Shown: positions 1 to 64,000 of the stretch, piece after piece
Numbering within the stretch: the stretch's first letter is position 1
Layout: every line of letters begins with the position of its first letter
From: Archangium lipolyticum
GTDB taxonomy: Bacteria; Myxococcota; Myxococcia; Myxococcales; Myxococcaceae
Direction of reading: 5' to 3'
Assembly: GCF_024623785.1 (NCBI RefSeq)
Contig: NZ_JANKBZ010000010.1
Coordinates: 248,001 to 312,000 of the forward strand
DNA length: 64,000 bases
Program-made: the position numbers and the translations under genes
The notes under the pieces: model-generated
Told to the model about the DNA's origin: nothing
What the model saw: the letters and a program-made list of their open reading frames with translations, nothing else
Database searches by the model: none

Positions 1-195
1 GCTACCTCCGGCGCCGATGGCTCCTTCTCCATCGAGCACCTGCCCGCCGGCAGCTACACCCTCGAGGCCTGGCACGAGACGCTCGGCACCCGGACCGCCG
101 AGGTGTCCGTGAAGGAGGGCGAGGCCACCTCTGTCTCCTTCGAGTTCGCGGCGACCGCGCAGGCGAAGGGCTCCGCCACCGGGGGCATGAAGTAG
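1..195 (+). CDS. C-terminal end of a secreted carboxypeptidase-regulatory-like (Ig-fold) protein, partial
   Basis: The window opens inside this gene: 64 codons in frame 1 end at TAG 193-195. The visible part reads SGADGSFSIEHLPAGSYTLE and then a short tail rich in Ala, Gly and Thr. The pattern 'G-x-F-x-I-x-x-L-P-A-G-x-Y-x-L-x-A-W' is typical of the carboxypeptidase regulatory-like / CarboxypepD_reg beta-sandwich found in many myxobacterial secreted proteins. Only the last strand region is visible, so the enzyme or carrier upstream cannot be named. It converges on the histidine kinase gene, with a palindromic repeat between the two stops. Confidence 0.6.
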   Translation, partial: ATSGADGSFSIEHLPAGSYTLEAWHETLGTRTAEVSVKEGEATSVSFEFAATAQAKGSATGGMK

Positions 196-205
196 GGGAC
201 GGATA

Positions 206-238
206 CCCTCACCCCGGCCCTCTCCCAGAGGGAGAGGG
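206..238 (+). repeat. Palindromic intergenic repeat, copy 1
   Basis: The block reads CCCTCACCCCGGCCCTCTCC and continues into GGGAGAGGG, so CCCTCTCC pairs with GGAGAGGG in a short hairpin preceded by an invariant CCCTCACCCC box. The same unit recurs at 9935, 10065, 17945, 23583, 48058 and 50031. Here it lies between two convergent stop codons, where the hairpin could work as a bidirectional terminator. Confidence 0.8.
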
Positions 239-261
239 TGGTTGGTTTGGAACCCTCTCCC

Positions 262-1629
262 TTACGTTTGGGACGAGGGCCCCTCTCTCCGCAGGGTGAA
301 GCCCACCCGGGCTCCTCCTCCCGGTCGGTTCTCCGCGAAGGTGTCGCCACCGTGCGCCCGGGCAATCCGCTGCACCAGCGCCAGCCCCAGTCCCAGCGAG
401 CCCGCCTCTCGCGCCTCTCCGCCCCGATCCTTCCGGTAGAAGGGCTCGAAGATGCGCGTCTCCTCGCCGGGCAGCAGCCCCGGGCCCCGGTCATCCACGC
501 AGAAGGCCAGTCGTCCGTCGCGCTCGAGCAGCCGCAGGGTCTCGGCGCCTTGTCCGTGCTTGCGTGCGTTGTCCAGCAGGTTGGCCAGTGCCCGCCCCAG
601 CAGCGTGGCGTCCCCCACCAGCTTCGCGTCGGCCACCTCCACCGTCAGCGTCTCCACCGGCTGCCCCATCCGCTCCAGCGCCCGCACCGCCAGGTCCTTC
701 CCATCCAACTCGCGAGCGCTCAGCTGCCCGAAGTCCAGCCGCGAGCTCGCCAGCAGCTCGCCCACCAGGGCGTCCAGCTCCACCACCTCGCGCTCCATCT
801 GGTCCGCCGTGCGCTCCGGGCCTCCGGCGTCGCGCATCAGCTCCACCAGGACGCGCAGGCGCGCCAGCGGCGTGCGCAGCTCGTGTGACACCGCCGCCAG
901 CAGCTCGCGCTGGTCCGCCATCTGCCGCTCGATGCGAGAGGCCATCTCGTTGAAGGCCTCGGCCAGCACGGACATCTCCCCGGTGGCGTGCCGGCCCAAC
1001 TGCACGCGCGCGTCCAGCTTGCCCTCACCGAGCTCCTGTGCGGCCCGTGCCAGTGTGTCCAGCGGGCGTGACAGCTGCCGGGCGAGCCACCCCGTGGCCA
1101 TCCACAGCGTGGCTCCGGCCAGCAGCAGCACCATGGGCCCCCGCCAGGGTTGCCGGGGCCGGAAGCGTCCGTAGCAGGCCTTCGCCGTGCCGAGCTTCAC
1201 GCCCTCGCGCTCCACCGGCACGGTGAGCTCCGAGTGGGGGGAGCAGGGCCCGCCGGTGCGCACCAGCAGGGCCCCGGAGGCATCTCGCAGCTCCACGTCG
1301 AAGCCCAGGTCCCGGGTGACCGACCGGACGAGCGCGTCCCGGCGCGCGGGCTCGTCCCACACCGCGGCGAGCTGGTGGCTGACGAAGGTGCGCACGCGCT
1401 CCGTCTCTTGATGCCAGGGGGAGCCGCCCATCAGGCCGCCCATCACGCTCATCACCGTGCCCACCACCAGGACGGTGATGAAGATGGACACGCCGAACCA
1501 GACGAAGAGCCGCCGGCGCAGGTGGGCCCGGATGAACCAGCCCAGCCGGCTCATGGGCCCTCGCCGCCGGGCCCAGCCCCCATGCCCGTGAGGCGGATGG
1601 CCCGGGTGGAAGCGCGAGTGCCGTCTCAT
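262..1629 (-). CDS. Sensor histidine kinase (two-component, HAMP-HisKA-HATPase)
   Basis: This 455-residue inner-membrane kinase has a His-rich cytoplasmic N-terminus (HPGHPPHGHGGW, residues 8-19), a transmembrane segment near 42-63, and a periplasmic stretch of about 100 residues. A second transmembrane segment near 166-184 leads into a HAMP domain. The phospho-acceptor box is VSHELRTP with His249. The ATPase lobe has the N box LANLLDNA, the G1 box DRGPG (380-384) and the G2 box GLGLGL (412-417). Its ATG overlaps the stop of the response regulator upstream (ATGA), so the two are translationally coupled. With the Spy-like and His-rich genes upstream, it looks like a CpxA/ZraS-like sensor of envelope or metal stress; the ligand is inferred. 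Confidence 0.93.
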   Translation of the reverse strand: MRRHSRFHPGHPPHGHGGWARRRGPMSRLGWFIRAHLRRRLFVWFGVSIFITVLVVGTVMSVMGGLMGGSPWHQETERVRTFVSHQLAAVWDEPARRDALVRSVTRDLGFDVELRDASGALLVRTGGPCSPHSELTVPVEREGVKLGTAKACYGRFRPRQPWRGPMVLLLAGATLWMATGWLARQLSRPLDTLARAAQELGEGKLDARVQLGRHATGEMSVLAEAFNEMASRIERQMADQRELLAAVSHELRTPLARLRVLVELMRDAGGPERTADQMEREVVELDALVGELLASSRLDFGQLSARELDGKDLAVRALERMGQPVETLTVEVADAKLVGDATLLGRALANLLDNARKHGQGAETLRLLERDGRLAFCVDDRGPGLLPGEETRIFEPFYRKDRGGEAREAGSLGLGLALVQRIARAHGGDTFAENRPGGGARVGFTLRREGPSSQT

Positions 1630-2306
1630 GGGCCCTCTTTGGCGAAGAGGTAGCCCACGCCGCGCACCGTCTTGATGAGGCGTGAGCCCTCGTCGCCCAG
1701 CTTCTGCCGCAGGTGGGAGATGTGCACGTCCACGGTGCGCTCGCCCACCACGGTGTCGCTCCGGCCGGCCTCGCCGAGCAGCGCGTCGCGGGGAATGACG
1801 CGCCCCGCCCGCCGTACCAGGGCCACCAGCATGTCGAACTCGAGCCCGGTGAGCTCCACCAGCCGGCCGCCCACGCGCACCTCGCGGGCCGATACGTCGA
1901 TGGAGACGCCGCTGGACTCCAGCTTCTCGGCCACGGACGCGGGTTGGGCGCGCCGCAGCACGGCCCTCAGGCGCGCGAGCAGCTCTCTCGGGCTGAAGGG
2001 CTTGGCCAGGTAGTCATCCGCGCCGAGCTCCAGTCCCACCACGCGGTCCGTCTCGTCGCCGCGCGCGGTGAGCATGAGGATGGGCAGGGTGCTCTTCGCG
2101 CGGATGCGCCGGCACACCTCCAGCCCGTCCATGCCCGGCATCATCACGTCCAGCAGCACGGCGTCGTAGGTGTTGGCCTCCAGCGCGGCCAGTCCGCGTC
2201 CTCCATCGGGTGCATGGGTGACGGTGATGCCGTGCTGCCCGAGGTACTGCGCGAGCAGCTCGTACATCCGGGTGTCATCGTCGATGAGGAGGACGCGGGT
2301 GGCCAT
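1626..2306 (-). CDS. OmpR/PhoB-family response regulator
   Basis: The 226-residue protein has a receiver domain with the acidic pocket D9-D11, the phospho-acceptor D53 (in LLDVMMPG), T80 and K102. It is followed by a C-terminal winged-helix DNA-binding domain ending in RTVDVHISHLRQKL and VRGVGY, the hallmark of OmpR-type effector domains. It sits between the small His-rich gene and the kinase, and its last codons overlap the kinase start. Closest in layout to CpxR/ZraR-type systems that control periplasmic stress genes. It probably autoregulates the operon, but no operator repeats were identified. Confidence 0.93.
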   Translation of the reverse strand: MATRVLLIDDDTRMYELLAQYLGQHGITVTHAPDGGRGLAALEANTYDAVLLDVMMPGMDGLEVCRRIRAKSTLPILMLTARGDETDRVVGLELGADDYLAKPFSPRELLARLRAVLRRAQPASVAEKLESSGVSIDVSAREVRVGGRLVELTGLEFDMLVALVRRAGRVIPRDALLGEAGRSDTVVGERTVDVHISHLRQKLGDEGSRLIKTVRGVGYLFAKEGP

Positions 2307-2321
2307 GGGCGTGCTTCGACT

Positions 2322-2513
2322 CTAACGCGGGCCGGGCTCGCCCGGAGTGCCGGTGACGGGGGCCTGGGCCTGGGAGTGTCCGTGGTGGTGGCAGGACCAG
2401 CCGTGGCCACGGCCGTGGCCGTAGCGGTGCCAGCGATAGAGGCTGGCGAAGCCGGACGAGTATCCAGCGAGGGTTCCAATGGCGAGCAGGACGATGAGGG
2501 CGCGGCGGCGCAT
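2322..2513 (-). CDS. Small His-rich exported or membrane protein (63 aa)
   Basis: The start ATG (2511-2513) is preceded by AAAGGAACACACC, a usable ribosome site, whereas longer readings have none. The protein is 63 residues: a hydrophobic N-terminal segment (RALIVLLAIGTLAGYSSGF) that is either a signal anchor or signal peptide, then a His/Gly-rich patch (YGHGRGHGWSCHHHGHSQ) with one Cys and seven His, then a short Pro-rich tail. The His cluster suggests metal binding. It lies between the Spy-like gene and the response regulator, all in the same direction, so it is probably part of the same stress operon. Family not recognised. Confidence 0.7.
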   Translation of the reverse strand: MRRRALIVLLAIGTLAGYSSGFASLYRWHRYGHGRGHGWSCHHHGHSQAQAPVTGTPGEPGPR

Positions 2514-2550
2514 GGTGTGTTCCTTTCGGGGTTCCGGGGTTCTGGACGGC

Positions 2551-3039
2551 TCAGTAGGACCGGGCGCCGCGCCAGCCGCCGCAGCCGCCTCCGTAGCCAT
2601 GGCGGCGGTAGCCGTGACCCCAGCCGTGCTCGATGAGGTCCGCCAGCTCGCGCCGCTGCTTCGCATCCAGCGCCTCGTGCGTCTTCGACAGTGAGGCGCG
2701 CAGCGTCTTGCGCAGGTTGTCGATGAGCTCGTCGTGCTTCGCGTCCAGCTCGCGCAGGGCGGCGCCATCGAAGGCCTCGCCCCGCAGCGAGCGGGCGATG
2801 GCGGCGCGCGTGGCACTCATCTCGTCCCGCATCTTCTCGAAGGCCTCGGTGAGATCATCCGCGGCCTGGACGAGGACCTTCTCCTGGCCGGGCGAGGTGT
2901 CCAGGCGCTCGAAGAGCCAGCGCATCCGGCCGCGCCAGCTCCAGCGGCCTTCGTGGTGGTGGTGGCCCCAGCGGCGGTTGCCGCGCAGGGTGTAGAAGAG
3001 GCCAGCCAGGCAGGCGGTACCGACAACGAATCCGAACAT
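2551..3039 (-). CDS. Spy/CpxP/ZraP-like periplasmic stress protein with His-rich ends
   Basis: The protein has 162 residues with a single N-terminal membrane segment (FGFVVGTACLAGLFYTL), followed by GHHHHEG. The main body is predicted all-helical and charged (residues about 45-140), with the pattern of LTxxQ-type Spy/CpxP/CnrR proteins, for example 'LDAKQRRELADLIEHG' near the C-terminus. The tail again carries His and Gly (HGWGHGYRRHGYGGG). Such proteins are periplasmic chaperones or metal-sensing subunits that tune a partner kinase. It is the first gene of the operon that continues into the His-rich peptide, the OmpR-type regulator and the kinase. Family assignment rests on architecture and context. 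Confidence 0.75.
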   Translation of the reverse strand: MFGFVVGTACLAGLFYTLRGNRRWGHHHHEGRWSWRGRMRWLFERLDTSPGQEKVLVQAADDLTEAFEKMRDEMSATRAAIARSLRGEAFDGAALRELDAKHDELIDNLRKTLRASLSKTHEALDAKQRRELADLIEHGWGHGYRRHGYGGGCGGWRGARSY

Positions 3040-3281
3040 GGTGCTGCTCCTTCCGTGAGCGGCCGGGCAGTCAGCGGCCCGGCATCCATCGGTTGGTGCA
3101 GAAGGTACGGGGGGGGTGTGAAGCGGGCGCCCAGTACTTATGAAGAAGTGTGAAGGCCGGTGCGGGAAGACCGGTAGGGAATGGGGGAGGTGCGGGGACC
3201 GTTACCTCACCCTGGCACCCCAAGGTCCGGGGTGTCTGTTCAGCAGTCCGTAGAAGCAGAACGCAGAAAGCAGGAAAGAGT

Positions 3282-3485
3282 ATGGCAACTGGTACCGTGA
3301 AGTGGTTCAACGACGCGAAGGGCTTCGGCTTCATCGCGCCGGACGACGGTGGCGAGGACGTGTTCTGCCACCACACCGCCATCAACATGGATGGCTTCCG
3401 CTCCCTGGCCGAGGGTCAGAAGGTGCAATACGAGGTGACGCGCGGCCCCAAGGGCTTGCAGGCGCAGAACGTTCGTCCTGCCTGA
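3282..3485 (+). CDS. cspA: Cold-shock protein, CspA family
   Basis: A 67-residue single cold-shock domain begins [23 protein letters not shown]1 is KGFGFI and the RNP2-equivalent is DVFCHHTAI, where most family members have VFVHHSAI, so position 3 of that motif is Cys. The ribosome site AGGAAAGAGT precedes ATG 3282. CspA-type proteins bind single-stranded RNA and DNA and melt secondary structure. Which of the several csp paralogues usual in myxobacteria this is cannot be decided from sequence. It has a long untranslated region upstream, divergent from the Spy-like gene, and a hairpin downstream. Confidence 0.95.
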
Positions 3486-3495
3486 GCCTTCGAGC

Positions 3496-3554
3496 CACGG
3501 CCCCCCGGGCCGTGTCCTTCGCGCCCGCTCTTCTCTTCGAGGGGGGAGCGGGCG
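3496..3554 (+). terminator. Hairpins downstream of cspA
   Basis: Two inverted repeats follow the csp stop: CACGGCCC (3496-3503) with GGGCCGTG (3507-3514), and CGCCCGCTC (3522-3530) with GAGCGGGCG (3546-3554). Neither is followed by a long T-run, so termination is plausible but not certain. Confidence 0.5.
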
Positions 3555-3636
3555 TGTCATTGCGGGGTTCGTCTCGTCTGTCGCTCCTTACCTTGTCCGG
3601 CAAAGGCCAACCGCCAACGTCCGCGAAGGAGACGAG

Positions 3637-4002
3637 ATGGGCGACACCAGCGTGAAGAAGGTCGACTCCCAGCATTCACCCAGGGGGCAGATGGGGCAGA
3701 AGTACCTGGCCGGAGGCATCCGCGTCTCCATGCGCCTGTGGGAGAACGAGCAGCCCGCCGAGCCGCTGCCCCCCACCGCGCGCGATTACGAGACCGTCGG
3801 CTACGTCATCAAGGGCCGCGCCGAGCTGCACCTCGAGGGACAGGTGCTGCTGCTCAACCCGGGCGACTCGTGGCTCGTGCCCAGGGGCGCCAGCCACACG
3901 TACAAGATTCTCGAGTCCTTCACCGCCGTGGAGGCCACCAGCCCGCCCGCGGCCGTCCACGGGCGCGACGAGAAGGTCCGCGACGACCAGGCCAAGGCTT
4001 GA
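3637..4002 (+). CDS. Small cupin-domain protein
   Basis: The 121-residue protein consists of one cupin barrel. It has the strand pattern YVIKGRAELHLEGQ, the turn NPGDSWLVPRGASHTYKI (second cupin motif, with the conserved P-x-G and a His), and flanking hydrophilic ends. The first motif lacks the usual HxH pair, so metal binding may be reduced or absent. The start ATG has a good ribosome site (GAAGGAGACGAG). Function (sugar or ligand binding, signalling) cannot be assigned. Its stop lies only a few bases from the left end of the integrated element, so it marks the original chromosomal flank of the tRNA gene. Confidence 0.8.
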   Translation: MGDTSVKKVDSQHSPRGQMGQKYLAGGIRVSMRLWENEQPAEPLPPTARDYETVGYVIKGRAELHLEGQVLLLNPGDSWLVPRGASHTYKILESFTAVEATSPPAAVHGRDEKVRDDQAKA

Positions 4003-4009
4003 GCAGGGG

Positions 4010-4062
4010 AAGGGGAGTGGGCCCTCCTGGATTCGAACCAGGGACCAATCGGTTATGAGCCG
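4010..4062. repeat. attL: partial copy of tRNA 3' end
   Basis: A 45-bp perfect match (4018-4062, TGGGCCCTCCTGGATTCGAA through GTTATGAGCCG), extended by 8 bp with one mismatch at 4017, to the right-hand copy at 9409-9461. It contains the T-arm, variable loop and anticodon-stem half of the tRNA on the minus strand but not the D-arm or 5' acceptor strand. It is therefore a truncated tRNA copy and an attachment site, not a functional gene. Confidence 0.85.
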
Positions 4063-4188
4063 GGAGGGAGCGGGTTAGCAGGGGTTCGCCGCCCCTGTCA
4101 CCGGCTCGCAACCTGCGGAAAGGGCTGGGGTTCCGCAAGGGGCAGGGACGGTGCCGGTTGGCACTGCTCCCACGGCTTCGACTGGCCG

Positions 4189-4210
4189 TGGTGCGCCGGT
4201 GGTGCGGAAC
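4189..4210 (+). repeat. 22-bp repeat shared by both ends of the element, left copy
   Basis: TGGTGCGCCGGTGGTGCGGAAC at 4189-4210, in two parts TGGTGCGCCGG and TGGTGCGGAAC, recurs exactly at 9324-9345 in the same orientation. Each copy lies within about 130 bp of an attachment site. This fits an arm-type binding site for the integrase or excisionase, or a short duplication linking the two ends. Confidence 0.45.
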
Positions 4211-4234
4211 GTGGTGCGGCCGGTGGGCCCGCCG

Positions 4235-4393
4235 ATGCTCACGGTGCGCGAGGTGGCGGAAGAGCTAGCCGTCTGCCGGGCCACCGTCTACGCGCTCCTC
4301 GAACGTGGGGAACTGGAGCGGGTGTGGGTCGGGCGCTCCATCCGCATCCCGGCCGCGTCCCTGGATGCGTTCATCGCCCGGGGGCGGCGCTGA
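4235..4393 (+). CDS. Excisionase-family helix-turn-helix protein
   Basis: The core, MLTVREVAEELAVCRATVYA followed by LLERGELERVWVGRSIRIPAASLDAFIARG, is a textbook MerR-like winged HTH of the DNA-binding excisionase family (52 residues from ATG 4235). A longer reading from GTG 4151 adds 28 residues, partly encoded by the 22-bp end repeat, and has no better ribosome site. Position beside attL and opposite the integrase gene fits a recombination directionality factor or a regulator of integrase. Whether it really excises the element is inferred. Confidence 0.75.
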   Translation: MLTVREVAEELAVCRATVYALLERGELERVWVGRSIRIPAASLDAFIARGRR

Positions 4394-4531
4394 GGAGCAA
4401 AGAGGGTTCCAACGTCCTATCCCTGGTTCGGCTCTCAACCTCTTGGCTCCGGCGGCGCATTGCCGCGCCTGTATTGACACATTGTCTCCGACAGCGGAGC
4501 GTCTTGAGGCACGACAGCGGGAGCCGCCATC

Positions 4532-5119
4532 ATGCCGAACCTGGAAAGCGACACATGCCGCAACTGCCCCTACCACCCCCGCCAAGGGCTGGTCCCCAGT
4601 CCCAGGAGTGGTCGGGCCCACGTTCCTCTGAGCGCTGAGGTTCACGGCTCGGAGACGCTGCTGCTGTTTCAGGCTCCTGGCATCAACGAGTGGAGCGACG
4701 GCAGGGTGCTGTCGTCGCAGGAGAGCCGCTCTGCAGGCCAGAGATTCGACACTGCGCTGGCGAACGCCGGAAAGCGTCGTGAAGACTTCGACATCGCGGA
4801 GGCGGTCAACTGCTACCCTGGCCAGAATGCGAACGGACGTGACCTAACGCCGAAGATCGGCGCGGTCGAAGCGTGCAGCCGGTGGCTCGCAGAACTCATC
4901 AATGAGAAGAGGTACACGAAGGTCGTGCTCTTCGGCCGTGTTGCCGAGCAGTCACTGGCGCTAGCGTGGTTCTCCACCCCAACTATCGCGCATTCGATCA
5001 CGAGCATCGTGAGGAAGCAGTACATCAACATGGAGCGCGATGAGTCGATAGCCGAGGCCCTTACAGATCTTGAGGCGTCGGAGCCTGAGGCGTCGGAGCC
5101 TGAGGCGCCTCCGGAATGA
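4532..5119 (+). CDS. Uracil-DNA-glycosylase-superfamily protein, diverged
   Basis: The 195-residue protein starts with a C-x2-C pair (Cys9, Cys12). It then has LLLFQAPGINEWSDG, which aligns with the GEAPG motif of family 4/5 uracil-DNA glycosylases, and AEAVNCYPGQNANGRDLTP, which aligns with the 'TNVVKCRPPGNR' motif. Next come EACSRWLAEL with a further Cys and the core strand KVVLFGRVAEQSL. The four Cys positions match the 4Fe-4S arrangement of family 4 enzymes. The acidic residue of motif 1 is replaced by Gln, so substrate or activity may differ. The C-terminus has a duplicated EASEP unit (15-bp tandem). It is cargo of the tRNA-integrated element; DNA repair, or defence against modified phage DNA, are both possible. 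Confidence 0.7.
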   Translation: MPNLESDTCRNCPYHPRQGLVPSPRSGRAHVPLSAEVHGSETLLLFQAPGINEWSDGRVLSSQESRSAGQRFDTALANAGKRREDFDIAEAVNCYPGQNANGRDLTPKIGAVEACSRWLAELINEKRYTKVVLFGRVAEQSLALAWFSTPTIAHSITSIVRKQYINMERDESIAEALTDLEASEPEASEPEAPPE

Positions 5120-5206
5120 GGAAAAGGCGTCTTCCTCGCCCGGTACAGCGTCGATGCGCGTCCGATGGTTCCCGGTTCCCGCCCCTGTAGGCGGAACCGG
5201 AACCTT

Positions 5207-5659
5207 TCAAGCTTGTCGGCGGTTGCCCGCCTCAAGGATCGCCCGAATCCGCTTGGCCGATTCGAGCGCCTGCTCTGCGCGTTTGATTGCGTCGCCGCTA
5301 TCGGCCGCACGGGCGAGATCGCGCCGAACCGCTCCCGGATTGTTACGTCGGCCGCCCGGATCGAAGGCGTCGCTCTGGTAGTACTCGTGCGCCTGTTTGC
5401 AGCGCTCAAGGTGCTTCTCGGCCTCTGCAACGTCGGCACTCCGCGCGATATCCCGGTCGTAGTTCTCAAGCGCCTGCTTCGGGTCTGCGAGGAGCTTCTC
5501 GACATCCTCCTTCAGAGTCCTCCTCGTGGCGCTCAACGAGCAATGGGCCCAAAGTTCGCGGTCCGTCGGCCGGAAGTACCATGTGACTTCTTCCCACCAG
5601 CGATCGCAGCGGTACTCGAATCCGTTCTTCGTGTGAATTTTCTGAGCTTTCTTCGGCAT
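5207..5659 (-). CDS. Hypothetical protein, charged and helical
   Basis: The 150-residue protein starts at ATG 5659 (MPKKAQKIHTKNGFEYRCDR), which has the ribosome site GGAGGGGTGGTTCTG; 40 further upstream codons lack any. The N-terminal third has an aromatic-rich patch (RWWEEVTWYF). The rest is strongly charged and likely helical or coiled coil (VAEAEKHLERCKQAHEYY, IKRAEQALESAKRIRAILE). No family is recognised. It is convergent with the glycosylase-like gene and is carried on the tRNA element. Base composition is lower in GC than the chromosomal genes around the element. Confidence 0.65.
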   Translation of the reverse strand: MPKKAQKIHTKNGFEYRCDRWWEEVTWYFRPTDRELWAHCSLSATRRTLKEDVEKLLADPKQALENYDRDIARSADVAEAEKHLERCKQAHEYYQSDAFDPGGRRNNPGAVRRDLARAADSGDAIKRAEQALESAKRIRAILEAGNRRQA

Positions 5660-5809
5660 CAGAACCACCCCTCCGTCACACGATTCCGCCGCATGCCGTG
5701 ACGGTAGGCGGGCTGTCGGGAAGGGTGCAACGGGGCTCGGCCGAAGGGCGGAGCGGTGGAGTATCCCCGCGCGCCCCATCGGCCGAACATCAAAGCTACC
5801 TACGGAGGA

Positions 5810-6352
5810 CTAGGGAGCGGCGGGCGGGGGTTCCTTCGACTCCTCACCCTGAGCGCTGGGGGACTCCGGGGCCGGTTCCCTCGCCTTTCGTCTCTTGGAC
5901 CCCCTCCCATTCCTCGCCATCCGTTCCTCCAGGATCATCGCCTTCCGCTCCTTCCGCTCCTTCCGCTCCTTCGCTTCGACCCCCCAGGCCGAGGGACGGG
6001 CAAGCACCAGAGGCATCCCACGGGCGCTCCACGGGAACAGGACGATATCCCCGTCAACGTCGTCCAGTGACTCGGGGAGGGTGATCGCGTTGTGAGGCCC
6101 CCAGATGTGCTCTGGGTCCTCCTCTCCACGAATCACCCGACGCACTTGCTCGAAGCGTCCCCTCACCAGGGAGAGTATGGAGAGGATGCATACGGGGGCA
6201 TTCGCCTCCGTCTCATCATCCATGAAGCCCTTGCGGGTCTGGTAGTCCGCGAGGATCTCCGCTCCCCGTGTGGCACTTGCCAGGGTGGATAGCTCCAGGT
6301 CGAGGCTAACCGCCCTCGGTTCCTGGCTCCTTACCTCGGTCTCTTCGGTCAT
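5810..6352 (-). CDS. Hypothetical protein with basic, repetitive C-terminus
   Basis: The chosen start, ATG 6352 (MTEETEVRSQ), gives 180 residues; an ATG at 6388 lacks a ribosome site and lies inside the operator region. The protein has a mixed alpha/beta middle (CILSILSLVRGRFEQVRRVI, GDIVLFPWSARGMPLVLA). Its low-complexity tail contains three KER units (KERKERKERK, a 9-bp DNA repeat) and Pro/Ala/Glu-rich residues. No family recognised. It is transcribed away from the XRE regulator across a shared 160-bp control region, so it is probably the regulated target of that repressor. Confidence 0.6.
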   Translation of the reverse strand: MTEETEVRSQEPRAVSLDLELSTLASATRGAEILADYQTRKGFMDDETEANAPVCILSILSLVRGRFEQVRRVIRGEEDPEHIWGPHNAITLPESLDDVDGDIVLFPWSARGMPLVLARPSAWGVEAKERKERKERKAMILEERMARNGRGSKRRKAREPAPESPSAQGEESKEPPPAAP

Positions 6353-6389
6353 GCAGGCCGTCCTTTCGTCGATTGGGCCGGCAGACATG

Positions 6390-6496
6390 GTAACTCGTAT
6401 GTGGTGTAACTCGTCAGTTACATGACCTGTGGGCTAATGCGGCCGTAGCCGCCCAATAAGGTCGGAAACATACGAGTTGTGTAACTTGTGAGTTGA
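6390..6496. promoter_or_regulatory. Divergent control region with repeated GTAACT/AGTTAC operator-like palindromes
   Basis: Between the divergent genes there are two 16-bp dyads of the form GTAACT-N4-AGTTAC: 6406-6421 (perfect 6-bp arms) and 6481-6496 (arm ending GA). Outside them lie inverted partners: TAACTCGTATG at 6391-6401 and CATACGAGTT at 6469-6478. This spaced, repeated dyad array is what a phage-type Cro/CI or XRE repressor uses to control two promoters. The XRE gene starts 18 bp downstream. The binding protein is inferred. Confidence 0.65.
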
Positions 6497-6514
6497 CCCG
6501 GCCAATGTCGCCTC

Positions 6515-6817
6515 GTGCCTGCCGCCCCTCGCAAGTCACCTCACTCCCACGGACCTTCCGAAGTTCGGACACGGAAGGACTTGGCTCCCCTTATCAAGCG
6601 GGAGCTAAAGCGCCTCGGGAAGCGACTCCGAGAACTTCGGGAAGAGCGGGGGCTTACTCAGGAGCAGGCCGCCGAGATGATCGGGGTTCACCCCAAGTCG
6701 ATGCCGCGCATAGAGGGAGGCACCGCGAATCCCACGGTGGCTACCCTGGTAGCCGCATCCGTGGCCTACAAGGTCCCTTTGCGCGACCTGTTCCCCGAGG
6801 AAGAACAGGGAACTTGA
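6515..6817 (+). CDS. XRE-family transcriptional regulator
   Basis: The 100-residue protein begins at GTG 6515 without an obvious ribosome site. The Cro/CI-type helix-turn-helix spans about residues 34-92, with GLTQEQAAEMIGVHPKSMPR as helices 2-3 and a typical hydrophobic end (TLVAASVAYKVPLRDLF). Small XRE proteins of this kind are repressors of mobile elements or antitoxin-like regulators. It faces away from the 180-residue unknown gene, with palindromic sites between, so autoregulation plus control of that gene is likely. Carried on the tRNA element. Confidence 0.88.
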   Translation: MPAAPRKSPHSHGPSEVRTRKDLAPLIKRELKRLGKRLRELREERGLTQEQAAEMIGVHPKSMPRIEGGTANPTVATLVAASVAYKVPLRDLFPEEEQGT

Positions 6818-7004
6818 TCCACCGGGCTGCCTTGAAGAACCCGGGAGGCGGCGGAGGAGAGCCGCCTTAGACCGAGCACGGGGCGCCGGAGCGGACCCAC
6901 GGGAAGGCGCCCAGGAGCCCCGGAGACCCGAGCCGCTAACCCGAGACCCCGGAGCCCCGAGGCCCCGAAAGAGGCCCAGCGGGGCACCGGATGTTCTCCT
7001 AGCG
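6818..7004. other. Intergenic stretch with a hairpin and CCCCGGAG-type low-complexity DNA
   Basis: No gene seen. AGGCGGC (6846-6852) pairs with GCCGCCT (6861-6867) just after the XRE gene, a possible weak terminator without a T-run. From about 6908 to 6968 the DNA is an irregular run of short units such as GAGCCCCGGAGACCCGAG, which may simply be GC-rich drift in a decaying element. Confidence 0.4.
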
Positions 7005-7532
7005 CTACTTTTTGATGATGGCAGGCACCGTGAATCGCCACGCGGGATGTGGTCGTAGGATGGACCCCGGCTTCGCAGCGTTGGCCCTTTCGCCGTTGAG
7101 CTTGAGCAGATACGAGCGCGGGATGTTGAGCGCGTACCCACCTCCCGTCAGGGGCACTGCGCCTTCCGGTGCGGTCCCAACTAGTCCCCGGTTCTGAATG
7201 TCCACGGACAACTCGTGAGCGCGCAAGAAGTCGAATCCAATCAGCACCTCCTCTGCGTCCGGGATACAGATCACATCGAGGGTCGACTTAAACCCCTGCT
7301 CCTCGTACATCGTCCAGGCGACGAGGCACCGGTATACGTCGCGGGCCGTCGGTTCGTACCCTGGACTCGACACGTCGATTGTGCCGCACGGGTCGAGTTC
7401 AAGCTCGTCGACGACCGCCTGCGTAATGCACGTTTGCTGCGCGCCGATGTCAATGACCGCGTTGGCGGTGGTGTACGAGCGGGTCCCGTTGCGAAACGTA
7501 AACTCCTCAACGACCTCCAACCCTTGGCTCAT
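7005..7532 (-). CDS. Retropepsin-like (single-domain aspartic protease fold) protein
   Basis: The start ATG 7532 (MSQGLEVVEEFTFRNG) has the strong ribosome site CAGGAGG; 175 residues. Residues about 20-40 read NAVIDIGAQQTCITQAVVDE, which matches the retropepsin active-site loop 'xxxDTGAxxxxI' with Ile in place of Thr/Ser. Further on, EEVLIGFDFLRAHELSVDI matches the conserved 'LLGxDxLxxxxLxID' strand pair. This is the fold of bacterial clan AA aspartic proteases, active as dimers. The Thr-to-Ile change next to the catalytic Asp may reduce or abolish activity. It is cargo of the tRNA element, with no visible partner gene. Confidence 0.7.
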   Translation of the reverse strand: MSQGLEVVEEFTFRNGTRSYTTANAVIDIGAQQTCITQAVVDELELDPCGTIDVSSPGYEPTARDVYRCLVAWTMYEEQGFKSTLDVICIPDAEEVLIGFDFLRAHELSVDIQNRGLVGTAPEGAVPLTGGGYALNIPRSYLLKLNGERANAAKPGSILRPHPAWRFTVPAIIKK

Positions 7533-7940
7533 TCGATCCTCCTGTAGCGCGGCGTTGCAGCGCTCCAAACCCGGAGATACGCCGGGGCTCGATCCCGTCA
7601 AATTCTCATACACGCCGGTTCGTGCCCTTGTCGTTCTGGCGGACAGAGCAGAACCCCCACAGCCTCCCGCTCGGCTTCCTGCGAGCCGCGCGGCGTGGAG
7701 GGCCCACGGCGGCGCCCTGACGCGCTGAGCGGGCCCAGGCGCGACGAACGGCCACGGGCGAGGGGCAGGGAAGGGCGCGGCGTAGGAGGGTCCACGGAGG
7801 CCCCTGGCGCGGCTGCGGCGCGGGCTCTGGGGAGGACACCCCAGGGGGGCCTTCGAGACCTATGGACCCTCAGCCTTGCGACCGCGCCCCAGTCAATTTC
7901 TCGCGCCGTCAAAATCCTAGTCCCTTTTCGGAGCCCACCC
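7533..7940. other. Intergenic region, no gene recognised
   Basis: About 400 bp upstream of the terminase fragment. All reading frames give low-complexity Arg/Ala/Pro-rich translations without motifs. It may be degraded phage DNA. Confidence 0.4.
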
Positions 7941-8115
7941 ATGCCCACATCTGGACTCACCGCAGGACGCCCGCCCAAGCCCGACGAGTTGAAGCGCCTG
8001 GAGGGCACCGTCCGGAAGGACCGGGACACAACCCCCGGGCGCCCGCTACGGCGCCGCTGGCGGCCCTCCCGCGCCCTCCAGACCTCACGGGGCGGGAGCG
8101 GGCGCTTTGCTTGTC
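7941..8115 (+). pseudogene. Fragment of phage terminase small subunit, frameshifted
   Basis: From ATG 7941 the frame reads MPTSGLTAGRPPKPDELKRL then EGTVRKDRD, the typical N-terminus of P27-type terminase small subunits ('GxPPKPTxLKxLEGNPGK'). Homology then continues in another frame (RAPATAPLAALPRPPDLTGR then ERAL), matching the usual 'PxPPxxLxxxAxxxW' stretch that follows. A frameshift near 8030 therefore separates the two parts, and the rest of the gene is missing. It shows the element descends from a phage or phage satellite. No large terminase, portal or capsid gene is nearby. Confidence 0.55.
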
Positions 8116-9471
8116 ACCCCGTTCCCCCCTTGCTACGGCTGTTCTTGCGGGCACGGCTGGCCGGCCAGCCAGGTTCCCAGGTCTGGCGGCCCGCACCTTC
8201 TCAGCCTGGGGGAACGCCTGGGAGCGTTCATGCCAGCAACGAGAGCGGCACGCGCAACGCGCCTGCCGGTTCACGGGCGCACGGCCGGGCGAGGGGCGGC
8301 GGCTGCATCGCTTTCGCGGCGCTCCTGGTACGCGCAGAACTTCGCCGGACAGCTCCGCTCGCAGGGAGACCGGCGCGCGGCTGAGAAGCACCTCCGCCCC
8401 CGCCTGAGTGCGCTGGCTCTTCCCGAGGTGACAGCGGCCCGCATCGATGAGGCGCTCTCGGCCGCTGCGGACGCGCTCACGCCCAAGTCGCTCAACAACC
8501 TCCAGGGTTTCGCACAGACCATCTTCTCCAAGGCCATCCAGCGCGGGCTTTGGATGGGCGCCAACCCTGCGGATGCCGTGCCCCGGCGCAAGGTGCCCAA
8601 GCGCGTGCCGTTCTACCTCAAGGCCGAGGAGGTGGGGCCGGTGCTCGCCCAAGTGCCCACCGAGTGGCGGTGCCTCTTCGCCACTGCCGTCTATACGGGG
8701 ATGCGGCGGGACGAACTCGTGGCCCTCCAGAAGGTGGACGTGGACCTTGAGCAGGGGGAAATCCTCGTCACGCGGAGTTGGGAGGCGGGCACCACGAAGA
8801 GCGGGCGGGCTCGCGTCGTCCCCATCCACCACGAATTGAGGCCCTATCTCGTCCATGCGATGCGAGAGAGCCCCTCGGGGCTGGTGTTCCCCCGCCCGGA
8901 TGGCTCGATGCACTCCCCGAACGTGGACCTTGCCGCGTTGCTCCGCTCGGCGTTGAACCGGGCCCAGCTTGTCGAGGGGTGGGCCCACAAGTGCCGCCGC
9001 TGCGGGCACGTCGAGCACTCGGCTTCCTCCGAGGTGCGCCGCTGCTCCAAGACGGGCTGTGGCTACACGCTCTGGCCCTCGCCCAAGCCGCGCACCATCC
9101 GCTTCCACGACCTGCGGCACACCACGGCCACACTGCTCCTCAAGGCACGGGTGCCGCTGGCGGTGGTGCAGCGCATCCTCGGGCACTCCTCGCCCACCAT
9201 CACGGCGGGGGTCTACGGACATCTCGACGTTGACGACATGCGCGCGGGCCTGGAGCAGCTCAGTTTCCAGCCAGCCGAGGAACCCCTTGCCGAGGTGCTC
9301 CCGCTGGCGGTGGGCGGCCCGCATGGTGCGCCGGTGGTGCGGAACTCGGCGGGGGCGGCTCAACGCGCAGACGCCTCCTGGGAGATTCCCGAGGCGCTGT
9401 GCGGGGTTAAGGGGAATGGGCCCTCCTGGATTCGAACCAGGGACCAATCGGTTATGAGCCGACAGCTCTGA
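8107..9471 (+). CDS. Tyrosine recombinase / integrase with a zinc-ribbon insertion
   Basis: The protein has up to 454 residues. The SAM-like core-binding domain lies near 73-160 and the catalytic domain near 165-375, with Arg200 (TGMRRDEL), Lys231, H334-x-x-R337 (HDLRH), His360 (GHSSPTI) and nucleophile Tyr370 (VYGHL) all present. Between the beta-sheet and the HxxR box there is a C-x2-C...C-x4-C ribbon (Cys296, 299, 313, 318), an insertion absent from classic phage integrases. The TTG start at 8107 is uncertain, and the first 70 residues look poor, so the N-terminus may begin later. The last residues (WIRTRDQSVMSRQL) are encoded by the antisense of the tRNA att site, so the protein tail changes on excision. 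Confidence 0.88.
   Translation: MLVTPFPPCYGCSCGHGWPASQVPRSGGPHLLSLGERLGAFMPATRAARATRLPVHGRTAGRGAAAASLSRRSWYAQNFAGQLRSQGDRRAAEKHLRPRLSALALPEVTAARIDEALSAAADALTPKSLNNLQGFAQTIFSKAIQRGLWMGANPADAVPRRKVPKRVPFYLKAEEVGPVLAQVPTEWRCLFATAVYTGMRRDELVALQKVDVDLEQGEILVTRSWEAGTTKSGRARVVPIHHELRPYLVHAMRESPSGLVFPRPDGSMHSPNVDLAALLRSALNRAQLVEGWAHKCRRCGHVEHSASSEVRRCSKTGCGYTLWPSPKPRTIRFHDLRHTTATLLLKARVPLAVVQRILGHSSPTITAGVYGHLDVDDMRAGLEQLSFQPAEEPLAEVLPLAVGGPHGAPVVRNSAGAAQRADASWEIPEALCGVKGNGPSWIRTRDQSVMSRQL
9324..9345 (+). repeat. 22-bp repeat shared by both ends of the element, right copy
   Basis: Exact match to 4189-4210 in the same orientation. It lies inside the integrase 3' coding region, about 65 bp from attR. 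See the left copy. Confidence 0.45.
9409..9461. repeat. attR: 3' part of the intact tRNA gene
   Basis: Matches 4010-4062 over 53 bp with one mismatch. On this side the repeat is fused to the 5' part of the tRNA, so the gene remains whole after integration. Confidence 0.85.
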
Positions 9472-9489
9472 CCGCTGAGCTAAGGGCCC
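9417..9489 (-). tRNA. tRNA with anticodon CAT (tRNA-Ile2 type or elongator tRNA-Met)
   Basis: The 73-nt minus-strand gene begins GGGCCCTTAGCTCAGCGGTC. The acceptor GGGCCCT pairs with AGGGCCC, the D-arm is GCTC...GAGC, and the anticodon stem GTCGG/CCGAT encloses CTCATAA (anticodon CAT). The T-arm is CCTGG TTCGAAT CCAGG and the discriminator is A, with no encoded CCA. The acceptor and D-arm sequence resembles the lysidine-modified isoleucine tRNA (ileX class) more than elongator Met tRNA, but sequence alone does not settle it. Its 3' half is the attachment site of the element. Confidence 0.93.
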
Positions 9490-9583
9490 CCATGCCACCC
9501 ATGGACGGCGCCGAGGCGCCGTACCAACCCGGGAAGTATCGCGCACCCCGCTCGCGCGCAAGGGGGGCGCGTGCCCGGCCTGC

Positions 9584-9916
9584 TCAGCGCTTCACTCGCC
9601 AGCGCGTGCCCTCTCCTTCCATGCCCACGCCCTCGGCCTTCAGCCGCCGGGACTGTTCCACGGCTACGCTTGGTGCCAGCGTCCCGTTCGAGCGGATGAC
9701 CCTCCACCAGGGCACGTTCTCCAGCGTCTTCAGCTCCCTCCCCACTCCTCGCGCTGCTCCGGGCCTGCCCGCGTAGAGCGCTACCTGCGCGTAGGAGCGC
9801 ACCTCCCCTCGCGGAATGGCTCGCACCGCCCGGCGCACCGCCTCGGGAAAGGGTGGGGGAGGCTCCGGTTTTCGTTCCTTCCCCGTCCTCGGCGCTGTCT
9901 TCCGCTTCGTCGGCAT
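9584..9916 (-). CDS. Alkyltransferase-like protein (ATL), MGMT family without the active Cys
   Basis: The start ATG 9916 ([10 protein letters not shown]) has the ribosome site GGGAGG; 110 residues. The C-terminal MGMT DNA-binding domain is clear: [20 protein letters not shown], then [20 protein letters not shown]. Where O6-alkylguanine transferases have PCHRV, this protein has PWWRV, so the acceptor Cys is Trp. ATL proteins with Trp at this site bind O6-alkylguanine, flip it out and hand it to nucleotide excision repair rather than removing the alkyl group. The second residue (Trp instead of the usual His) is also unusual. It follows the rpoD terminator and precedes the tRNA, reading the same way. 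Confidence 0.85.
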
Positions 9917-9934
9917 CGGACCTCCCACGGCGTA

Positions 9935-9970
9935 GACCCTCACCCCAGCCCTCTCCCAGAGGGAGAGGGG
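9935..9970 (+). repeat. Palindromic intergenic repeat, copy 2
   Basis: ACCCTCACCCCAGCCCTCTC followed by the GGGAGAGGGG arm; same unit as at 206. It lies just upstream of the alkyltransferase-like gene start. Confidence 0.8.
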
Positions 9971-9980
9971 GCTTACACGG

Positions 9981-10015
9981 AAAAAGCCCCCGATCCTCGG
10001 TGGGAACGGGGGCTT
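9981..10015 (-). terminator. Rho-independent terminator of the rpsU-yqeY-dnaG-rpoD cluster
   Basis: AAGCCCCCG (9984-9992) pairs with CGGGGGCTT (10007-10015). Read on the minus strand, the hairpin ends in TTTTT. It lies about 95 bp after the rpoD stop. Confidence 0.85.
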
Positions 10016-10064
10016 CTTCTTACTTCAGCCGCCCCATGACACGGAGCGACCTCCTGGGACGGGT

Positions 10065-10098
10065 ACCCTCACCCCGACCCTCTCCCGCAGGGAGAGGG
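10065..10098 (+). repeat. Palindromic intergenic repeat, copy 3
   Basis: ACCCTCACCCCGACCCTCTC followed by GCAGGGAGAGGG. It abuts the rpoD stop, so copies 2 and 3 flank the rpoD terminator in the same orientation. Confidence 0.8.
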
Positions 10099-10109
10099 AG
10101 GAGGGGGGC

Positions 10110-12266
<2,157 letters not shown>

Positions 12267-12355
12267 TCGGGTACTTCTCCTTGGAAAAACAGGGACCTGG
12301 CCTGGAGCGAGCCGGCCGATCTATCGCAAAGTGGAGGATTCTTACAAACGCGAAC

Positions 12356-14212
12356 TCAAACCGGTTGCATCGGTGCCTTTGTTCCCGGGGGAGGCGGGCG
12401 GATTTCCTCTTCCACCCTTTTCTTCAATGCGAGCAACTCGATCCGCTGTGCCAGGAGGCGCCGGGTCTCCTCGGACAGGTCATGTGCGCCCACCGTCTGG
12501 CGGGTGGCGCGCTCGATGTAGGACAACTGCTCGCGGATACGGCGGAGGATGAGGTTCCGGCAGACGAGCAGGAACGTATGCTCGAGGGCCGAGCCGCCTT
12601 CCGGCAGCTGGCGCCAGGCGGCCTCCAGGGCCCGTTTGACGGTGTCGTGGGCCTCGAAGAGGGCGTCCTCGACGCCGATGCCGGAGGTGGCCTGGGCGAG
12701 CGCCAGGCGCAGGCCAGGGTGGGCCAGCTCGTCGCAGACGCGGAAGGTATCGCGGGCCACCAGCCGGGGCTCGCGCAGGGCGGCGGCCACGTACATGGCC
12801 TCCAGCGCGTCCGGGGGCTTCACGGGAGGCGGGCGGGGGGCCGTGGGGGCCGCTCCCCGGGCAGGCTGTCCATTGGGCCGGCCCGCCTGGGAGGACGCCT
12901 CCTGGCCGGGCTTGGGAACGGGCTTCACCTGGGGAGGCGCCTTGCCGCGCAGCGTGGCCTCCAGCTCGGCGGCGGGCAGGCCGCACCAGGCGCTCAGCGC
13001 GGTGAAGAAGGCCGAGCGCACCAGCCCCACCGGCAGCTGGGCCGACACGGGCTTGAGCCGCTCCAACGCGGCCATCTTCTCCTCGAAGGAGGCCTCCTTC
13101 CCCTGGGGCAGGACGGTGAGGAAGACGTGGTGGGTGAGGGGACGGGCCTCGGCGAGCAGCCGCTCCAGGCCCGTGGCGCCCTCGCGGCGGATGAAGGTGT
13201 CCGGATCGTCCCCCTGGGGCAGCAGGGCCACCTTGGCGGCCGCTCCCGCGGCGAGCAGGGGGCCGGCCAGGCGCTCCACGGCGGCGAGGCCCGCCTGGTC
13301 TCCGTCCAGCAGCAGGAAGAGCTCCCGGGCCTCGGCACGGCCGAGCACCTTGAGGTGGCCGGGGGTAAGGGCGGTGGAGCACAGCGCCACCGTGTGCTTC
13401 ACCCCCTCCTGGTGCAGCGCGATGCAGTCGAAGTAGCCCTCCACGAGGACGGCGGCCTTGCGGCGGCGGATCTCATCGCGCGCCTGGTCCATGCCGAAGA
13501 GGGTCTCGCTCTTGTTGTAGAGCCGGGACTCGCGGGAGTTGAGGTACTTGGGGCCCTCCTCCGCGTCCACCAGCCGGCCGCCGAAGGCGATGGGACGGCC
13601 CTCCGGGGCGCGGATGGGGATGATGAGGCGGCTGCGGAAGAAGTCGTAGTAGCCGTCGCCCTTCTGACGCTTGGAGATGAGGCCCGCGTTGAGGCCCCAG
13701 TCGATCATCCCCACCTTGGCCAGCCGGTCCGCCAGCGAGGTCCACGCGGCCGGGGCCCAGCCCAGCCCGAAGGCGCGGGCGGTCTCCTCGGAGATGCCGC
13801 GGCTGGCGAGGTACTCGCGGGCGCGGCGGCCCTCCTCCTCCCACAGGAGTGTCCGGAAGTGCTCGGCCGCCTGGTCGGTCACGTCCTTGAGCTGCTGCCG
13901 CTCCCGGGCGCCCGGGTCCTGCGCCGCCTCCAGGTCCACCCCCACCTCGCGGGCCAGGTCCCTCACCGCGTCGATGAAGGTTTTTCCCAGGTAGCGCTGG
14001 ACGAAGGACACGGCGTCGCCACTGGCCCGGCAGCCGTGGCAGAAATAGAAGCGCTTCTCCGGGACGACATAGAAGGAGGGCGTCTTCTCCTGGTGGAACG
14101 GGCAGCGGCCCTTGAACTCGCGGCCGGCCTTCTTCAGCTCGACGTAGCGCGAGACGAGGTTCACCAGGTCCACCCGCTCGAGGACCTCCTGGATCTTGTG
14201 CTCGGGGATCAC
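12356..14212 (-). CDS. dnaG: DNA primase DnaG
   Basis: The start is taken as GTG 14210-14212 (VIPEHKIQEVLERVDLVNLV) because GGAGGGGGTGGCT sits just upstream; an ATG 12 codons earlier (14248) has none. The protein has 618 residues. The CHC2 zinc-binding domain is CPFHQEKTPSF...FCHGC. The TOPRIM core has the conserved Glu in LVEGYFDCIAL and the Asp pair in LFLLLDGDQAG. The C-terminal helicase-interacting region follows a Pro-rich linker (about 440-480). Synthesises replication primers and recruits DnaB. Between yqeY and rpoD in the classic gene order. Confidence 0.97.
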   Translation of the reverse strand: MIPEHKIQEVLERVDLVNLVSRYVELKKAGREFKGRCPFHQEKTPSFYVVPEKRFYFCHGCRASGDAVSFVQRYLGKTFIDAVRDLAREVGVDLEAAQDPGARERQQLKDVTDQAAEHFRTLLWEEEGRRAREYLASRGISEETARAFGLGWAPAAWTSLADRLAKVGMIDWGLNAGLISKRQKGDGYYDFFRSRLIIPIRAPEGRPIAFGGRLVDAEEGPKYLNSRESRLYNKSETLFGMDQARDEIRRRKAAVLVEGYFDCIALHQEGVKHTVALCSTALTPGHLKVLGRAEARELFLLLDGDQAGLAAVERLAGPLLAAGAAAKVALLPQGDDPDTFIRREGATGLERLLAEARPLTHHVFLTVLPQGKEASFEEKMAALERLKPVSAQLPVGLVRSAFFTALSAWCGLPAAELEATLRGKAPPQVKPVPKPGQEASSQAGRPNGQPARGAAPTAPRPPPVKPPDALEAMYVAAALREPRLVARDTFRVCDELAHPGLRLALAQATSGIGVEDALFEAHDTVKRALEAAWRQLPEGGSALEHTFLLVCRNLILRRIREQLSYIERATRQTVGAHDLSEETRRLLAQRIELLALKKRVEEEIRPPPPGTKAPMQPV

Positions 14213-14495
14213 AGCCACCCCCTCCGCCCGGCGAGGCCGGACCGACATGGCCCGCGCGCCAGCTCCAGCGGACGAGTATGGGGCGCACCCCTGACACAGG
14301 GGGCACGGACCCCCGGGGCAGGAGGGCCGATGTAGGTCCGGCTCGGGTCGGGGGTATGCAGAGGGAGGGCCATTTCCGGCGCTTCGAGGGCCGCCCGGAA
14401 CCTGGGCGGGAAGTCAACCGGAATACCCTTAATGGCCGATCAGCGGCCGGGCAAGTTCTCAAGAACCCGCCCGCCGCCATTCGAGGCCGGAAACG

Positions 14496-14957
14496 TCAGG
14501 ACAGCTTGGACAGCTGGTTCTTCACTTCCTCGGAGATGGCGCGGCCCTCGGCCCGGCCCTGGAGCTTGGGCGTGAGGAGCTTCATCACCGCACCCATGTC
14601 CTTGGCGCTCTTGGCGCCCGCCTGGGTGATGGCGGCCTGGACCTCGGCGCGCAGCTCGTCGGCGGACAGCTGCTTGGGCAGGTAGTTCTGGAGGACGGAG
14701 ATCTCCTGCTCCTCCTTCTCGGCCAGCTCGGGGCGGCCGCCCGTCTTGTACTGCTCGACGGAGTCGCGGCGCTGCTTGATGAGGGTGCCGATGACCTGAA
14801 GGATGGCGCCCTCGTCGAGGGGGCCGGAGGCGCCGGGCTCCACTTCCTTGTACTTGATGGCGCTCTTGAGCATCCGCAGGACGCTGGTGTGCAGCTCGTT
14901 CTTCGACCGCATCGCGTCCTTGAGGTCGGCGTCGATGCGCTCTCTCACGGTGGCCAT
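14496..14957 (-). CDS. yqeY: YqeY/GatB-like tRNA amidotransferase-related protein
   Basis: The 153-residue protein begins MATVRERIDADLKDAMRSKN and carries the family signature LRMLKSAIKYKEVE, IKQRRDSVEQYKTGGRPELA, EISVLQNYLPKQLS and the C-terminal MKLLTPKLQGRAEGR, matching GatB_Yqey. These proteins share the tail domain of GatB that docks tRNA, but the biological role of free-standing YqeY is not established. It lies between rpsU and dnaG, a frequent insertion in this cluster in many bacteria. Confidence 0.95.
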   Translation of the reverse strand: MATVRERIDADLKDAMRSKNELHTSVLRMLKSAIKYKEVEPGASGPLDEGAILQVIGTLIKQRRDSVEQYKTGGRPELAEKEEQEISVLQNYLPKQLSADELRAEVQAAITQAGAKSAKDMGAVMKLLTPKLQGRAEGRAISEEVKNQLSKLS

Positions 14958-15044
14958 GACAGGGCTCCAGGAATGTGTGGGAAGGGTGCTACAGGGACGA
15001 GAGCCAGGGCGCGAACTGACGCGGCCCCGGCTCCCGTGGGGCGG

Positions 15045-15239
15045 CTAGTACGTCTTGCGCGCCTTCTTCACCGCGCGCTTCTTGGCCGCGAGAGCCTTCT
15101 TCTTCCGCTTCACGGAAGGCTTCTCGTAGTGCTCGCGCTTACGGATCTCGGAGAGGATACCAGCCTTCTCGGTGGCCTTCTTGAAGCGCTTGAGGGCGCT
15201 CTCGATGGACTCACCATCCTTCACTCGAATGCCGGGCAT
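15045..15239 (-). CDS. rpsU: Ribosomal protein bS21
   Basis: The 64-residue protein begins [20 protein letters not shown] with the Arg/Lys-rich tail [20 protein letters not shown], as in all bS21. The start ATG 15239 is preceded by AAGGAGGTGACAGGC; a GTG 9 bases upstream lies inside that ribosome site and is not used. bS21 is part of the 30S platform and aids initiation. First gene of the rpsU-yqeY-dnaG-rpoD cluster. Confidence 0.97.
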
Positions 15240-15359
15240 GCCTGTCACCTCCTTCCGCGTGCGCTAGATGTTGGGGGGCGCCGATATGACGCAGCGGGCG
15301 TGAAAACGCAAGGACACCCGCAGAAAAGGGCTTGCCGGGTAGGCTAAAATAGACCCTCC

Positions 15360-16955
15360 GTGACCCCCGCCCTCTTCCTCGTCCTGTTCTTGTCCGCCGG
15401 TCAGCACGGCGGCCAGGGAGCGATCGGCTGCTGGACATCCTGCCAGAGGCACATCCAGGACTCCGCCCTTCGCACCCAGGTCTGCAAGCTGTGCGTCACC
15501 TCCGGCCGCTCCGATGCCTGGGTGATGGAGCTGGGGCGCAGGCCTGGTCTCCATGCCTCGGCGGCGCTGAAATCGGCCCTCTCCGACCCCGACTGGCGGG
15601 TGCGGTGGGGATCCCTACGGGCCCAGGCGAAGGCCCGCGGCCTCACCGAATCCCGAGTGCTCGCCGACTGGGTCGCCGACGTCCCAGCCAAGGAGGAGGT
15701 GCTCGCCTGTCTCACCGCCGCGCGGGCCGCCGCGGACACGGGCCGCTCCACCGCCTCCTTGCTCAAGGACGCGGGGAGCAGGGGAGGGGCGGCGGCGGCC
15801 CGGGTCTGGTCTCGCCGGGACGCCATCCGGGAGGCCCTGGAGGTAGAGGTGTACGCCGAGAACGCCGCCCTCCGGGGTGAGGCGCTCGCCCACCTCGCCA
15901 CCTTCCTCGGCCAGCCACCCGCCCGGGTGGTGCTCGGGGCCATGGAGGGACGCCCCGAGTCCGCTGACGCCGCCCCCGCTTCCGCGCTCCTCTCCGTGGC
16001 CGACAAGCAGGGCACCTCGGTGGGGCGGATGCTCCTCAAGGAGGCGAAGCCGGCGGACCAGGTCCTCATCAACCGCCTCTTCGCCATCTACTCCCAGCAC
16101 CTGGAGAAGCTGCAGAAGGGGCTCGCCTCCGCCGACATCACGGAGCGGCGCGGTGCCGTGCAGTCGCTGCGGCGCTACGGCCCGCTGGCGCAGCGCGAGC
16201 TGGAGCGCGCCCTGGGCGACACGGAGGTGCTGGTGCGCCGGCAGGCGGCGCGCGGGCTCGCCGAGCTCGAGGGCCTGCCGCTGATGGAGACCGCCGCCCG
16301 CCGGATCCGCGCGGACGGGGCCACGCTGGCCACCCAACGCGCGTGGTTGCAGGTGGCCGCGACCGACAAGGGCTGTGAGCCCTTCCTCCTGGAGGTGGCG
16401 CGCGACACGCGGCTCCCCGCGGAGACCCGGGGCGAGGCGGTGGGCCAGCTCCCCGATTGTGATGGCGGTGGCAAGCGCCGCTTCCAGGTGCTGTCCCCCT
16501 TCCTCCAGGACCCGCAGGCCCTGGTGCGGGCCGGGGCGGTGCGGGCGCTCGCCGTGCCGCACTCTCCCGAGGGAGACAAGGCCCTCGCCGCCGCGCTCGG
16601 GGACTCCGCGCCGGAGGTGGTGGTCGCCGCCCTCGACGTGGTGGGCCAGCAGCGCCAGCTGGGACAGGCGGAGGCCGCGGTGGCGTTGCTCGGCTCCGAG
16701 CACCCCGCCGTGCGCGAGGCCTCCGCCCGGACGCTGGAGTGGATCGGCCGGGCCCAGCACGTGAAACCCCTCGCCCAGACGCTGCATGAGGACAGTGTCC
16801 CCGCGGTGCGCGTGGCCGCCGCGCGGACGCTGGGGGTGCTGGGGGGGCCCTTCGCCGCCTCCGCCCTCAGTCAGGCCCTCGCCAAGGACCCGGACTCCCA
16901 TGTCCAGCACGTGGCGCGGCGGGGACTGGAGCGGCTCGGCTTCAGCCCTCCCTGA
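15360..16955 (+). CDS. HEAT-repeat protein, probably exported
   Basis: The 531-residue protein starts at GTG 15360 without a clear ribosome site. A hydrophobic N-terminus (PALFLVLFLSAGQ) could be a signal peptide. Near the N-terminus are four Cys (CWTSCQ, CKLC). From about residue 230 to the end there are repeated HEAT/PBS-lyase-type helices: RRGAVQSLRRYGPLAQRELE, VRRQAARGLAELEG, VRAGAVRALAVPHSPEGD, VREASARTLEWIGRAQHVKP and VRVAAARTLGVLGG. Such proteins are scaffolds. The partner is unknown. It is divergent from rpsU. Confidence 0.8.
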   Translation: MTPALFLVLFLSAGQHGGQGAIGCWTSCQRHIQDSALRTQVCKLCVTSGRSDAWVMELGRRPGLHASAALKSALSDPDWRVRWGSLRAQAKARGLTESRVLADWVADVPAKEEVLACLTAARAAADTGRSTASLLKDAGSRGGAAAARVWSRRDAIREALEVEVYAENAALRGEALAHLATFLGQPPARVVLGAMEGRPESADAAPASALLSVADKQGTSVGRMLLKEAKPADQVLINRLFAIYSQHLEKLQKGLASADITERRGAVQSLRRYGPLAQRELERALGDTEVLVRRQAARGLAELEGLPLMETAARRIRADGATLATQRAWLQVAATDKGCEPFLLEVARDTRLPAETRGEAVGQLPDCDGGGKRRFQVLSPFLQDPQALVRAGAVRALAVPHSPEGDKALAAALGDSAPEVVVAALDVVGQQRQLGQAEAAVALLGSEHPAVREASARTLEWIGRAQHVKPLAQTLHEDSVPAVRVAAARTLGVLGGPFAASALSQALAKDPDSHVQHVARRGLERLGFSPP

Positions 16956-17021
16956 CGGCCCGCGCGCCCCTTGCGGGCCGTCCAGGTACGTCGCTATGGT
17001 GTGAGGTCTGGAGAGGTGGGA

Positions 17022-17945
17022 ATGAGGATTACACGAGCCATCGTCATCGAGCCGGGTGCCGCCGGGCGCCGCAAGCTGAAGGAGGGCCTGGAGAAGGCGG
17101 GACTCGGGGTGTCCGCCGTGGCGGGGTGGGAGGAGGCACAGGGCCGGGCCCAGCTGGTGGTGCTGGGCCCCACGGTGGAGAGGCCGGCCCAGGTGGCGCG
17201 CGCGGTGCGGGAGCAGCTTCCGCAGGCGCTCGTGCTGGCCGCCCAGGAGAAGCCCGGGAAGGCCAGCTTCGCGGAGGGCGTCCTTCCGCTCCCCGTCTCT
17301 CCGAAGGATCTACGGGTGCGCCTGCCCGAGCTGGTGAAGCTGCGGACGCTCACCCGCGGCCCGTCCGTGCGCAAGGCGCGCCGGGAGCGCTCCGCGTCCG
17401 CTCCCGAGACGGTGCGCACCTCGGGAGAGGCGCTGTTGGATCCGCTCACCCAATTCTACGCCTTCGCGCACTTCAAGGACTTCGTCTTCGTCGAGGTGAA
17501 GCGCTCGCGGCGCCACGGGCTGCCGCTGGCCCTCGCGCTGGTGGCCTTCGATCCGTTCGAGGTGCGGGTGGGCCGTGAGCTGCGCGAGCAGCTGCATGGA
17601 GGCCTGGCGCTCGCCATCCGGCGCTCCCTGCGCGACACGGACTACCCGGTGCAGTACTCGGCGGATCGGGTGCTGCTGCTGCTTCCCCACACGGACTTGG
17701 CCGGAGCCCACACCGTGGCCCGCCGCGTCTGCGAGCGCGTGGCCCGCTCCAGTCTCACCTTCGACGACAAGGTCATCCACCCCACCGTGTCCGTGGGGCT
17801 GGCCGCGCTCGCTCCGGGGCGGGAGCTGTCCTTCTCCGATCTCATCCGCCAGGCCCAGAACTCCTTGGAGTCGGCCCGGTCCGCTGGCGGCAACCGCGTG
17901 GAGATGCTCGCGGAGACGCCGGGACTGGAGATCGAGGGGACGTAG
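17022..17945 (+). CDS. Degenerate GGDEF-domain protein with receiver-like N-terminus
   Basis: The start ATG 17022 (MRITRAIVIEPG) has the ribosome site GGAGAGGTGGGA; 307 residues. Residues 1-110 resemble a receiver fold but lack the phosphorylatable Asp. Residues about 140-300 align with a GGDEF domain (DPLTQFYAFAHFKDF, ending TVSVGLAAL and SLESARSAGGNRVEML), but the signature is YSADRVLLLLP instead of 'RYGGDEFxxLLP', so cyclase activity is not expected. It may bind GTP or c-di-GMP or act as a scaffold. It converges on an intact FHA-GGDEF gene with a palindromic repeat between. Confidence 0.8.
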   Translation: MRITRAIVIEPGAAGRRKLKEGLEKAGLGVSAVAGWEEAQGRAQLVVLGPTVERPAQVARAVREQLPQALVLAAQEKPGKASFAEGVLPLPVSPKDLRVRLPELVKLRTLTRGPSVRKARRERSASAPETVRTSGEALLDPLTQFYAFAHFKDFVFVEVKRSRRHGLPLALALVAFDPFEVRVGRELREQLHGGLALAIRRSLRDTDYPVQYSADRVLLLLPHTDLAGAHTVARRVCERVARSSLTFDDKVIHPTVSVGLAALAPGRELSFSDLIRQAQNSLESARSAGGNRVEMLAETPGLEIEGT

Positions 17946-17979
17946 ACCCTCACCCCGACCCTCTCCCAGGGGGAGAGGG
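17945..17979 (+). repeat. Palindromic intergenic repeat, copy 4
   Basis: ACCCTCACCCCGACCCTCTC then AGGGGGAGAGGG, located between the stops of two convergent GGDEF genes. Confidence 0.8.
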
Positions 17980-17985
17980 CCTGAC

Positions 17986-18903
17986 TCACGGACCGCTGAT
18001 GGCCTTGCCGTCCACGCGGTTGCGGCCCGCGCGCTTGGCCCGGTAGAGGTACTTGTCCGCTGCGGCGATGATGTCCTCCGCCTGCGCGAAGTCCGAGTCG
18101 TGCAGCGTGGCCACGCCCAGGCTGATCGTCACCTTGATGGGCGTGCCCGCGAAGATGAAGTCCGTGCGGTCCACCGCCACCCGGCAGCGCTCGGCGCACG
18201 ACAGGGCCTGCTCCTCACCGGACTCGCGCAGCATCAGGGCGAACTCCTCGCCTCCGTAGCGCGCGAACAGGTCCTCCGTGCGGATGGTGTCGCTCACCCG
18301 CTGCGCGATGCGCGCCAGCACGTAGTCGCCGGCCGGGTGCCCGTACACATCGTTGATCTTCTTGAAGTAATCCACGTCGAACATCACCAGGGACAGGGCC
18401 ACCCGGTGGCGCAGGCAGTACGCGAACTCCTTGCGCAGCGTGTCGAGGAAGAACTTCTTGTTGTACAGGCGCGTCAGCCCGTCCCGCGTGGCCGACTCGT
18501 AGATGCTGCGCTGGTAGGCCTCCTCCAGCTGATCCTGGATGGAGAACTTGAGCACCGTGTTGGAGCCGATCTGGATCTTGTCGCCGTCGTACAGCGGCGC
18601 GGCGCTCACCTTCAGCCCGTTGAGGAACGTGCCGTTGGTGCTGCCCAGATCCACCAGCTGGAAGCGCCCATCCCCGAGCGACACCACCTTCGCGTGCTTG
18701 CGCGAGATGCCATCGTCCTCGACCTGGAACTGCGCCTCCGTGCTTCGGCCGAGCACCGTCTCCGATCGATCCAGCTTGAACATCCGGCCGATGCCCGCCG
18801 GAGACTTCGTGCTGATGACGATCAGATACGCGCTCTGCTGCTGTGGCGCCGCGGCACCCAGCAGGTCCGAAATCGAATGGACGGCGGTCTTCTCGTCGGA
18901 CAT
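17986..18903 (-). CDS. FHA-GGDEF diguanylate cyclase
   Basis: The likely start is ATG 18903 (MSDEKTAVHS); an ATG 4 codons upstream is also possible. The protein has 305 residues. The FHA domain has VLGRSTEAQFQVEDDGISRK and GSTNGTFLNG, the phosphothreonine-binding residues of the fold. The GGDEF domain carries an intact A-site (RYGGEEFAL) and an I-site RTED exactly five residues before it, so product-inhibited c-di-GMP synthesis is expected. No membrane segment. The FHA domain probably links it to a Ser/Thr kinase partner, none of which is in the window. Confidence 0.93.
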   Translation of the reverse strand: MSDEKTAVHSISDLLGAAAPQQQSAYLIVISTKSPAGIGRMFKLDRSETVLGRSTEAQFQVEDDGISRKHAKVVSLGDGRFQLVDLGSTNGTFLNGLKVSAAPLYDGDKIQIGSNTVLKFSIQDQLEEAYQRSIYESATRDGLTRLYNKKFFLDTLRKEFAYCLRHRVALSLVMFDVDYFKKINDVYGHPAGDYVLARIAQRVSDTIRTEDLFARYGGEEFALMLRESGEEQALSCAERCRVAVDRTDFIFAGTPIKVTISLGVATLHDSDFAQAEDIIAAADKYLYRAKRAGRNRVDGKAISGP

Positions 18904-18979
18904 CGTGCCCCCCATCTTATGGGCCGGAGATGATTACCAGCAAGCAGGCCTCGGACCGGACGCCCACGGATGGTCGCTC

Positions 18980-20023
18980 CTAACGCGCGCGTTTCGAGTT
19001 TTTGGCCGGGCGCTCCTGAACGGCTGGAGGGCGCTCGGTCATCTCCCCGACAATTGGCGTCTGGATGAAGCGTGCCAGCGCCTCCCTGTTCCGGTGGTAG
19101 GCGAGCCCCTGCATCAGCTTCACCAGCGCCGCCGAGGGCGTCATGTCGCCCCCGCTCAGCGCCCCCTCCGCGAGTGCCGCCGCCCCGGACTCGTAGAGCG
19201 TGAGGTCCACCCCATTGCGGTGCGCCTGGCTCACCACCACCACCGGCACCTCGCGCTCGCGGGCCTGCCGGAAGAGCGGGAGCAGCGAGCGCCCGAGCGC
19301 CGGGTCGATGGGGACATTGCCCGCGCCATAGGCCTCCACCACCAGGCCGCGCACGTGGGGCAGCAGGGCCAGGGGCAGGGCGGGATCCAACCCCGGGAAG
19401 ACCTTGAGCAGGAAGACGCGGGGCTCCAGCTTCTCGCGCAGGCGGAAGGGCCCCTTCTGTCGCAGACCCGGCGCGAAGGTGGCATCCACTCCGAGTATGC
19501 CCAGCAGGGGGCAGTTGGGGCTCTCGAAAGCGTCGTACTCGGACACCTTCACCTTGCGGGTGCGGTTGCCGCGGTAGAGGTGGGAGTCGAAGCAGATGCT
19601 CACCTCGGGAGGCCCCTGGAGGGCGGAGAGCACCGCGTCGATGAGGTTGAGCCGCGCGTCCGAGCGGATTTCACCCAGGGGCCGCTGCGAGCCCGTCATC
19701 ACCACCGGCTTGGGCAGCCCGGGCAGCATGAAGGAGAGGGCGCTCGCGGTGTGGGCGAGCGTGTCCGTGCCGTGCGTCACCACGGCGCCGTCGAAGTCCG
19801 GCAGCCGGCGGTGGAGGTGCTCGGCGAGCCGGCTCCACAGCTCCGGCTGCATCTCCGAGCTGTCCAGGTTGGAGAAGAGCTCCAGCTCGATGTCGGCGAG
19901 CTGGAAGAGCTCGGGGCAGCGGCGCTCGAGCGTCTTGAAGAAGGCGGCGGGACGCAGGGCGGACGGGCGGCCTCCGGCCATTCCCAGGGTGCCGCCGGTA
20001 TGCAGCAGGAGGATTCGGGGCAT
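18980..20023 (-). CDS. ansA: L-asparaginase, type I-like
   Basis: The 347-residue protein has no signal peptide and begins MPRILLLHTGGTLGMAGG with the first catalytic Thr in TGGT. The second catalytic loop THGTDTLAHTASALSFML contains the Thr-Asp pair. The Lys-equivalent region and the C-terminal NGVDLTLYESGAAAL are present. Hydrolyses asparagine to aspartate and ammonia in the cytoplasm. It stands alone, divergent from the DsbA-like operon. The tail is Lys/Arg-rich and poorly conserved. Confidence 0.93.
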   Translation of the reverse strand: MPRILLLHTGGTLGMAGGRPSALRPAAFFKTLERRCPELFQLADIELELFSNLDSSEMQPELWSRLAEHLHRRLPDFDGAVVTHGTDTLAHTASALSFMLPGLPKPVVMTGSQRPLGEIRSDARLNLIDAVLSALQGPPEVSICFDSHLYRGNRTRKVKVSEYDAFESPNCPLLGILGVDATFAPGLRQKGPFRLREKLEPRVFLLKVFPGLDPALPLALLPHVRGLVVEAYGAGNVPIDPALGRSLLPLFRQAREREVPVVVVSQAHRNGVDLTLYESGAAALAEGALSGGDMTPSAALVKLMQGLAYHRNREALARFIQTPIVGEMTERPPAVQERPAKNSKRAR

Positions 20024-20093
20024 ATCGCGGGGCCCCTCCCTCGCAGAGCCGGGGTTGCTTTACAAGCCCCGCGCGCATCGCTAAGACCGGCCC

Positions 20094-21074
20094 GTGCTCC
20101 CTGCCCGTTTCAATCGAGTCCTCCTGGCGCTCTCCGTGGCGCTGCTGGCCGCTGCTTGTTCCAAGAGCTCCGAGGCCGCCGCTCCGCCCCAGGCCGCCGC
20201 CCCCAAGCCTGCCGCCCCGGCTCCGAGCGCGCCTCCCCCGGCCGCCGCTCCGGCCCGCGGTGGCGACGTGCTCTCCGGGATTCCGGGCATGGACTTCTCC
20301 GCGCTGCCGCCCGCCGCGAAGCGCGAGCTGTCCACCGTCCTCACCGATGAGTTCTGCTACTGCGGCTGCCCCCACACCCTGGGCCAGTGCCTGAAGGGGC
20401 ACACCACCTGCCAGCACGGCAAGCGCATGGCCCGTCTGGCGGCGAAGCAGGCCGCCGCGGGCGTGCCGGCCACGGAGATCATCGTCGCGCTCTCCGAGTA
20501 CTACGCCTCCTTCCGCGCCCCCCGGAAGACGCTCGAGGTGGACCCGCGCATGTGCATGGGCGACCCCAAGGCCCAGGTGACGCTGGTGGAGTTCTTCGAC
20601 TTCGAGTGCCCCTACTGCGGCAAGGCCCGCCCGCTGCTGGAGGCCTTCGCGAAGAAGAACGCCAGCCGGGTGCGCATGTGCGCCGTGCCGTTCCCCCTGC
20701 CCATGCACCCCAACGCCATTCCCGCCGGCCAGGCGGCCATGTGGGCGCGTGACCAGGGCAAGTACTGGGAGATGCACGACGCCCTCTTCGAGAACGCGCA
20801 GAACCTGTCGCCCGCGCGCATCGTGGAGATCGCCAACAAGCTGGGGCTCAAGGGCGCGGACCTGCAGAAGGCGCTCCAGGCCGGCACCTACGCGAAGGAA
20901 GTGGAGAAGTACAAGAACCTGGGCCAGGCGGCCAACATCCACGGCACGCCCAGCCTCTTCTTCAACGGCCGCTCCTACGACGCCAACATGGGCCTCACCG
21001 AGGACGCGCTCACCCACACCCTGGAGGACGAGCTCGAGTGGCGCGCGAACAAGAACGCGTGGGCCGCCGACTGA
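20094..21074 (+). CDS. DsbA/thioredoxin-fold lipoprotein with N-terminal Cys-rich domain
   Basis: It starts at GTG 20094. A lipobox (LLAAAC, Cys20) indicates an outer- or inner-membrane lipoprotein. An Ala/Pro linker is followed by a Cys-rich segment FCYCGCPHTLGQCLKGHTTC, reminiscent of CcmH-type thiol motifs. The thioredoxin-fold domain comes next, with active site FECPYCGKARPLLEAF (CPYC) and the cis-Pro loop IHGTPSLFFNG. A DsbA_2/NhaA-fused-type domain in length. It probably handles disulfides in the periplasm, including haem-lyase-like substrates. First of a three-gene run with the DUF4388 gene and truD. Confidence 0.88.
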   Translation: MLPARFNRVLLALSVALLAAACSKSSEAAAPPQAAAPKPAAPAPSAPPPAAAPARGGDVLSGIPGMDFSALPPAAKRELSTVLTDEFCYCGCPHTLGQCLKGHTTCQHGKRMARLAAKQAAAGVPATEIIVALSEYYASFRAPRKTLEVDPRMCMGDPKAQVTLVEFFDFECPYCGKARPLLEAFAKKNASRVRMCAVPFPLPMHPNAIPAGQAAMWARDQGKYWEMHDALFENAQNLSPARIVEIANKLGLKGADLQKALQAGTYAKEVEKYKNLGQAANIHGTPSLFFNGRSYDANMGLTEDALTHTLEDELEWRANKNAWAAD

Positions 21075-21081
21075 TGGCGCC

Positions 21082-22488
21082 ATGAGCCAACGCTTCCGCA
21101 TCGACGGCTCCCAGCTCGTCCCCGACGAGCGTCAGGGTGCGCAGCAGCCCTCCCCGCTGGTGGGCCGCACGGGCTCGTACGTGCTGCAGCCCACCTCGCC
21201 GGATCTGCTCGTCTTCTCGCGCACCCCCGCAGAGGGCGGCGCGCTGGCCGCTCCGCGCGTGGTGCTGTCCGGGGACGCGGCTGGCTTCCCGTTGTCGGAC
21301 CTCATCGCCTTCCTCAGCCAGGCGCGCTGGAGCGGCGTCGTCCGCGTGCAGGCGCCCGGCGGTGAGCGCTCCGTCATCCTGCGCGAGGGCGAGGTGCGCG
21401 GCGCCACCTCGGATGTGGTGGCGGACCGGCTGGGCGAGGTGCTCGTCCGGCTGGGCTACGTGGACCGGCCCCAGCTGGAGACCGTGCTGCGCGAGCAGCC
21501 TCCCTCGAAGATCGGCCGCACCCTGGTGGAGCGCGGCCTGCTTCAGGCGCACGACCTGTTCAAGTGCGTCACCCACCAGGTGAGCGAGATCTTCCACGCC
21601 ATCGTCCTGTGCCGCGAGGGCAGCTTCTTCCTCGTGGACCAGCCGGTGGAGGACAAGCTCGGCCACAACATCCAGCTGTCCACGCAGAGCCTGCTGATGG
21701 ACAGCATCCGGAAGATCGACGAGCTGGCGCACTTCCGCAAGCGCATCCCCCACAGCCGCCTGTACGTGCTGCGCAAGGGGCAGATGAACGCCAAGCTGGA
21801 CGCGGATGAGGACAAGGTGCTGGCGCTGGTGGACGGCCGCCGCACATTGCTGGACCTGGGCCAGGCCGCCCGGCTGTCCGAGTTCGACGTCACCAAGGTC
21901 GTCTACGGCCTGTTGGAGGGCGGCTTCGTGCAGCTGTCCGACAAGCCCATGGGTGGCACGGCGCAGTCGCTGTCCGGCCTCCCCGCGGTGCGCCCGAAGA
22001 CCTTCATGGGCATTCCCGTGGTGCGCCCGTCCTCCACCGGCCTGCCGGCGGTGCGGGTGTCACAGTCCGGGCTGCGCGCCATCACCCAGTCGGCCACGCA
22101 GACCCCGGTGCTGGACGTGCGCGAGGTGGTGCGCGTCTTCAACCGCATCTTCCGGGAGATCGCCTCCGAGGTGTCCAAGCAGGGTCTGGCGCGTGAGTTC
22201 ATCGCCTCGGCCAACGCCGCGCTCTCGGGCCAGGCGCTGTCCTCGTCGCCCGTGCTGGCGGGGCTGGCCTTCGCTCAGGACGGGAGCCTGCCGGATGTCC
22301 GGCTGGTCGAGTCCTACGAGCGCTACCGCGCCTCGCTGGGGCCGGAGCCGCTCGCCGCCTTCCGGCAGGCGCTCAGCGACGTCATGTTCTTCCTCCTCTT
22401 CCAGGCCGGTGAGCTGCTCGAGTCTCGCGCGGACGAGGACCTCGCCCGGCGCGTGAAGGACATGCTCGCCACGCTCGGCGGGTCATGA
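21082..22488 (+). CDS. DUF4388 (PATAN) domain signalling protein
   Basis: The 468-residue protein starts at ATG 21082, 7 bp after the DsbA-like stop. The N-terminal DUF4388 region has GFPLSDLIAFLSQARWSGVV and GERSVILREGEVRGATSD. A helical block similar to winged-helix pairs (LGEVLVRLGYVDRPQLETVL) follows. The middle has a repeated linker with GLPAVRP, GIPVVRP and GLPAVRV units (about 290-335). DUF4388 proteins occur in receiver and GTPase signalling sets in delta-proteobacteria. No enzymatic motif is seen. Its last 4 bases overlap truD. Confidence 0.8.
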   Translation: MSQRFRIDGSQLVPDERQGAQQPSPLVGRTGSYVLQPTSPDLLVFSRTPAEGGALAAPRVVLSGDAAGFPLSDLIAFLSQARWSGVVRVQAPGGERSVILREGEVRGATSDVVADRLGEVLVRLGYVDRPQLETVLREQPPSKIGRTLVERGLLQAHDLFKCVTHQVSEIFHAIVLCREGSFFLVDQPVEDKLGHNIQLSTQSLLMDSIRKIDELAHFRKRIPHSRLYVLRKGQMNAKLDADEDKVLALVDGRRTLLDLGQAARLSEFDVTKVVYGLLEGGFVQLSDKPMGGTAQSLSGLPAVRPKTFMGIPVVRPSSTGLPAVRVSQSGLRAITQSATQTPVLDVREVVRVFNRIFREIASEVSKQGLAREFIASANAALSGQALSSSPVLAGLAFAQDGSLPDVRLVESYERYRASLGPEPLAAFRQALSDVMFFLLFQAGELLESRADEDLARRVKDMLATLGGS

Positions 22489-23507
22489 GCGACGCTCGGC
22501 TCCCCCGGCTGACGGAGGACGTGCCGGGGTGCGGTGGCGCCTTCAAGCTCGTCCCCGAGGACTTCGAGGTGGAGGAGCTCCCCGCCTACCAGCCCTCGGG
22601 GGAGGGGGAGCACCTGTACCTCTGGGTGGAGAAGCGCGGCCGGGACACCCGCGAGCTGGTGCGTGCCCTGGCCACCGCGCTGGGCGTGGACGAGGGAGAC
22701 GTGGGAGTGGCCGGCATGAAGGACCGGCAGGCCATCACCCGGCAGCTGCTCTCCGTGCCGGCAAAGGCCGAGCCGCGTGTCCCGGACTTCTCGCTGGAGG
22801 GCGTGCGCGTCCTGTGGACCCGGCGCCATGGCAACAAGCTGCGCACCGGGCACCTGCGGGGGAACCGCTTCCGGCTGCGCCTGAGGGGCGTGCGGGACGT
22901 GGGCGCGGCGCGCGAGAGCTTCTCCCGGTTGAGCACCCGGGGCGTGCCCAACTACTTCGGCGAGCAGCGCTTCGGCCGCGACGGCGACAACGCGGACTTC
23001 GGCCGCCTGTTGGTGCTGGGCCAGCGGCTGCCGCGCCGGCCCGACAAGTTCCAGCGCAAGCTGTACCTCTCGGCCTTCCAGTCCCGCCTCTTCAACCGCG
23101 CCCTGGTGGACCGGCTGCGCGCGGGCACCTTCGACACGGCGCTCCTCGGGGACGTGCTGCGCAAGGAGGAGACGGGAGGCCTCTTCGTCTGCGAGTCGCC
23201 CGAGGTGGATGGGCCCCGCGCCGCCTCCTGGGAGGTGAGCCCCGCCGGGCCCCTCTTCGGGCCGAAGATGACGGCGTCCGCTCATGCCGTGGCCGAGGCC
23301 GAGGCGAAGCTGCTCGCCGATGAGGGTGTGACGCTGGACGACTTCAAGCGCGGGGGCGACGAGACCCAGGGCGGGCGCAGGCCCTACCGGGTGCGGCTCT
23401 CGAATCCGTCGCTCGAGGTGGAAGGGGAGGACGTGGTGCTCACCTTCGAGCTGCCCAAGGGCTCCTACGCCACCGAAGTGCTCCACGAGTTGCTCAAGGA
23501 CGGCTGA
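22485..23507 (+). CDS. truD: tRNA pseudouridine(13) synthase TruD
   Basis: The 340-residue protein has the TruD signature VAGMKDRQAITRQLLSVP with the catalytic Asp, GNRFRLRLRGV, the VPNYFGEQRFGRDGDNADFG loop and the terminal YATEVLHELLK. Makes pseudouridine at tRNA-Glu position 13. Translation is coupled to the preceding gene through an ATGA overlap. Length is normal for the family. Confidence 0.95.
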   Translation: MSDARLPRLTEDVPGCGGAFKLVPEDFEVEELPAYQPSGEGEHLYLWVEKRGRDTRELVRALATALGVDEGDVGVAGMKDRQAITRQLLSVPAKAEPRVPDFSLEGVRVLWTRRHGNKLRTGHLRGNRFRLRLRGVRDVGAARESFSRLSTRGVPNYFGEQRFGRDGDNADFGRLLVLGQRLPRRPDKFQRKLYLSAFQSRLFNRALVDRLRAGTFDTALLGDVLRKEETGGLFVCESPEVDGPRAASWEVSPAGPLFGPKMTASAHAVAEAEAKLLADEGVTLDDFKRGGDETQGGRRPYRVRLSNPSLEVEGEDVVLTFELPKGSYATEVLHELLKDG

Positions 23508-23582
23508 GGACCCTCACTCCCGTTGGAGTTCATGAGAGTCCCTGAAAAGGAAGAGGGTGCTCGCGGCCCGGAGGACGCGGCA

Positions 23583-23615
23583 CCCTCACCCCGACCCTCT
23601 CCCGGAGGGAGAGGG
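23583..23615 (+). repeat. Palindromic intergenic repeat, copy 5
   Basis: ACCCTCACCCCGACCCTCTC then CGGAGGGAGAGGG, ending 2 bp before the stop of the OmpA-like gene on the opposite strand. A partial copy of the first box also occurs near 23510. Confidence 0.8.
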
Positions 23616-23617
23616 GG

Positions 23618-25213
23618 TTACTGCTCGACGATGTTGAACTCGGTGCGGCGGTTCTCCGCGCGGCCCTTCGCCGTCCCGTTGGTGGCGATCGGCTTCTCCT
23701 CACCGTAGCCCACGGCCTCCATCCGGCCCGGGTCGATGCCGCGCTTGATGAGCTGCGCCATCACCGAGTCCGCCCGAGCCTGGGACACCTTCAGGTTGAC
23801 CAGGTCCTTGCCCAGCGAGTCCGTGTGGCCCTCGATGCGGATCTTCTTGATGCTCGGCATGTCGAGCAGCACCTGCGCCACGTCGTCGAGGACGGCGAAG
23901 CTCTCCTTGCCGATGATCTTCGCCGAGCCGGAAGCGAACTTGATCTGCTTCTTGATCTCGACCTTGTTCTTCTTGACGACGACCATCTTGTACTTCTTGG
24001 CGCACCCGCGCTCGTCCTTCACGCCGGGCTCGTCCGGGCACACGTCCACGCGGTCCGGGATGCCGTCCCTGTCGGTATCCGGATCCGGGCAGCCACGCAT
24101 CTCCTTCGGACCGGCCTGCTCGGGGCACACGTCCATGCGGTCCACCAGACCGTCCTTGTCGGTGTCCGGATCCGGGCAGCCGCGCATCTCCTTGGTACCG
24201 GCCTGCTCGGGGCACACGTCCTGGCGATCCACGACCCCGTCGCCGTCCTTGTCGTCATCCGGGCAGCCGCCGTTCTCCAGCGGGCCGGACGTCACCGGGC
24301 AGCGGTCGATGCCATCGGGGATGCCGTCGGCGTCGTTGTCCAGGTCCGGGCAGCCGTCCTCGTCCTGGAAGCCGTCCTTGTCCTCGGGCTCCTCCGGGCA
24401 CTTGTCCTGCGAGTCCTCGACGGCGTCCCCGTCCTTGTCCGTCCGGGGGCAGCCCAGGTTCTGGATGGCACCCGCGGCGTCCGGGCACTTGTCCGCAGTG
24501 TCGATGAGGCCGTCCTGATCATTGTCCGGATCCGGGCAGCCGTCCTCGTCCTGGAAGCCGTCCTTGTCCTCGGGCTGGTCGCGGCACTTGTCGGCGTTGT
24601 CGGAGACCGAGTCGCCGTCGCTGTCCTTGGGCGCGTCCTCCGGGCAGCCCTGGTTGGACAGCGGGCCGGGCGTGAGCGGGCACTTGTCGTTGCCGTCCAG
24701 CACGTCGTCCTTGTCGTTGTCCGTCTCCGGGCAGCCGTCCGAGTCCTCGAAGCCGTCGCGGTCCTCGGCGCGGTCCGGGCAGGGATCGTCCTTGTCGAAG
24801 ATGCCGTCGCCGTCGGAGTCCCGCTCCTCGATCTGCACCACCACCTGCTGCGAGGGCTTGGGGGTGATCTCCACCTGGGTGGGCGACTGCGGGGTGGGGG
24901 TGTCCGGCTTCTCCTTGACCAGCACCTTCTGGGGCGCGCAGCTCTTGGAGGACTCGAGCGCCCGCTTGATGGCGGTCTCGGCGGTGCGGATGTGCACCGA
25001 GGCGCGGTAGCTGGTGCCCTGGCTCAGCTCGCCACGGGCGAAGTCGAGGTGGGCCTCGGCGGTGGCGAGCTCCACCGGGGCACAGCGCATGGCGCCACTG
25101 CGGCGCGCGCGCTCGATGTCGGCCTGGATGACCTCGGAGTCCGCGCGGACCTTGTTACCACTCACGCAGGCCACGGAGAGCAGGAGCAGCGAGGAGGCGA
25201 AGAGACGTCGCAT
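23618..25213 (-). CDS. OmpA-family lipoprotein with thrombospondin type-3 calcium repeats
   Basis: The 531-residue protein has a lipobox (LLLSVAC, Cys16). A helical N-terminal region (residues 25-105) is similar to the DUF4398 gene upstream. About ten TSP3 repeats follow (residues about 130-400), of the form DxDxDGxxDxxDxCP, which bind calcium. A C-terminal OmpA peptidoglycan-binding domain contains IRIEGHTDSLGKDLVN and SQARADSVMAQLIKRGID. It tethers the outer membrane to peptidoglycan and makes a long calcium-stiffened rod. Co-directional with the DUF4398 lipoprotein just upstream. Confidence 0.93.
   Translation of the reverse strand: MRRLFASSLLLLSVACVSGNKVRADSEVIQADIERARRSGAMRCAPVELATAEAHLDFARGELSQGTSYRASVHIRTAETAIKRALESSKSCAPQKVLVKEKPDTPTPQSPTQVEITPKPSQQVVVQIEERDSDGDGIFDKDDPCPDRAEDRDGFEDSDGCPETDNDKDDVLDGNDKCPLTPGPLSNQGCPEDAPKDSDGDSVSDNADKCRDQPEDKDGFQDEDGCPDPDNDQDGLIDTADKCPDAAGAIQNLGCPRTDKDGDAVEDSQDKCPEEPEDKDGFQDEDGCPDLDNDADGIPDGIDRCPVTSGPLENGGCPDDDKDGDGVVDRQDVCPEQAGTKEMRGCPDPDTDKDGLVDRMDVCPEQAGPKEMRGCPDPDTDRDGIPDRVDVCPDEPGVKDERGCAKKYKMVVVKKNKVEIKKQIKFASGSAKIIGKESFAVLDDVAQVLLDMPSIKKIRIEGHTDSLGKDLVNLKVSQARADSVMAQLIKRGIDPGRMEAVGYGEEKPIATNGTAKGRAENRRTEFNIVEQ
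24020..24220. repeat. Tandem ~90-bp repeats inside the OmpA-TSP3 gene
   Basis: Two nearly identical units encode CPEQAGTKEMRGCPDPDTDK and CPEQAGPKEMRGCPDPDTDR, each followed by DGxxDRxDV. The DNA of the two copies is largely the same (for example CGCATCTCCTTxG with CCGGCCTGCTCGGGGCACAC), so one arose by recent duplication. Repeat number probably varies between strains. Confidence 0.75.
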
Positions 25214-25231
25214 CGGGAGGGGGCTCTCGCG

Positions 25232-25549
25232 TCAGGGGTTGGGGCTGGAAGGAGGAAGTTCTTCGCCGTTGGCGTTGGCCATGGCCCGCTGGCGGGCCTC
25301 GGCGGCGAAGCGGGCGGCCTTCTCCGCGAAGTCCACACCGGCCTGGTAGTCGGAGTAGCTGACTTCCTCGCGGGCCTTGTGGATGTAGAGGTTGGCGGCC
25401 GTCCACTCGTAGGGGGCCAGCTTCTCGGCGCCAGCGGTGCGCGCGGCCTGGATCTGCACCTCGGCATCCAACAGGTGCGAAGTGGACCTCACGGGACCAC
25501 AGCCGGCGAGGGCTCCCGCCGCAGCCACCAGTACCAGGAGTCGCTTCAT
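25232..25549 (-). CDS. DUF4398-type lipoprotein
   Basis: It starts at ATG 25549 (MKRLLVLVAAAGALAGC); 105 residues. A lipobox (GALAGC, Cys17) is followed by one helical hairpin: LLDAEVQIQAARTAGAEKLA, YEWTAANLYIHKAREEVSYS, YQAGVDFAEKAARFA. This matches the DUF4398 pattern also seen in the N-terminus of the OmpA-TSP3 protein downstream. Probably an envelope lipoprotein working with that OmpA protein; the two are 18 bp apart and likely co-transcribed. Confidence 0.8.
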   Translation of the reverse strand: MKRLLVLVAAAGALAGCGPVRSTSHLLDAEVQIQAARTAGAEKLAPYEWTAANLYIHKAREEVSYSDYQAGVDFAEKAARFAAEARQRAMANANGEELPPSSPNP

Positions 25550-25708
25550 GGGAGGGGCCTCGGGATAAGGGCTGGAAGACACTGGCCCCGGTCGTATCAA
25601 TCGCGTCGGGGAGGGTCAAGAATCGGGCACTCCCACATCTCCGAGGGAGGGAGCGGGCCGGGACGGGGTTTTGACAGCCCGGCGCGGGGCTTGTCATCGT
25701 GGCCGGCC

Positions 25709-26695
25709 GTGCGCACCCTGCCCGCCTGCCTGCTGCTCGTCCTCGCACTCACCTCGTCGTCCGTCCTGGCCGCGCCGCCCTCCGTGCAGAAGCGCGTGGA
25801 GCGCCGCGCGGAGACGGAGCAACTCGTCCTTCAGGTCCTGGAGGGGAAGCTGGCCGTGCCCACCGCCGTCTCCCGTCTGCGTCTGTTGCGCGAGGAGGCC
25901 CACGCGGCGGGGATGATCTCCCAGGCCCTCCCCCGGGTGTTGGAGCCCCGGCGGCTGCGGGACGTGACGGCCGTGCTGGCCGGGCTGGAGGTGCGCACGG
26001 CGGAGCCCACCCTGGTGGCCCTGGCCAGGCACGAGGACGGGGCGGTGCGCATGTACGCCGTCCAGGGCCTGGGCAAGCTGCGCAGCCAACGCACCGACGT
26101 GATGCTGCCCCTGCTGCAGGACAAGTCGCTCGGGGTGCGCCGCGAGGTGGCTCGCGCCCTGGGTGCCACGCGCAACCCCAAGGTGGGCAAGGCGCTCCTC
26201 GACTCGGCGCGCGTGGAGACGGATCCCCAGACGCGCGTCCTGCTGCTGGAGGCGGTGGGAGCCTCGGGCGACAAGAAGCAGGCGCCGGCCTTGAAGGCCT
26301 TCCTCGACGACAGCTCGGAGAGCACCCGCTTCTCCGCCGCCCGCGGGTTGTGCCTGCTGGGCGCTCCCGAGGGCTTCGACTTCTCGCGCAAGCTGCTGGC
26401 CTCGGAGGACAAGCTGGTGCGCCGCCAGGGCCTGGCCCTCTACGAGGGACTTCCGGTGAAGCAGTCCACCCCCGCGCTCCGCCCGCTGCTGGAGGACAAG
26501 GACCGGACGCTCGCGGCCGGCGCGGCCCGCATCCTCTACCAGGGAGGCGACAAGACGATGATGTCGTGGTTGGTGCTCGCTTCGTGGAACGCCAAGGGCG
26601 AGGAGAAGCTCACCTACGAGAAGGAACTGGAGACGCTCCAGCTCGCGGATGACGAGCGCAAGGCCATCCTCCGCAAGGCCGGGGTGGTGAAATGA
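25709..26695 (+). CDS. Secreted HEAT-repeat protein
   Basis: The start GTG 25709 gives MRTLPACLLLVLALTSSSVLAAPP, a clear cleavable signal peptide; 328 residues. HEAT repeats fill residues 85-260: VRMYAVQGLGKLRSQRTDVM, VRREVARALGATRNPKVGKA, STRFSAARGLCLLGAPEG. No catalytic motif. The stop overlaps the start of the DUF1460 gene by 4 bp, so the two are translationally coupled and may act together in the periplasm. Confidence 0.8.
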   Translation: MRTLPACLLLVLALTSSSVLAAPPSVQKRVERRAETEQLVLQVLEGKLAVPTAVSRLRLLREEAHAAGMISQALPRVLEPRRLRDVTAVLAGLEVRTAEPTLVALARHEDGAVRMYAVQGLGKLRSQRTDVMLPLLQDKSLGVRREVARALGATRNPKVGKALLDSARVETDPQTRVLLLEAVGASGDKKQAPALKAFLDDSSESTRFSAARGLCLLGAPEGFDFSRKLLASEDKLVRRQGLALYEGLPVKQSTPALRPLLEDKDRTLAAGAARILYQGGDKTMMSWLVLASWNAKGEEKLTYEKELETLQLADDERKAILRKAGVVK

Positions 26696-27615
26696 AGGCA
26701 CTCGCCCTGGCCGGGGCACTGCTCGCACACGCGCCCGCCTCGAGCACCTCGCCGGCCCCGGCCGCGCCCGGAACGCCGGCGCGCAAGCCCGCCACGGCCC
26801 CGGTGGTGGTGTGGGCCTCGCTCAGTGAGCAGGAGCGCGCCACCTTCATCTCCGAGGACTCGCGCCTCCCGTTGCGGGAGCGGTTGCTGCGCGTGAGCGA
26901 GCGCTTCCTGGGCACGCCCTATGTCCACTCTCCGCTGGGGGAGGGGAGCGGGGTGGATCCAGACCCGACCTTCCGGCTGGACGCGGTGGACTGCCTCACC
27001 TTCGTGGAGCAGGCGATGGCCATGAGCATGGCCCGCGCCGATGCCGAGGTGGCGGGGCTGCTCGAGCGCCTCCGGTACGCGAACACCCCCACCTACGAGG
27101 ACCGCAACCACCTGATGGAGGCCCAGTGGCTGCCCAACAACCAGCGCAAGGGCTTCCTGGCGGACGTGACGCGGCGCTACGGCGGTGAGGACACGGTGCG
27201 CGTGCAGAAGGCGCTCACCGCGCTCACCTGGACGTCGCGCTCCTCGATGGCGCTGGGGTTGCCCAAGGCGCACCAGCCCCGGGGCACCTACAGCCTGGAC
27301 ATGATTCCGCTGGACAAGGTGATGGCGCACGCGCGCCAGCTGCCCTCGGGCACCATCCTCGTGGTGCTGCGCGAGGACCTGCCGCTGAAGGCCACGCGGG
27401 TGACGCACCTGGGCTTCGTGGTGCAGAAGGGCAAGCGCACCTGGCTGCGCCATGCGCGCCGAGGCGTCGATGGCAACGGCCGGGTGGTGGACGAGGACCT
27501 GGAGACCTTCCTCGCGCGCAACGCGAAGTACGACAAGTGGAAGGTCTCCGGCGTGAGCCTCTACGAGGCGCGCAACCCCGATTCGGGCAACGGCGAGCTC
27601 GTCAGCTCCCCCTGA
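26692..27615 (+). CDS. DUF1460 protein, N-acetylmuramoyl-L-alanine amidase-like
   Basis: The 307-residue protein has an N-terminal hydrophobic segment. The DUF1460 core begins VSERFLGTPYVHSPLGEGSG, followed by LDAVDCLTFVEQAMAMSMAR with the catalytic Cys and VTHLGFVVQKG with the catalytic His. These are papain-fold peptidoglycan hydrolases of the NlpC/P60 relatives. It probably trims or recycles wall peptides in the periplasm. Coupled to the HEAT protein upstream. Confidence 0.85.
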   Translation: MKALALAGALLAHAPASSTSPAPAAPGTPARKPATAPVVVWASLSEQERATFISEDSRLPLRERLLRVSERFLGTPYVHSPLGEGSGVDPDPTFRLDAVDCLTFVEQAMAMSMARADAEVAGLLERLRYANTPTYEDRNHLMEAQWLPNNQRKGFLADVTRRYGGEDTVRVQKALTALTWTSRSSMALGLPKAHQPRGTYSLDMIPLDKVMAHARQLPSGTILVVLREDLPLKATRVTHLGFVVQKGKRTWLRHARRGVDGNGRVVDEDLETFLARNAKYDKWKVSGVSLYEARNPDSGNGELVSSP

Positions 27616-27631
27616 CGGCTCGCGGACCCGC

Positions 27632-28075
27632 TCAAATCGCTCCGGGTGGAGGGCTGGTGGCTTCCGTGGCCAGCTCCTCCTCCTCGGCGGCACGGGCGGC
27701 CTCGTCGGCGGTGGCGTCCAGCTCGGCCTTCTCGCGCGACAGCAGCTGGATGGCGCGCTCCAGGTACTCCTCGCCGACCATGATCTCCCACCAGGGCTCC
27801 AGCACGCCGGTGGTGAGGACGTCCACGGAGCCGGTCCGGCGCGGGCGGACGAAGACGGGGATGCGCTCGGTCTCCAGCACGCGGACGTAGTCGTCCGCGG
27901 TCAGCGGATCCTCCGCCGTGGCCGCGCGGACGAACTTGCGGGTGTCCGCCTCGCTCGAAGACTGGGCCTGGTGCTGGCGCAGGGTCTCCGCGTCCACCAG
28001 CAGGCTGCCGGGGCAGTCGGCGCACTCCTTCACGCCGTCCTGGTACTCCGAACCGCACTGCATGCAGTACTTCAT
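27632..28075 (-). CDS. Zinc-ribbon plus DUF2007-like protein
   Basis: The start ATG 28075 (MKYCMQCGSEYQDGVKECAD) has the ribosome site GGAGGG; 147 residues. The N-terminal zinc ribbon has two CxxC pairs (CMQC and CADC). The middle resembles DUF2007/putative signal-transducing domains (DYVRVLETERIPVFVRP, WWEIMVGEEYLERAIQLL). The Ala/Glu-rich tail is disordered. Role unknown; probably cytoplasmic. Confidence 0.7.
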   Translation of the reverse strand: MKYCMQCGSEYQDGVKECADCPGSLLVDAETLRQHQAQSSSEADTRKFVRAATAEDPLTADDYVRVLETERIPVFVRPRRTGSVDVLTTGVLEPWWEIMVGEEYLERAIQLLSREKAELDATADEAARAAEEEELATEATSPPPGAI

Positions 28076-28134
28076 CGGGCCTCCCTCCAGGAACCACACC
28101 CTGGCAACCGGGCTCGATTTTAGCACGGACCGCC

Positions 28135-28491
28135 TCAGTGCCTGGCTGCTTCCCCCAGACTTCCCACCGCCGCTGACAAGCGCTCGACATCGATGGGCTT
28201 GCGCAGCACCACGTCACAGCAGTCGGAGTCCACGTTGGTGTAGCCGGACACGAGGATGACGCCCGCCTTGGGCTGACGGTGCTTCACCTCGTGGGCGAGC
28301 TCCGTGCCACACATCCCGGGAAGGGACTCGTCGGTGACCACCACGTCGGGGTGACCGTCCTCGAAGGCCCTCAGCCCCGAGACTCCATCCGGCGCCGTGA
28401 TGACGTCGAAGTCCACCTCGAGGAGCTCCGCGAGGAGCTCGCGGCTGTCGCCGTCGTCCTCGACCAGCAAGACCTTGATTCGCTCTCCCAT
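28135..28491 (-). CDS. Single-domain response regulator
   Basis: The start ATG 28491 (MGERIKVLLVEDDGDSRELL); 118 residues, receiver only. Acidic pair ED in VEDD, phospho-acceptor Asp in VVVTDESLPGMCG, conserved Ser in LVSGYTNVDS and Lys in VVLRKPIDVERL. CheY-like stand-alone receivers pass phosphate in phosphorelays. No kinase adjacent. Divergent from hpf. Confidence 0.9.
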   Translation of the reverse strand: MGERIKVLLVEDDGDSRELLAELLEVDFDVITAPDGVSGLRAFEDGHPDVVVTDESLPGMCGTELAHEVKHRQPKAGVILVSGYTNVDSDCCDVVLRKPIDVERLSAAVGSLGEAARH

Positions 28492-28642
28492 GCGACTGAG
28501 CAACCCCAGTGGTGGGCGAAATCGTCCGCGTCCGCCCGGCGCTCCGTCCCCCGGCAGGTGGGCGGGCGAGGGAGCTCGCACGAAAGCCGCTCACCGAATG
28601 CTTCCGGGCTGACCATTTTGAAGGCCCAAGGGAGGTGACGGC

Positions 28643-28987
28643 ATGAAGGTGTTGATGCGAGGAGTCCACCTGGATCTGACCGACTCGTTGCGGGACTACG
28701 CCAACCAGCATCTGGTGGAACCCATCGCCAGGTACATCGACGACGAGGCGACCGAGATCGAGATCGCGATGGTGGACATCAATGGTCCCAAGGGGGGCGT
28801 GGACCAGGAGTGCCGGGTGACGGTGCGGATGCCGGGGTTCGCGGGTATTCACATCACGGAGACCGCGGAGACCATGTTCCAGGCAATCGACGCGACGCGT
28901 GATCGTCTGGAGAAGACCGTCAAACGCACCGTGGAGAAGCGACGGGAGGCGAGCAGCCAGGGCCTGCCGGACGACGTGCGCTTCTAG
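28643..28987 (+). CDS. hpf: Ribosome hibernation promoting factor (HPF/RaiA family)
   Basis: The start ATG 28643 has a strong ribosome site (GGGAGGTGACGGC); 114 residues. The pattern beta-alpha-beta-beta-beta-alpha of HPF is visible: MKVLMRGVHLDLTDSLRDYA, RVTVRMPGFAGIHITETAET, then MFQAIDATRDRLEKTVKRTV. Short form without the C-terminal dimerisation domain of long HPF. It stalls ribosomes in slow growth. Confidence 0.9.
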   Translation: MKVLMRGVHLDLTDSLRDYANQHLVEPIARYIDDEATEIEIAMVDINGPKGGVDQECRVTVRMPGFAGIHITETAETMFQAIDATRDRLEKTVKRTVEKRREASSQGLPDDVRF

Positions 28988-28996
28988 CGCGCGGGC

Positions 28997-29029
28997 GGAG
29001 CCCGGACCCCTGGTTGGTGTCCGGGCTCC
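28997..29029 (+). terminator. Hairpin downstream of hpf
   Basis: GGAGCCCGGAC (28997-29007) pairs perfectly with GTCCGGGCTCC (29019-29029). Stem of 11 bp, no T-run. Confidence 0.55.
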
Positions 29030-29050
29030 CAGGCGGACCTGCCCCGATTC

Positions 29051-29080
29051 TTGCTGGCCCCGAGCGGTGGAAGCTATAAG
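29051..29080 (+). promoter_or_regulatory. Sigma-70-type promoter
   Basis: TTGCTG (29051-29056) and TATAAG (29075-29080) are separated by 18 bp. The start codon of the downstream gene is about 33 bp further on. One of few consensus-like promoters in this GC-rich window. Confidence 0.5.
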
Positions 29081-29112
29081 CGGGACCCTTCACCCCGGGC
29101 TAAAGGTCGGCG

Positions 29113-31098
29113 ATGGTCCGCTTCAAGTTCTTCCTCTTCGCGCTCCTGGTCCTCGGACTGGGACTGGCTCATCTCCCCCTGCTGTCGGGACCGCTGAGCG
29201 CCCAAGCCGTGGATGGTGCTTCGGCGCCGACCCTGGCGGCCATCTCCGAGGTGGCCCGGGCGCTGGAGGCGCGCCGGCTCGTGGTGCAGGGACTGGCGCT
29301 CAAGCTGGCGGCGAGCCCGGACGTGGCGTCCGCGGTGCAGCCCCAGGTGGTGCCGCTGCCCAGGGGCAAGGGCATCCGCATCGTGGAGCCGCCCGTGGCC
29401 GAGCGTTTCACCGGGCTGCGCTCCTCCGCCCAGGGTCTGGTGCCCGAGGCGCTCAAGGGCTCCATCGTCCTCGCGCTCGCCACCAACGACGGCTCGCTGT
29501 ACGCGCGCGCCGACGGCGAGCCCGCGTCGGATGACACGCTCAACGTGCAGGAGCTGCTGAAGGCGGGCAGCGAGGGCGTGGTGGTGGACGCGTTCGACGC
29601 GGCCCATGTCTTCTTCGCCGTGCCGGTGCTGTGGAACGCCGAGGGCGGCCGCTCGCAGGTGGCCGCGACCGTCCTGGTGGGCGCGCCGCTGGTGGTGGAC
29701 GAGAAGGCGCTGGAGTCCGCGGCCCATTCGTCCGGTGTTGCCGCGCTCGCGGTGGTGAAGGGGGACAAGGTGCTGGGCTCGGCGGGCTCGCAGAAGGCGC
29801 TCGCCGACGAGGCCCTCGAGAAGCTGCAGGCGGGCCAGGTGGGCCACGTGGTGCAGCGCGGGGGCGTGCGCGGGCTCATCGCCCAGCTTCCCCAGGTGAA
29901 GCTGCCGCTGCTCACCCAGCCGGATGACTTCAAGGGCGGCGAGGCTCCGCTCGCGGTGGGTTCGCGCAAGGCGCTGGACGGGGGCTACGAGGTCGTGGCC
30001 GTGTCCAGCGTGCGGCCCTTCATGAGCGCGCTGGCGGACTACCAGCAGAACGCCCTCTACGGCCTCGTGGGCCTGCTGGGCTTCTCCCTGGTGTGGACGC
30101 TGGTGATGGGCTCGGGTCAGAGCGCCTCGGCCGCGGCTCCCGCCAAGAAGGAAGAGAAGAAGAAGAAGAAGGGCAAGAAGGGCCAGGAGGAGGAGGCCAG
30201 CGAGCCGGCTCCCGCGCCCGTCGCGGCGGCGCTGCCCGTGCAGGCCACGCCGGAGCCGCCCGTGCCTGGCCCGGATGACTTCCCCTTCCCGGCGGCGCCC
30301 GCCGCCGCGCGGCCCGTGCAGGCGGAGCCCGCCCCGGCCGGAGACGCCTTCCCGTTCCCTCCGCCTCCGGCTCCGGGCGCGGATCCGTACGCGGCCCAGG
30401 CTCCCGCCGCGGACGCCTTCCCGTTCCCCCCGGCTCCAGTGTCCGGGAACGACCCGTTCGCCGCGCGTCCCGGGGCGGATGCCTTCCCGTTCCCCTCGGC
30501 GGATGCACCCCCGGCTCCGGGCGTCGCCTCGGCGGCGGCCCCCCGGGGCGCGTTCGCCTTCGAGGACCAGCCGACGGCGGCCTACTCGCTGCAGCAGGCG
30601 GCGGATCCGTTCGCGGCGGCCGCGGCACAGGCCGGACTGCCGTCCTCGGGCTTCGGCGATGAGGACGCTCCTCCCGAGAGGACCCGCGTGGCGGCCATCC
30701 CGCAGGAACTGCTGGCTCGCGCGGCCCGTCCCGCGACGACCGAGATTCCCGTCCAGCGCGCGCCCGGGCACCCCGGGGTGGCCGCTCCGTCGTTGGCGCC
30801 CACGCCCGTCATGGGCACGCCGATGGGCGGCATGGCCACGCCTCCGCCGCCTCCTCCTCCCAGCGGAGCGATCGCCTGGTCCGAGGAGCAGCACTTCCAG
30901 GACGTCTTCCGCGAGTTCGTGGCCACGCGCGAGCAGTGCAGCGAGCCCAACGACGGCCTGACCTACGACAAATTCGTGGCCAAGCTGCGCAAGAACAAGG
31001 AGCAGCTCGTCCAGAAGTACGCCTGCAAGACGGTGCGCTTCCAGGTGTACGTGAAGGAGGGCAAGGCCGCCCTCAAGGCCACGCCCGTCAAGGACTGA
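29113..31098 (+). CDS. Membrane sensor-like protein with Pro-rich FPFP repeats (MXAN_5187-like family)
   Basis: The 661-residue protein has an N-terminal transmembrane segment (residues 5-25), a periplasmic region of about 280 residues with dCache/CHASE-like character, and a second transmembrane segment near 313-335. A Lys-rich stop follows (KKEEKKKKKGKKG). A cytoplasmic low-complexity region holds four DDFPFP/DAFPFP motifs (residues about 387-463). A conserved C-terminal domain runs from about 589 (WSEEQHFQDVFREFVATREQ to the end). Domain layout resembles the myxobacterial MXAN_5187 family; I rely on memory for that name. No catalytic domain is visible, so it probably signals by protein binding through the repeats. 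Confidence 0.7.
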   Translation: MVRFKFFLFALLVLGLGLAHLPLLSGPLSAQAVDGASAPTLAAISEVARALEARRLVVQGLALKLAASPDVASAVQPQVVPLPRGKGIRIVEPPVAERFTGLRSSAQGLVPEALKGSIVLALATNDGSLYARADGEPASDDTLNVQELLKAGSEGVVVDAFDAAHVFFAVPVLWNAEGGRSQVAATVLVGAPLVVDEKALESAAHSSGVAALAVVKGDKVLGSAGSQKALADEALEKLQAGQVGHVVQRGGVRGLIAQLPQVKLPLLTQPDDFKGGEAPLAVGSRKALDGGYEVVAVSSVRPFMSALADYQQNALYGLVGLLGFSLVWTLVMGSGQSASAAAPAKKEEKKKKKGKKGQEEEASEPAPAPVAAALPVQATPEPPVPGPDDFPFPAAPAAARPVQAEPAPAGDAFPFPPPPAPGADPYAAQAPAADAFPFPPAPVSGNDPFAARPGADAFPFPSADAPPAPGVASAAAPRGAFAFEDQPTAAYSLQQAADPFAAAAAQAGLPSSGFGDEDAPPERTRVAAIPQELLARAARPATTEIPVQRAPGHPGVAAPSLAPTPVMGTPMGGMATPPPPPPPSGAIAWSEEQHFQDVFREFVATREQCSEPNDGLTYDKFVAKLRKNKEQLVQKYACKTVRFQVYVKEGKAALKATPVKD

Positions 31099-31126
31099 CG
31101 CGAGGCGCGGACGAACTGTCGTCTTC

Positions 31127-31168
31127 AGAGGGCTCCAGGTCCGCATGACCTGGGGCCCTCTCTCTTTT
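31127..31168 (+). terminator. Rho-independent terminator
   Basis: AGAGGGCTCCAGGTC (31127-31141) pairs with GACCTGGGGCCCTCT (31147-31161) with one mismatch, followed by CTCTTTT. Ends the transcript of the FPFP-repeat gene. Confidence 0.8.
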
Positions 31169-31206
31169 CCTGGTAGCTCTGGCGGCTCGCTTCCGGAGGA
31201 GAGCAC

Positions 31207-32103
31207 ATGAAGGTGGGCTTCATCGGTCTGGGGAACATGGGCCAGCCCATGGCGGGGAACCTGCGCGCGGCGGGGCACGAGCTGGCCGTCTACAACCGCT
31301 CGCGCGAGAAGGCCGAGCCGTTGCGTCAGCAGGGCGTGCGGGTCGCGGACTCGCCGGCGGACGCGGCGCGGGGGGCGGAGGTCGTCTTCTCCATGCTCGC
31401 GGATGACGCCGCCGTGGAGGGGGTCGTCTTCGGAGACACGGGCCTGCTGGCCGGGCTGGGCCGGGGAGCGCTCCACGTCTCGTCGAGCACCATCTCGGTG
31501 GCGCTGTCGGAGCGATTGACCGAGGCGCATGCGAAGGCCGGGCAGCGGTACGTGTCGGCACCGGTGTTCGGCAGGCCGGAGGCGGCGCAGGCGAAGCAGC
31601 TCTGGGTGCTGGCCGCGGGCGCGAAGGAGGACGTGGAGCGGTGCCGGCCACTGCTGGAGGCGGTGGGGCGCGGGCTCACGGTGCTCGGCGAGCGTCCGTC
31701 CGCGGCGAACGTGGTGAAGCTGTCGGGCAACTTCCTCATCGCCTCGATGACGGAGGCGCTGGGGGAGGCGTTCGCGCTGACGCGCAAGTCGGGCATCGAG
31801 CCGCAGGTGTTCCTGTCCGTGTTCCAATCGGTGTTCGCGCGCTCGCCCATCTTCGAGCGCTACGCGGAGCTGATCGCCAGGGAGCAGTACGAGCCCGCGG
31901 GCTTCAAGCTGCGGCTGGGTCTCAAGGACGTGCGGCTGGCGTTGGAGGCCGCGGGAGCGGCGGAGGTGCCCATGCCCCTGGCGAGCCTCGTGAGGGACCA
32001 CCTCGTCGAAGGCGTGGCCCGGGGCCTGGGAGACAAGGACTGGACGGCGCTCGGGGCGCTGGCGGCGGAGCGGGCCGGATTGGACGAGCCCGGCTCGAAG
32101 TAG
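31207..32103 (+). CDS. NAD(P)-dependent beta-hydroxyacid dehydrogenase (3-hydroxyisobutyrate dehydrogenase family)
   Basis: The 298-residue protein begins MKVGFIGLGNMGQPMAGNLR, an exact Rossmann GxGxxG/GLGxMGxPMAxNL signature. It has VSAPVFGRPEAAQAKQLWVL (substrate loop), the catalytic Lys region LSGNFLIASMTEALGEAFAL and a C-terminal helical domain. Arg in the NADPH-selective position (NRSREKAE) suggests NADPH. The exact substrate (3-hydroxyisobutyrate, tartronate semialdehyde or succinic semialdehyde) is not set by sequence. Confidence 0.9.
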   Translation: MKVGFIGLGNMGQPMAGNLRAAGHELAVYNRSREKAEPLRQQGVRVADSPADAARGAEVVFSMLADDAAVEGVVFGDTGLLAGLGRGALHVSSSTISVALSERLTEAHAKAGQRYVSAPVFGRPEAAQAKQLWVLAAGAKEDVERCRPLLEAVGRGLTVLGERPSAANVVKLSGNFLIASMTEALGEAFALTRKSGIEPQVFLSVFQSVFARSPIFERYAELIAREQYEPAGFKLRLGLKDVRLALEAAGAAEVPMPLASLVRDHLVEGVARGLGDKDWTALGALAAERAGLDEPGSK

Positions 32104-32107
32104 GAAA

Positions 32108-32143
32108 GGGAGCGCCGCCCCCGTTGCCGGAAGCGGCGCTCCC
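32108..32143. terminator. Bidirectional terminator between convergent genes
   Basis: GGGAGCGCCGC (32108-32118) pairs perfectly with GCGGCGCTCCC (32133-32143). It separates the dehydrogenase stop from the EF-Tu stop. Confidence 0.8.
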
Positions 32144-32147
32144 CTTG

Positions 32148-33320
32148 TCACCTCACCGCCGTGACGACGCCGGCGCCAATCGTCTTCCCACCCTCACGGA
32201 TGGCGAAGCGCATGCCCGGCTCGACCCCGATGGGGCGCAGCAGGCGGAAGCCCACCCGGGCCCTGTCACCCGGCTGGACGAGCCCCTCGCCCACCACCTC
32301 CACCGTCCCCGTCACGTCCGTACTCCCGAAGAAGAACTGCGGCGTGTACCCCGTCCCGAACGGCGTGTGGCGGCCTCCCTCGTTGGCGGACAGCACGTAC
32401 AGCTCGGCCTCACCCTCGGCGTGCGGGTGGATGGAGCCCGGCGCGCAGAGCACCTGGCCGCGGGCCACCTCCTCACGCTTGAGCCCGCGCAGCAACAGCC
32501 CCACGTTCTCCCCCGCACGGGCCTCCGGGCACTGCCGGTGGAAGGACTCGATGCTCGTCACCACCACCTCCCGCGGGCCCCCGAGCCCCACCAGCTCCAC
32601 CTGCGCCCCCGCCGTGAGCACCCCGCGCTGGATGCGCCCCGTCACCACCGTGCCGCGCCCCGAGATGGTGAACACGTCCTCGACGGGCATCAGGAACGGC
32701 GAGGTGTAGTCCCGCACCGGCTCCGGAATGTGCCTGTCGAGCGCGTCCACCAACTCGCGGATGCAGCGCGTGGCGTCATCCTCCACCCGCCCGGCGGTGA
32801 CGGCCTCGAGCGCCTTGAGCGCCGAGCCCTTCACCACCGGCACGTCCTTGTAGCCCTGGGTCGTCAGCAGCTCCTGCGTCTCCAGCTCCACCAGGGTGAG
32901 CAGCTCCGGGTCCGCCACGTCCACCTTGTTGATGAACACGACCATGTGCGCCACGCCCACCTGGCGCGCCAGGAGGATGTGCTCACGCGTCTGCGGCTGC
33001 GGCCCCTGCGAGCCGTCCACCAGCAGGATGGCGCCATCCATCTGCGAGGCGCCGGTGATCATGTTCTTCACGTAGTCCGCGTGACCGGGGCAGTCGATAT
33101 GGGCGTAGTGACGCGTGGCCGACTCGTACTCGACATGGGTGATGTTGATGGTGATGCCGCGGGCCCGCTCCTCGGGCGCGCTGTCGATCTGGTCGTAGCC
33201 CAGACCCTTGCCGCCATGCAGCGCGGCCATCACCTGGGTGAGGGCGGCGGTGAGGGTCGTCTTGCCGTGGTCCACGTGGCCGATGGTGCCAACGTTGACG
33301 TGCGTCTTCTGCGTGCCCAT
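32148..33320 (-). CDS. Divergent stand-alone elongation factor Tu
   Basis: The start ATG 33320 ([20 protein letters not shown]) has the ribosome site AGGAGCACTCCC; 390 residues. All GTPase boxes are present: G1 GHVDHGKT, G2 RGITI, G3 DCPGHADY, G4 NKVD, G5 SALK. Domains 2 and 3 are complete, ending [19 protein letters not shown]. Differences from housekeeping EF-Tu include a short N-terminus, [16 protein letters not shown] (usual 'VVSAADGPMPQTREH') and [11 protein letters not shown]. It lacks the str-operon or tRNA/secE neighbours of normal tuf genes. So it is a paralogue whose role (stress, specialised or antibiotic-tolerant translation) is not shown by sequence. Confidence 0.9.
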
Positions 33321-33368
33321 GGGAGTGCTCCTGGTTGTGGGCCGGGCCGGCCCGGGTGAAAGCGCTGG

Positions 33369-33406
33369 AAAAAGAAAAACCCCTCGGACCACGCGGGCCC
33401 GAGGGG
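33369..33406 (-). terminator. Intrinsic terminator in the EF-Tu leader (possible attenuator)
   Basis: On the minus strand CCCCTCGG and CCGAGGGG (plus-strand 33399-33406 and 33380-33387) form a stem closed by a short loop. TTTTTCTTTTT follows, ending about 48 bp before the EF-Tu start. There is too little room for a promoter between this hairpin and the ribosome site, so transcripts that reach the gene must pass it. It could instead end the TetR-gene transcript; an attenuation role is inferred. Confidence 0.7.
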
Positions 33407-33603
33407 TCGGCCAGGGAAGGCGCTGACGGACTCAGCCGGTCAGAGCGCCACCTCGCGCCGCGCACGCGGGTCTCGCGACGAGCGGTTCGCCGCTGAGACT
33501 GAGACTGATGACGTGGGCGCGAAGGAGGTCATGGCCGTGGGAGGAAATGAAGAATCCAGGGAGCACGGACGCGGGGAGGCCGGAAGACCTGACACGCCCC
33601 GGC

Positions 33604-34227
33604 TCAGACTTCGATTCCCCGCAGGAAGACCCGAAGCAGTGTGTCCGCGCCCCGGAGGAGGTCGTCGATCTGCTTCGTCTCCACCGCTCGCATGAGCACG
33701 CTTCGCACCATGCCCAGCAGCAGCGTCGCGTAGAACTCCGAGCCCTCGCTCCGCAGCTGTCCCGCGGCGACTCCGCGCTGGAGGAGCTGCTCCACCCGCT
33801 TCGTCAGCTCCACCAGGGTGCCCGCTCGCTGGGGGTAGCCGGAGCCGCGGAAGACCTCCGACTGCACCACGATGGCGAAGAATCGGGCGTGCTCGTGGAA
33901 GTGCCCGAACACCTCGTCGAGCAGCGCGCGCAATTGATCCCGGACGGGGCGGCCCTCCACCTCGGCGAGCACCTGGTCCACCTGGGCCAGCAGCGCCTCG
34001 CGCCGGGCCTGGATGAGCACCAGCAGCAGCGCGTCACGGTCCTCGAAGTGGTTGTACAGCGTGCCCACCGACACCCCCGCCCGCGCGGCGATGTCCTCCA
34101 TCCGGGCCCCGAATCCCTGCTCGGCGAACACCTCCTCCGCCGCCGAGCGGATGGCGTCCGTGGTCGCCTCCCGGAGGCGGGCGCGCAGCCGGGACGCGGG
34201 TGGTTTTTTCGCTGAATCCCGATTCAT
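33604..34227 (-). CDS. TetR-family transcriptional regulator
   Basis: The start ATG 34227 (MNRDSAKKPPASRLRARLRE) has the ribosome site AGGAA; 207 residues. The TetR_N helix-turn-helix reads IRSAAEEVFAEQGFGARMED then IAARAGVSVGTLYNHFEDRD. The C-terminal ligand domain is variable, with a TetR_C-like helical pattern. Its target is unknown. It reads toward the EF-Tu gene about 280 bp away. Upstream is degraded DNA. Confidence 0.9.
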   Translation of the reverse strand: MNRDSAKKPPASRLRARLREATTDAIRSAAEEVFAEQGFGARMEDIAARAGVSVGTLYNHFEDRDALLLVLIQARREALLAQVDQVLAEVEGRPVRDQLRALLDEVFGHFHEHARFFAIVVQSEVFRGSGYPQRAGTLVELTKRVEQLLQRGVAAGQLRSEGSEFYATLLLGMVRSVLMRAVETKQIDDLLRGADTLLRVFLRGIEV

Positions 34228-34306
34228 TTCCTGAGTCCGGGCTTGATCTTCCTCTAGAGACGGACAGGGTGTCACGCTTTCCAGGCAGCGGCCCATAAGG
34301 GCCACG

Positions 34307-34591
34307 ATGCTGTTGGAGAACAGCGAACGTCAGCAGCTGCGGCGGTGGCTGGCCTGCCTTCACCTGCCTCCAGCCGCTCCTGGAGGGCTTCTGCGCGCGG
34401 CTGCTGCCGTGCCGCGAGGATGCCGAGGACGCGGCGCAGGCGGCGCTGTTGGATGTGGCCATGGGAGATCGGGAATGGCGAAGGAGTTCGCCGAGCGGCT
34501 GGCCTCACCGGGCAATGGCCAGGGCGACTTCTATGAAGTACCGCTCGCCGCCGTGGGGCTGTCCGCGCCGGGGAAGTCGCACGTGTGCTAA
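34307..34591 (+). pseudogene. Degraded coding region, possibly an ECF sigma-factor remnant
   Basis: No intact gene fits this 400-bp gap (34228-34627). In one frame a stretch reads LLEGFCARLLPCREDAEDAA then QAALLDVA, like region 2 of ECF sigma factors. It shifts frame afterwards to an unrelated tail ending GKSHVC. It may be a decayed gene. The match is short and could be chance. Confidence 0.25.
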
Positions 34592-34627
34592 GGCCACGAG
34601 TGAACGACGCCGGGTGGGAGGCTCCCC

Positions 34628-35299
34628 ATGTCCAGATGCGTGGCCTTGCGGTGTGTGTTGGCACTCCTGCTCCTGGTCCCGGCCATGGCTGGGGCGGAGC
34701 AGGGGAGGAGCTGGGACGCTCCCACCCGGGAGGGCGGGAGCCGATCGCGGCTGCGGCTCGTGGAGGAGCCGGCCGGAGACGCGCCGAGGCGCATCCCGGA
34801 TGTCGTGCAGGTGGCTCCACTCGAGCACCCCCTGGGGATGAGGCTGCTCGTCGAGACGGGGGCGGGGTTGGGGACCGGCCTCGCGGGAGGGCTCGTGGGC
34901 GTGGGGCTGTACATGATGGGGAGCGGCCTCCGTCTGTTCAGCGGCGATGACGGCCGGGGGGTCCTTCCCTTCGCGCTCGCGGGAATGGCCGCCGGTTTCC
35001 CGCTGGGAGTCTGGTGGGGCGGCGCGTTGATGGCGGGGGACGGGAGCCTGTTGTGGACGGTCGGAGGTTTCGCCCTGGGAGCGCTCTCGACGGTGGGGCT
35101 GTGGAACCTGGCGGAGAGCTCACGCGAGCCGCTCGCCAGCATCCTCGTGGTCGCGCCCATTCCCCTGGCGATGGCGGGGGCGCTGCTGGGATACGAATTG
35201 TCCTCCAGCGCTCGGAAGAAGGCACGGGGGCTCCAGGTCCAGCCGGCCCTCGTGCTCGGCGCCAACCACCAGGCGATGGTGCTGGCTGGCAGCTTCTGA
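34628..35299 (+). CDS. Hypothetical membrane protein with signal peptide
   Basis: The start ATG 34628 follows GGGTGGGAGGCTCCCC; 223 residues. Signal peptide CVLALLLLVPAMAGAEQ. After a charged stretch there are three or four Gly/Ala-rich hydrophobic segments (GTGLAGGLVGVGLYMMGSGL, PFALAGMAAGFPLGVWWGGA, VVAPIPLAMAGALLGYEL), compatible with transmembrane helices or a beta-barrel-like glycine zipper. No family recognised; commonly seen as an isolated gene in myxobacteria. Confidence 0.6.
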   Translation: MSRCVALRCVLALLLLVPAMAGAEQGRSWDAPTREGGSRSRLRLVEEPAGDAPRRIPDVVQVAPLEHPLGMRLLVETGAGLGTGLAGGLVGVGLYMMGSGLRLFSGDDGRGVLPFALAGMAAGFPLGVWWGGALMAGDGSLLWTVGGFALGALSTVGLWNLAESSREPLASILVVAPIPLAMAGALLGYELSSSARKKARGLQVQPALVLGANHQAMVLAGSF

Positions 35300-35355
35300 G
35301 CGAACGGCTCGCCGGCTGGATGGCCCTCGCGGGGACGGCGTGGTACCCCCATGCC

Positions 35356-36630
35356 GTGAGCGATACCTTCCAGCAGCTCGGTCTGTCCCCCGAGTCCCTC
35401 GACGCCCTGCGCCGCGCGCGCTTCTCACGGCCCACCCCCATCCAGGCCCAGGCCATTCCCCCGGCGCTCGAGGGCCGGGACATCATCGGCTGCGCGGCCA
35501 CGGGGACGGGCAAGACGGCCGCGTACGTGCTGCCCCTGGTGGAGCGCTTCGCGGGCCGCAAGGGGACCCTGGGGCTGGTGCTGGCACCCACCCGCGAGCT
35601 GGTGCAGCAGATCTCCGAGCCGGTGGAGTTCTTCGGTGGGTCGCGCGGTGTCTCGCACGCGGTGGTCATCGGCGGCGAGGACATGGCGGCGCAGGCGGAG
35701 GCGCTCAAGCGCAAGCCCACGCTCGTGCTGGCCACGCCGGGGCGGCTGGTGGACCTGCTGGAGTCGCGCGCCGCGGCGTTCCCGCATCTGGAGGCCCTGG
35801 TGTTGGACGAGGCGGACCGGATGCTGGACATGGGCTTCCAGCCGCAGCTCGAGCGCATCCTCGCGGCGCTGCCTCGGAAGAGGCAGACGCTGTTGTTCTC
35901 CGCGACGCTGGGACCAGACGTGAGCCGCTTCGCCCGCGAGGAGCTGTACCGGCCGGTGCGTGTGGAGGTGACGCGCAGTGGCACGCCCGCCGAGCGCGCC
36001 GAGCAGCGGCTGTACGTGGTGAAGCCCGAGGAGAAGTCGGCGCTGCTGCTCACGTTGCTGGCGCGGGACGAGGAGACGGCGCTCGTCTTCACGCGGACGA
36101 AGGAGCGGGCGGACAAGGTGCACCAGGCGCTGCAGCGGGCGGGGTACCGGTGCACGGTGCTGCACGCGGACCGGACGCAGAACCAGCGCAACCAGGCGAT
36201 GAAGGGCTTTCGGGATGGGACGTACCGGTGCCTGGTGGCCACGGACATCGCGGCGCGGGGACTGGACGTGGAGGACGTGGGGCACGTCATCAACTACGAC
36301 CTGCCGCACGCGCCGGAGGACTACGTGCACCGCATTGGCCGTACGGCGCGCGCTTCCGCGAGTGGCGTGGCCTCGACGTTCGCCACGGCGAAGGACCGGC
36401 TGATGGTCGAGCGCATCGAGAAGATCATGCGGGCGGGGATTCCCCGAGCGACCGTGCCGCGCGAGGACCCCGTCTTCCAGGCGGAGGTCGAGCGCCTCCT
36501 GGCCGCGCAGCGGGACCCGGGCCCGCCGCAGAAGGACCACGGTGTGTCCAAGAAGGAGCCAGGACAGACCCCGGGACGGCACGCGCGGACGCACGGGAAG
36601 GGGTCGCGCTCGGGCCAGTCGGAGAAGTGA
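35356..36630 (+). CDS. DEAD-box RNA helicase
   Basis: The start is taken at GTG 35356 (SDTFQQLGLSPESLDALRRA); ATG 35320 is an alternative. About 424 residues. Q motif FSRPTPIQAQAIP, Walker A ATGTGKTAAYVLPL, PTRELVQQ, DEAD (LVLDEADRMLDMG), SAT (LLFSATLGPDVS), ARGLDVEDVGHVINYDLP and HRIGRTARA are all present. The C-terminal tail is basic (RHARTHGKGSRSGQSEK), a typical RNA-binding tail of RhlE-type helicases. Functions in ribosome assembly or RNA turnover. Confidence 0.95.
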   Translation: MSDTFQQLGLSPESLDALRRARFSRPTPIQAQAIPPALEGRDIIGCAATGTGKTAAYVLPLVERFAGRKGTLGLVLAPTRELVQQISEPVEFFGGSRGVSHAVVIGGEDMAAQAEALKRKPTLVLATPGRLVDLLESRAAAFPHLEALVLDEADRMLDMGFQPQLERILAALPRKRQTLLFSATLGPDVSRFAREELYRPVRVEVTRSGTPAERAEQRLYVVKPEEKSALLLTLLARDEETALVFTRTKERADKVHQALQRAGYRCTVLHADRTQNQRNQAMKGFRDGTYRCLVATDIAARGLDVEDVGHVINYDLPHAPEDYVHRIGRTARASASGVASTFATAKDRLMVERIEKIMRAGIPRATVPREDPVFQAEVERLLAAQRDPGPPQKDHGVSKKEPGQTPGRHARTHGKGSRSGQSEK

Positions 36631-36666
36631 CGCTCGACCCCGAGCAGGCCGACTCCGCCGGTTCGT

Positions 36667-37485
36667 TCACTTCGGGTGGGAGGCGACCTCCAGTTCGTAC
36701 CCGTCGTATTGACCGGAGTGCTCCTGTGCCAGGTGCTCCAGGGAATCCCGCGCCGAGTCGAACTGCTCTCCATCGCTGACGAAGTGCTCGACCAGCACCA
36801 GCCAGTTCTTCCCATCGGCGCTCTTGCGGCTCGTCACTTCGAAGCCGCGAGTGACGAGCTGGGCCGCCACCGCTTTGCCCACCTTCGCCGTGGTGAAGTA
36901 CAGGTAGTGCCTGACATGCCGGGGCTTGGAGACGTCCGAGGCGCTCTCCTCTGACTTGGGCTCAGCTGACGAGGCAACCGTGCCCTCCGGTTCCGGGGGA
37001 CTGCCGATGTCCTGCTCGGGCCGCCATTCCTCCGTGAGGGAATACACCAGAGCCTCATGGTTCCAGATGGAGGCGATGGGCAATTTGCGCTGCTCGTCGT
37101 TGAGTTCCCGCACCAATGTCTCCTTCATCCCTTCACAGATCAGCCAGGCCAGCACCCTGCCTTCCCGGCTCCTTGCTCCAGCTCGCCGGTATACGGTGGG
37201 AAGCCCTTGCTCTGGCGGAACGGGCTGATGAGCGACGACCTCGACGATCCTCTGGGAGACCGCCACGGCCGCTGGGTAGAAGGTGAAGTATGCATCCGGA
37301 CTGGTGGCCAGGGCCGTGAAGTCCGATGGTCGAGTGGTGAAGAATCCGGGTAGGACGCGGATGGCATCCCCGTATTCCGGGTCCCTGGCAGTGTAATGCA
37401 CATAGGCCAGCCCTCGAGGCGTGCTGATCTCGAGAATGTCCCCGGGCCGGGCTCGCTTGCGCTTGGTCGTCACCGGCCCGTCCAC
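36667..37485 (-). CDS. Immunity-like protein: Imm26-like N-domain fused to an RraB-like C-domain
   Basis: Start ATG 37485, or GTG 37473 which overlaps the upstream stop as GTGA; 272 or 268 residues. The N-domain (residues about 8-110) begins RARPGDILEISTPRGLAYVH, a pattern seen in Imm26-type immunity proteins. After an acidic linker the C-domain (about 195-272) fits RraB: HYLYFTTAKVGKAVAAQLVT then RGFEVTSRKSADGKNWLVLV. It directly follows, and overlaps, a SitA-like lipoprotein gene, the usual place of SitI immunity genes. Function as immunity is inferred from position; RraB domains otherwise inhibit RNase E. Confidence 0.55.
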   Translation of the reverse strand: MDGPVTTKRKRARPGDILEISTPRGLAYVHYTARDPEYGDAIRVLPGFFTTRPSDFTALATSPDAYFTFYPAAVAVSQRIVEVVAHQPVPPEQGLPTVYRRAGARSREGRVLAWLICEGMKETLVRELNDEQRKLPIASIWNHEALVYSLTEEWRPEQDIGSPPEPEGTVASSAEPKSEESASDVSKPRHVRHYLYFTTAKVGKAVAAQLVTRGFEVTSRKSADGKNWLVLVEHFVSDGEQFDSARDSLEHLAQEHSGQYDGYELEVASHPK

Positions 37486-37787
37486 TCCAGGTACACCTCC
37501 CGCTGCCAGGACTCGAACATCAGCTCCCGGGCATGGCGCAGGGGCTGTGAGGAGGGTCGCACGTCACGGGCGAGCCAGGTCAGCGCCCGTTGGAATTCGT
37601 CCTCGCGCAGCCGCACGGGCTCCTGGCCACTGCGCGGCGTGTGGACGAGGGGCTTCCCCTGGCCCGTGTCCAATCGGACGGAGTGGCTGGCGCTGGCACA
37701 CCCGAAGAGGGTCACCAGCGCCAGGGACACCAGGGCGAGCACGCCCGCGCGTGGACACGGAACTGGGACGGAGGCGGCGAGGTCCAT
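37470..37787 (-). CDS. Short SitA-like lipoprotein lacking a toxin domain
   Basis: The 105-residue protein starts after CAGGGTGA. Lipobox LVTLFGC with Cys30. The body reads SVRLDTGQGKPLVHTPRSGQ then EPVRLREDEFQRALTWLARD, VRPSSQPLRHARELMF. This matches the conserved N-terminal delivery region of SitA-type polymorphic lipoprotein toxins of myxobacteria, which move between kin cells by TraA/B outer-membrane exchange. Instead of continuing into a toxin domain it stops at WTGR. It may be a decayed toxin or an orphan delivery module. Assignment rests on remembered family patterns. Confidence 0.55.
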   Translation of the reverse strand: MDLAASVPVPCPRAGVLALVSLALVTLFGCASASHSVRLDTGQGKPLVHTPRSGQEPVRLREDEFQRALTWLARDVRPSSQPLRHARELMFESWQREVYLEWTGR

Positions 37788-37897
37788 TCACCCTGGAGCC
37801 TATCGCAGGTACCACTCGCCGCCGTGGATTTGCCTGTACCTGCTCGGTGTCTGCTCCTCGGAAGTGAGACGGGAGGAGCGGGCCCGGCGTCTGGTGA

Positions 37898-38959
37898 CTA
37901 CTGGAGCTCGACGTAGGTGAGGAGCCGGGTCGTCCGGGTCTCCTCGTACGGGTCGTGGGTCAGGCTTCCGGTGAAGAAGTCCGCGTAGCTGTTCGCCTTG
38001 GCCCGCCAGGTGGTGGTCGCCCACACGCTGTAGGAGCCGGCGGGGAAGGTGGTGACCGGAGCGATGTCTGCAGGGAGCGGGAAGGGAGTGAACGAGGTGA
38101 TGGAGACGGGCGCCACCACGGTCCAATCGAGGGGACCCGGCCCGACCTTCGCGGCGAGCTCCACCTCCGTCAGGTGCGCGGAGACATCGGGGCTCCAGCG
38201 CAGGACGAGGCCCGAGCGCGAGGCGCTGCCCGGAGATTCCTGGGTCCCCACGGTCGGCGAGGTGATGCTCAGGGGGGCCAGGAACGTGACCTTCGCGGAC
38301 GAGGTGTCGCTCACGGGCATGTTCGTCTGGACCGCTCCACCCTGGAGATTCGTCGCGTCACCCGAGGTGACGTTGAGCATGGGGGTGATGGTGTCGAATG
38401 GGGCCGTCCGAGCGATCGCCGGGACCGGGAGGGGCATTGTTCCGGAGGCGTCCGTGCTGAAGAGGAACTGGCCGTCCAGGATGTACCAGAGCGAGGCGCT
38501 CACCGAGCTGCCCTGGTAGCGGCTGCCCTCCACCGTCACGGCGAGGGACTGGTCCACCGGGTGATCGAGCGCGAGTTCCAACCCGCTGATGGTGGTGCCG
38601 GAGCTCACGGCGATGCCCCTCAGGAGCCCGACCCGGAGGACCTTTTTGGTGGTGCCCTCGGTCTCCCGGGCGAAGAGGTCCACCTGGCCGGGTTCGTCAC
38701 CGTGAACGTCGATGCTGAAGGAGCCATCCTCGGCCAGCTTCGTGATGCCGGAGAGCCCCTTGCCGACCGCGGTGACGGACAGATTGCTGACATGGGTCGC
38801 ACCCGTCACCCGGCCCGTCAAGGTGCCCTGCTTCGTCCAGGGGATGGCCGACAGGAATCCCACGAAGCCAGGTAACCAGGATGAATCAATGTGAATGAGA
38901 CGCCCGAGCCTGACCGCACTGGCCCAGGTGTCTTCGGAGATGAGGTTGTTCCACCCCAT
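37898..38959 (-). CDS. Surface-type protein with carboxypeptidase-regulatory-like domain, probably 5'-truncated
   Basis: The 353-residue protein lacks a signal peptide. The first 43 residues (MGWNNLISEDTWASAVRLGR onward) do not resemble a secreted protein start. An Ig-like domain follows: GTLTGRVTGATHVSNLSVTA, TKLAEDGSFSIDV. Two further beta-sandwich regions are Ser/Thr-rich. Such proteins are exported in myxobacteria, so the missing leader suggests the 5' end was lost, possibly when the neighbouring HNH gene arrived. No frame extends upstream. Confidence 0.6.
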   Translation of the reverse strand: MGWNNLISEDTWASAVRLGRLIHIDSSWLPGFVGFLSAIPWTKQGTLTGRVTGATHVSNLSVTAVGKGLSGITKLAEDGSFSIDVHGDEPGQVDLFARETEGTTKKVLRVGLLRGIAVSSGTTISGLELALDHPVDQSLAVTVEGSRYQGSSVSASLWYILDGQFLFSTDASGTMPLPVPAIARTAPFDTITPMLNVTSGDATNLQGGAVQTNMPVSDTSSAKVTFLAPLSITSPTVGTQESPGSASRSGLVLRWSPDVSAHLTEVELAAKVGPGPLDWTVVAPVSITSFTPFPLPADIAPVTTFPAGSYSVWATTTWRAKANSYADFFTGSLTHDPYEETRTTRLLTYVELQ

Positions 38960-39006
38960 GTTTCGAGTCCTTCACTGTCTCTCGTTCAGGACCCTCCACT
39001 GCGGGC

Positions 39007-39990
39007 ATGGACACAGGACGTGCCTGGTTGGTGCTCTCTCTGGGCTCGGAGCGCGAGTACGCAGGAAATGTGGGTTATGACGACGAGCTGGAGACGGTCT
39101 ACCGCTACGACAGCTTCGTCCCTAATCATCTACAGTTGAGCAAAGGGGATCTGCTGATCCTCTGCAATCGGGTGAAGGTCCTGGGCATTGCGAAGATCTC
39201 CAGGATTCTTGCGCACGATGGATCCAAGGAGTTGAGCCGCTGCTCGGTATGCGGGATTGCCACCATCAAGGTTCGCAAGAACAAGCGTCCGCAGTACCGG
39301 TGCAGGGATGGCCATGAGTTCGACAAGCCGGATGTGACCTCGGAGCAGTGCATCCGCTATTCGGCCTGGTTCGATGGAGCCTTCCAGGCTGTTCGCGGCA
39401 CAATCCCTGTGCAGCAAGTGCGTGATGCCTGCCCGAGATACAACGGCCAGCTCGCCATGCAGGAGGTGGACCTCTCGCTCCTGGAGGGTATGGCGAAGAA
39501 CCTGCTTCGCATGGCCGAGGCGCTACCCGAAGCGGTGCGGGGCCTCGGTCTGGTCGCGGCGGATGCGGCAGAGGATGCGTACGTTCCCGATGGGCGTGAT
39601 GAAAGAAAGCGCATCGCACGTGAAATCCGTGCGCGCCGGGGACAGGCCGCCTTCCGTCAGAAGCTCCGGGAGCGCTTCAGGGATACTTGCGTGGTGACCC
39701 GGTGCAGGCTGCCAGACCTGCTCGAAGCGGCTCACATCTCCCCCTATCTGGGCGAGAAGGACAACCATCCCTCCAATGGGCTGCTGCTTCGTGCGGACAT
39801 CCACACGCTCTTCGATCTGGACCTGCTTGGCATCCATCCGGAGACGCTCGTGATCCATCTGCACCCGAGACTGAAGGGCATGGGGTACGACTCATTCTCC
39901 GGTGTTGCACTCGAGTGTGAGCCACAAGGGCTCAGCAGAGAGGCATTGGAAGCTCGCTGGAGCCAGTTCCAGGCGGGTTTGCAGAAGTAG
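39007..39990 (+). CDS. Solitary HNH endonuclease with EVE/PUA-like N-terminus
   Basis: The 327-residue protein begins with a compact beta-domain (residues about 5-68, AWLVLSLGSEREYAGNVGYD and KGDLLILCNRVKVLGIAKIS), similar in shape to EVE/PUA-like base-reading domains. A zinc-binding pair follows (Cys79, Cys82, Cys99, His103). The HNH_2-type nuclease is LEAAHISPYLGEKDNHPSNG then LLLRADIHTLFDLDLLG (H243 and the NGL...HxLFD box). This layout is that of modification-dependent (type IV-like) restriction enzymes. No methylase lies nearby. The gene has lower GC than its neighbours. Confidence 0.75.
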   Translation: MDTGRAWLVLSLGSEREYAGNVGYDDELETVYRYDSFVPNHLQLSKGDLLILCNRVKVLGIAKISRILAHDGSKELSRCSVCGIATIKVRKNKRPQYRCRDGHEFDKPDVTSEQCIRYSAWFDGAFQAVRGTIPVQQVRDACPRYNGQLAMQEVDLSLLEGMAKNLLRMAEALPEAVRGLGLVAADAAEDAYVPDGRDERKRIAREIRARRGQAAFRQKLRERFRDTCVVTRCRLPDLLEAAHISPYLGEKDNHPSNGLLLRADIHTLFDLDLLGIHPETLVIHLHPRLKGMGYDSFSGVALECEPQGLSREALEARWSQFQAGLQK

Positions 39991-39995
39991 CGCCG

Positions 39996-41645
39996 TCAGT
40001 GCTCGCGCGGCAGGGACAGGGTGAAGCAGGCGCCCTGGCCGGGCTCGCCGCCTACGTCCAGCTTGCCGCCGTGCTCCTGGAGGATGCGCGCCGCGATCGC
40101 CAGCCCCAGGCCCGTGCCGCCCTCCTTCGTCGTGAAGTAGGGCTCGAAGATGCGGGCCCGGTGCTCCGGTGGAATCCCCGGGCCGCTGTCCTGCACCTCC
40201 ACCACGGCCTCCCGGTCGGTGGCGCGCACGCGCACGCGCAGGTCTCCGCCTCCCTTGGCCATCGCCTCCTCGGCGTTCTTCACCAGATTCACCAGCACCT
40301 GGGTGAGCTGATCCCTGTCCGCCTTCGCCACCACTCCCGGCTGCACCTCCGAGTGGATCTGGATGCCCGGCGGCGGTGAGGCGTAGAGCGACAGCACGTT
40401 CTGGGCGAGCTCCCCCAGATCCACCGGCTCCAGTTGCGGCTTGGGCAGGCGCGCGAAGCGGCTGAACTCGTCGACGATCCGCTTCAGCCGGTCCACTTCC
40501 TCCAGGATGACTCCCGCGCTGTCCCGGAAGAGGGCGGGGAAGCGCGCGTCCTGCGCGTCCTGCACCGCCATCAGCGTCTCCAGCGACATGCGGATGGGCG
40601 TCAGCGGGTTCTTGATCTCATGCGCCAGCCGCCTCGCCACCTCCTGCCACGCGGCCACGCGCTCGCTGGCCACCAGCCGCTCCGTGGTCGAGCGCAGCTC
40701 CGTCGTCATGTGGTTGAACGTCTTCACCAGCTCGCCCACCTCGCCCGTCGCCTGCACCTGCACCTGCACGTCCAGCGCGCCCTCTCCCACGCGCCGAGCG
40801 CCCGAGGTCAGTGCCTCCACCGGCTGCGTGATGCGCCGGGCCATCAGCAGCCCCAGCAGCACCGCGAAGCTCAATCCCAGTCCCGCCAGCAACAGGAAGG
40901 AGCGCAGCACTCCCACCGTGGCCTCACGCTCGGCCGCGCGGCTGAAGACGAGCCTCACCGTGGCGGCCTCGCCCAGCGGCAGCACCCGCGCCACCGTGGG
41001 CGGTGTGACGCTCCCGGCTCTCGCCACCACCTCGTTCCCGGACAGCAACGCCACTTCCGCCCCGGTGAGCCGCGCCAGGTGTGCCGCCAGCCCCTGGTCC
41101 AGCAGCACCCCGCCCACCACCCAGATTCGCGCGTCCCCGTAGTCCACCGGCCTCGCCGTGACGAGCGCGGGCACCTCGCGCAGGCCCTGGTCTCCTCGCA
41201 CCGACACCTTCACCGGCACCGGCTTGGGGGACTTCTCCCGGGTGGCCGCGAAGAGCACCGGATCCGGGTCTCCCCGGCGCGCCGGCAGGTGCCCGGAGGA
41301 CAGTGTGGTGCCCTTCCGGTCGAAGAGGGACAGCACCGTGAGGCCCCGGCTCTTCATCAGCGCCTGCGCGGTGTCCGCGCGGATGGCCCGGGCGGGGGAC
41401 TCGCGGGCCTCGCGCGCCAGGTCCTCCAGGGCGGTGCTCTCCACCAGCTCCTCCACCGCCCGGCGCGCGTTGGCGGCCGCCCGCTCGAGGGCCTCCTGCG
41501 CCGAGGCCGTGGCCCCGTCCATGCGCGCGTCCAGCCCCTTCGACAGGGTGGCGCGCAGTTGCGTCAGGGTGAAGGGCACCATCACCGCCAGCGGCACCAG
41601 CGCCAGCAGGGCGAAGGCGAGCGCCAGCCGTGTCCTCAGTCTCAT
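39996..41645 (-). CDS. NtrY-like sensor histidine kinase
   Basis: The 549-residue protein has two transmembrane segments (about 8-28 and 248-268). The large periplasmic region between them is CHASE/dCache-like. HAMP follows (RRITQPVEALTSGARRVGEG). The H-box AHEIKNPLTPIRMSLETLMA is of the NtrY/NtrB 'EIKNPL' class. N box VNLVKNAEEAM, G1 DSGPGIP, F box FEPYFTTKEGGTGLGLAIA. Last gene of the PBP1A operon, overlapping its upstream gene by 4 bp. The response regulator partner is not adjacent; the NtrC-type regulator near 62 kb is far away. Confidence 0.92.
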   Translation of the reverse strand: MRLRTRLALAFALLALVPLAVMVPFTLTQLRATLSKGLDARMDGATASAQEALERAAANARRAVEELVESTALEDLAREARESPARAIRADTAQALMKSRGLTVLSLFDRKGTTLSSGHLPARRGDPDPVLFAATREKSPKPVPVKVSVRGDQGLREVPALVTARPVDYGDARIWVVGGVLLDQGLAAHLARLTGAEVALLSGNEVVARAGSVTPPTVARVLPLGEAATVRLVFSRAAEREATVGVLRSFLLLAGLGLSFAVLLGLLMARRITQPVEALTSGARRVGEGALDVQVQVQATGEVGELVKTFNHMTTELRSTTERLVASERVAAWQEVARRLAHEIKNPLTPIRMSLETLMAVQDAQDARFPALFRDSAGVILEEVDRLKRIVDEFSRFARLPKPQLEPVDLGELAQNVLSLYASPPPGIQIHSEVQPGVVAKADRDQLTQVLVNLVKNAEEAMAKGGGDLRVRVRATDREAVVEVQDSGPGIPPEHRARIFEPYFTTKEGGTGLGLAIAARILQEHGGKLDVGGEPGQGACFTLSLPREH

Positions 41646-43018
41646 CTCCGGGCTCCCGGAACACCCGCCGCGGCCGGCTGGAGCCAGGCACCGTCCAGCA
41701 GGGGCAGTCCCTGGGCATCGAAGGTGAGTCCCCCCACCTCCGGCGCCGCGCGCAGCGCCAGCCCCTGCGCGTAGAGGGGCAACATCGGCACGGAGAGGGC
41801 GAGCGCCAGTGCCCGCTCGCGCGCCCTCGTGTCACGCGCCGCCGGGTCCGGCAGGGCACCGATGCGCGGCAGCTCCACCCCGAGCAGGTCCTTCCGGCCC
41901 GCGGCGTCCAGCACCACGGCCAGGGCCGGGCCCGGTACGGGCGGCAGCAGCAGCGAGTGCAGCATCAGCTCGTAGTCCCCCTTCGCCCAACGGGCGCGCA
42001 GCTCGGCGCGTGGCAGGGGCTCCAGGGCCACCGCGTAACCCCGGTCGTGCAGCCTCACCTGGAGGCGCTCGGCCACCGCGCGTTGGTCCTCGCTCGTCGT
42101 GTCGTAGAGGAGCGTCACCTTGCGGCCGGCCTGGGGCTGCGGCGGCGTCGTGGGGCGGGGGGCTTGCGCCTGCGGGAGCAGGGCCGGAGGCAACAGGTGC
42201 GGCATGGGCACCGCTGGCCCGCGCACGAAGAGGCGCGTGAGGTCCTCCCGGTCGATGGCGCTCTCCACCGCCTGGCGGAAGTCCGGCGGCACGCGCCGGG
42301 GGGACCAGGCCAGGTAGGTGGCGTACAGCGCCGCGCCGGAGGGCGTGCCCGCGTCGGGGATGACGCCGAGCACCACCTGGGCCTCCTGCGTCGACCACAG
42401 GCGCGACAGGCCGCGCTCGTCGGTGCGGGTCAGGCGCAGCCGGTCCACGTACGGCCGGCCCCCGGTCCAGGCGAGCCGTGCTTCCACGGCGTTGGGGCCG
42501 GCGGAGGAGAAGGGGGCGAGAGCCGCGGGGACGGTGCGCGGCGGAGCGAGCGCGGGGTGGCACAGCGCGCGCTCCAGGTCCGGCCACGGGAAGGAGAGCG
42601 CCAGCTCCAGGGTGTCCCCGGTGGCGGAGAGCTGCCGGCCCTCGCCTCGCAGCGGATAGAGGAGGGCGCGGTAGGGCGAGGCGGCCTCGGGGCCGATGAG
42701 CCGCGTCCAGGCGCGGGTGAGCGCACTGGCCTGCGCGGGCGAGGGCAGCACGAGGTGCACCACCTGCGAGGAGGGGCGTGACACCTCGCGGGCGAGCGCG
42801 GGCGAGGCGTGCCCGTCCGGCGTCAGGTGGCAGGCGGGTCGGGACAGCAGGCCGAGGAGGGTGGCCTCGGTGGGCGTGTCGGCGAGAGCCGGTTCCGCGG
42901 GCTCGGCGGGGGCGGTGTAGGCGACGCGCAGCTCGCCTCCGTAGGGGACGCGGCCGGCGGCGAGCGACGGCGCGGCGCCGAGCAGGAGGAGGCTGGCGAG
43001 GGCGTGGCGGAGCGTCAT
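41642..43018 (-). CDS. Family-5-like extracellular solute-binding protein
   Basis: The 458-residue protein has a signal peptide (HALASLLLLGAAPSLAAG). The fold pattern resembles the SBP_bac_5 oligopeptide-binding proteins (GGELRVAYTAPAEPAEPALA, FRQAVESAIDREDLTRLF, ERLQVRLHDRGYAVALEPLP), but conservation is weak and no ABC permease or ATPase gene is next to it. It is encoded between the FG-GAP gene and the NtrY-like kinase with 4-bp overlaps, so it may feed a ligand signal to that kinase rather than serve transport. Confidence 0.65.
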   Translation of the reverse strand: MTLRHALASLLLLGAAPSLAAGRVPYGGELRVAYTAPAEPAEPALADTPTEATLLGLLSRPACHLTPDGHASPALAREVSRPSSQVVHLVLPSPAQASALTRAWTRLIGPEAASPYRALLYPLRGEGRQLSATGDTLELALSFPWPDLERALCHPALAPPRTVPAALAPFSSAGPNAVEARLAWTGGRPYVDRLRLTRTDERGLSRLWSTQEAQVVLGVIPDAGTPSGAALYATYLAWSPRRVPPDFRQAVESAIDREDLTRLFVRGPAVPMPHLLPPALLPQAQAPRPTTPPQPQAGRKVTLLYDTTSEDQRAVAERLQVRLHDRGYAVALEPLPRAELRARWAKGDYELMLHSLLLPPVPGPALAVVLDAAGRKDLLGVELPRIGALPDPAARDTRARERALALALSVPMLPLYAQGLALRAAPEVGGLTFDAQGLPLLDGAWLQPAAAGVPGARR

Positions 43019-44388
43019 GGCGCACCCTGGCGGAGGAGGAAGAGCTCGCCGGTGCCGTCCGGCCGGGTGAGGCCCACCACCACCTCGCGGCGCTTGTCCC
43101 CGTCCAGGTTGGCCGTCACCACGTGCAGGGCGCGGCCGGAGGGCAGGGCGCCCTGCCAGAGGGGCTCGTGCGTGGTGGGATCGCTCCCGTTGGTCCTGAA
43201 GACGCGCAGGGTGTCCGGCGAGGGTTGGAGCTCGGGCGAGGTGGTGAGCAGCTCCGGCGTCCCATCCCCGTCCAGGTCCCCGAGTGCGCTGCCAGCGCCG
43301 AGTCCGGAGAGCGGCAGGGGGGCGCCCGGGAGCCGCGCGAAGAAGGAGGCCGAGCCGTCCGGGTGGACGAGCAGGACGCGGGAGTTGGCGGCGCTGAAGG
43401 TGGTGAAACGCGCGGGCACGCCGGGCAGCGCCGTGCCGCCGAGCCGCACCTCGGGGGCGAAGGCCGTCTGTCCCGGGACGAAGCCGCCGCGCGCGTCCGG
43501 AGCCAACTGGGGCGCGTCGAGCCTGGACACGACGTTCAGCGCGCCACCCGCCAGCGCGAGCACCTCGCCCTGGGCGAAGCGGGTGGAGAAGGCGGCGAGG
43601 CGCGGCGGCCCGGAGAGGATGGCCAGCGCGCCGAAGGGCTCGCGCGTGGGCGCGGGGCCGGGGGGCAGCGCCGCCAACGAGCGCTCCGCGACGAGGCGTC
43701 CATCCGCGGCGAAGACGAAGACGGAGCGCTCGGTGAGCGCGGCCACCTCGTCCTTGCCGTCCCCATCGAGGTCCCCTGCGGCGAGCGCGGCGGGCGGGGA
43801 GGGCAGGCGCGCGAGCACGGCGCCCAGCAGGCGCAGGGGGCGCGGCTCCTCAGGGAGCGGCGTCTGCGTGCGCGGAGGCTCCACGGCGGCGAGCGCGAGG
43901 GCCGCGGCATCGGCCTCCACGGACTGGGCGAGGGCCGCGCCGGGCGAGGGGGCGCGGGTGGCCATGCGGCCGGACCAGAAATTCACCCAGGTGCCGAACA
44001 CGTCGCCGTGCGCGCGCAGCTCTCCGCCCTCCACGCCCAGGGTGAGGCGCACCAGGGCGCGGGCTCCCTGCTCACGGGCGAGCGCCTCGGCGGCCTCGGG
44101 GGAGGGCGCCTCCAGCACCACGGGGCCGAGCCGGGCGGAGGCGAGGCGCGAGGCGAGCAGCGTCCCGAAGGCGCGCCGCAGCTCGGGAGCGCCGCCGGAC
44201 AGGTGCAGGGCCACGGGCGGCTCGGGTTGCACCGAGCGCACGTCCGCGGCCACGGCCTGGGCGAGCCGCTCGAGGGCCGGGGCGGCCGGGGTGGAGGGCG
44301 CGCCCGGAGCGGGCTGGGGTGCGAGGGGGTTGGCGGCCGGAGCGGGGAGCGCGGCCAGCAGCAGCGCGGCGGCGAGGGCCCGGCTCAC
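43015..44388 (-). CDS. FG-GAP/VCBS-repeat exported protein
   Basis: The 457-residue protein has a signal peptide (AAALLLAALPAPAAN) and a Pro/Ala linker. Three DxDxDG calcium-type motifs mark FG-GAP repeats: AAGDLDGDGKDEVAALTERS, SALGDLDGDGTPELLTTSPE, and TANLDGDKRREVVVGL. Beta-propeller periplasmic protein. Coupled by ATGA overlaps to the PBP1A gene upstream and the solute-binding gene downstream. Confidence 0.75.
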   Translation of the reverse strand: MSRALAAALLLAALPAPAANPLAPQPAPGAPSTPAAPALERLAQAVAADVRSVQPEPPVALHLSGGAPELRRAFGTLLASRLASARLGPVVLEAPSPEAAEALAREQGARALVRLTLGVEGGELRAHGDVFGTWVNFWSGRMATRAPSPGAALAQSVEADAAALALAAVEPPRTQTPLPEEPRPLRLLGAVLARLPSPPAALAAGDLDGDGKDEVAALTERSVFVFAADGRLVAERSLAALPPGPAPTREPFGALAILSGPPRLAAFSTRFAQGEVLALAGGALNVVSRLDAPQLAPDARGGFVPGQTAFAPEVRLGGTALPGVPARFTTFSAANSRVLLVHPDGSASFFARLPGAPLPLSGLGAGSALGDLDGDGTPELLTTSPELQPSPDTLRVFRTNGSDPTTHEPLWQGALPSGRALHVVTANLDGDKRREVVVGLTRPDGTGELFLLRQGAP

Positions 44389-46991
44389 AAACCCCCCCGG
44401 CTACCTTCCTGGAGGAAGAAGTCGCTGGGGCTGACGTGGCCGGGCGGGGGCGCCTCGGCGGTGGGCTGGGTGCCATCGAGGAAGGACTCGAGCCGGCCGG
44501 GCACGGAGTTGCCCGCGAGCAGGCCGGTGGCGGGATCGATGCGCACCTGCACCACGCCGGGGGGCACCTCGAACTCTCGCGAGGGCAGGCCCTGGTGGGC
44601 GGCGCGCATGAACTCCAGCCAGATGGGGAGGGGCGCGCGGCCACCCGTCTCGCTGCTGCCCAGGGGCGAGTGGTCATCGAAGCCCACCCACGCGCTGGCG
44701 ACCCAGTCCGCGGTGAAGCCGGAGAACCAGGCGTCGCGGTTCTCGCTGGCGGTGCCCGTCTTGCCGGCGGCGGGCCGGTTGAGCTCCGTCACCGCGCGGG
44801 CCGTGCCCTCCTCCACCACGCTGCGCATCAGCGACGTGGTGAGGTAGGCCACCGCCGGGGGCAGCGTCTCCTCGAAGGCCGGCTGGTGCTCCTCCAGCAC
44901 CTTGCCCTGCGCGTTCGTCACCTTCAGCAGCATGAGGGGCTCGGCGTAGCGGCCGTTGGCCTGCAGCGTGGCGTAGGCGTTGGCGGCCTCCAGGACGGAG
45001 ACCTCGCCGGTACCCAGGGCCAGGGTGAGGTTCTCCGGCAGTGGCGAGCGGATGCCCGCGCGGCGGGCGAAGTCGATGGCGGCCGCGGGCGTGATGGCCT
45101 CGATGAGGCGCACGGAGACGGTGTTCTTGGACTTGGTGAGGGCCTCGCGCAGCGTCATGGGGCCCTCGAAGGTCCGGTCGTAGTTCTGCGGCTTCCACGT
45201 CTTGCCGGTGTACGGGTCGCGGATGGCCTCGGGGGCGTCGTTCACCGTGCTGATGGGGGTGTAGCGCCCGCTGCCGAGCGCGGCGCCATAGAGGAAGGGC
45301 TTGAAGGACGAGCCGGGCTGGCGCCGGGCCTGGGTGGCGCGGTTGAAGGGCGAGAGCTTGAAGTCATAGCCGCCCACCAGCGCCACCACGTTGCGGTTGC
45401 GCGGGTCGATGACGACGAGGCCGCCCTGGGCGAGCGGCACCTGGTCCAGCGTGGCCTCCAGCAGCGCGGGGGCGGGCGTCACGCGCAGCACGCGCACCAG
45501 GACGATGTCCCCCACCTTCATCACGTCCGACATCTTCGAGGGGGCGCTCTTGCCCTTCTGGCGCGCCCAGGTGACGGTGGAGAAGGGAATCTCCGCGGTG
45601 CGGCCCACCAGGTCCACGCGGGCCTTCTTGCCGGAGTCATCCACCTGGGTGACGAAGCCGGCCACGCGCAGGCCCTCCTTGAGGGGCTGCAACTGCACGT
45701 CGAGCGCGAGCTTCTCGTCGGGAGAGAGCGTGGCCTCCTCCTCCTCCTCGGCGGCGGTGGTCACCACCGGCTCCTCGGCCGGCTTGGGCTGCTGCTCGCC
45801 GGACTGCACGAGCGTGCCGAGGTCGGCCACGTAGGCGCCCTCCTTCTGGCGGCGGCCGGCTTCTTCGATCTGCTTGGCGATGAGGGGCTTGAGGCGCTCG
45901 AAGCGCGCGGGCTCCACCGTGCCGAGGGCGCCCCGGTAGCCCTGGCGCCGGTCCACCGCCTCCAGCCCGTTGCGCACCGCCTGGTCGGCGACGACCTGCA
46001 GCTTGGGCTGCATGGCGATGTCCACGCGCAGACCGCCGGTGAGCACGGCCTCCTCGCCGTAGCGGGCCACGAGCGTGCGGCGGATGTCCTCGGCGTAGTA
46101 GGGGCCCACCTCGGGGGGCGGCCGCGGGGCGAGCACGATGGGCTTCTCCAGCTCCGGCTCCACCTTCTCCTTGGGCAGGAAGCCCTGCGCCATCATCTGC
46201 CCCAGCACGTAGCGCTGGCGCTGCTTGGCCTTGACGATGTTCTTCTCCGGGTTGATGCGGTTGGGCGACTGCACCGTGCCCGCGAGCACCGCGGCCTCGC
46301 CGATGCTCAGGTTCTCCGCGTGCTTGCCGAAGTAGTAGAGCGCGGCCTCCTCGATGCCGCTGCGCCCCTGCCCGAAGTAGGACTGGTTGATGTAGAGGCC
46401 GAGGATCTGATCCTTGGTGAGCGTCTGCTCCACGCGCGGGGTGAGGATCCACTCGCGAATCTTTCGCGAGAGGCTGCGCTCGGGAGACAGGAGCATGTTC
46501 TTCACCACCTGCTGCGTGATGGTGGAGGCGCCGGACTTGCGGCTGCCGGGGATGAGGTTCTTCACACCGGCGCGGAACATGCCGATGAAGTCGAGACCCT
46601 CGTGCTTGTAGAAGTCGGCGTCCTCGGCGGCGAGGAAGGCGTTGCGCACGTGGGGCGGCAGCTTCTTGATGTCCACGACGGTGCGGCGCCCCTGGGGCAT
46701 GAAGAACTCGGCGCACACGGAGCCGTCGCCGCACCGCACCTTGGTGACCTGGGGCAGGGCGTAGGTGCGCAGCGCCTCGGGCGAGGGCAGGTCGCGGCTG
46801 AAGTAGAGGTAGGCGCCCACGAGGACGAGCGCGAGCAGCACCAGGCCCACGGCGCCCAGGACGAGCAGCCGCTTCGTCCAGCGCCACAGCCGGGCGCCCA
46901 GGCCGGGACGGGCCGGGGGCGCGGGGGGCACCGGAGAGGGGGAGGGGGAAGGGGATTGGGGCTGGGAGCTCATCTCGCGGGCCGGGTTCAT
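44385..46991 (-). CDS. Bifunctional class A penicillin-binding protein (PBP1A)
   Basis: Start ATG 46991 (MNPAREMSS) or 46973; 868 residues. Pro/Ser-rich cytoplasmic tail, transmembrane segment LLVLGAVGLVLLALVLVGAYL. The GT51 glycosyltransferase has EDADFYKHEGLDF and GASTITQQVVKNMLLSPERS. The transpeptidase has SSFK (RRQPGSSFKPFLYG), SKN (TKSKNTVSVRL) and KTG (AAGKTGTASENRDAWFSGF). Between them is an OB/insert domain with an acidic patch. Polymerises and cross-links peptidoglycan. First gene of a four-gene operon. Confidence 0.95.
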   Translation of the reverse strand: MNPAREMSSQPQSPSPSPSPVPPAPPARPGLGARLWRWTKRLLVLGAVGLVLLALVLVGAYLYFSRDLPSPEALRTYALPQVTKVRCGDGSVCAEFFMPQGRRTVVDIKKLPPHVRNAFLAAEDADFYKHEGLDFIGMFRAGVKNLIPGSRKSGASTITQQVVKNMLLSPERSLSRKIREWILTPRVEQTLTKDQILGLYINQSYFGQGRSGIEEAALYYFGKHAENLSIGEAAVLAGTVQSPNRINPEKNIVKAKQRQRYVLGQMMAQGFLPKEKVEPELEKPIVLAPRPPPEVGPYYAEDIRRTLVARYGEEAVLTGGLRVDIAMQPKLQVVADQAVRNGLEAVDRRQGYRGALGTVEPARFERLKPLIAKQIEEAGRRQKEGAYVADLGTLVQSGEQQPKPAEEPVVTTAAEEEEEATLSPDEKLALDVQLQPLKEGLRVAGFVTQVDDSGKKARVDLVGRTAEIPFSTVTWARQKGKSAPSKMSDVMKVGDIVLVRVLRVTPAPALLEATLDQVPLAQGGLVVIDPRNRNVVALVGGYDFKLSPFNRATQARRQPGSSFKPFLYGAALGSGRYTPISTVNDAPEAIRDPYTGKTWKPQNYDRTFEGPMTLREALTKSKNTVSVRLIEAITPAAAIDFARRAGIRSPLPENLTLALGTGEVSVLEAANAYATLQANGRYAEPLMLLKVTNAQGKVLEEHQPAFEETLPPAVAYLTTSLMRSVVEEGTARAVTELNRPAAGKTGTASENRDAWFSGFTADWVASAWVGFDDHSPLGSSETGGRAPLPIWLEFMRAAHQGLPSREFEVPPGVVQVRIDPATGLLAGNSVPGRLESFLDGTQPTAEAPPPGHVSPSDFFLQEGSRGGL

Positions 46992-47022
46992 GGGGCGCGG
47001 GGACAACGAAGGAGGAACGACG

Positions 47023-48012
47023 TTAGACCGGCGGGCGGGGAACCGGAATGGGGCTGGTTGCCCGTCCGGCCTCGCGGTTGAGCCGGTCCAGGTTGAGACG
47101 GGCCTTGAGGTCCCTGGGCGACAGGCGCGTGGCGGTGTCGAAGGCCATACGGGCCTCCTCGTAACGGCCGAGCCGTTCGTAGGCGAGACCCAGGTTGTTG
47201 TGAACATAGCTCACGTGGGGGAGCAGGTAGACGGCCTGGGCGAGTGCTTCGGCGGCCTGGGTGGCCTGGCCGGAGTGCAGGTAGGCCAGCCCGAGGTTGT
47301 TGAGCGCATACCCGTGGTACGGGTCGAGGTGTACGGCCTGTTTGAAGCGGGCGATGGCCTCGTCGAGCTGACCGGCGGACAGGTGGGCGCGGCCGAGGAC
47401 CTGGTAGATCTCCGGATACTCGGGGTCGAGCTCGACGGCGGCCTCGGCGGAGCGGAGGGCGCCCTCGGTGTCGCCGAGCTCGAGGAGGAGGCGGGCCTGC
47501 TCGACGAGGGGCTCGGGACCATCCGGGTAGAGGCGGGAGAGCTCCGCGTACGCGTCGGCGGCGAGCTGCTTCAGGCCGGTGAGGCGGGCGAGGCGGATGA
47601 GGGCATCGAGGGCATTCTCGGCGGCCTCGATGTCGTCGGCGGCGTCGTGGACGGCGCGGCGGGCCTCGGTGACGGCACCGGAGAGGTCACCCTCCTCGCG
47701 CAGGGCACGGGCCCGGGCGAGGTGGTCCACGGGGTAGAGGTGCTGCTCATGCGGGAGCGCGACCGTGTCCGCGGGCTCGGCGGGAGCGAGGTCCTCGACG
47801 GGCACCTCGGGGACCTCGTCCTGCAGGGGAACGTCCTCGATGGTGAGGGGCAGCTCCTGGCGGGAGACGGTCTCACGGGGCTGCTGTCCGGGGAGCGCGG
47901 TGGCCGCGAGACGCGGGGTGGCGAGGAGTCCCTGGGACCGCCGGAACGGGCTCGCATCACAGGCGGTGAGGGAGAGAGCGGCGAAGCAGGCGGACAGGAT
48001 GAGGTTCTTCAT
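47023..48012 (-). CDS. TPR-repeat lipoprotein
   Basis: Start ATG 48012 (MKNLILSACFAALSLTAC) with ribosome site AAGGAG; 329 residues. Lipobox LSLTAC, Cys18. After a disordered stretch, TPR repeats: GLKQLAADAYAELSRLYPDG, TEGALRSAEAAVELDPEYPE, LDEAIARFKQAVHLDPYHGY, ATQAAEALAQAVYLLPHVSY, YEEARMAFDTATRLSPRDLK. Periplasmic scaffold. Upstream of the PBP1A gene but separately started. Confidence 0.85.
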   Translation of the reverse strand: MKNLILSACFAALSLTACDASPFRRSQGLLATPRLAATALPGQQPRETVSRQELPLTIEDVPLQDEVPEVPVEDLAPAEPADTVALPHEQHLYPVDHLARARALREEGDLSGAVTEARRAVHDAADDIEAAENALDALIRLARLTGLKQLAADAYAELSRLYPDGPEPLVEQARLLLELGDTEGALRSAEAAVELDPEYPEIYQVLGRAHLSAGQLDEAIARFKQAVHLDPYHGYALNNLGLAYLHSGQATQAAEALAQAVYLLPHVSYVHNNLGLAYERLGRYEEARMAFDTATRLSPRDLKARLNLDRLNREAGRATSPIPVPRPPV

Positions 48013-48057
48013 GGTGACTCCTTGTCGGGAGGAGTCCACTGCGATGCCCGTGCCAGC

Positions 48058-48096
48058 CACCCTCTCCCTCTGGGAGAGGGCCGGGGTGAGGGTCTG
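48058..48096 (-). repeat. Palindromic intergenic repeat, copy 6 (reverse orientation)
   Basis: Read on the minus strand it gives AGACCCTCACCCCGGCCCTC and the GAGAGGG arm. Located between the divergent TPR and exonuclease III genes. Confidence 0.8.
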
Positions 48097-48274
48097 GGAG
48101 GACGCCTCTCCGCTCCCCGGGCGGGCGCGGTGCGGCCCGAGGGCCACACCGGGAACCCCGGGGGACCCGTGAGCCAGGGTGCCACAGTGCGCTACAGAAC
48201 CCAGGGGGGCACACACCGGAGGGGAAAGGGAAAAACCGTGGCGGGGGAAGAAGTGACGTGCGACGTTGGGCGGG

Positions 48275-49045
48275 ATGAAGATCGCTGCCTGGAACGTGAA
48301 CTCGGTGCGTGCCCGCCTGGACAGGCTGGTGGACTGGCTGAAGAGCGCTCAACCGGACGTGGTGTGCTTGCAGGAGCTGAAGTGCACGGAGTCCGACTTC
48401 CCGATGGAGGCGGTGCGGGAGGCGGGCTACCACGCGGCGGTGCACGGACAGAAGACGTACAACGGGGTGGCCATCCTGGCGAAGACGGAGCCGACGGACG
48501 TGGTGCGAGGCCTGTCGGACGGGGTGGACGACACGCACGCGCGGCTGATCGCGGCGACGGTGAACGGGGTGCGGGTGCTGAGCGTGTACGCGCCGAACGG
48601 GCAGGAGGTGGATTCGGAGCAGTACCAGTACAAGCTGCAGTGGTACGGGCGGCTGAGGCGCTACCTGGACACGCGGCACAAGCCGGGCGAGCCGCTGGTG
48701 CTGTGCGGTGACTGGAACGTGGCGCCCGAGAACATCGACGTCTGGGACGTGGCGTTGTGGGAGGGGCAGACGCTCTTCACCACGAAGGAGCGCAACGCGC
48801 TGAAGGAGCTGTGCGCGTTCGGGCTGACGGACACGTTCCGCAAGCTGCACCCGGACGAGCAGCGGTTCAGCTGGTGGGACTACCGGATGCTGGCGTTCCC
48901 GAAGAACAAGGGGCTGCGCATCGACCACATCTTCGCGACGGAGCCGATGGCGAAGCGGCTGGTGGCGGCGGACGTGGACCGCGAGGCGCGCAAGGGCAAG
49001 CAGCCGTCGGACCACGCGCCGGTGTGGGCCGAGTTCAAGGACTGA
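48275..49045 (+). CDS. xth: Exodeoxyribonuclease III
   Basis: Start ATG 48275 (MKIAAWNVNSVRARLDRLVD) with GGGCGGG upstream; 256 residues. Signature motifs of the AP-endonuclease family: NVNSVRARL, LQELKCTESDFP, YNGVAILAKTEP, GDWNVAPENIDVWD, FSWWDYRMLAFPKNKGLRID and SDHAPVWAEF. Repairs abasic sites and acts as 3' exonuclease. Confidence 0.95.
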   Translation: MKIAAWNVNSVRARLDRLVDWLKSAQPDVVCLQELKCTESDFPMEAVREAGYHAAVHGQKTYNGVAILAKTEPTDVVRGLSDGVDDTHARLIAATVNGVRVLSVYAPNGQEVDSEQYQYKLQWYGRLRRYLDTRHKPGEPLVLCGDWNVAPENIDVWDVALWEGQTLFTTKERNALKELCAFGLTDTFRKLHPDEQRFSWWDYRMLAFPKNKGLRIDHIFATEPMAKRLVAADVDREARKGKQPSDHAPVWAEFKD

Positions 49046-49087
49046 GTGTCCCGCACGTCGTACGTGGTGAATTAGAGTGGGTGCCCC

Positions 49088-50017
49088 ATGGAAGAGCTCC
49101 TGCGGTACCTCCTCACCGAGTCACCCGCTCCCGCGCCTCAGGGGTCCATCGAGGACTGGTGGGCGCGGCACCTGAGTCTGTCCTCGCGCTTCCCCCTTCC
49201 GGTGGACGTGGCGTTCGCCGGGGGCTTCGCGGCGGACCGGTTGGGTTACGCCTTCGCCTCGGGCTACCACTCCGCGCTGCGCGCCTTGTTTCCCCAACTG
49301 TCGCGCGAGCACCGGTACGCGCTGTGCGTGACCGAGGCCGGGGGTGGACATCCCGCGGCCATGAACACCCGGCTCACGGGCTCGGGAGAGGGCCCTCTCC
49401 GCCTGGAGGGCACCAAGGCCTTCGTCACCCTGGGCAGCGCGGCGGACGTGCTGCTGGTGGTGGCCACGGAGGGCCAGGACGAGCAGGGGCGCAACCGGCT
49501 CCGGTTGGTGCGGCTCGACGCGCGCCGGCCGGGAGTGACGCTCACGGAGCTGCCGCCGCCGCCCTTCGTTCCGGAGGTCCCGCACGCCGAGATGCGGCTG
49601 CACGAGGTGGAGGTAGCGCCGGATGACGTGCTGCCCGGGGATGGCTACGCGCGCTACGTCAAACCGTTCCGCACGGTGGAGGACTGCCACGTGTTCGCGG
49701 CGGTGCTCGGCTGGCTCATCCAGGTGGCGAGGCGCTCGGGCTGGCCGGACGAGGTGCGAGAGGAACTGCTCGCCCTGGCGGTGACGATGAGAGGGCTCGC
49801 GCAATCGGATCCGGCCTCCCCGGCGGTGCACCTGGCACTGGCGGGGGCGATCGACCAGTACCGGAGACGGGTGGACGGGCTGAGCCCCCTCTGGGAACAA
49901 GCGGACGAGCCCACGCGGGAACGCTGGGAGAGAGACAAGCTACTGCTCAACATCGCGGGCAAGGTGCGAGCGAAGCGCCGGGAAGCGGCCCGTCAGAAAC
50001 TGTCCTTCCCAGAGTGA
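49088..50017 (+). CDS. Acyl-CoA-dehydrogenase-like protein
   Basis: The 309-residue protein is shorter than true acyl-CoA dehydrogenases (about 380). It has the beta-domain pattern LCVTEAGGGHPAAMNTRLTG and LRLEGTKAFVTLGSAADVLL, a helical C-terminal part, and DDVLPGDGYARYVKPFRTVE. The FAD/substrate Glu region is not evident. It may be a degenerate ACAD. Function unknown. Confidence 0.6.
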   Translation: MEELLRYLLTESPAPAPQGSIEDWWARHLSLSSRFPLPVDVAFAGGFAADRLGYAFASGYHSALRALFPQLSREHRYALCVTEAGGGHPAAMNTRLTGSGEGPLRLEGTKAFVTLGSAADVLLVVATEGQDEQGRNRLRLVRLDARRPGVTLTELPPPPFVPEVPHAEMRLHEVEVAPDDVLPGDGYARYVKPFRTVEDCHVFAAVLGWLIQVARRSGWPDEVREELLALAVTMRGLAQSDPASPAVHLALAGAIDQYRRRVDGLSPLWEQADEPTRERWERDKLLLNIAGKVRAKRREAARQKLSFPE

Positions 50018-50030
50018 CAATGTGTATGCC

Positions 50031-50065
50031 CCCTCTCCCTCTGGGAGAGGGTTGGGGTGAGGGTC
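50031..50065 (-). repeat. Palindromic intergenic repeat, copy 7 (reverse orientation)
   Basis: CCCTCTCCCTCTGGGAGAGG followed by GTTGGGGTGAGGGT. Immediately after the acyl-CoA-dehydrogenase-like stop. Confidence 0.8.
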
Positions 50066-50176
50066 TTCCAGCTTCGGAAATCACGACCGTCCGAGTGCTC
50101 CCCAATCAAGCGGAGGAGCGCATCCGGCGTGGTCCTTATACGCTGTGCAGGAGCCCCGCAGGGGGGAGGAGACGAG

Positions 50177-51820
50177 ATGGAGTTCGACAGCGACTGGCTG
50201 ATCATCGGCTCGGGATTTGGCGGGAGCGTGAGTGCGCTGCGCCTGACGGAGAAGGGCTACCGGGTGGTGATGCTGGAGAAGGGCCGGCGCCTGGAGGCGA
50301 AGGACTTCCCCAAGACGAACTGGGACCTGAAGCGGTGGCTGTGGATGCCGCAGGTGGGGTGGAGGGGCCTGTTCAAGATGACGTTCTTCCGGCACGTCAC
50401 CGTGCTGTCGGGAGTGGGAGTAGGCGGAGGCTCGCTGGTGTACGCGAACACGCTGCCCATTCCGAAGGACGACTTCTTCCAGGCGCGCTCCTGGGGGCAC
50501 CTGGCGGACTGGAAGACGGAGCTGGCGCCGCACTACGCCACGGCGCGGAAGATACTGGGGGCGGTGGTGAACCCGATGCGTACGCTGCCGGACGAGATCA
50601 TCCAGCAGGTGGGCAAGGAGATGGGGCGGGAGGACCACCAGCCCACGACGGTGGCCATCTACTTCGGCAAGCCCGGGGAGACGGTGCCGGATCCGTTCTT
50701 CGGAGGCGAGGGGCCCGAGCGCACCGGCTGCAACTTCTGCGGAGCCTGCATGACGGGGTGCCGCTTCGGCGCCAAGAACACGTTGGACAAGAACTACCTC
50801 TACCTCGCGGAGAAGCGAGGCCTGACCATCCACGCGGACACGGAGGTGACCTGGGTACGCCCGTTGCCCGGAGGCGGTTACGAGGTGGAGGCGCTGGAGG
50901 GAACCTCGCGCTTTTCCCGCCGCAAGAGGCGCTTCACGGCGCGGCAGGTCATCTTCTCTGGCGGAGTGCTGGGCTCGGTGGATCTGCTCCTCAAACTCAA
51001 GGCCCACCCGGACGGGCTGCCCCGGCTGTCGGACCGGCTCGGTGACGGCGTGCGCACCAACTCCGAGGCCCTCATTGGCATCGTGGCCGGCAAGAGCCAG
51101 AGCCAGAACGACCTGTCGCGGGGCATCGCGATCGGCTCCATCCTGCACACGGATGCGCACTCGCACCTGGAGCCGGTGCGCTACGGGGCGGGCTCGGACT
51201 TCTTCCGCTCGCTCATGGCGCCCCACGTGGCGGGCGCCACCGCCCTGTCGAGGCTGGTGAAGCTGGCCGGCCTCTTCCTGCGCCATCCCCTCAAGCTGCT
51301 GAGCTCCTTCTTCATCCGGGACTTCGCGCGGCGGACGATGATCCTCCTCTATATGCGCACGCTGGATGGGCACCTGCGCATGAAGCGCGGGCGCGGGCTC
51401 TTCACCGGGGGGCGCAAGGCGCTCACCACCGGCCTGCAGGAAGGCCCCGCCCCCACGGCCAACATTCCCGAGGCCTCCGAGCTGGCCCACCGGGTGGCGG
51501 AGAAGCTGGACGGCATGGCCATGACCATGGCCACCGAGACGCTGATGGGCATCCCCACCACGGCGCACATCCTCGGCGGCTGCTGCATGGGGGACTCGCC
51601 CCAGACGGGCGTCATCGACTCCCAGCACCGGCTCTACGGCTACGAGGGCCTCTACGTCATCGACGGCTCGGCCATCTCGGCGAACCCGGGCGTCAATCCG
51701 TCACTCACCATCACCGCGCTGGCCGAGCGCGCCATGACCTTCATCCCCGCCCGGCAGCAGGTGGACGACACGACGCGTGCAACGGAGGCCGTCGCGCGCC
51801 CCGTCGCGCTCGGGGCGTGA
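50177..51820 (+). CDS. GMC-family (cholesterol-oxidase-like) oxidoreductase
   Basis: Start ATG 50177 (MEFDSDWLIIGSGFGGSVSA) with ribosome site GGGGGAGGAGACGAG; 547 residues. FAD-binding GSGFGGS (11-17). GVGVGGGSLVYANTLPIP and the Cys cluster CNFCGACMTGC (Cys185, 188, 191, 195) followed by AKNTLDKNYL are typical of class I cholesterol-oxidase-like GMC enzymes. C-terminal GMC box: LYVIDGSAISANPGVNPSLT. Oxidises a sterol or other alcohol; substrate unknown. The Cys cluster spacing resembles a ferredoxin site. Confidence 0.88.
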   Translation: MEFDSDWLIIGSGFGGSVSALRLTEKGYRVVMLEKGRRLEAKDFPKTNWDLKRWLWMPQVGWRGLFKMTFFRHVTVLSGVGVGGGSLVYANTLPIPKDDFFQARSWGHLADWKTELAPHYATARKILGAVVNPMRTLPDEIIQQVGKEMGREDHQPTTVAIYFGKPGETVPDPFFGGEGPERTGCNFCGACMTGCRFGAKNTLDKNYLYLAEKRGLTIHADTEVTWVRPLPGGGYEVEALEGTSRFSRRKRRFTARQVIFSGGVLGSVDLLLKLKAHPDGLPRLSDRLGDGVRTNSEALIGIVAGKSQSQNDLSRGIAIGSILHTDAHSHLEPVRYGAGSDFFRSLMAPHVAGATALSRLVKLAGLFLRHPLKLLSSFFIRDFARRTMILLYMRTLDGHLRMKRGRGLFTGGRKALTTGLQEGPAPTANIPEASELAHRVAEKLDGMAMTMATETLMGIPTTAHILGGCCMGDSPQTGVIDSQHRLYGYEGLYVIDGSAISANPGVNPSLTITALAERAMTFIPARQQVDDTTRATEAVARPVALGA

Positions 51821-51876
51821 GATTCACCAGGGGTTCATGACCGGAGGAGGGCCCTCGTGGTACGGAGGGGCCTCCC

Positions 51877-52818
51877 ATGACAACCCTCAGGTGGAATCGA
51901 AGAAGAGTCGCGCTCACCTGCGCGCTGCTGCTGGCCTCGGGCTGCGGCTTCGTGGACGCTCCCGGAACGCCGCGCCTGGTGGCACACCGTGCCGGTGCGG
52001 GCAACTACCCGGAGAACTCCCGCTCGGCGGTGCTGGCCTCGTTGCGCGAGGGCTACCCCGCCATCGAGGTGGACCTCGTTCTCACGAAGGACCGTGTCCC
52101 CCTTCTCTCCCATAACTCCTGGGTCACCCCGGAGCTGTGCACGTACGTCCAGGGCCCCGGGGAACAGGAGCCTCGGCGGCTGCCGGAGGGCTCGCGCCTC
52201 TTCATCAAGGACCTCACCCTGGAGGAGCTGTGGCGCGACTACCGCTGCGGCGGCCTCGTGAATCCCGAGACGCCCGATGCGGCGCGGGTGGCGGAGCGGT
52301 ACTTCACCCTCGATGAGATGCTCGAGGCGCTGAAGGGCCACCCGGACGTGGTCGTGCAGCTCGATGTGAAGCAGGACCCCCGGTACACGGAGTCCGCCGA
52401 GGTCTTCGCCGAGGAGATCCTCCGCCGCTGGAACGCGGCGGCGCTGCCCAACCGCTTCTACGTCACCTCCACGCAAGGCCCGCTGCTCAAGGCCTTCGAG
52501 GCGCGTCAGGAGGTGGAGACGCTCCTCATCTGGCCGACCTTCAGCGCGGGCGAGAACTCGACCCTGATCGCCATCTCCAACGAGCTGCGGCGCAAGGTGG
52601 GAGTGCAGGAGCTCATCCAGCTGACGCGGGATGCAGGGGCGGACGGCATCGCCGTGACCTTGCAGGTGGCGGACCGCGCCGCCATGGAGTCCATGCACCG
52701 GGCCGGGATGAAGACGGCCGTGTGGACGGCGAACACCGAGACCCAGCTGGCGGCCTACTGCCGCTGGCCCCTGGACTACCTCATCACCGACTACGTGGAG
52801 CGTGCACCGTGCCGCTGA
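51877..52818 (+). CDS. Glycerophosphodiester phosphodiesterase lipoprotein
   Basis: The 313-residue protein has a lipobox (LLLASGC). GDPD core: LVAHRAGAGNYPENSRSAVL, IEVDLVLTKDRVPLLSHNSW, and VWTANTETQLAAYCRWPLDY. The metal-binding His/Glu/Asp triad is present. Hydrolyses glycerophosphodiesters to glycerol-3-phosphate in the envelope. Its stop overlaps the start of the next gene. Confidence 0.92.
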   Translation: MTTLRWNRRRVALTCALLLASGCGFVDAPGTPRLVAHRAGAGNYPENSRSAVLASLREGYPAIEVDLVLTKDRVPLLSHNSWVTPELCTYVQGPGEQEPRRLPEGSRLFIKDLTLEELWRDYRCGGLVNPETPDAARVAERYFTLDEMLEALKGHPDVVVQLDVKQDPRYTESAEVFAEEILRRWNAAALPNRFYVTSTQGPLLKAFEARQEVETLLIWPTFSAGENSTLIAISNELRRKVGVQELIQLTRDAGADGIAVTLQVADRAAMESMHRAGMKTAVWTANTETQLAAYCRWPLDYLITDYVERAPCR

Positions 52819-53291
52819 CCCTCTCTCTCGTGACCGCGGCGCTCACCCTGGCCGCGCCGGTGCGGCTGGACCGCGTGGACGTGCTCAGCGAGGACGCTGG
52901 CACCTTCCTCCACTACGACCTCCCCCAGGCGGCCGCCTACGCGCCCATCACCGGCGCGCGCTTCGTCGAGCAGGTGAAGGTGGTGTTCACCGTGCCGGTG
53001 GGCGGGCTGTACGCGGGGGTGTCCATCGCCTCGCAGTCGCTCTCCTATGAGGGGCCGCTGTGGCGGAGCCAGGACGGGCGGGGCCTCTTCTGGACGGCCA
53101 GCGTGCACACGCGGCTGCTGATGCCCTATGGCGCCCATGCGGGTGTCGCCTGGCGCTACGGCATCCTGCGCGTCGGTGTCGGGGCGAGCGCCTCCTCCGA
53201 GGCCACCTGGGCCCGCCCTGAGTGGACCGAGTGGAGGGTGTTGCCCACCCTGGCCCTGGGCTTCGGCCCGAACATCGCTCCGGGACAGTAG
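52809..53291 (+). CDS. Small exported hypothetical protein
   Basis: The start GTG 52809 lies inside the end of the phosphodiesterase gene, 10 bp before its stop frame ends; 160 residues. Signal peptide PLTLSLVTAALTLAAPV. The body alternates hydrophobic strands (VKVVFTVPVGGLYAGVSIAS, GLFWTASVHTRLLMPYGAHA, VLPTLALGFGPNI), like an outer-membrane beta-barrel or a lipid-binding sandwich. Probably works with the phosphodiesterase. Confidence 0.6.
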   Translation: MPLTLSLVTAALTLAAPVRLDRVDVLSEDAGTFLHYDLPQAAAYAPITGARFVEQVKVVFTVPVGGLYAGVSIASQSLSYEGPLWRSQDGRGLFWTASVHTRLLMPYGAHAGVAWRYGILRVGVGASASSEATWARPEWTEWRVLPTLALGFGPNIAPGQ

Positions 53292-53344
53292 GGCCTGTCT
53301 CCGAGGGGGCGGGTACAGTGTATGTACCCGTCCGAGGAGCGGCG

Positions 53345-53676
53345 TCTTGAGGGAGTGAGCAGGAAGTCACGCTCCATTTGCAGCTGGCGGTTCTCCTTGC
53401 GCAGCCGGACCAGTTCCTCCCGCTCTGCCGTGGAGCGCGCGCCTGCCGGCTTCTTGCCCTTGTCGCCGTCGGCCTATCGCACCCAATTACGCAGGGCCGA
53501 TTCGGTCAGGTCCAGTTCCTTGGCCACCTGGGGCAGGCTCCTGCCGCCCTCGCGCACCAGCCGAACTGCCTTGCCCTGTACTCCGGGGTGAAGCTCCGCC
53601 TCTTCCTTCGTTCCTATGGACACTACCTCCCGCGTAGCCGACTTATCTGGTGTGTCCACAAAACCGGGGCAGGCTC
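53345..53676 (-). pseudogene. IS3-family transposase OrfA remnant with one terminal repeat
   Basis: In the minus strand, RRKRRSFTPEYRA, then in another frame KAVRLVREGGRSLPQVAKEL DLTESALRNWVR, then after an in-frame stop (TAG) ADGDKGKKPAGARSTAEREE and LVRLRKENRQLQMERDFL, together make a typical OrfA. It is broken by one frameshift near 53575, one nonsense codon and loss of the rest near 53350. The end GTGTCCACAAAACCGGGGCA (53652 onward) matches an IS3-type terminal repeat. No OrfB is present, so it is inactive. Confidence 0.8.
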
Positions 53677-53701
53677 ATATCCAGACCAGAGGGAATGAGG
53701 C

Positions 53702-54151
53702 ATGTCGATCAACTACGTTCTGTACATGGCGGAATCATGGAGTCCGCGCGAAGCGCTTCGTGAGGTCACCCACCGCGTCCAGCTTCCGGAGGAGGCCCCT
53801 CGCTCCGGGAAACAGGTCGAGGAGACCACCGCGATTCCGCACCTCTGGGTGGTCGCCACCCAACCGAAGCCCCCGGTCGACGACTATGTGCGCGAGGACC
53901 ATGGCTTTCTTCCAAAGCTCCGCCTCCACATCCGCTTGGACAAATCGAACCTCCACGAAGCAGAGGATCACCTGCTCGACCTGGTGAGCCAGATCCTCCT
54001 CCGCAGTACATCAGACGTGGTCCTGCTCCGGGAGGAAGACTCCGTGGTGCTGCTCCGTCGAGAGGGACGGTTGGAGATTCACGCCGACGCGTTGTGGTCC
54101 TCTCCCGAGCGTCGAGCGCGGCTGGAGAAACTGCTGCGTGAGAGAGTCTGA
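53702..54151 (+). CDS. Possible SitI3-type orphan immunity protein
   Basis: The 149-residue protein begins MSINYVLYMAESWSPREALR and contains LHIRLDKSNLHEAEDHLLDL and LLRSTSDVVLLREEDSVVLL then RREGRLEIHADALWSSPERR. The pattern 'YxLxxAxxxxPxxAL...RLDK...DVVLLxxxxxVVLLRRxGxL...' is how I recall SitI3-type immunity proteins of myxobacteria. No SitA toxin gene is next to it; instead an IS3 remnant sits upstream, which may have removed the toxin. Ribosome site weak (AGAGGGAATGAGGC). Confidence 0.5.
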   Translation: MSINYVLYMAESWSPREALREVTHRVQLPEEAPRSGKQVEETTAIPHLWVVATQPKPPVDDYVREDHGFLPKLRLHIRLDKSNLHEAEDHLLDLVSQILLRSTSDVVLLREEDSVVLLRREGRLEIHADALWSSPERRARLEKLLRERV

Positions 54152-54181
54152 CTCGATGGAGATAGTTGCCGCTCGCGAGTT

Positions 54182-56065
54182 TCACTCCACCCGCACCATC
54201 GTCCAGGGCTCGTAGAGCGCCAGCCCTCGCGGGCCCTGGAGTCCGAACTGGTACCAGAGCTGGCCTCCCGAGATGTCCGAGTCCTCCCGCCAGTGGGGGC
54301 CGGTGCCAGAGTAGGGGCCGTCGAACTCGTGGTGGCTGGCCTTCTCATCCGGACGGAAACGGCAGACCACCTTCCAGCCCTCGGGGAGTGTCCCGTCCAC
54401 GATGGCCCGGATGCCCACCTGTCCCTCTTCGTCCCGCTCCAGTGCCCCTCGCGGGCGCGGGAGTGCGTCGATGACCTGGCGTCGATGCTCCGCCTGCTCG
54501 TCCAGATAGGCGAAGAAGTCGTCGAACACCTGGGACAGGTCGATGCCCGCCGTCTGGAAGGCGTCCTGCCATGCCAGGGTGCCTTCGAGGTTCTCGGGCG
54601 CGTCCTTCCTCCCGAGCGCCGCGAGGACTCGCGCCGGGGCTTCGTCTCCATGCCTCCGCACGAGCACCTCGATGAAGGCCCTCCCCAACGGGTACACCTG
54701 ATTCTCATCCCGCTCGGCCGCGAGCTTCTCCGGCTCGAGCAGCTCCTCGGTCCTCACCTCGCGCCGGGCCCGGGCCGCCGCCGCGATCAGCTGGTACTCC
54801 TCCTCCGCGCCGGGCGCTCGGAAGAACCGGTACTCCACATAGGCGGCCAGGCCCTCGCTGAGCAGATTCATGCTCGACAGGCGCGGGGCGGCGTCGGCTC
54901 CGGTGATGCGCTGGGCGAGCACGTGCGTCGTCTCATGTCCGAGCACGGCGAGCGCCTCCTCGGGACTCGAGAGCCCGGAGAGGTTCATCCTCAGCGTGTT
55001 CCAGTACGCGGTGCCCGCGGTGTGCCGTGTGCTCCCGCCGAGGTCCGCGCGGATGGGCACTCCCTCTTCCACCCCCAGGAAGGTGCGCACCTGGTTGAAG
55101 ACACCATCCGCACCGCCCACGAGCGGCTCGGTGCGCTTCCTCTGACTGGCGGGGTAGGTGAACTGGTAGTGCCGGGTCGCCGCCTGCGCGGTGGCGGTGG
55201 TGGGGAACTGGACCCTGGGTTTGTCGCCGCCGCTGTTCTCCGCTGAATCGTCGTTCACGGCCCAGAGGGAGAAGGTCGCGAGGAACAACCCGATGGTGGC
55301 GACGGTGGCCAGCGTCCCCATCCACGAGCCCTGGAGCCGCCGCAGCACGGAGGCGACGAGCCGCTCCCCCAGGCCGAGGAACTGTGCCAGCGCCAGCGCG
55401 AGCAGCACACAGGCCACGGAGAGCTGGAGGCCCAGCGCCTTCAAGGGCCAGCGCCAATGCAGGCCCTCGAAGCGTGGCTCCGTGAGACGTATCGGGTTGA
55501 GGGCGGACAGCCAGGGCATCCGCTCCTCGAGGATCGACTGGCTCAGCATCAGCACCGCCAGCACCGTCCAACAGAGCCGCCGCAGGGGCGCCAGGGCCAG
55601 TGCGAGCGCGAGCACCGTGAGCGCCTGGGCCACCCGCAGCACCGTGCCCACCGCCATCACATCCAGGTGCAGGCCGGGGTCGAGAGAGGTGGCGGAGAGC
55701 GCGTGCTGGCCCATCATCCACACGCCCATCCCGAGCGGGTACACCAGGACGGTGCCGAGCGCGACGAGCAGCTTCACCCCGAAGAGGCTCCACCGCGAGG
55801 TGGGCAGCGCGTCCAGGAACTCCAACGTGCGGTCATCCTGTTCGCGCACGAGCAGGCCACTGCCCAGCGCGAAGGCGAGGATGAACGTCATCATGGACAG
55901 GTCGCCCTCCGGCTCGAACCGCTTGACGAAGGACTCCGCGTAGGGCGAGAGCCCCAGGGGCTCGGTCCACAGGGTCCCGACCACTTCGATCGCCAGGAAG
56001 AACAGGGCGAGCCAGAGGAACGGCCGCTGGTCGCGCAGCTCCTTGGTCACGAGCGGGCGGATCAT
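54182..56065 (-). CDS. ABC-2 permease fused to a gluzincin-type metallopeptidase domain (active-site intact)
   Basis: Start ATG 56065 (MIRPLVTKELRDQRPFLWLA) with ribosome site GGAAGGAGATCCG; 627 residues. Residues 1-270 form an ABC-2 permease with six transmembrane segments. After a periplasmic linker, residues about 330-627 hold a zinc peptidase with HETTH (His377, Glu378, His381) and the downstream ligand box LLSEGLAAYVEYRF. The pairing resembles ABC-2/M1 fusions. It overlaps the sister gene upstream by 4 bp and is served by the ATPase gene upstream of that. Confidence 0.8.
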   Translation of the reverse strand: MIRPLVTKELRDQRPFLWLALFFLAIEVVGTLWTEPLGLSPYAESFVKRFEPEGDLSMMTFILAFALGSGLLVREQDDRTLEFLDALPTSRWSLFGVKLLVALGTVLVYPLGMGVWMMGQHALSATSLDPGLHLDVMAVGTVLRVAQALTVLALALALAPLRRLCWTVLAVLMLSQSILEERMPWLSALNPIRLTEPRFEGLHWRWPLKALGLQLSVACVLLALALAQFLGLGERLVASVLRRLQGSWMGTLATVATIGLFLATFSLWAVNDDSAENSGGDKPRVQFPTTATAQAATRHYQFTYPASQRKRTEPLVGGADGVFNQVRTFLGVEEGVPIRADLGGSTRHTAGTAYWNTLRMNLSGLSSPEEALAVLGHETTHVLAQRITGADAAPRLSSMNLLSEGLAAYVEYRFFRAPGAEEEYQLIAAAARARREVRTEELLEPEKLAAERDENQVYPLGRAFIEVLVRRHGDEAPARVLAALGRKDAPENLEGTLAWQDAFQTAGIDLSQVFDDFFAYLDEQAEHRRQVIDALPRPRGALERDEEGQVGIRAIVDGTLPEGWKVVCRFRPDEKASHHEFDGPYSGTGPHWREDSDISGGQLWYQFGLQGPRGLALYEPWTMVRVE

Positions 56066-57918
56066 CGGATCTCCTTCCGTTCCGCCAGCAGGCGGATGGG
56101 GCACCCGAGCGGCTCGGACTCCACCTGAAGGACGAAGATCCACCGCTCGCCTCTCACGAGCCCCTGCGGGAGCACCGCCGCCTGGCTGGAGCCCACCGCG
56201 TCCTGCCGGGAGAGCTCATGGAGGTCCACCTCGTTCTCGAAGGGATCGAGCTTGCTATAGAGGAGTGCATACCGCCCGGAGGGCTCCGTCCCTCCCTCCT
56301 CCGAGAGCGTGTGCTCCAGCCGGAAGGTCTCCGCCGACTCCTTCACCAGCGTGAAGGACGGCCGAAGCCGGGACAGGCCGCGCAGCAGCTCCGCCCGCGC
56401 TTCCCGATCCTCATGGAGTTCCTCGTGCCAGCGCTTCGTCAGCTCCTCCTCGGAGGTTCCTCCCAGCTCCCGCAGGAGCGCGTCCAGACGAGGCTCGTTC
56501 CAGAGCCCCCAGAAGCCCGTCCCGGGAGGTTGCGCCAGGATGCGCCGCATGAGGGTCTGGAAGGCGGGCTCACCCAGCTGTCCGTGCAGCGCCCTCACGC
56601 CCCGGGCGGCCAGCGCCCCCGCCAGACACGGTCCGAGGCGCTCCCGCGTGCTCAGCCAGCTCCGGGAGTCGAAGTCCTCCCGCGAGGCCACCGCGGCCCT
56701 CGGTGACAGCCGGGGATCCTCCTCGTCCCGGTTTGCCCACCAGGTGGTGAAGCCGTCGAGCAGCCACTGGCGCTCCTCCCGCCGTGCCGTGCCCTCGCTG
56801 GCCCAGATGAGCACCTCGCGGAAGAGGAAGGACTCGAAGGCGCGCGTGTCGAAGCCCGGGTCCGCGAGGTTGGCCCGGACGACCACCCCATCGGCCTTCT
56901 CGAGCTTCGCGCGCTGGAACACGTCGGCGTCCAGCTCGCGGATGGGCATCACCGCCACGGCTGGAAGCCGCTCGAGCCCGAGGTAGTCACTCAGCGCGGT
57001 CAGGTCTCCCGCGAGCCGCTCCGCCAGCTTCCGTGCCTGCTCTGGCGGGAACCCCACCCCGGGCGCCACCTGGAGGGCCGAGCCCTTCACGCTGGCCTGC
57101 TCCGCCGTGTGCAGGGCGAAGGGCTTGCGTTGCTTCTCCTGCTCCATCACCGAGATCACCGTGAGGAGCCCGACGAAGATACACGCGATGAACACCTTCT
57201 CCCGGTGGCTCATCCGCTGCGAGAGCAGCTCGGCCAGCGTCCCATCCTCGTAGAGCACCAGCGCGAAGCAGAGGGCCACCGCGGCCACCGAGAGGGCCCA
57301 GCACGGACCGAGGTCGTCCCAGGGGATGCGGTGGCGCTCGAAGGCGAAGTCGGCGCCCAGGAGCGCGAAGGGCCCCATCTGGGAGATGTTGAAATCGGTG
57401 AGCTGATCCATCGCGAACAGGGCGAGGGTCAGGAAGATGAAGAGGGGCGTGCGGTAGCGGCCGAGCAACCCGGCGAGCGCGAAGAAGATCCAGCCCAGCA
57501 GCACCGGCGTGCCCGCGCGCAGCACCAGGAGGACGAGGAAGGGCAGGGTGACGTCCTCGTACGCCCGGGCCCGGAGCCCGAGGACGAGCAGGCTCAGTGC
57601 GAGCGGGAGCAGCAGCACCGCCGCCCCGAGCACCAGCTTGGTGGCGAGGATCCGCGCGCGCGAGAGCGGAAGCGACTCGAGGAAGAGCTGGGTCCGCTGG
57701 CCGTATTCGCGCACCACCAGGCGGTGGGCCACGAAGAGCGCCCCCACGGTGGAGAGGAGGATGGAGGACATCCGGAGCAGCTCGAACAGGCTGCCCCTCC
57801 TCGCGTAGCGTGCCTCTCCCACCAGGAAGAGGACCAGCAGGGCTCCGAAGAGGAGGTTGAGGAGGAGCCACGAGCCCCGGTGCTCGCGCCACTCCTTGCG
57901 CAGGAGGGCCCAGGTCAT
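56062..57918 (-). CDS. ABC-2 permease fused to a degenerate peptidase-like domain
   Basis: Start ATG 57918 (MTWALLRKEWREHRGSWLLL); 618 residues. N-terminal ABC-2 membrane region as in the downstream paralogue, with six or so transmembrane helices. The C-terminal half has the same layout but the zinc motif is lost: FREVLIWAS stands where HETTH should be, and LLDGFTTWWANRDE where LLSEGLAAYVEYRF stands. It overlaps the intact paralogue (ATGA) and the ATPase gene (4 bp), so all three form one transporter. Probably a partner subunit without proteolytic activity. Confidence 0.78.
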   Translation of the reverse strand: MTWALLRKEWREHRGSWLLLNLLFGALLVLFLVGEARYARRGSLFELLRMSSILLSTVGALFVAHRLVVREYGQRTQLFLESLPLSRARILATKLVLGAAVLLLPLALSLLVLGLRARAYEDVTLPFLVLLVLRAGTPVLLGWIFFALAGLLGRYRTPLFIFLTLALFAMDQLTDFNISQMGPFALLGADFAFERHRIPWDDLGPCWALSVAAVALCFALVLYEDGTLAELLSQRMSHREKVFIACIFVGLLTVISVMEQEKQRKPFALHTAEQASVKGSALQVAPGVGFPPEQARKLAERLAGDLTALSDYLGLERLPAVAVMPIRELDADVFQRAKLEKADGVVVRANLADPGFDTRAFESFLFREVLIWASEGTARREERQWLLDGFTTWWANRDEEDPRLSPRAAVASREDFDSRSWLSTRERLGPCLAGALAARGVRALHGQLGEPAFQTLMRRILAQPPGTGFWGLWNEPRLDALLRELGGTSEEELTKRWHEELHEDREARAELLRGLSRLRPSFTLVKESAETFRLEHTLSEEGGTEPSGRYALLYSKLDPFENEVDLHELSRQDAVGSSQAAVLPQGLVRGERWIFVLQVESEPLGCPIRLLAERKEIR

Positions 57919-58793
57919 GTCTCGTCCGATCGCCGCGCGTAGGCGAGGAAGATGTGCTCGAGCGACAGGTCCTCCACCGCCTCGGGAGCGAAGCCGCTGG
58001 CTGCCCAATCCTCTGGTGTGCCGAAGAGCACCAGGGCCACGCGCCCATCCGGCGGGCGTTCGCGTCTCACGAGCGAGAGGCCCGGAGGCAGCTGCTCCGG
58101 TGGCGCTTCCAGCACCACCCTCCGGACCGACTGGCGGAGCGCGTCGAGGCTCCCCTGATAGCGCAGCCGGCCCTCGTGGAGGATGCCGATGCGGTGCGCT
58201 ACCTCCTCCAATTCGCCGACGAGGTGGGACGAGAAGAGCGCCGTCTGTCCCTCGCGCCGGACCTGCTCGCGGAGGATGTCGAGGAACTCACGCCGCGCCA
58301 CGGGATCCAACCCGGCGGTGGGCTCGTCGAGGATGAGCAGCGGCGGACGGTGCGCCAGGGCGAGCGCCAACCCCAGCTTCATCCGTGTTCCTCCGGAGAG
58401 CTGCGCGGCCTTGCGATCCTCGGGCACGTCCAGCACCCGGAGGAGCCGCCGGAACGCCGCGTCATCCCAGTCCGGATAGAAGCCGGAGACGAACCGCCCG
58501 AGCTCCAGCGCCGTCATCCAGGGGTAGAAGACCTGCTCCTGCGACACGTAGCCGAGCCGCTGCTTCTGGGCCGCGCGGATCCGGCGGACGCGCTCGCCCA
58601 TCAGCTCGATCTCCCCCTGGTCCGGGCGGAGGATGCCCATCAGCATGCGGAGCGTGGTTGTCTTCCCCGCGCCGTTGCGCCCGAGGAAGCCGTAGACCTC
58701 GCCACGCCTCAGCTCGAGGTCCACCCCATCCACGGCCTTGAAGTGGTCGAAGGAGCGGGTGAGCCCATGCGTACGAAGGAGGACCTCGGACAT
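57915..58793 (-). CDS. ABC transporter ATP-binding protein
   Basis: The 292-residue protein has Walker A GRNGAGKTT, the Q-loop GYVSQEQVFYPWMT, signature LSGGTRMKLGLALALAHRPP, Walker B LLILDEPTAGLDP and H-loop LFSSHLVGELEEVA. CcmA/NatA-type export ATPase for ABC-2 permeases. Overlaps the next gene by 4 bp. First gene of the operon; the substrate is unknown. Confidence 0.95.
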   Translation of the reverse strand: MSEVLLRTHGLTRSFDHFKAVDGVDLELRRGEVYGFLGRNGAGKTTTLRMLMGILRPDQGEIELMGERVRRIRAAQKQRLGYVSQEQVFYPWMTALELGRFVSGFYPDWDDAAFRRLLRVLDVPEDRKAAQLSGGTRMKLGLALALAHRPPLLILDEPTAGLDPVARREFLDILREQVRREGQTALFSSHLVGELEEVAHRIGILHEGRLRYQGSLDALRQSVRRVVLEAPPEQLPPGLSLVRRERPPDGRVALVLFGTPEDWAASGFAPEAVEDLSLEHIFLAYARRSDET

Positions 58794-58850
58794 GGGGCGG
58801 CACTCTATCAGGGCCCGAACCCCTCCCCCTTTCGAGTACCAGGCCGCAGA

Positions 58851-59390
58851 ATGCCTTCCACCATGGAGCCATTCACTGGTGAGCAGCGGGAGGCGCTGGA
58901 GGCCCTCTACCGGCGCATCGACGAGCGGGTCTCATCCACCACCGGGAGCCATGCCTGGTGGCCCTGCCGGAAGGGCTGTGACCACTGTTGCCGCCACCTG
59001 GCGGCGCCACTGACCGTCACCCGCTGGGAGTGGACATACCTCTGGGAGGGCTTCCAGGCCCTGTCACCGGAGGTGCAGGCGGAGATCCGCGCCCGTGTGG
59101 CCGGGCTGGCCGGCACGGAGCGTCCCTACACCTGCCCGTTCCTCGACCGCGAGTCCGGGAGCTGCCGGGTGTACGCGCACCGGCCCCTGCTCTGCCGTAC
59201 GTATGGCTTCTACCTGAGCCGGGGCACGGGCAACTGGTGCCACTTCATCCGCGAGCTGCTCGACCAGCACGGGGACGGGGACATCCTCTGGGGCAACCAG
59301 GACTCCCTGGAGGAGACCCTGGCGCGGTCGAGCGGTGGCACCCTCTCGCTCTTCGAGTGGTTCGAGGCCCACCCTACTGCGGGGTGTTGA
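58851..59390 (+). CDS. YkgJ-family cysteine-cluster protein
   Basis: Start ATG 58851 (or 58863); 179 residues. Zinc/iron-binding cluster CRKGCDHCCRHL, then CPFLDRESGSCRVYAHRPLL and CRTYGFYL. Short YkgJ family (CxxCxxCC) proteins may bind Fe-S or zinc. Its 3' end overlaps the CBS gene by 17 bp on the opposite strand. Confidence 0.85.
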   Translation: MPSTMEPFTGEQREALEALYRRIDERVSSTTGSHAWWPCRKGCDHCCRHLAAPLTVTRWEWTYLWEGFQALSPEVQAEIRARVAGLAGTERPYTCPFLDRESGSCRVYAHRPLLCRTYGFYLSRGTGNWCHFIRELLDQHGDGDILWGNQDSLEETLARSSGGTLSLFEWFEAHPTAGC

Positions 59391-59793
59391 GCTCCCGGAG
59401 CACCTCGCCCGTGTGTTTCGCCTCGCCCGGCACCGTGGCCAGGTCATCCAGGCTGATGAGGCCCACCGGCTTCTTGTACGTGTCGAGCACCACCAGGCGT
59501 CTCACCGCCTTCTCCTCCATCAGGTGCTCGGCCTCGGAGAGGGGGGCGTCCGCGTCACAGGTGATGACGGTATGGGTCATCGCCTCGCGCACGGGCGTGT
59601 GGTTCGGGTCCTTGCCCGCCGCCGTCGCGCGCACGGTGATGTCCCGGTCCGTCAGCATCCCCACGAGCTGGGCTCCGTCCATGACGGGCAACGCCCCGAT
59701 GCCGAACGAGCGCATCCGCTCGGCCGCCAGGCGCAGGGGTGCATCCGCTTCGATCGTCTCCAGGTTCTTCGTCATCAGCTCGCCGATTCGCAT
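59374..59793 (-). CDS. CBS-domain protein
   Basis: The 139-residue protein comprises two CBS domains: MRIGELMTKNLETIEADAPL with GIGALPVMDGAQLVGMLTDR DITVR, and VREAMTHTVITCDADAPLSE with VRRLVVLDTYKKPVGLISLD DLA. Binds adenosyl ligands to gate a partner. No signal peptide or catalytic domain. Confidence 0.93.
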   Translation of the reverse strand: MRIGELMTKNLETIEADAPLRLAAERMRSFGIGALPVMDGAQLVGMLTDRDITVRATAAGKDPNHTPVREAMTHTVITCDADAPLSEAEHLMEEKAVRRLVVLDTYKKPVGLISLDDLATVPGEAKHTGEVLRELNTPQ

Positions 59794-59877
59794 CCAACCT
59801 CTCCTCGGGGCGGCAGGTGCCCCGTGTGCTTCTCCCTACCTGGCTGCAACGCCCATGCCTCCCGTGCCGCCCCGGTC

Positions 59878-60768
59878 TCAGGCTGGAGCCGGCAGCTCGG
59901 GCGCGGAGGCCGGGCTCAGCCATGCGAAGTCCGGCATCCGTTCGTGGAGGTACTCCCGCATGCTCGCGAGCAGCCCGGCTTCCACCTGGCGCGCCCGCTC
60001 GCGGCTGACCCGGAAATGCTCGCCGATGGTCTTCAGGGTCTCCGGCTCCTCGGCGAGCAGCCGGTGCTCCAGGATGTAGCGCTCGCGCTCGTCGCGCACC
60101 TCGCGGGCGAAGGCGTGGGCCTTCTCCTGGAACCAGCGCGTGAGCTCCCTCTGCCCCAGCTCCTCGTCCACGGTCGGCGTGCCCGAGGACAGCGCCCGTC
60201 CCGGTGCCGGGCGGCCCTGGTCATCCTCGGGTGGCACGTCGAGCCGGACGTCGTCCTGCCGCAGCCGCTGGTCCATCTCGACGACGTCCTGCTCGGTGAC
60301 GCCCAGCCGCGCTGCCAGCAGGCTGGGGGTCGCCTCCTGGCCCGAAGCAAGCAGGCGGCCTTCCTCCTCACGCATCCGGAAGAAGAGTTTGCGCTGCACG
60401 TCCGTGGTCCCCAGCTTCACCAACCGCCAGTTCTCGATGATGGAGCGCAGCAGGTAGGCGCGGATCCACCAGGCGGCATAGGTGCACAGCCGCACGCCGC
60501 GCTCGGGCTGGAAGCGCTCCACGGCGAGGACGAGGCCGAGGTTGCCCTCCTGGATGAGGTCCATCAGGAGCAGGGGAGGGCGGTGGTGCTCGCGTGCCAG
60601 CTTCACCACCAGCCGCAGGTTCGAGGCCACCAGCCGGGCCCGGGCCTTCATGTCACCGGATTCCCGGAACCGCCGGGCGAGCGACGCCTCCTCTTCCCGG
60701 GACAGGAGGGGGTGGCGCCTCACCTCCGCCAGCCACGTCCCGAGCAGCACCCGGTCACCAGGCGTCAT
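59878..60768 (-). CDS. Alternative sigma-70 factor, RpoH/SigB-like
   Basis: Start ATG 60768 (MTPGDRVLLGTWLAEVRRHP) with ribosome site GGGGAG; 296 residues. Region 2: ASNLRLVVKLAREHHRPPLL and LIQEGNLGLVLAVERFQPER, then LCTYAAWWIRAYLLRSI. Region 3-4: ETLKTIGEHFRVSRERARQV. No region 1.1. Like the RpoH-type factors SigB/SigC of Myxococcus in size and structure. The gene is transcribed toward the CBS-domain gene. Confidence 0.9.
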   Translation of the reverse strand: MTPGDRVLLGTWLAEVRRHPLLSREEEASLARRFRESGDMKARARLVASNLRLVVKLAREHHRPPLLLMDLIQEGNLGLVLAVERFQPERGVRLCTYAAWWIRAYLLRSIIENWRLVKLGTTDVQRKLFFRMREEEGRLLASGQEATPSLLAARLGVTEQDVVEMDQRLRQDDVRLDVPPEDDQGRPAPGRALSSGTPTVDEELGQRELTRWFQEKAHAFAREVRDERERYILEHRLLAEEPETLKTIGEHFRVSRERARQVEAGLLASMREYLHERMPDFAWLSPASAPELPAPA

Positions 60769-60991
60769 CTCTCCCCGGTGGGAGGGGGGCGACCTCGACG
60801 ACCGCGCGAGTCGGGTGGGGCGGAAGTGGTGGTCCGGCGGCATGCGGGCACCTCCCAGCGCGTCACGGTCGATCTGCGACCGCCGCTGCCGTGATGCAGC
60901 AAGCGTGCGAGGTGCTGCTCCTCCGGGAGGTGCCTCGGGTCGTCCGCAAATCCTGCACGCGTGCGTGCGGCTGGATGCAGAAGGTGCGGCT

Positions 60992-61387
60992 TCAGGCGCG
61001 GTGGCGCACCTTCGAGTCGAGGCTGAGGGGGCCCGCGCCGATGAGCAGGGCCGCGAACATCACCGCGAAGTAGAGCAGCGCCAGCTCCATGCGCGCGAAC
61101 GGATCCGCCCGATGGCGGTAGAGCGCCACCACCATGGTGAAGGTGGCGAAGGCCGCCGCCGGCCGGGTGAAGAGTCCCACCGCCACCAGCAGGCCGCCCA
61201 CCAGCTCCGCCAGGGCCGCACACCAGGCGAAGAAGGTGGGGTAGGGGAAGCCGAGCGCCGCGACGCCCCTGGCGAACTGATCCACGCCTCCCGTCACCTT
61301 CGGAAGCCCATGGAGCAGGGCCAGCGTCAAGCCGAACACCACCCGCACCGCCGTCCAGCCCACCACGGCTCCTCGCGAGCCCATCAT
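60992..61387 (-). CDS. DoxX-family membrane protein
   Basis: The 131-residue protein has four transmembrane segments (VRVVFGLTLALLHGLPKVTG, ALAELVGGLLVAVGLFT, FATFTMVVALYRHR, LLYFAVMFAALLIGAGPLSL). DoxX-type quinone-related fold. Its start overlaps the stop of the NtrC-type regulator gene (ATGA), so it is co-transcribed. Confidence 0.88.
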   Translation of the reverse strand: MMGSRGAVVGWTAVRVVFGLTLALLHGLPKVTGGVDQFARGVAALGFPYPTFFAWCAALAELVGGLLVAVGLFTRPAAAFATFTMVVALYRHRADPFARMELALLYFAVMFAALLIGAGPLSLDSKVRHRA

Positions 61388-62886
61388 GATTCACTCCCTC
61401 CGGGGGTCGAGTCCTTCTCCGCGCCACGGCGGATGCCCAGTGCCTTCATCTTCTTGTAGAAGTGACCCCGTTCGAGGTCGAGCAATCGCGCCGCCTCGGT
61501 GACGTTGTCCTGCGTATGCGAGAGCGTGTGCAGGATGATCTCCCGCTCGGCGTCCTCCACCTGCTCGCGGAAGGTACGGTCCACGCGGGGCCGGAAGCCG
61601 CTGGCGGGAGCCGCCGGAGCGGGAGCCACCGGCGCCGCGGCGGGAACCGGCGGGGGAGGGGCCCGGGGCGCGGAGGCCGTGGCTCCGGAGGCATCGGCTG
61701 GAGGCGGTGGCGGCACGGTGCCCCTGCCGCGCGGCAACAGCTCGGCGGCCTCGTATCCGGCGACGATGGGGCCCTCGCAGAGGATGGCCAGCCGCTCCAC
61801 CAGGTTGCGCAGCTCCCGCACGTTGCCCGGGTAGTCGTAGGCGGCCATCACCGCCAGCGCCTCTGGAGACAGCGACAGCGGCCGGCGCCCGTTGCGCGCG
61901 CACGCCTCCTTCAGGAAGGCGTCGATCAGCGAGGGCAGGTCCTCCCGCCGCTCGCGCAGGGGGGGCGAGTGAATCTGCACCACGTTGATGCGGTAGTAGA
62001 GGTCCTCGCGGAACCGCCCCGCTTCGATCTCCTTCTCCAGGTTCTTGTTCGTCGCGGCGATGACGCGCACGTCCACCTTGAGGGTCTCCGTGCCGCCCAC
62101 CCGCTCCAGCTCGCCCTCCTGCAGCACGCGCAGCAGCTTGGCCTGCATGGCCTGGGGCATGTCGCCGATCTCATCCAGGAAGAGCGTGCCCTCGTGGGCC
62201 AGCTCGAACTTGCCCCGGCGCACGCTCACCGCGCCGGTGAAGGCCCCCTTCTCGTGGCCGAACAGCTCGCTCTCGATGAGCTCGTGCGGCACCGCCGCGC
62301 AGTTGAGCTTCACGAAGGGCCCGTTCTTGCGCTTCGAGTTCTGGTGCAACGCCCGGGCGATCAGCTCCTTGCCGGTGCCGTTCTCGCCGGTGATGAGCAC
62401 CCGGCCCTCGGAGGGCGCCGTGCGCTGGATGAGCGAGAAGATGCGCTGCATGGCCGGGCCACTGCCCACCATGTCGTAGCGGCCCACCTCCGCGCGCAGC
62501 GCCCGCAGCTCCTCCATGACGGCCTGGTGCTTGAGCGCGTTGCGCAGCGCCACCAGCAGCCGGTCCCGGGCGATGGGCTTCTCCAGGAAGTCCCGCGCGC
62601 CCAGCTGCGTGGCCTTCACCGCCGTGTCGATGGTGCCGTGCCCGGACATCATGATGACGGGCAGCTCCGGCCTGCTCTCCATCAGCCGGCCCAGCACCGT
62701 CAGCCCGTCCATGTCCGGCATCTTCACGTCCATCAACACCACGTCCACCGGGCGCGCGGACACCACGTCCAGGGCCACCTGGCCGCTGGCCGCCAGCTCC
62801 GTGCGGTAGCCCGCCAGCTGCAGCGACGTCTGGAGGGTCAGGAGGATGTTCTTCTCGTCATCGACGATGAGGACGGTGGCGGGCAT
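61384..62886 (-). CDS. Sigma-54-dependent response regulator (NtrC/NtrX family)
   Basis: Start ATG 62886 (MPATVLIVDDEKNILLTLQT); 500 residues. Receiver with Asp in VVLMDVKMPDMDGL. The AAA+ domain has Walker A GENGTGKELIARAL, the sigma-54 contact loop GAFTGA, Walker B GTLFLDEIGDMP and the arginine-finger region RFREDLYYRINVV. After a Pro/Ala linker a Fis-type helix-turn-helix ends NVTEAARLLDLERGHFYKKM KALGI. Activates sigma-54 promoters on phosphorylation. Divergent from the sensor gene at 63010, which is the likely kinase partner. Confidence 0.95.
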   Translation of the reverse strand: MPATVLIVDDEKNILLTLQTSLQLAGYRTELAASGQVALDVVSARPVDVVLMDVKMPDMDGLTVLGRLMESRPELPVIMMSGHGTIDTAVKATQLGARDFLEKPIARDRLLVALRNALKHQAVMEELRALRAEVGRYDMVGSGPAMQRIFSLIQRTAPSEGRVLITGENGTGKELIARALHQNSKRKNGPFVKLNCAAVPHELIESELFGHEKGAFTGAVSVRRGKFELAHEGTLFLDEIGDMPQAMQAKLLRVLQEGELERVGGTETLKVDVRVIAATNKNLEKEIEAGRFREDLYYRINVVQIHSPPLRERREDLPSLIDAFLKEACARNGRRPLSLSPEALAVMAAYDYPGNVRELRNLVERLAILCEGPIVAGYEAAELLPRGRGTVPPPPPADASGATASAPRAPPPPVPAAAPVAPAPAAPASGFRPRVDRTFREQVEDAEREIILHTLSHTQDNVTEAARLLDLERGHFYKKMKALGIRRGAEKDSTPGGSES

Positions 62887-63009
62887 GGGGCGCACCGTTC
62901 CGGAAATCCGTGGGTCATTCAAGGGTCGCGGGAGGTGGGGAACCATCCCACTCGTTCGCCTCCTTGCTTTGTAGCTTCAGTCGATTCCGAACACACTCAT
63001 CCTCTCTTC

Positions 63010-64000
63010 ATGGCGAGCACATCCGACCCGAGGCCCGTGACCCCTGGTGAACACATGCCGCTGGTGCCAGGCGAGACACGGCGGAGGTCGCATAACTGGC
63101 TCACGCCGCTGCTGGACGGATTCCTCTCGGAGCACCTGCGCCGGGCTCCTCCCTCCGAGCTCCTGCGCAACCGGGTGCTGGTCGGCACCAGCGTGTTCGC
63201 CCTGGTGCAGACGTTGCTGTACCTGGTCTCCGAACCCTTCAGGCCCGCCCACGTGCCCATGATGGCCGTGAGCCTGTGCTACGCGACCGTGCTCGTGCTG
63301 GCGCGCAGGGTCACCTCGCTCCTCCTTCCGGGGACGATCCTGTGCGTGACCGCGGCGGTGTGCCTGGTGTCCACCACGTTCATCAGCGGCACCCTTCTGG
63401 GGGGCACCCACGCCACGAGCATGCTGCTCCCCGTCTTCGCGGTGTACATGGTGGGCCCGCGCCTGGGGCTCCTCATCACCGCCTTCGCCTCCATCTGCGT
63501 GGGGCTTGGCCACCCCCTCTACCGCACGTACTTCGGCGGCGACCTCACGCCCCTCTCTCCGGAGGATTTCCACAACGCGCACATCTCCGCGGCCCTCGCC
63601 CTCATGGGAGCGTGGCTGCTGGGGACGCTGCACAGCACCTCGCGCGATGCGGCGCAGGCGGAGCTCGAGCGGACGTTGAGGAGCCTGCGTGAGAGCGAGG
63701 GCAAGCTGCTCAGCGTCATCGAGAGCACCGATGACCTGGTCTGCTCGGTCGACACCCAGAAGCGCATCATCACCGTCAACGCGGCGTTGCGGCGGACCTA
63801 CCTCGCCCATTACGGCCACGAGCTGCTCTGCGGGCAGGACTTCTTCGCCAACATGTCGCCGGGGTTCCATGAGCGCTGGTCCCCGCGGCTGGACAAGGCA
63901 CTCAGCGGGGAACACGTGCGGCTCGAGGATGAATACGAGGTGCGGGACGGAGTCCTCGTGTTGGATGTCTCGCTCAGTCCCATCGTGGGCGCGGAGGGGA
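63010..64000 (+). CDS. Membrane PAS-domain sensor, probably a histidine kinase (partial)
   Basis: Starts at ATG 63010 (MASTSDPRPVTPGEHMPLVP) and runs off the window end (330 residues visible). Residues about 53-210 hold five or six hydrophobic segments (VLVGTSVFALVQTLLYLVSE, PVFAVYMVGPRLGLLITAFA). After a coiled-coil helix (ELERTLRSLRESEGKLLSVI) a PAS domain begins ESTDDLVCSVDTQKRIITVN. The transmitter part is beyond the window. It is divergent from the NtrC-type regulator gene. Confidence 0.8.
   Translation, partial: MASTSDPRPVTPGEHMPLVPGETRRRSHNWLTPLLDGFLSEHLRRAPPSELLRNRVLVGTSVFALVQTLLYLVSEPFRPAHVPMMAVSLCYATVLVLARRVTSLLLPGTILCVTAAVCLVSTTFISGTLLGGTHATSMLLPVFAVYMVGPRLGLLITAFASICVGLGHPLYRTYFGGDLTPLSPEDFHNAHISAALALMGAWLLGTLHSTSRDAAQAELERTLRSLRESEGKLLSVIESTDDLVCSVDTQKRIITVNAALRRTYLAHYGHELLCGQDFFANMSPGFHERWSPRLDKALSGEHVRLEDEYEVRDGVLVLDVSLSPIVGAEG

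Follow-up and report, generated by a model that had tools for sequence, protein, structure and literature searches.

A putative two-permease ABC transporter of myxobacteria with one intact and one dead peptidase-like domain

Results

Three overlapping genes encode an ABC ATPase and two permeases

The window, i.e. the stretch of 64,000 nucleotides from the 12.6 Mb genome of Archangium lipolyticum that was analysed here, contains three minus-strand genes encoding an ABC ATPase and two permeases, referred to as A and B, which both end in a peptidase-like domain (Table 1). As already described in the initial annotation, whose coordinates are correct, all three genes overlap, with 4 bases shared at the junction of the ATPase gene with A and at that of A with B. 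An ABC ATPase is thus encoded alongside the permeases, as is typical of ABC-2 exporters, and its match to ABC_tran lies above the cut-off; its best NCBIfam model is PmtA, which belongs to the phenol-soluble modulin exporter (178.9 bits compared to a cut-off of 350). With respect to ABC2_membrane, A and B of the window are below the cut-off, whereas across the alignments matches at E ≤ 0.1 were obtained for 13 of 17 A rows (best E 1.8e-6) and for all 14 B rows (best E 3e-10). The first B profile was built from 14 of the 17 B proteins, omitting those of G007, G108 and G110 (cut by contig ends). Among named organisms, protein B is matched best in Archangium lansinium (78% identity) and A. violaceum (77%), and a plasmid search with B gave no match. 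Just past permease B, a frame of 149 residues is located on the opposite strand (window 53702-54151), for which neither Pfam (up to E 0.01) nor blastp against the 15 compared loci gave a match.

Table 1 Genes, domains and key residues of the transporter locus. Positions refer to the window.
Feature	Position	Strand	Basis
ABC ATPase gene, 292 aa	57915..58793	-	Pfam ABC_tran E 4.2e-31, above cut-off
Permease A, 618 aa, dead C-terminal peptidase-like domain	56062..57918	-	ORF; overlaps the ATPase gene
A membrane part, residues 1-266, seven predicted segments	57121..57918	-	ABC2_membrane_2 E 0.0014, below cut-off
A C-terminal pseudo-peptidase domain, residues 267-618	56065..57120	-	Model gluzincin-like over 261-521
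A REVLI, residues 367-371, at the place of HExxH	56806..56820	-	Sequence and alignment
A D388, at the place of the downstream Glu	56755..56757	-	Aligned LLDGF
Permease B, 627 aa, intact HExxH domain	54182..56065	-	ORF; overlaps A
B membrane part, residues 1-285, seven predicted segments	55211..56065	-	ABC2_membrane_2 E 2.5e-5, below cut-off
B C-terminal peptidase domain, residues 286-627	54185..55210	-	Residues 535-627 possible beta sandwich
B HETTH, residues 377-381	54923..54937	-	H, E, H in 19/19
B E404 (in LSEGL), predicted third zinc ligand	54854..54856	-	E in 19/19
B Y458, predicted catalytic Tyr	54692..54694	-	Tyr in 18/18 rows reaching the position

The zinc site is intact in B and lost in A

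Of the 195 Myxococcota genomes searched, 19 contain a full-length B-type match, and it is these 19 that also contain an A-type match; 21 further genomes contained partial B-type matches only. In the carrier genomes A and B adjoin each other, and an adjacent ATPase gene is present in 17 of the 19; in one of the other two (G110) a contig end cuts the locus, and in G106 there is no adjacent ATPase gene. Upstream of the A and B genes of G106, at locus L046 (5035-6975), we noted a gene on the other strand that we read as kinase-like.

In B, the residues H377, E378, H381 and E404 are kept in 19/19 genomes, and the spacing from HExxH to the Glu is 22 residues in each of them. All carriers therefore exhibit the HExxH motif plus downstream Glu that characterize gluzincins (clan MA), and Y458 is presumably the catalytic Tyr, a role that we assume from M1 enzymes. 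At the aligned positions of A, the first His is present in 8 and the second-position Glu in 9 of the 19 genomes, whereas the second His, the downstream Glu (Asp in 17) and the Tyr are present in none, which leaves A without the second His and the Glu that a gluzincin zinc site requires. The A protein of G127 aligns poorly around this region. A stray HEELH at A residue 498 is restricted to the window genome, being absent from the other 18, and lies far from the aligned site. The initial annotation had contrasted HETTH and the Glu of LSEGL in B with REVLI and LLDGF in A and had interpreted this as one active and one dead copy. The residues confirm the former, and the latter applies to 19/19 genomes, with B intact and A dead throughout; pairs with both copies active were not found among the Myxococcota genomes searched. 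As the count is 19/19 both for the retention of the residues in B and for the absence of the second His and the Glu from A, we conclude that this contrast is more than chance.

The two C-terminal domains are related in profile comparisons

Full-length profiles of A and B are related (E 6.7e-16), which is chiefly due to the membrane parts (E 1.2e-18). For the C-terminal domains alone the comparison was unconvincing with profiles of 17 members (E 0.013, probability 3.4), whereas profiles of 19 members yielded E 2e-5 with a probability of 77 and a score of 45.8, in line with the earlier claim that both permeases end in the same domain. As controls, 30 column-shuffled B profiles scored 24.2 at most, and the A domain gave E 0.22 to 0.48 with five unrelated or uncertain partners; these included the M1 part of the ABC-2/M1 fusions considered below, to which the A domain showed no similarity in the profile comparison (E 0.25). 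The A/B profile alignment places FLFR-EVLI of A over HETTH of B and LLDGF over LSEGL. A mixed alignment of A and B sequences for modelling was dropped, because HETTH was located several columns off REVLI.

Predicted topology and structure

Family-averaged hydropathy (threshold 1.15) resulted in seven membrane segments in both A and B, and single-sequence hydropathy (threshold 1.5) in six segments each for A and B of the window. An extra weak segment of A in the family average (428-444) is taken as a helix of the peptidase-like domain. Given seven segments, the C-terminal domains would be located outside if the N-terminus is inside, an orientation that the positive charges favour only mildly. 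Within the A domain, Cys431 is kept in 17 and Cys606 in 18 of the 19 genomes, and this conserved pair would suit a periplasmic disulphide. Based on the seven averaged segments and the conserved cysteines of A, we thus arrive at the same predicted periplasmic location of the domains as the initial annotation; the predictions gave no sign of a cytoplasmic peptidase domain in the Myxococcota genomes searched.

AlphaFold2 models generated from five A rows and five B rows had a mean pLDDT of 52.8 and 50.0, respectively, with the permease parts mostly below 50. The first eight Foldseek rows of the A model were all M1 or M61 peptidases (probability 0.96-1.00), the best E being 0.02 (insulin-regulated aminopeptidase, IRAP; probability 1.00) and none reaching E ≤ 0.001. 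Besides IRAP, the model resembles an M61 peptidase of Myxococcus fulvus as well as M1, M30 and collagenase-type peptidases. In a second comparison, collagenase (Z 12.5, rmsd 4.2, 216 residues) and puromycin-sensitive aminopeptidase (Z 12.0) were matched; the tool warns that Z values below about 13 can reflect a common arrangement in helical proteins, and the top rows of A share one fold. From the model, a thermolysin-like fold is predicted for the A domain.

For the B model, no peptidase was found in the best 50 of 882 Foldseek matches at E ≤ 10, and no match reached E ≤ 0.001, which is probably due to the membrane part being mostly modelled below pLDDT 50. The second comparison returned an M30 peptidase (Z 9.6, rmsd 4.0, 201 residues) and PepN (Z 9.2), both within the range in which the tool warns of common arrangements, and residues 535-627 matched a cytokine-receptor domain with Z up to 8.0. 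Since this comparison was drawn from the same Foldseek list, it is mostly the motif and the profiles that speak for the predicted fold of B, and the fold prediction appears better for A than for B. A sequence search of solved structures with B alone gave no match, and a profile of 13 B domains retrieved 13 sequences, mostly aminopeptidases, all at E 0.45 or worse.

The B domain probably lies close to the Peptidase MA superfamily

M1 peptidases are marked by a GxMEN motif and a HExxH-x18-E spacing. Membership in M1, for which the initial annotation had proposed a profile search, is not supported: PF01433 matched neither the proteins of the window (E ≤ 1) nor the 14 B rows (E ≤ 0.1), and GxMEN was found in 0/19 B sequences. 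In M1-matching loci of relatives, which served as a control, GxMEN was present in 18/20 and the spacing was 18 in 19/20. Of the two profile comparisons proposed there, that with M1 gave no match, and that with the ABC-2/M1 fusions pointed to a distant relationship of the B permease to their second half (see below). However, nine such fusions from eight genomes, which include the window genome and do not comprise the Myxococcus xanthus fusion Q1D520 itself, contain GxMEN in 0/9 cases and have a spacing of 19 in eight cases and of 16 in one. As these fusions also deviate from both marks, B may still belong to an outlying M1 branch.

PF13485, the Peptidase MA superfamily, matched one of the 14 B rows (E 0.011). 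At weaker E the B profile found seven HExxH proteins, of which five match PF13485 above the cut-off, six have TPR matches and none has an ABC-2 match, and the nearest detectable permease-free relatives of B are mostly Peptidase_MA_2 proteins. Taken together, the absence of a PF01433 match and of the M1 marks and the MA_2 relatives point to the B domain as a gluzincin near the MA superfamily. In related genomes, HEYVH and NEGLAEYVEWRY occur in frames that are 465-764 residues long (L068, L071-L075); the three that were scanned (L068, L074 and L075) have Peptidase_MA_2 above the cut-off and TPR matches.

The window genome also harbours an ABC-2/M1 fusion of 1191 residues (L103 3964-7671, minus strand, contig C15), which is adjoined by its own ABC ATPase gene. 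It matches PF01433 with 42.7 bits and displays 11 segments in a rough scan. Such a single-chain fusion is present in 6/6 genomes of the genus Archangium examined, window genome included. The membrane part of B matched the second, M1-bearing half of the fusions with E 5.6e-7 over 89 columns and the first half with E 0.0018; the corresponding values for the membrane part of A (0.005 and 0.002) are unconvincing, and the B domain matched the M1 part of the fusions weakly (E 0.002). These profiles suggest a distant relationship between the B permease and the M1-bearing second half of the fusions.

Distribution, selection and genomic neighbourhood

The carriers span three family-level lineages, two of which are represented by one genome each, and the class of G124 consists, among the genomes searched, of G124 only. 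In a tree of the membrane parts, the 19 A and the 19 B sequences are split by one branch (support 100/100); the tree program flags both copies of G124 and of G127 as long branches. As A and B form one clade each, a root placed between the copies would date the asymmetry to before these lineages diverged. The dN/dS of the dead A domain ranges from 0.15 to 0.47 in 10 non-independent pairs, and it is lower than that of the A membrane part in 8/10 and higher than that of the B domain in 8/10. From this we conclude that the dead domain of A is under purifying selection and that it is kept somewhat less strictly than the B domain.

Beyond the three genes, no neighbour family is common to all clades in the 13 loci compared, a set without the loci of G007, G039 and G110, whose contigs are short. 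Neighbour genes are common to the compared Archangium loci and G061 and not to the other clades, and one further gene is common to one Archangium locus and Citreicoccus. The initial annotation had proposed a search for small peptides nearby as possible substrates; no substrate candidate was found near the operon among the genes of at least 40 codons in these 13 loci. In the Archangium genome G004, the three genes are missing while the flanking DNA corresponds to that of the window on either side, with about 2.8 kb of other DNA (L125 5517-8319) in place of window 51.8-58.9 kb; this absence with matching flanks indicates that the operon is accessory. The replacement DNA itself contains a frame (6181-8262, minus strand) that we read as a subtilisin-like protease.

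Discussion

A two-part myxobacterial pump with one dead peptidase domain suggests a pump that might cut what it handles. Our main reading, to which we assign a probability of roughly 0.4, is a heterodimeric ABC-2-type exporter with one ATPase, in which B would act as a periplasmic zinc endopeptidase and A as a pseudo-peptidase and which would cut an exported peptide or protein. A and B would pair as a heterodimer served by the one ATPase gene, each half presenting a predicted gluzincin-fold domain in the periplasm; ATP-driven movement would deliver this substrate to B, whose zinc endopeptidase-like site would cleave it during or after its exit from the membrane. The A pseudo-peptidase could dock the substrate, shape the B site or hold the pair together. 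Heterodimer formation, export, cutting and the role of A are what we infer from the sequences. Consistent with this reading are the ABC_tran match of the ATPase, the repeated weak ABC2_membrane matches, the co-occurrence of A and B in 19/195 genomes, the residue contrast in 19/19, the dN/dS of A, its gluzincin-like model and the apparent distant kinship of the B permease with the fusions. It is weakened by the lack of a substrate candidate and of a shared neighbour family in 13 loci, by the missing ATPase gene in G106, by permease parts mostly below pLDDT 50 and by the best 50 Foldseek rows of B, which contain no peptidase.

Alternatively, the ATPase and the permeases might open and close a periplasmic pair of peptidase and pseudo-peptidase while no substrate is moved across the membrane, comparable to FtsEX, which drives cell-wall hydrolases. 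The presence of related domains on both halves, which could therefore move as a clamp, would fit this idea, as would the absence of a shared substrate gene nearby (13 loci) and a dN/dS of the A domain at least as strict as that of the A membrane part in 8/10 pairs; the permeases nevertheless resemble ABC-2 half-transporters. The sequence data agree with export and with this idea alike, and we give the lower probability to the latter. It is also conceivable, albeit unlikely, that the ABC module chiefly powers a live/dead gluzincin clamp as an ATP-driven periplasmic protease, with the dead half feeding or gating the substrate; if true, this clamp would be an envelope counterpart of the cytoplasmic ATP-dependent proteases. 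A self-protection pump, which would expel and destroy toxic or foreign peptides at the inner membrane or in the periplasm, could account for the accessory distribution (19/195 genomes, absent from one Archangium) and for PmtA, a peptide exporter ATPase, as best NCBIfam model at about half its cut-off. Yet the eight neighbour proteins scanned show no Pfam sign of such genes, and in PADLOC neither A nor B was matched, while the matches of the ATPase were of a general ATPase type, so that this explanation seems improbable to us.

The interpretation of A as a dead copy would fail if its C-terminal domain were no degenerate peptidase and resembled one in its motif by chance. Such an origin could explain the E of 0.013 obtained with 17 members, the E of 0.25 against the M1 part of the fusions and the poorly alignable zinc-site region of G127, but it is very unlikely in view of the E of 2e-5 with 19 members, the score of which exceeds those of the shuffled controls, and of an A model that is gluzincin-like even though its alignment contained no B rows. 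A decaying remnant without function would be consistent with the dN/dS of the A domain exceeding that of the B domain in 8/10 pairs; the values of 0.15-0.47 as such, the presence of the domain in 19/19 genomes and the retention of Cys431 and Cys606 in 17 and 18 of 19 make decay extremely improbable.

In our literature search, no live/dead pair was among the matches listed, and we found no paper in which the function of a peptidase-fused ABC-2 transporter was tested. The live/dead split, being fixed in three family-level lineages, represents a clean genetic handle. As the live and the dead site can be changed separately, it can be asked which of the two serves the other, the transporter or the peptidase.

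Among known systems, the Peptidase MA superfamily (PF13485) shares with B the HExxH and xEGLA pattern. Peptidase M1, represented by aminopeptidase N and IRAP, resembles the fold of the A model and has the HExxH, Glu and Tyr of B; its typical GxMEN motif and spacing of 18 contrast with B, which has no GxMEN, a spacing of 22 and no Pfam M1 match. TAF2 of TFIID is a catalytically dead M1 relative and thereby an example of a gluzincin fold without zinc site, and TFIID chains were among the matches of both the A and the B model, although TAF2 belongs to a eukaryotic transcription factor and not to a transporter.

Of the systems described so far, the single-chain ABC-2/M1 fusion (TC 3.A.1.145) comes nearest to A and B, and the fusion of the window genome is of this type. 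The M. xanthus protein Q1D520 (TC 3.A.1.145.1) is described as a single chain with 13 TMS and a Peptidase M1 domain (PMC3924187), and in the passage of that paper dealing with it the function of the peptidase-fused ABC-2 transporter is guessed from its domains (PMC3924187). TC 3.A.1.145 and the A/B system both occur in myxobacteria and combine an ABC-2 permease with a zinc-peptidase domain at the C-terminus, and GxMEN is absent from the fusions as it is from B. TC 3.A.1.145 consists of one chain of about 1200 residues with 13 TMS and one M1 domain, whereas in the A/B system the half-permeases are two proteins and the domain carried by each is smaller, that of A being dead, and the HExxH-Glu spacing is 22 in B compared to 19 (8/9) or 16 (one) in fusions of the TC 3.A.1.145 type. 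With two half-permease genes in place of the single chain, the A/B system is, as judged by sequence, best described as a peptidase-fused ABC-2 transporter in split and doubled form and not as a member of TC 3.A.1.145.
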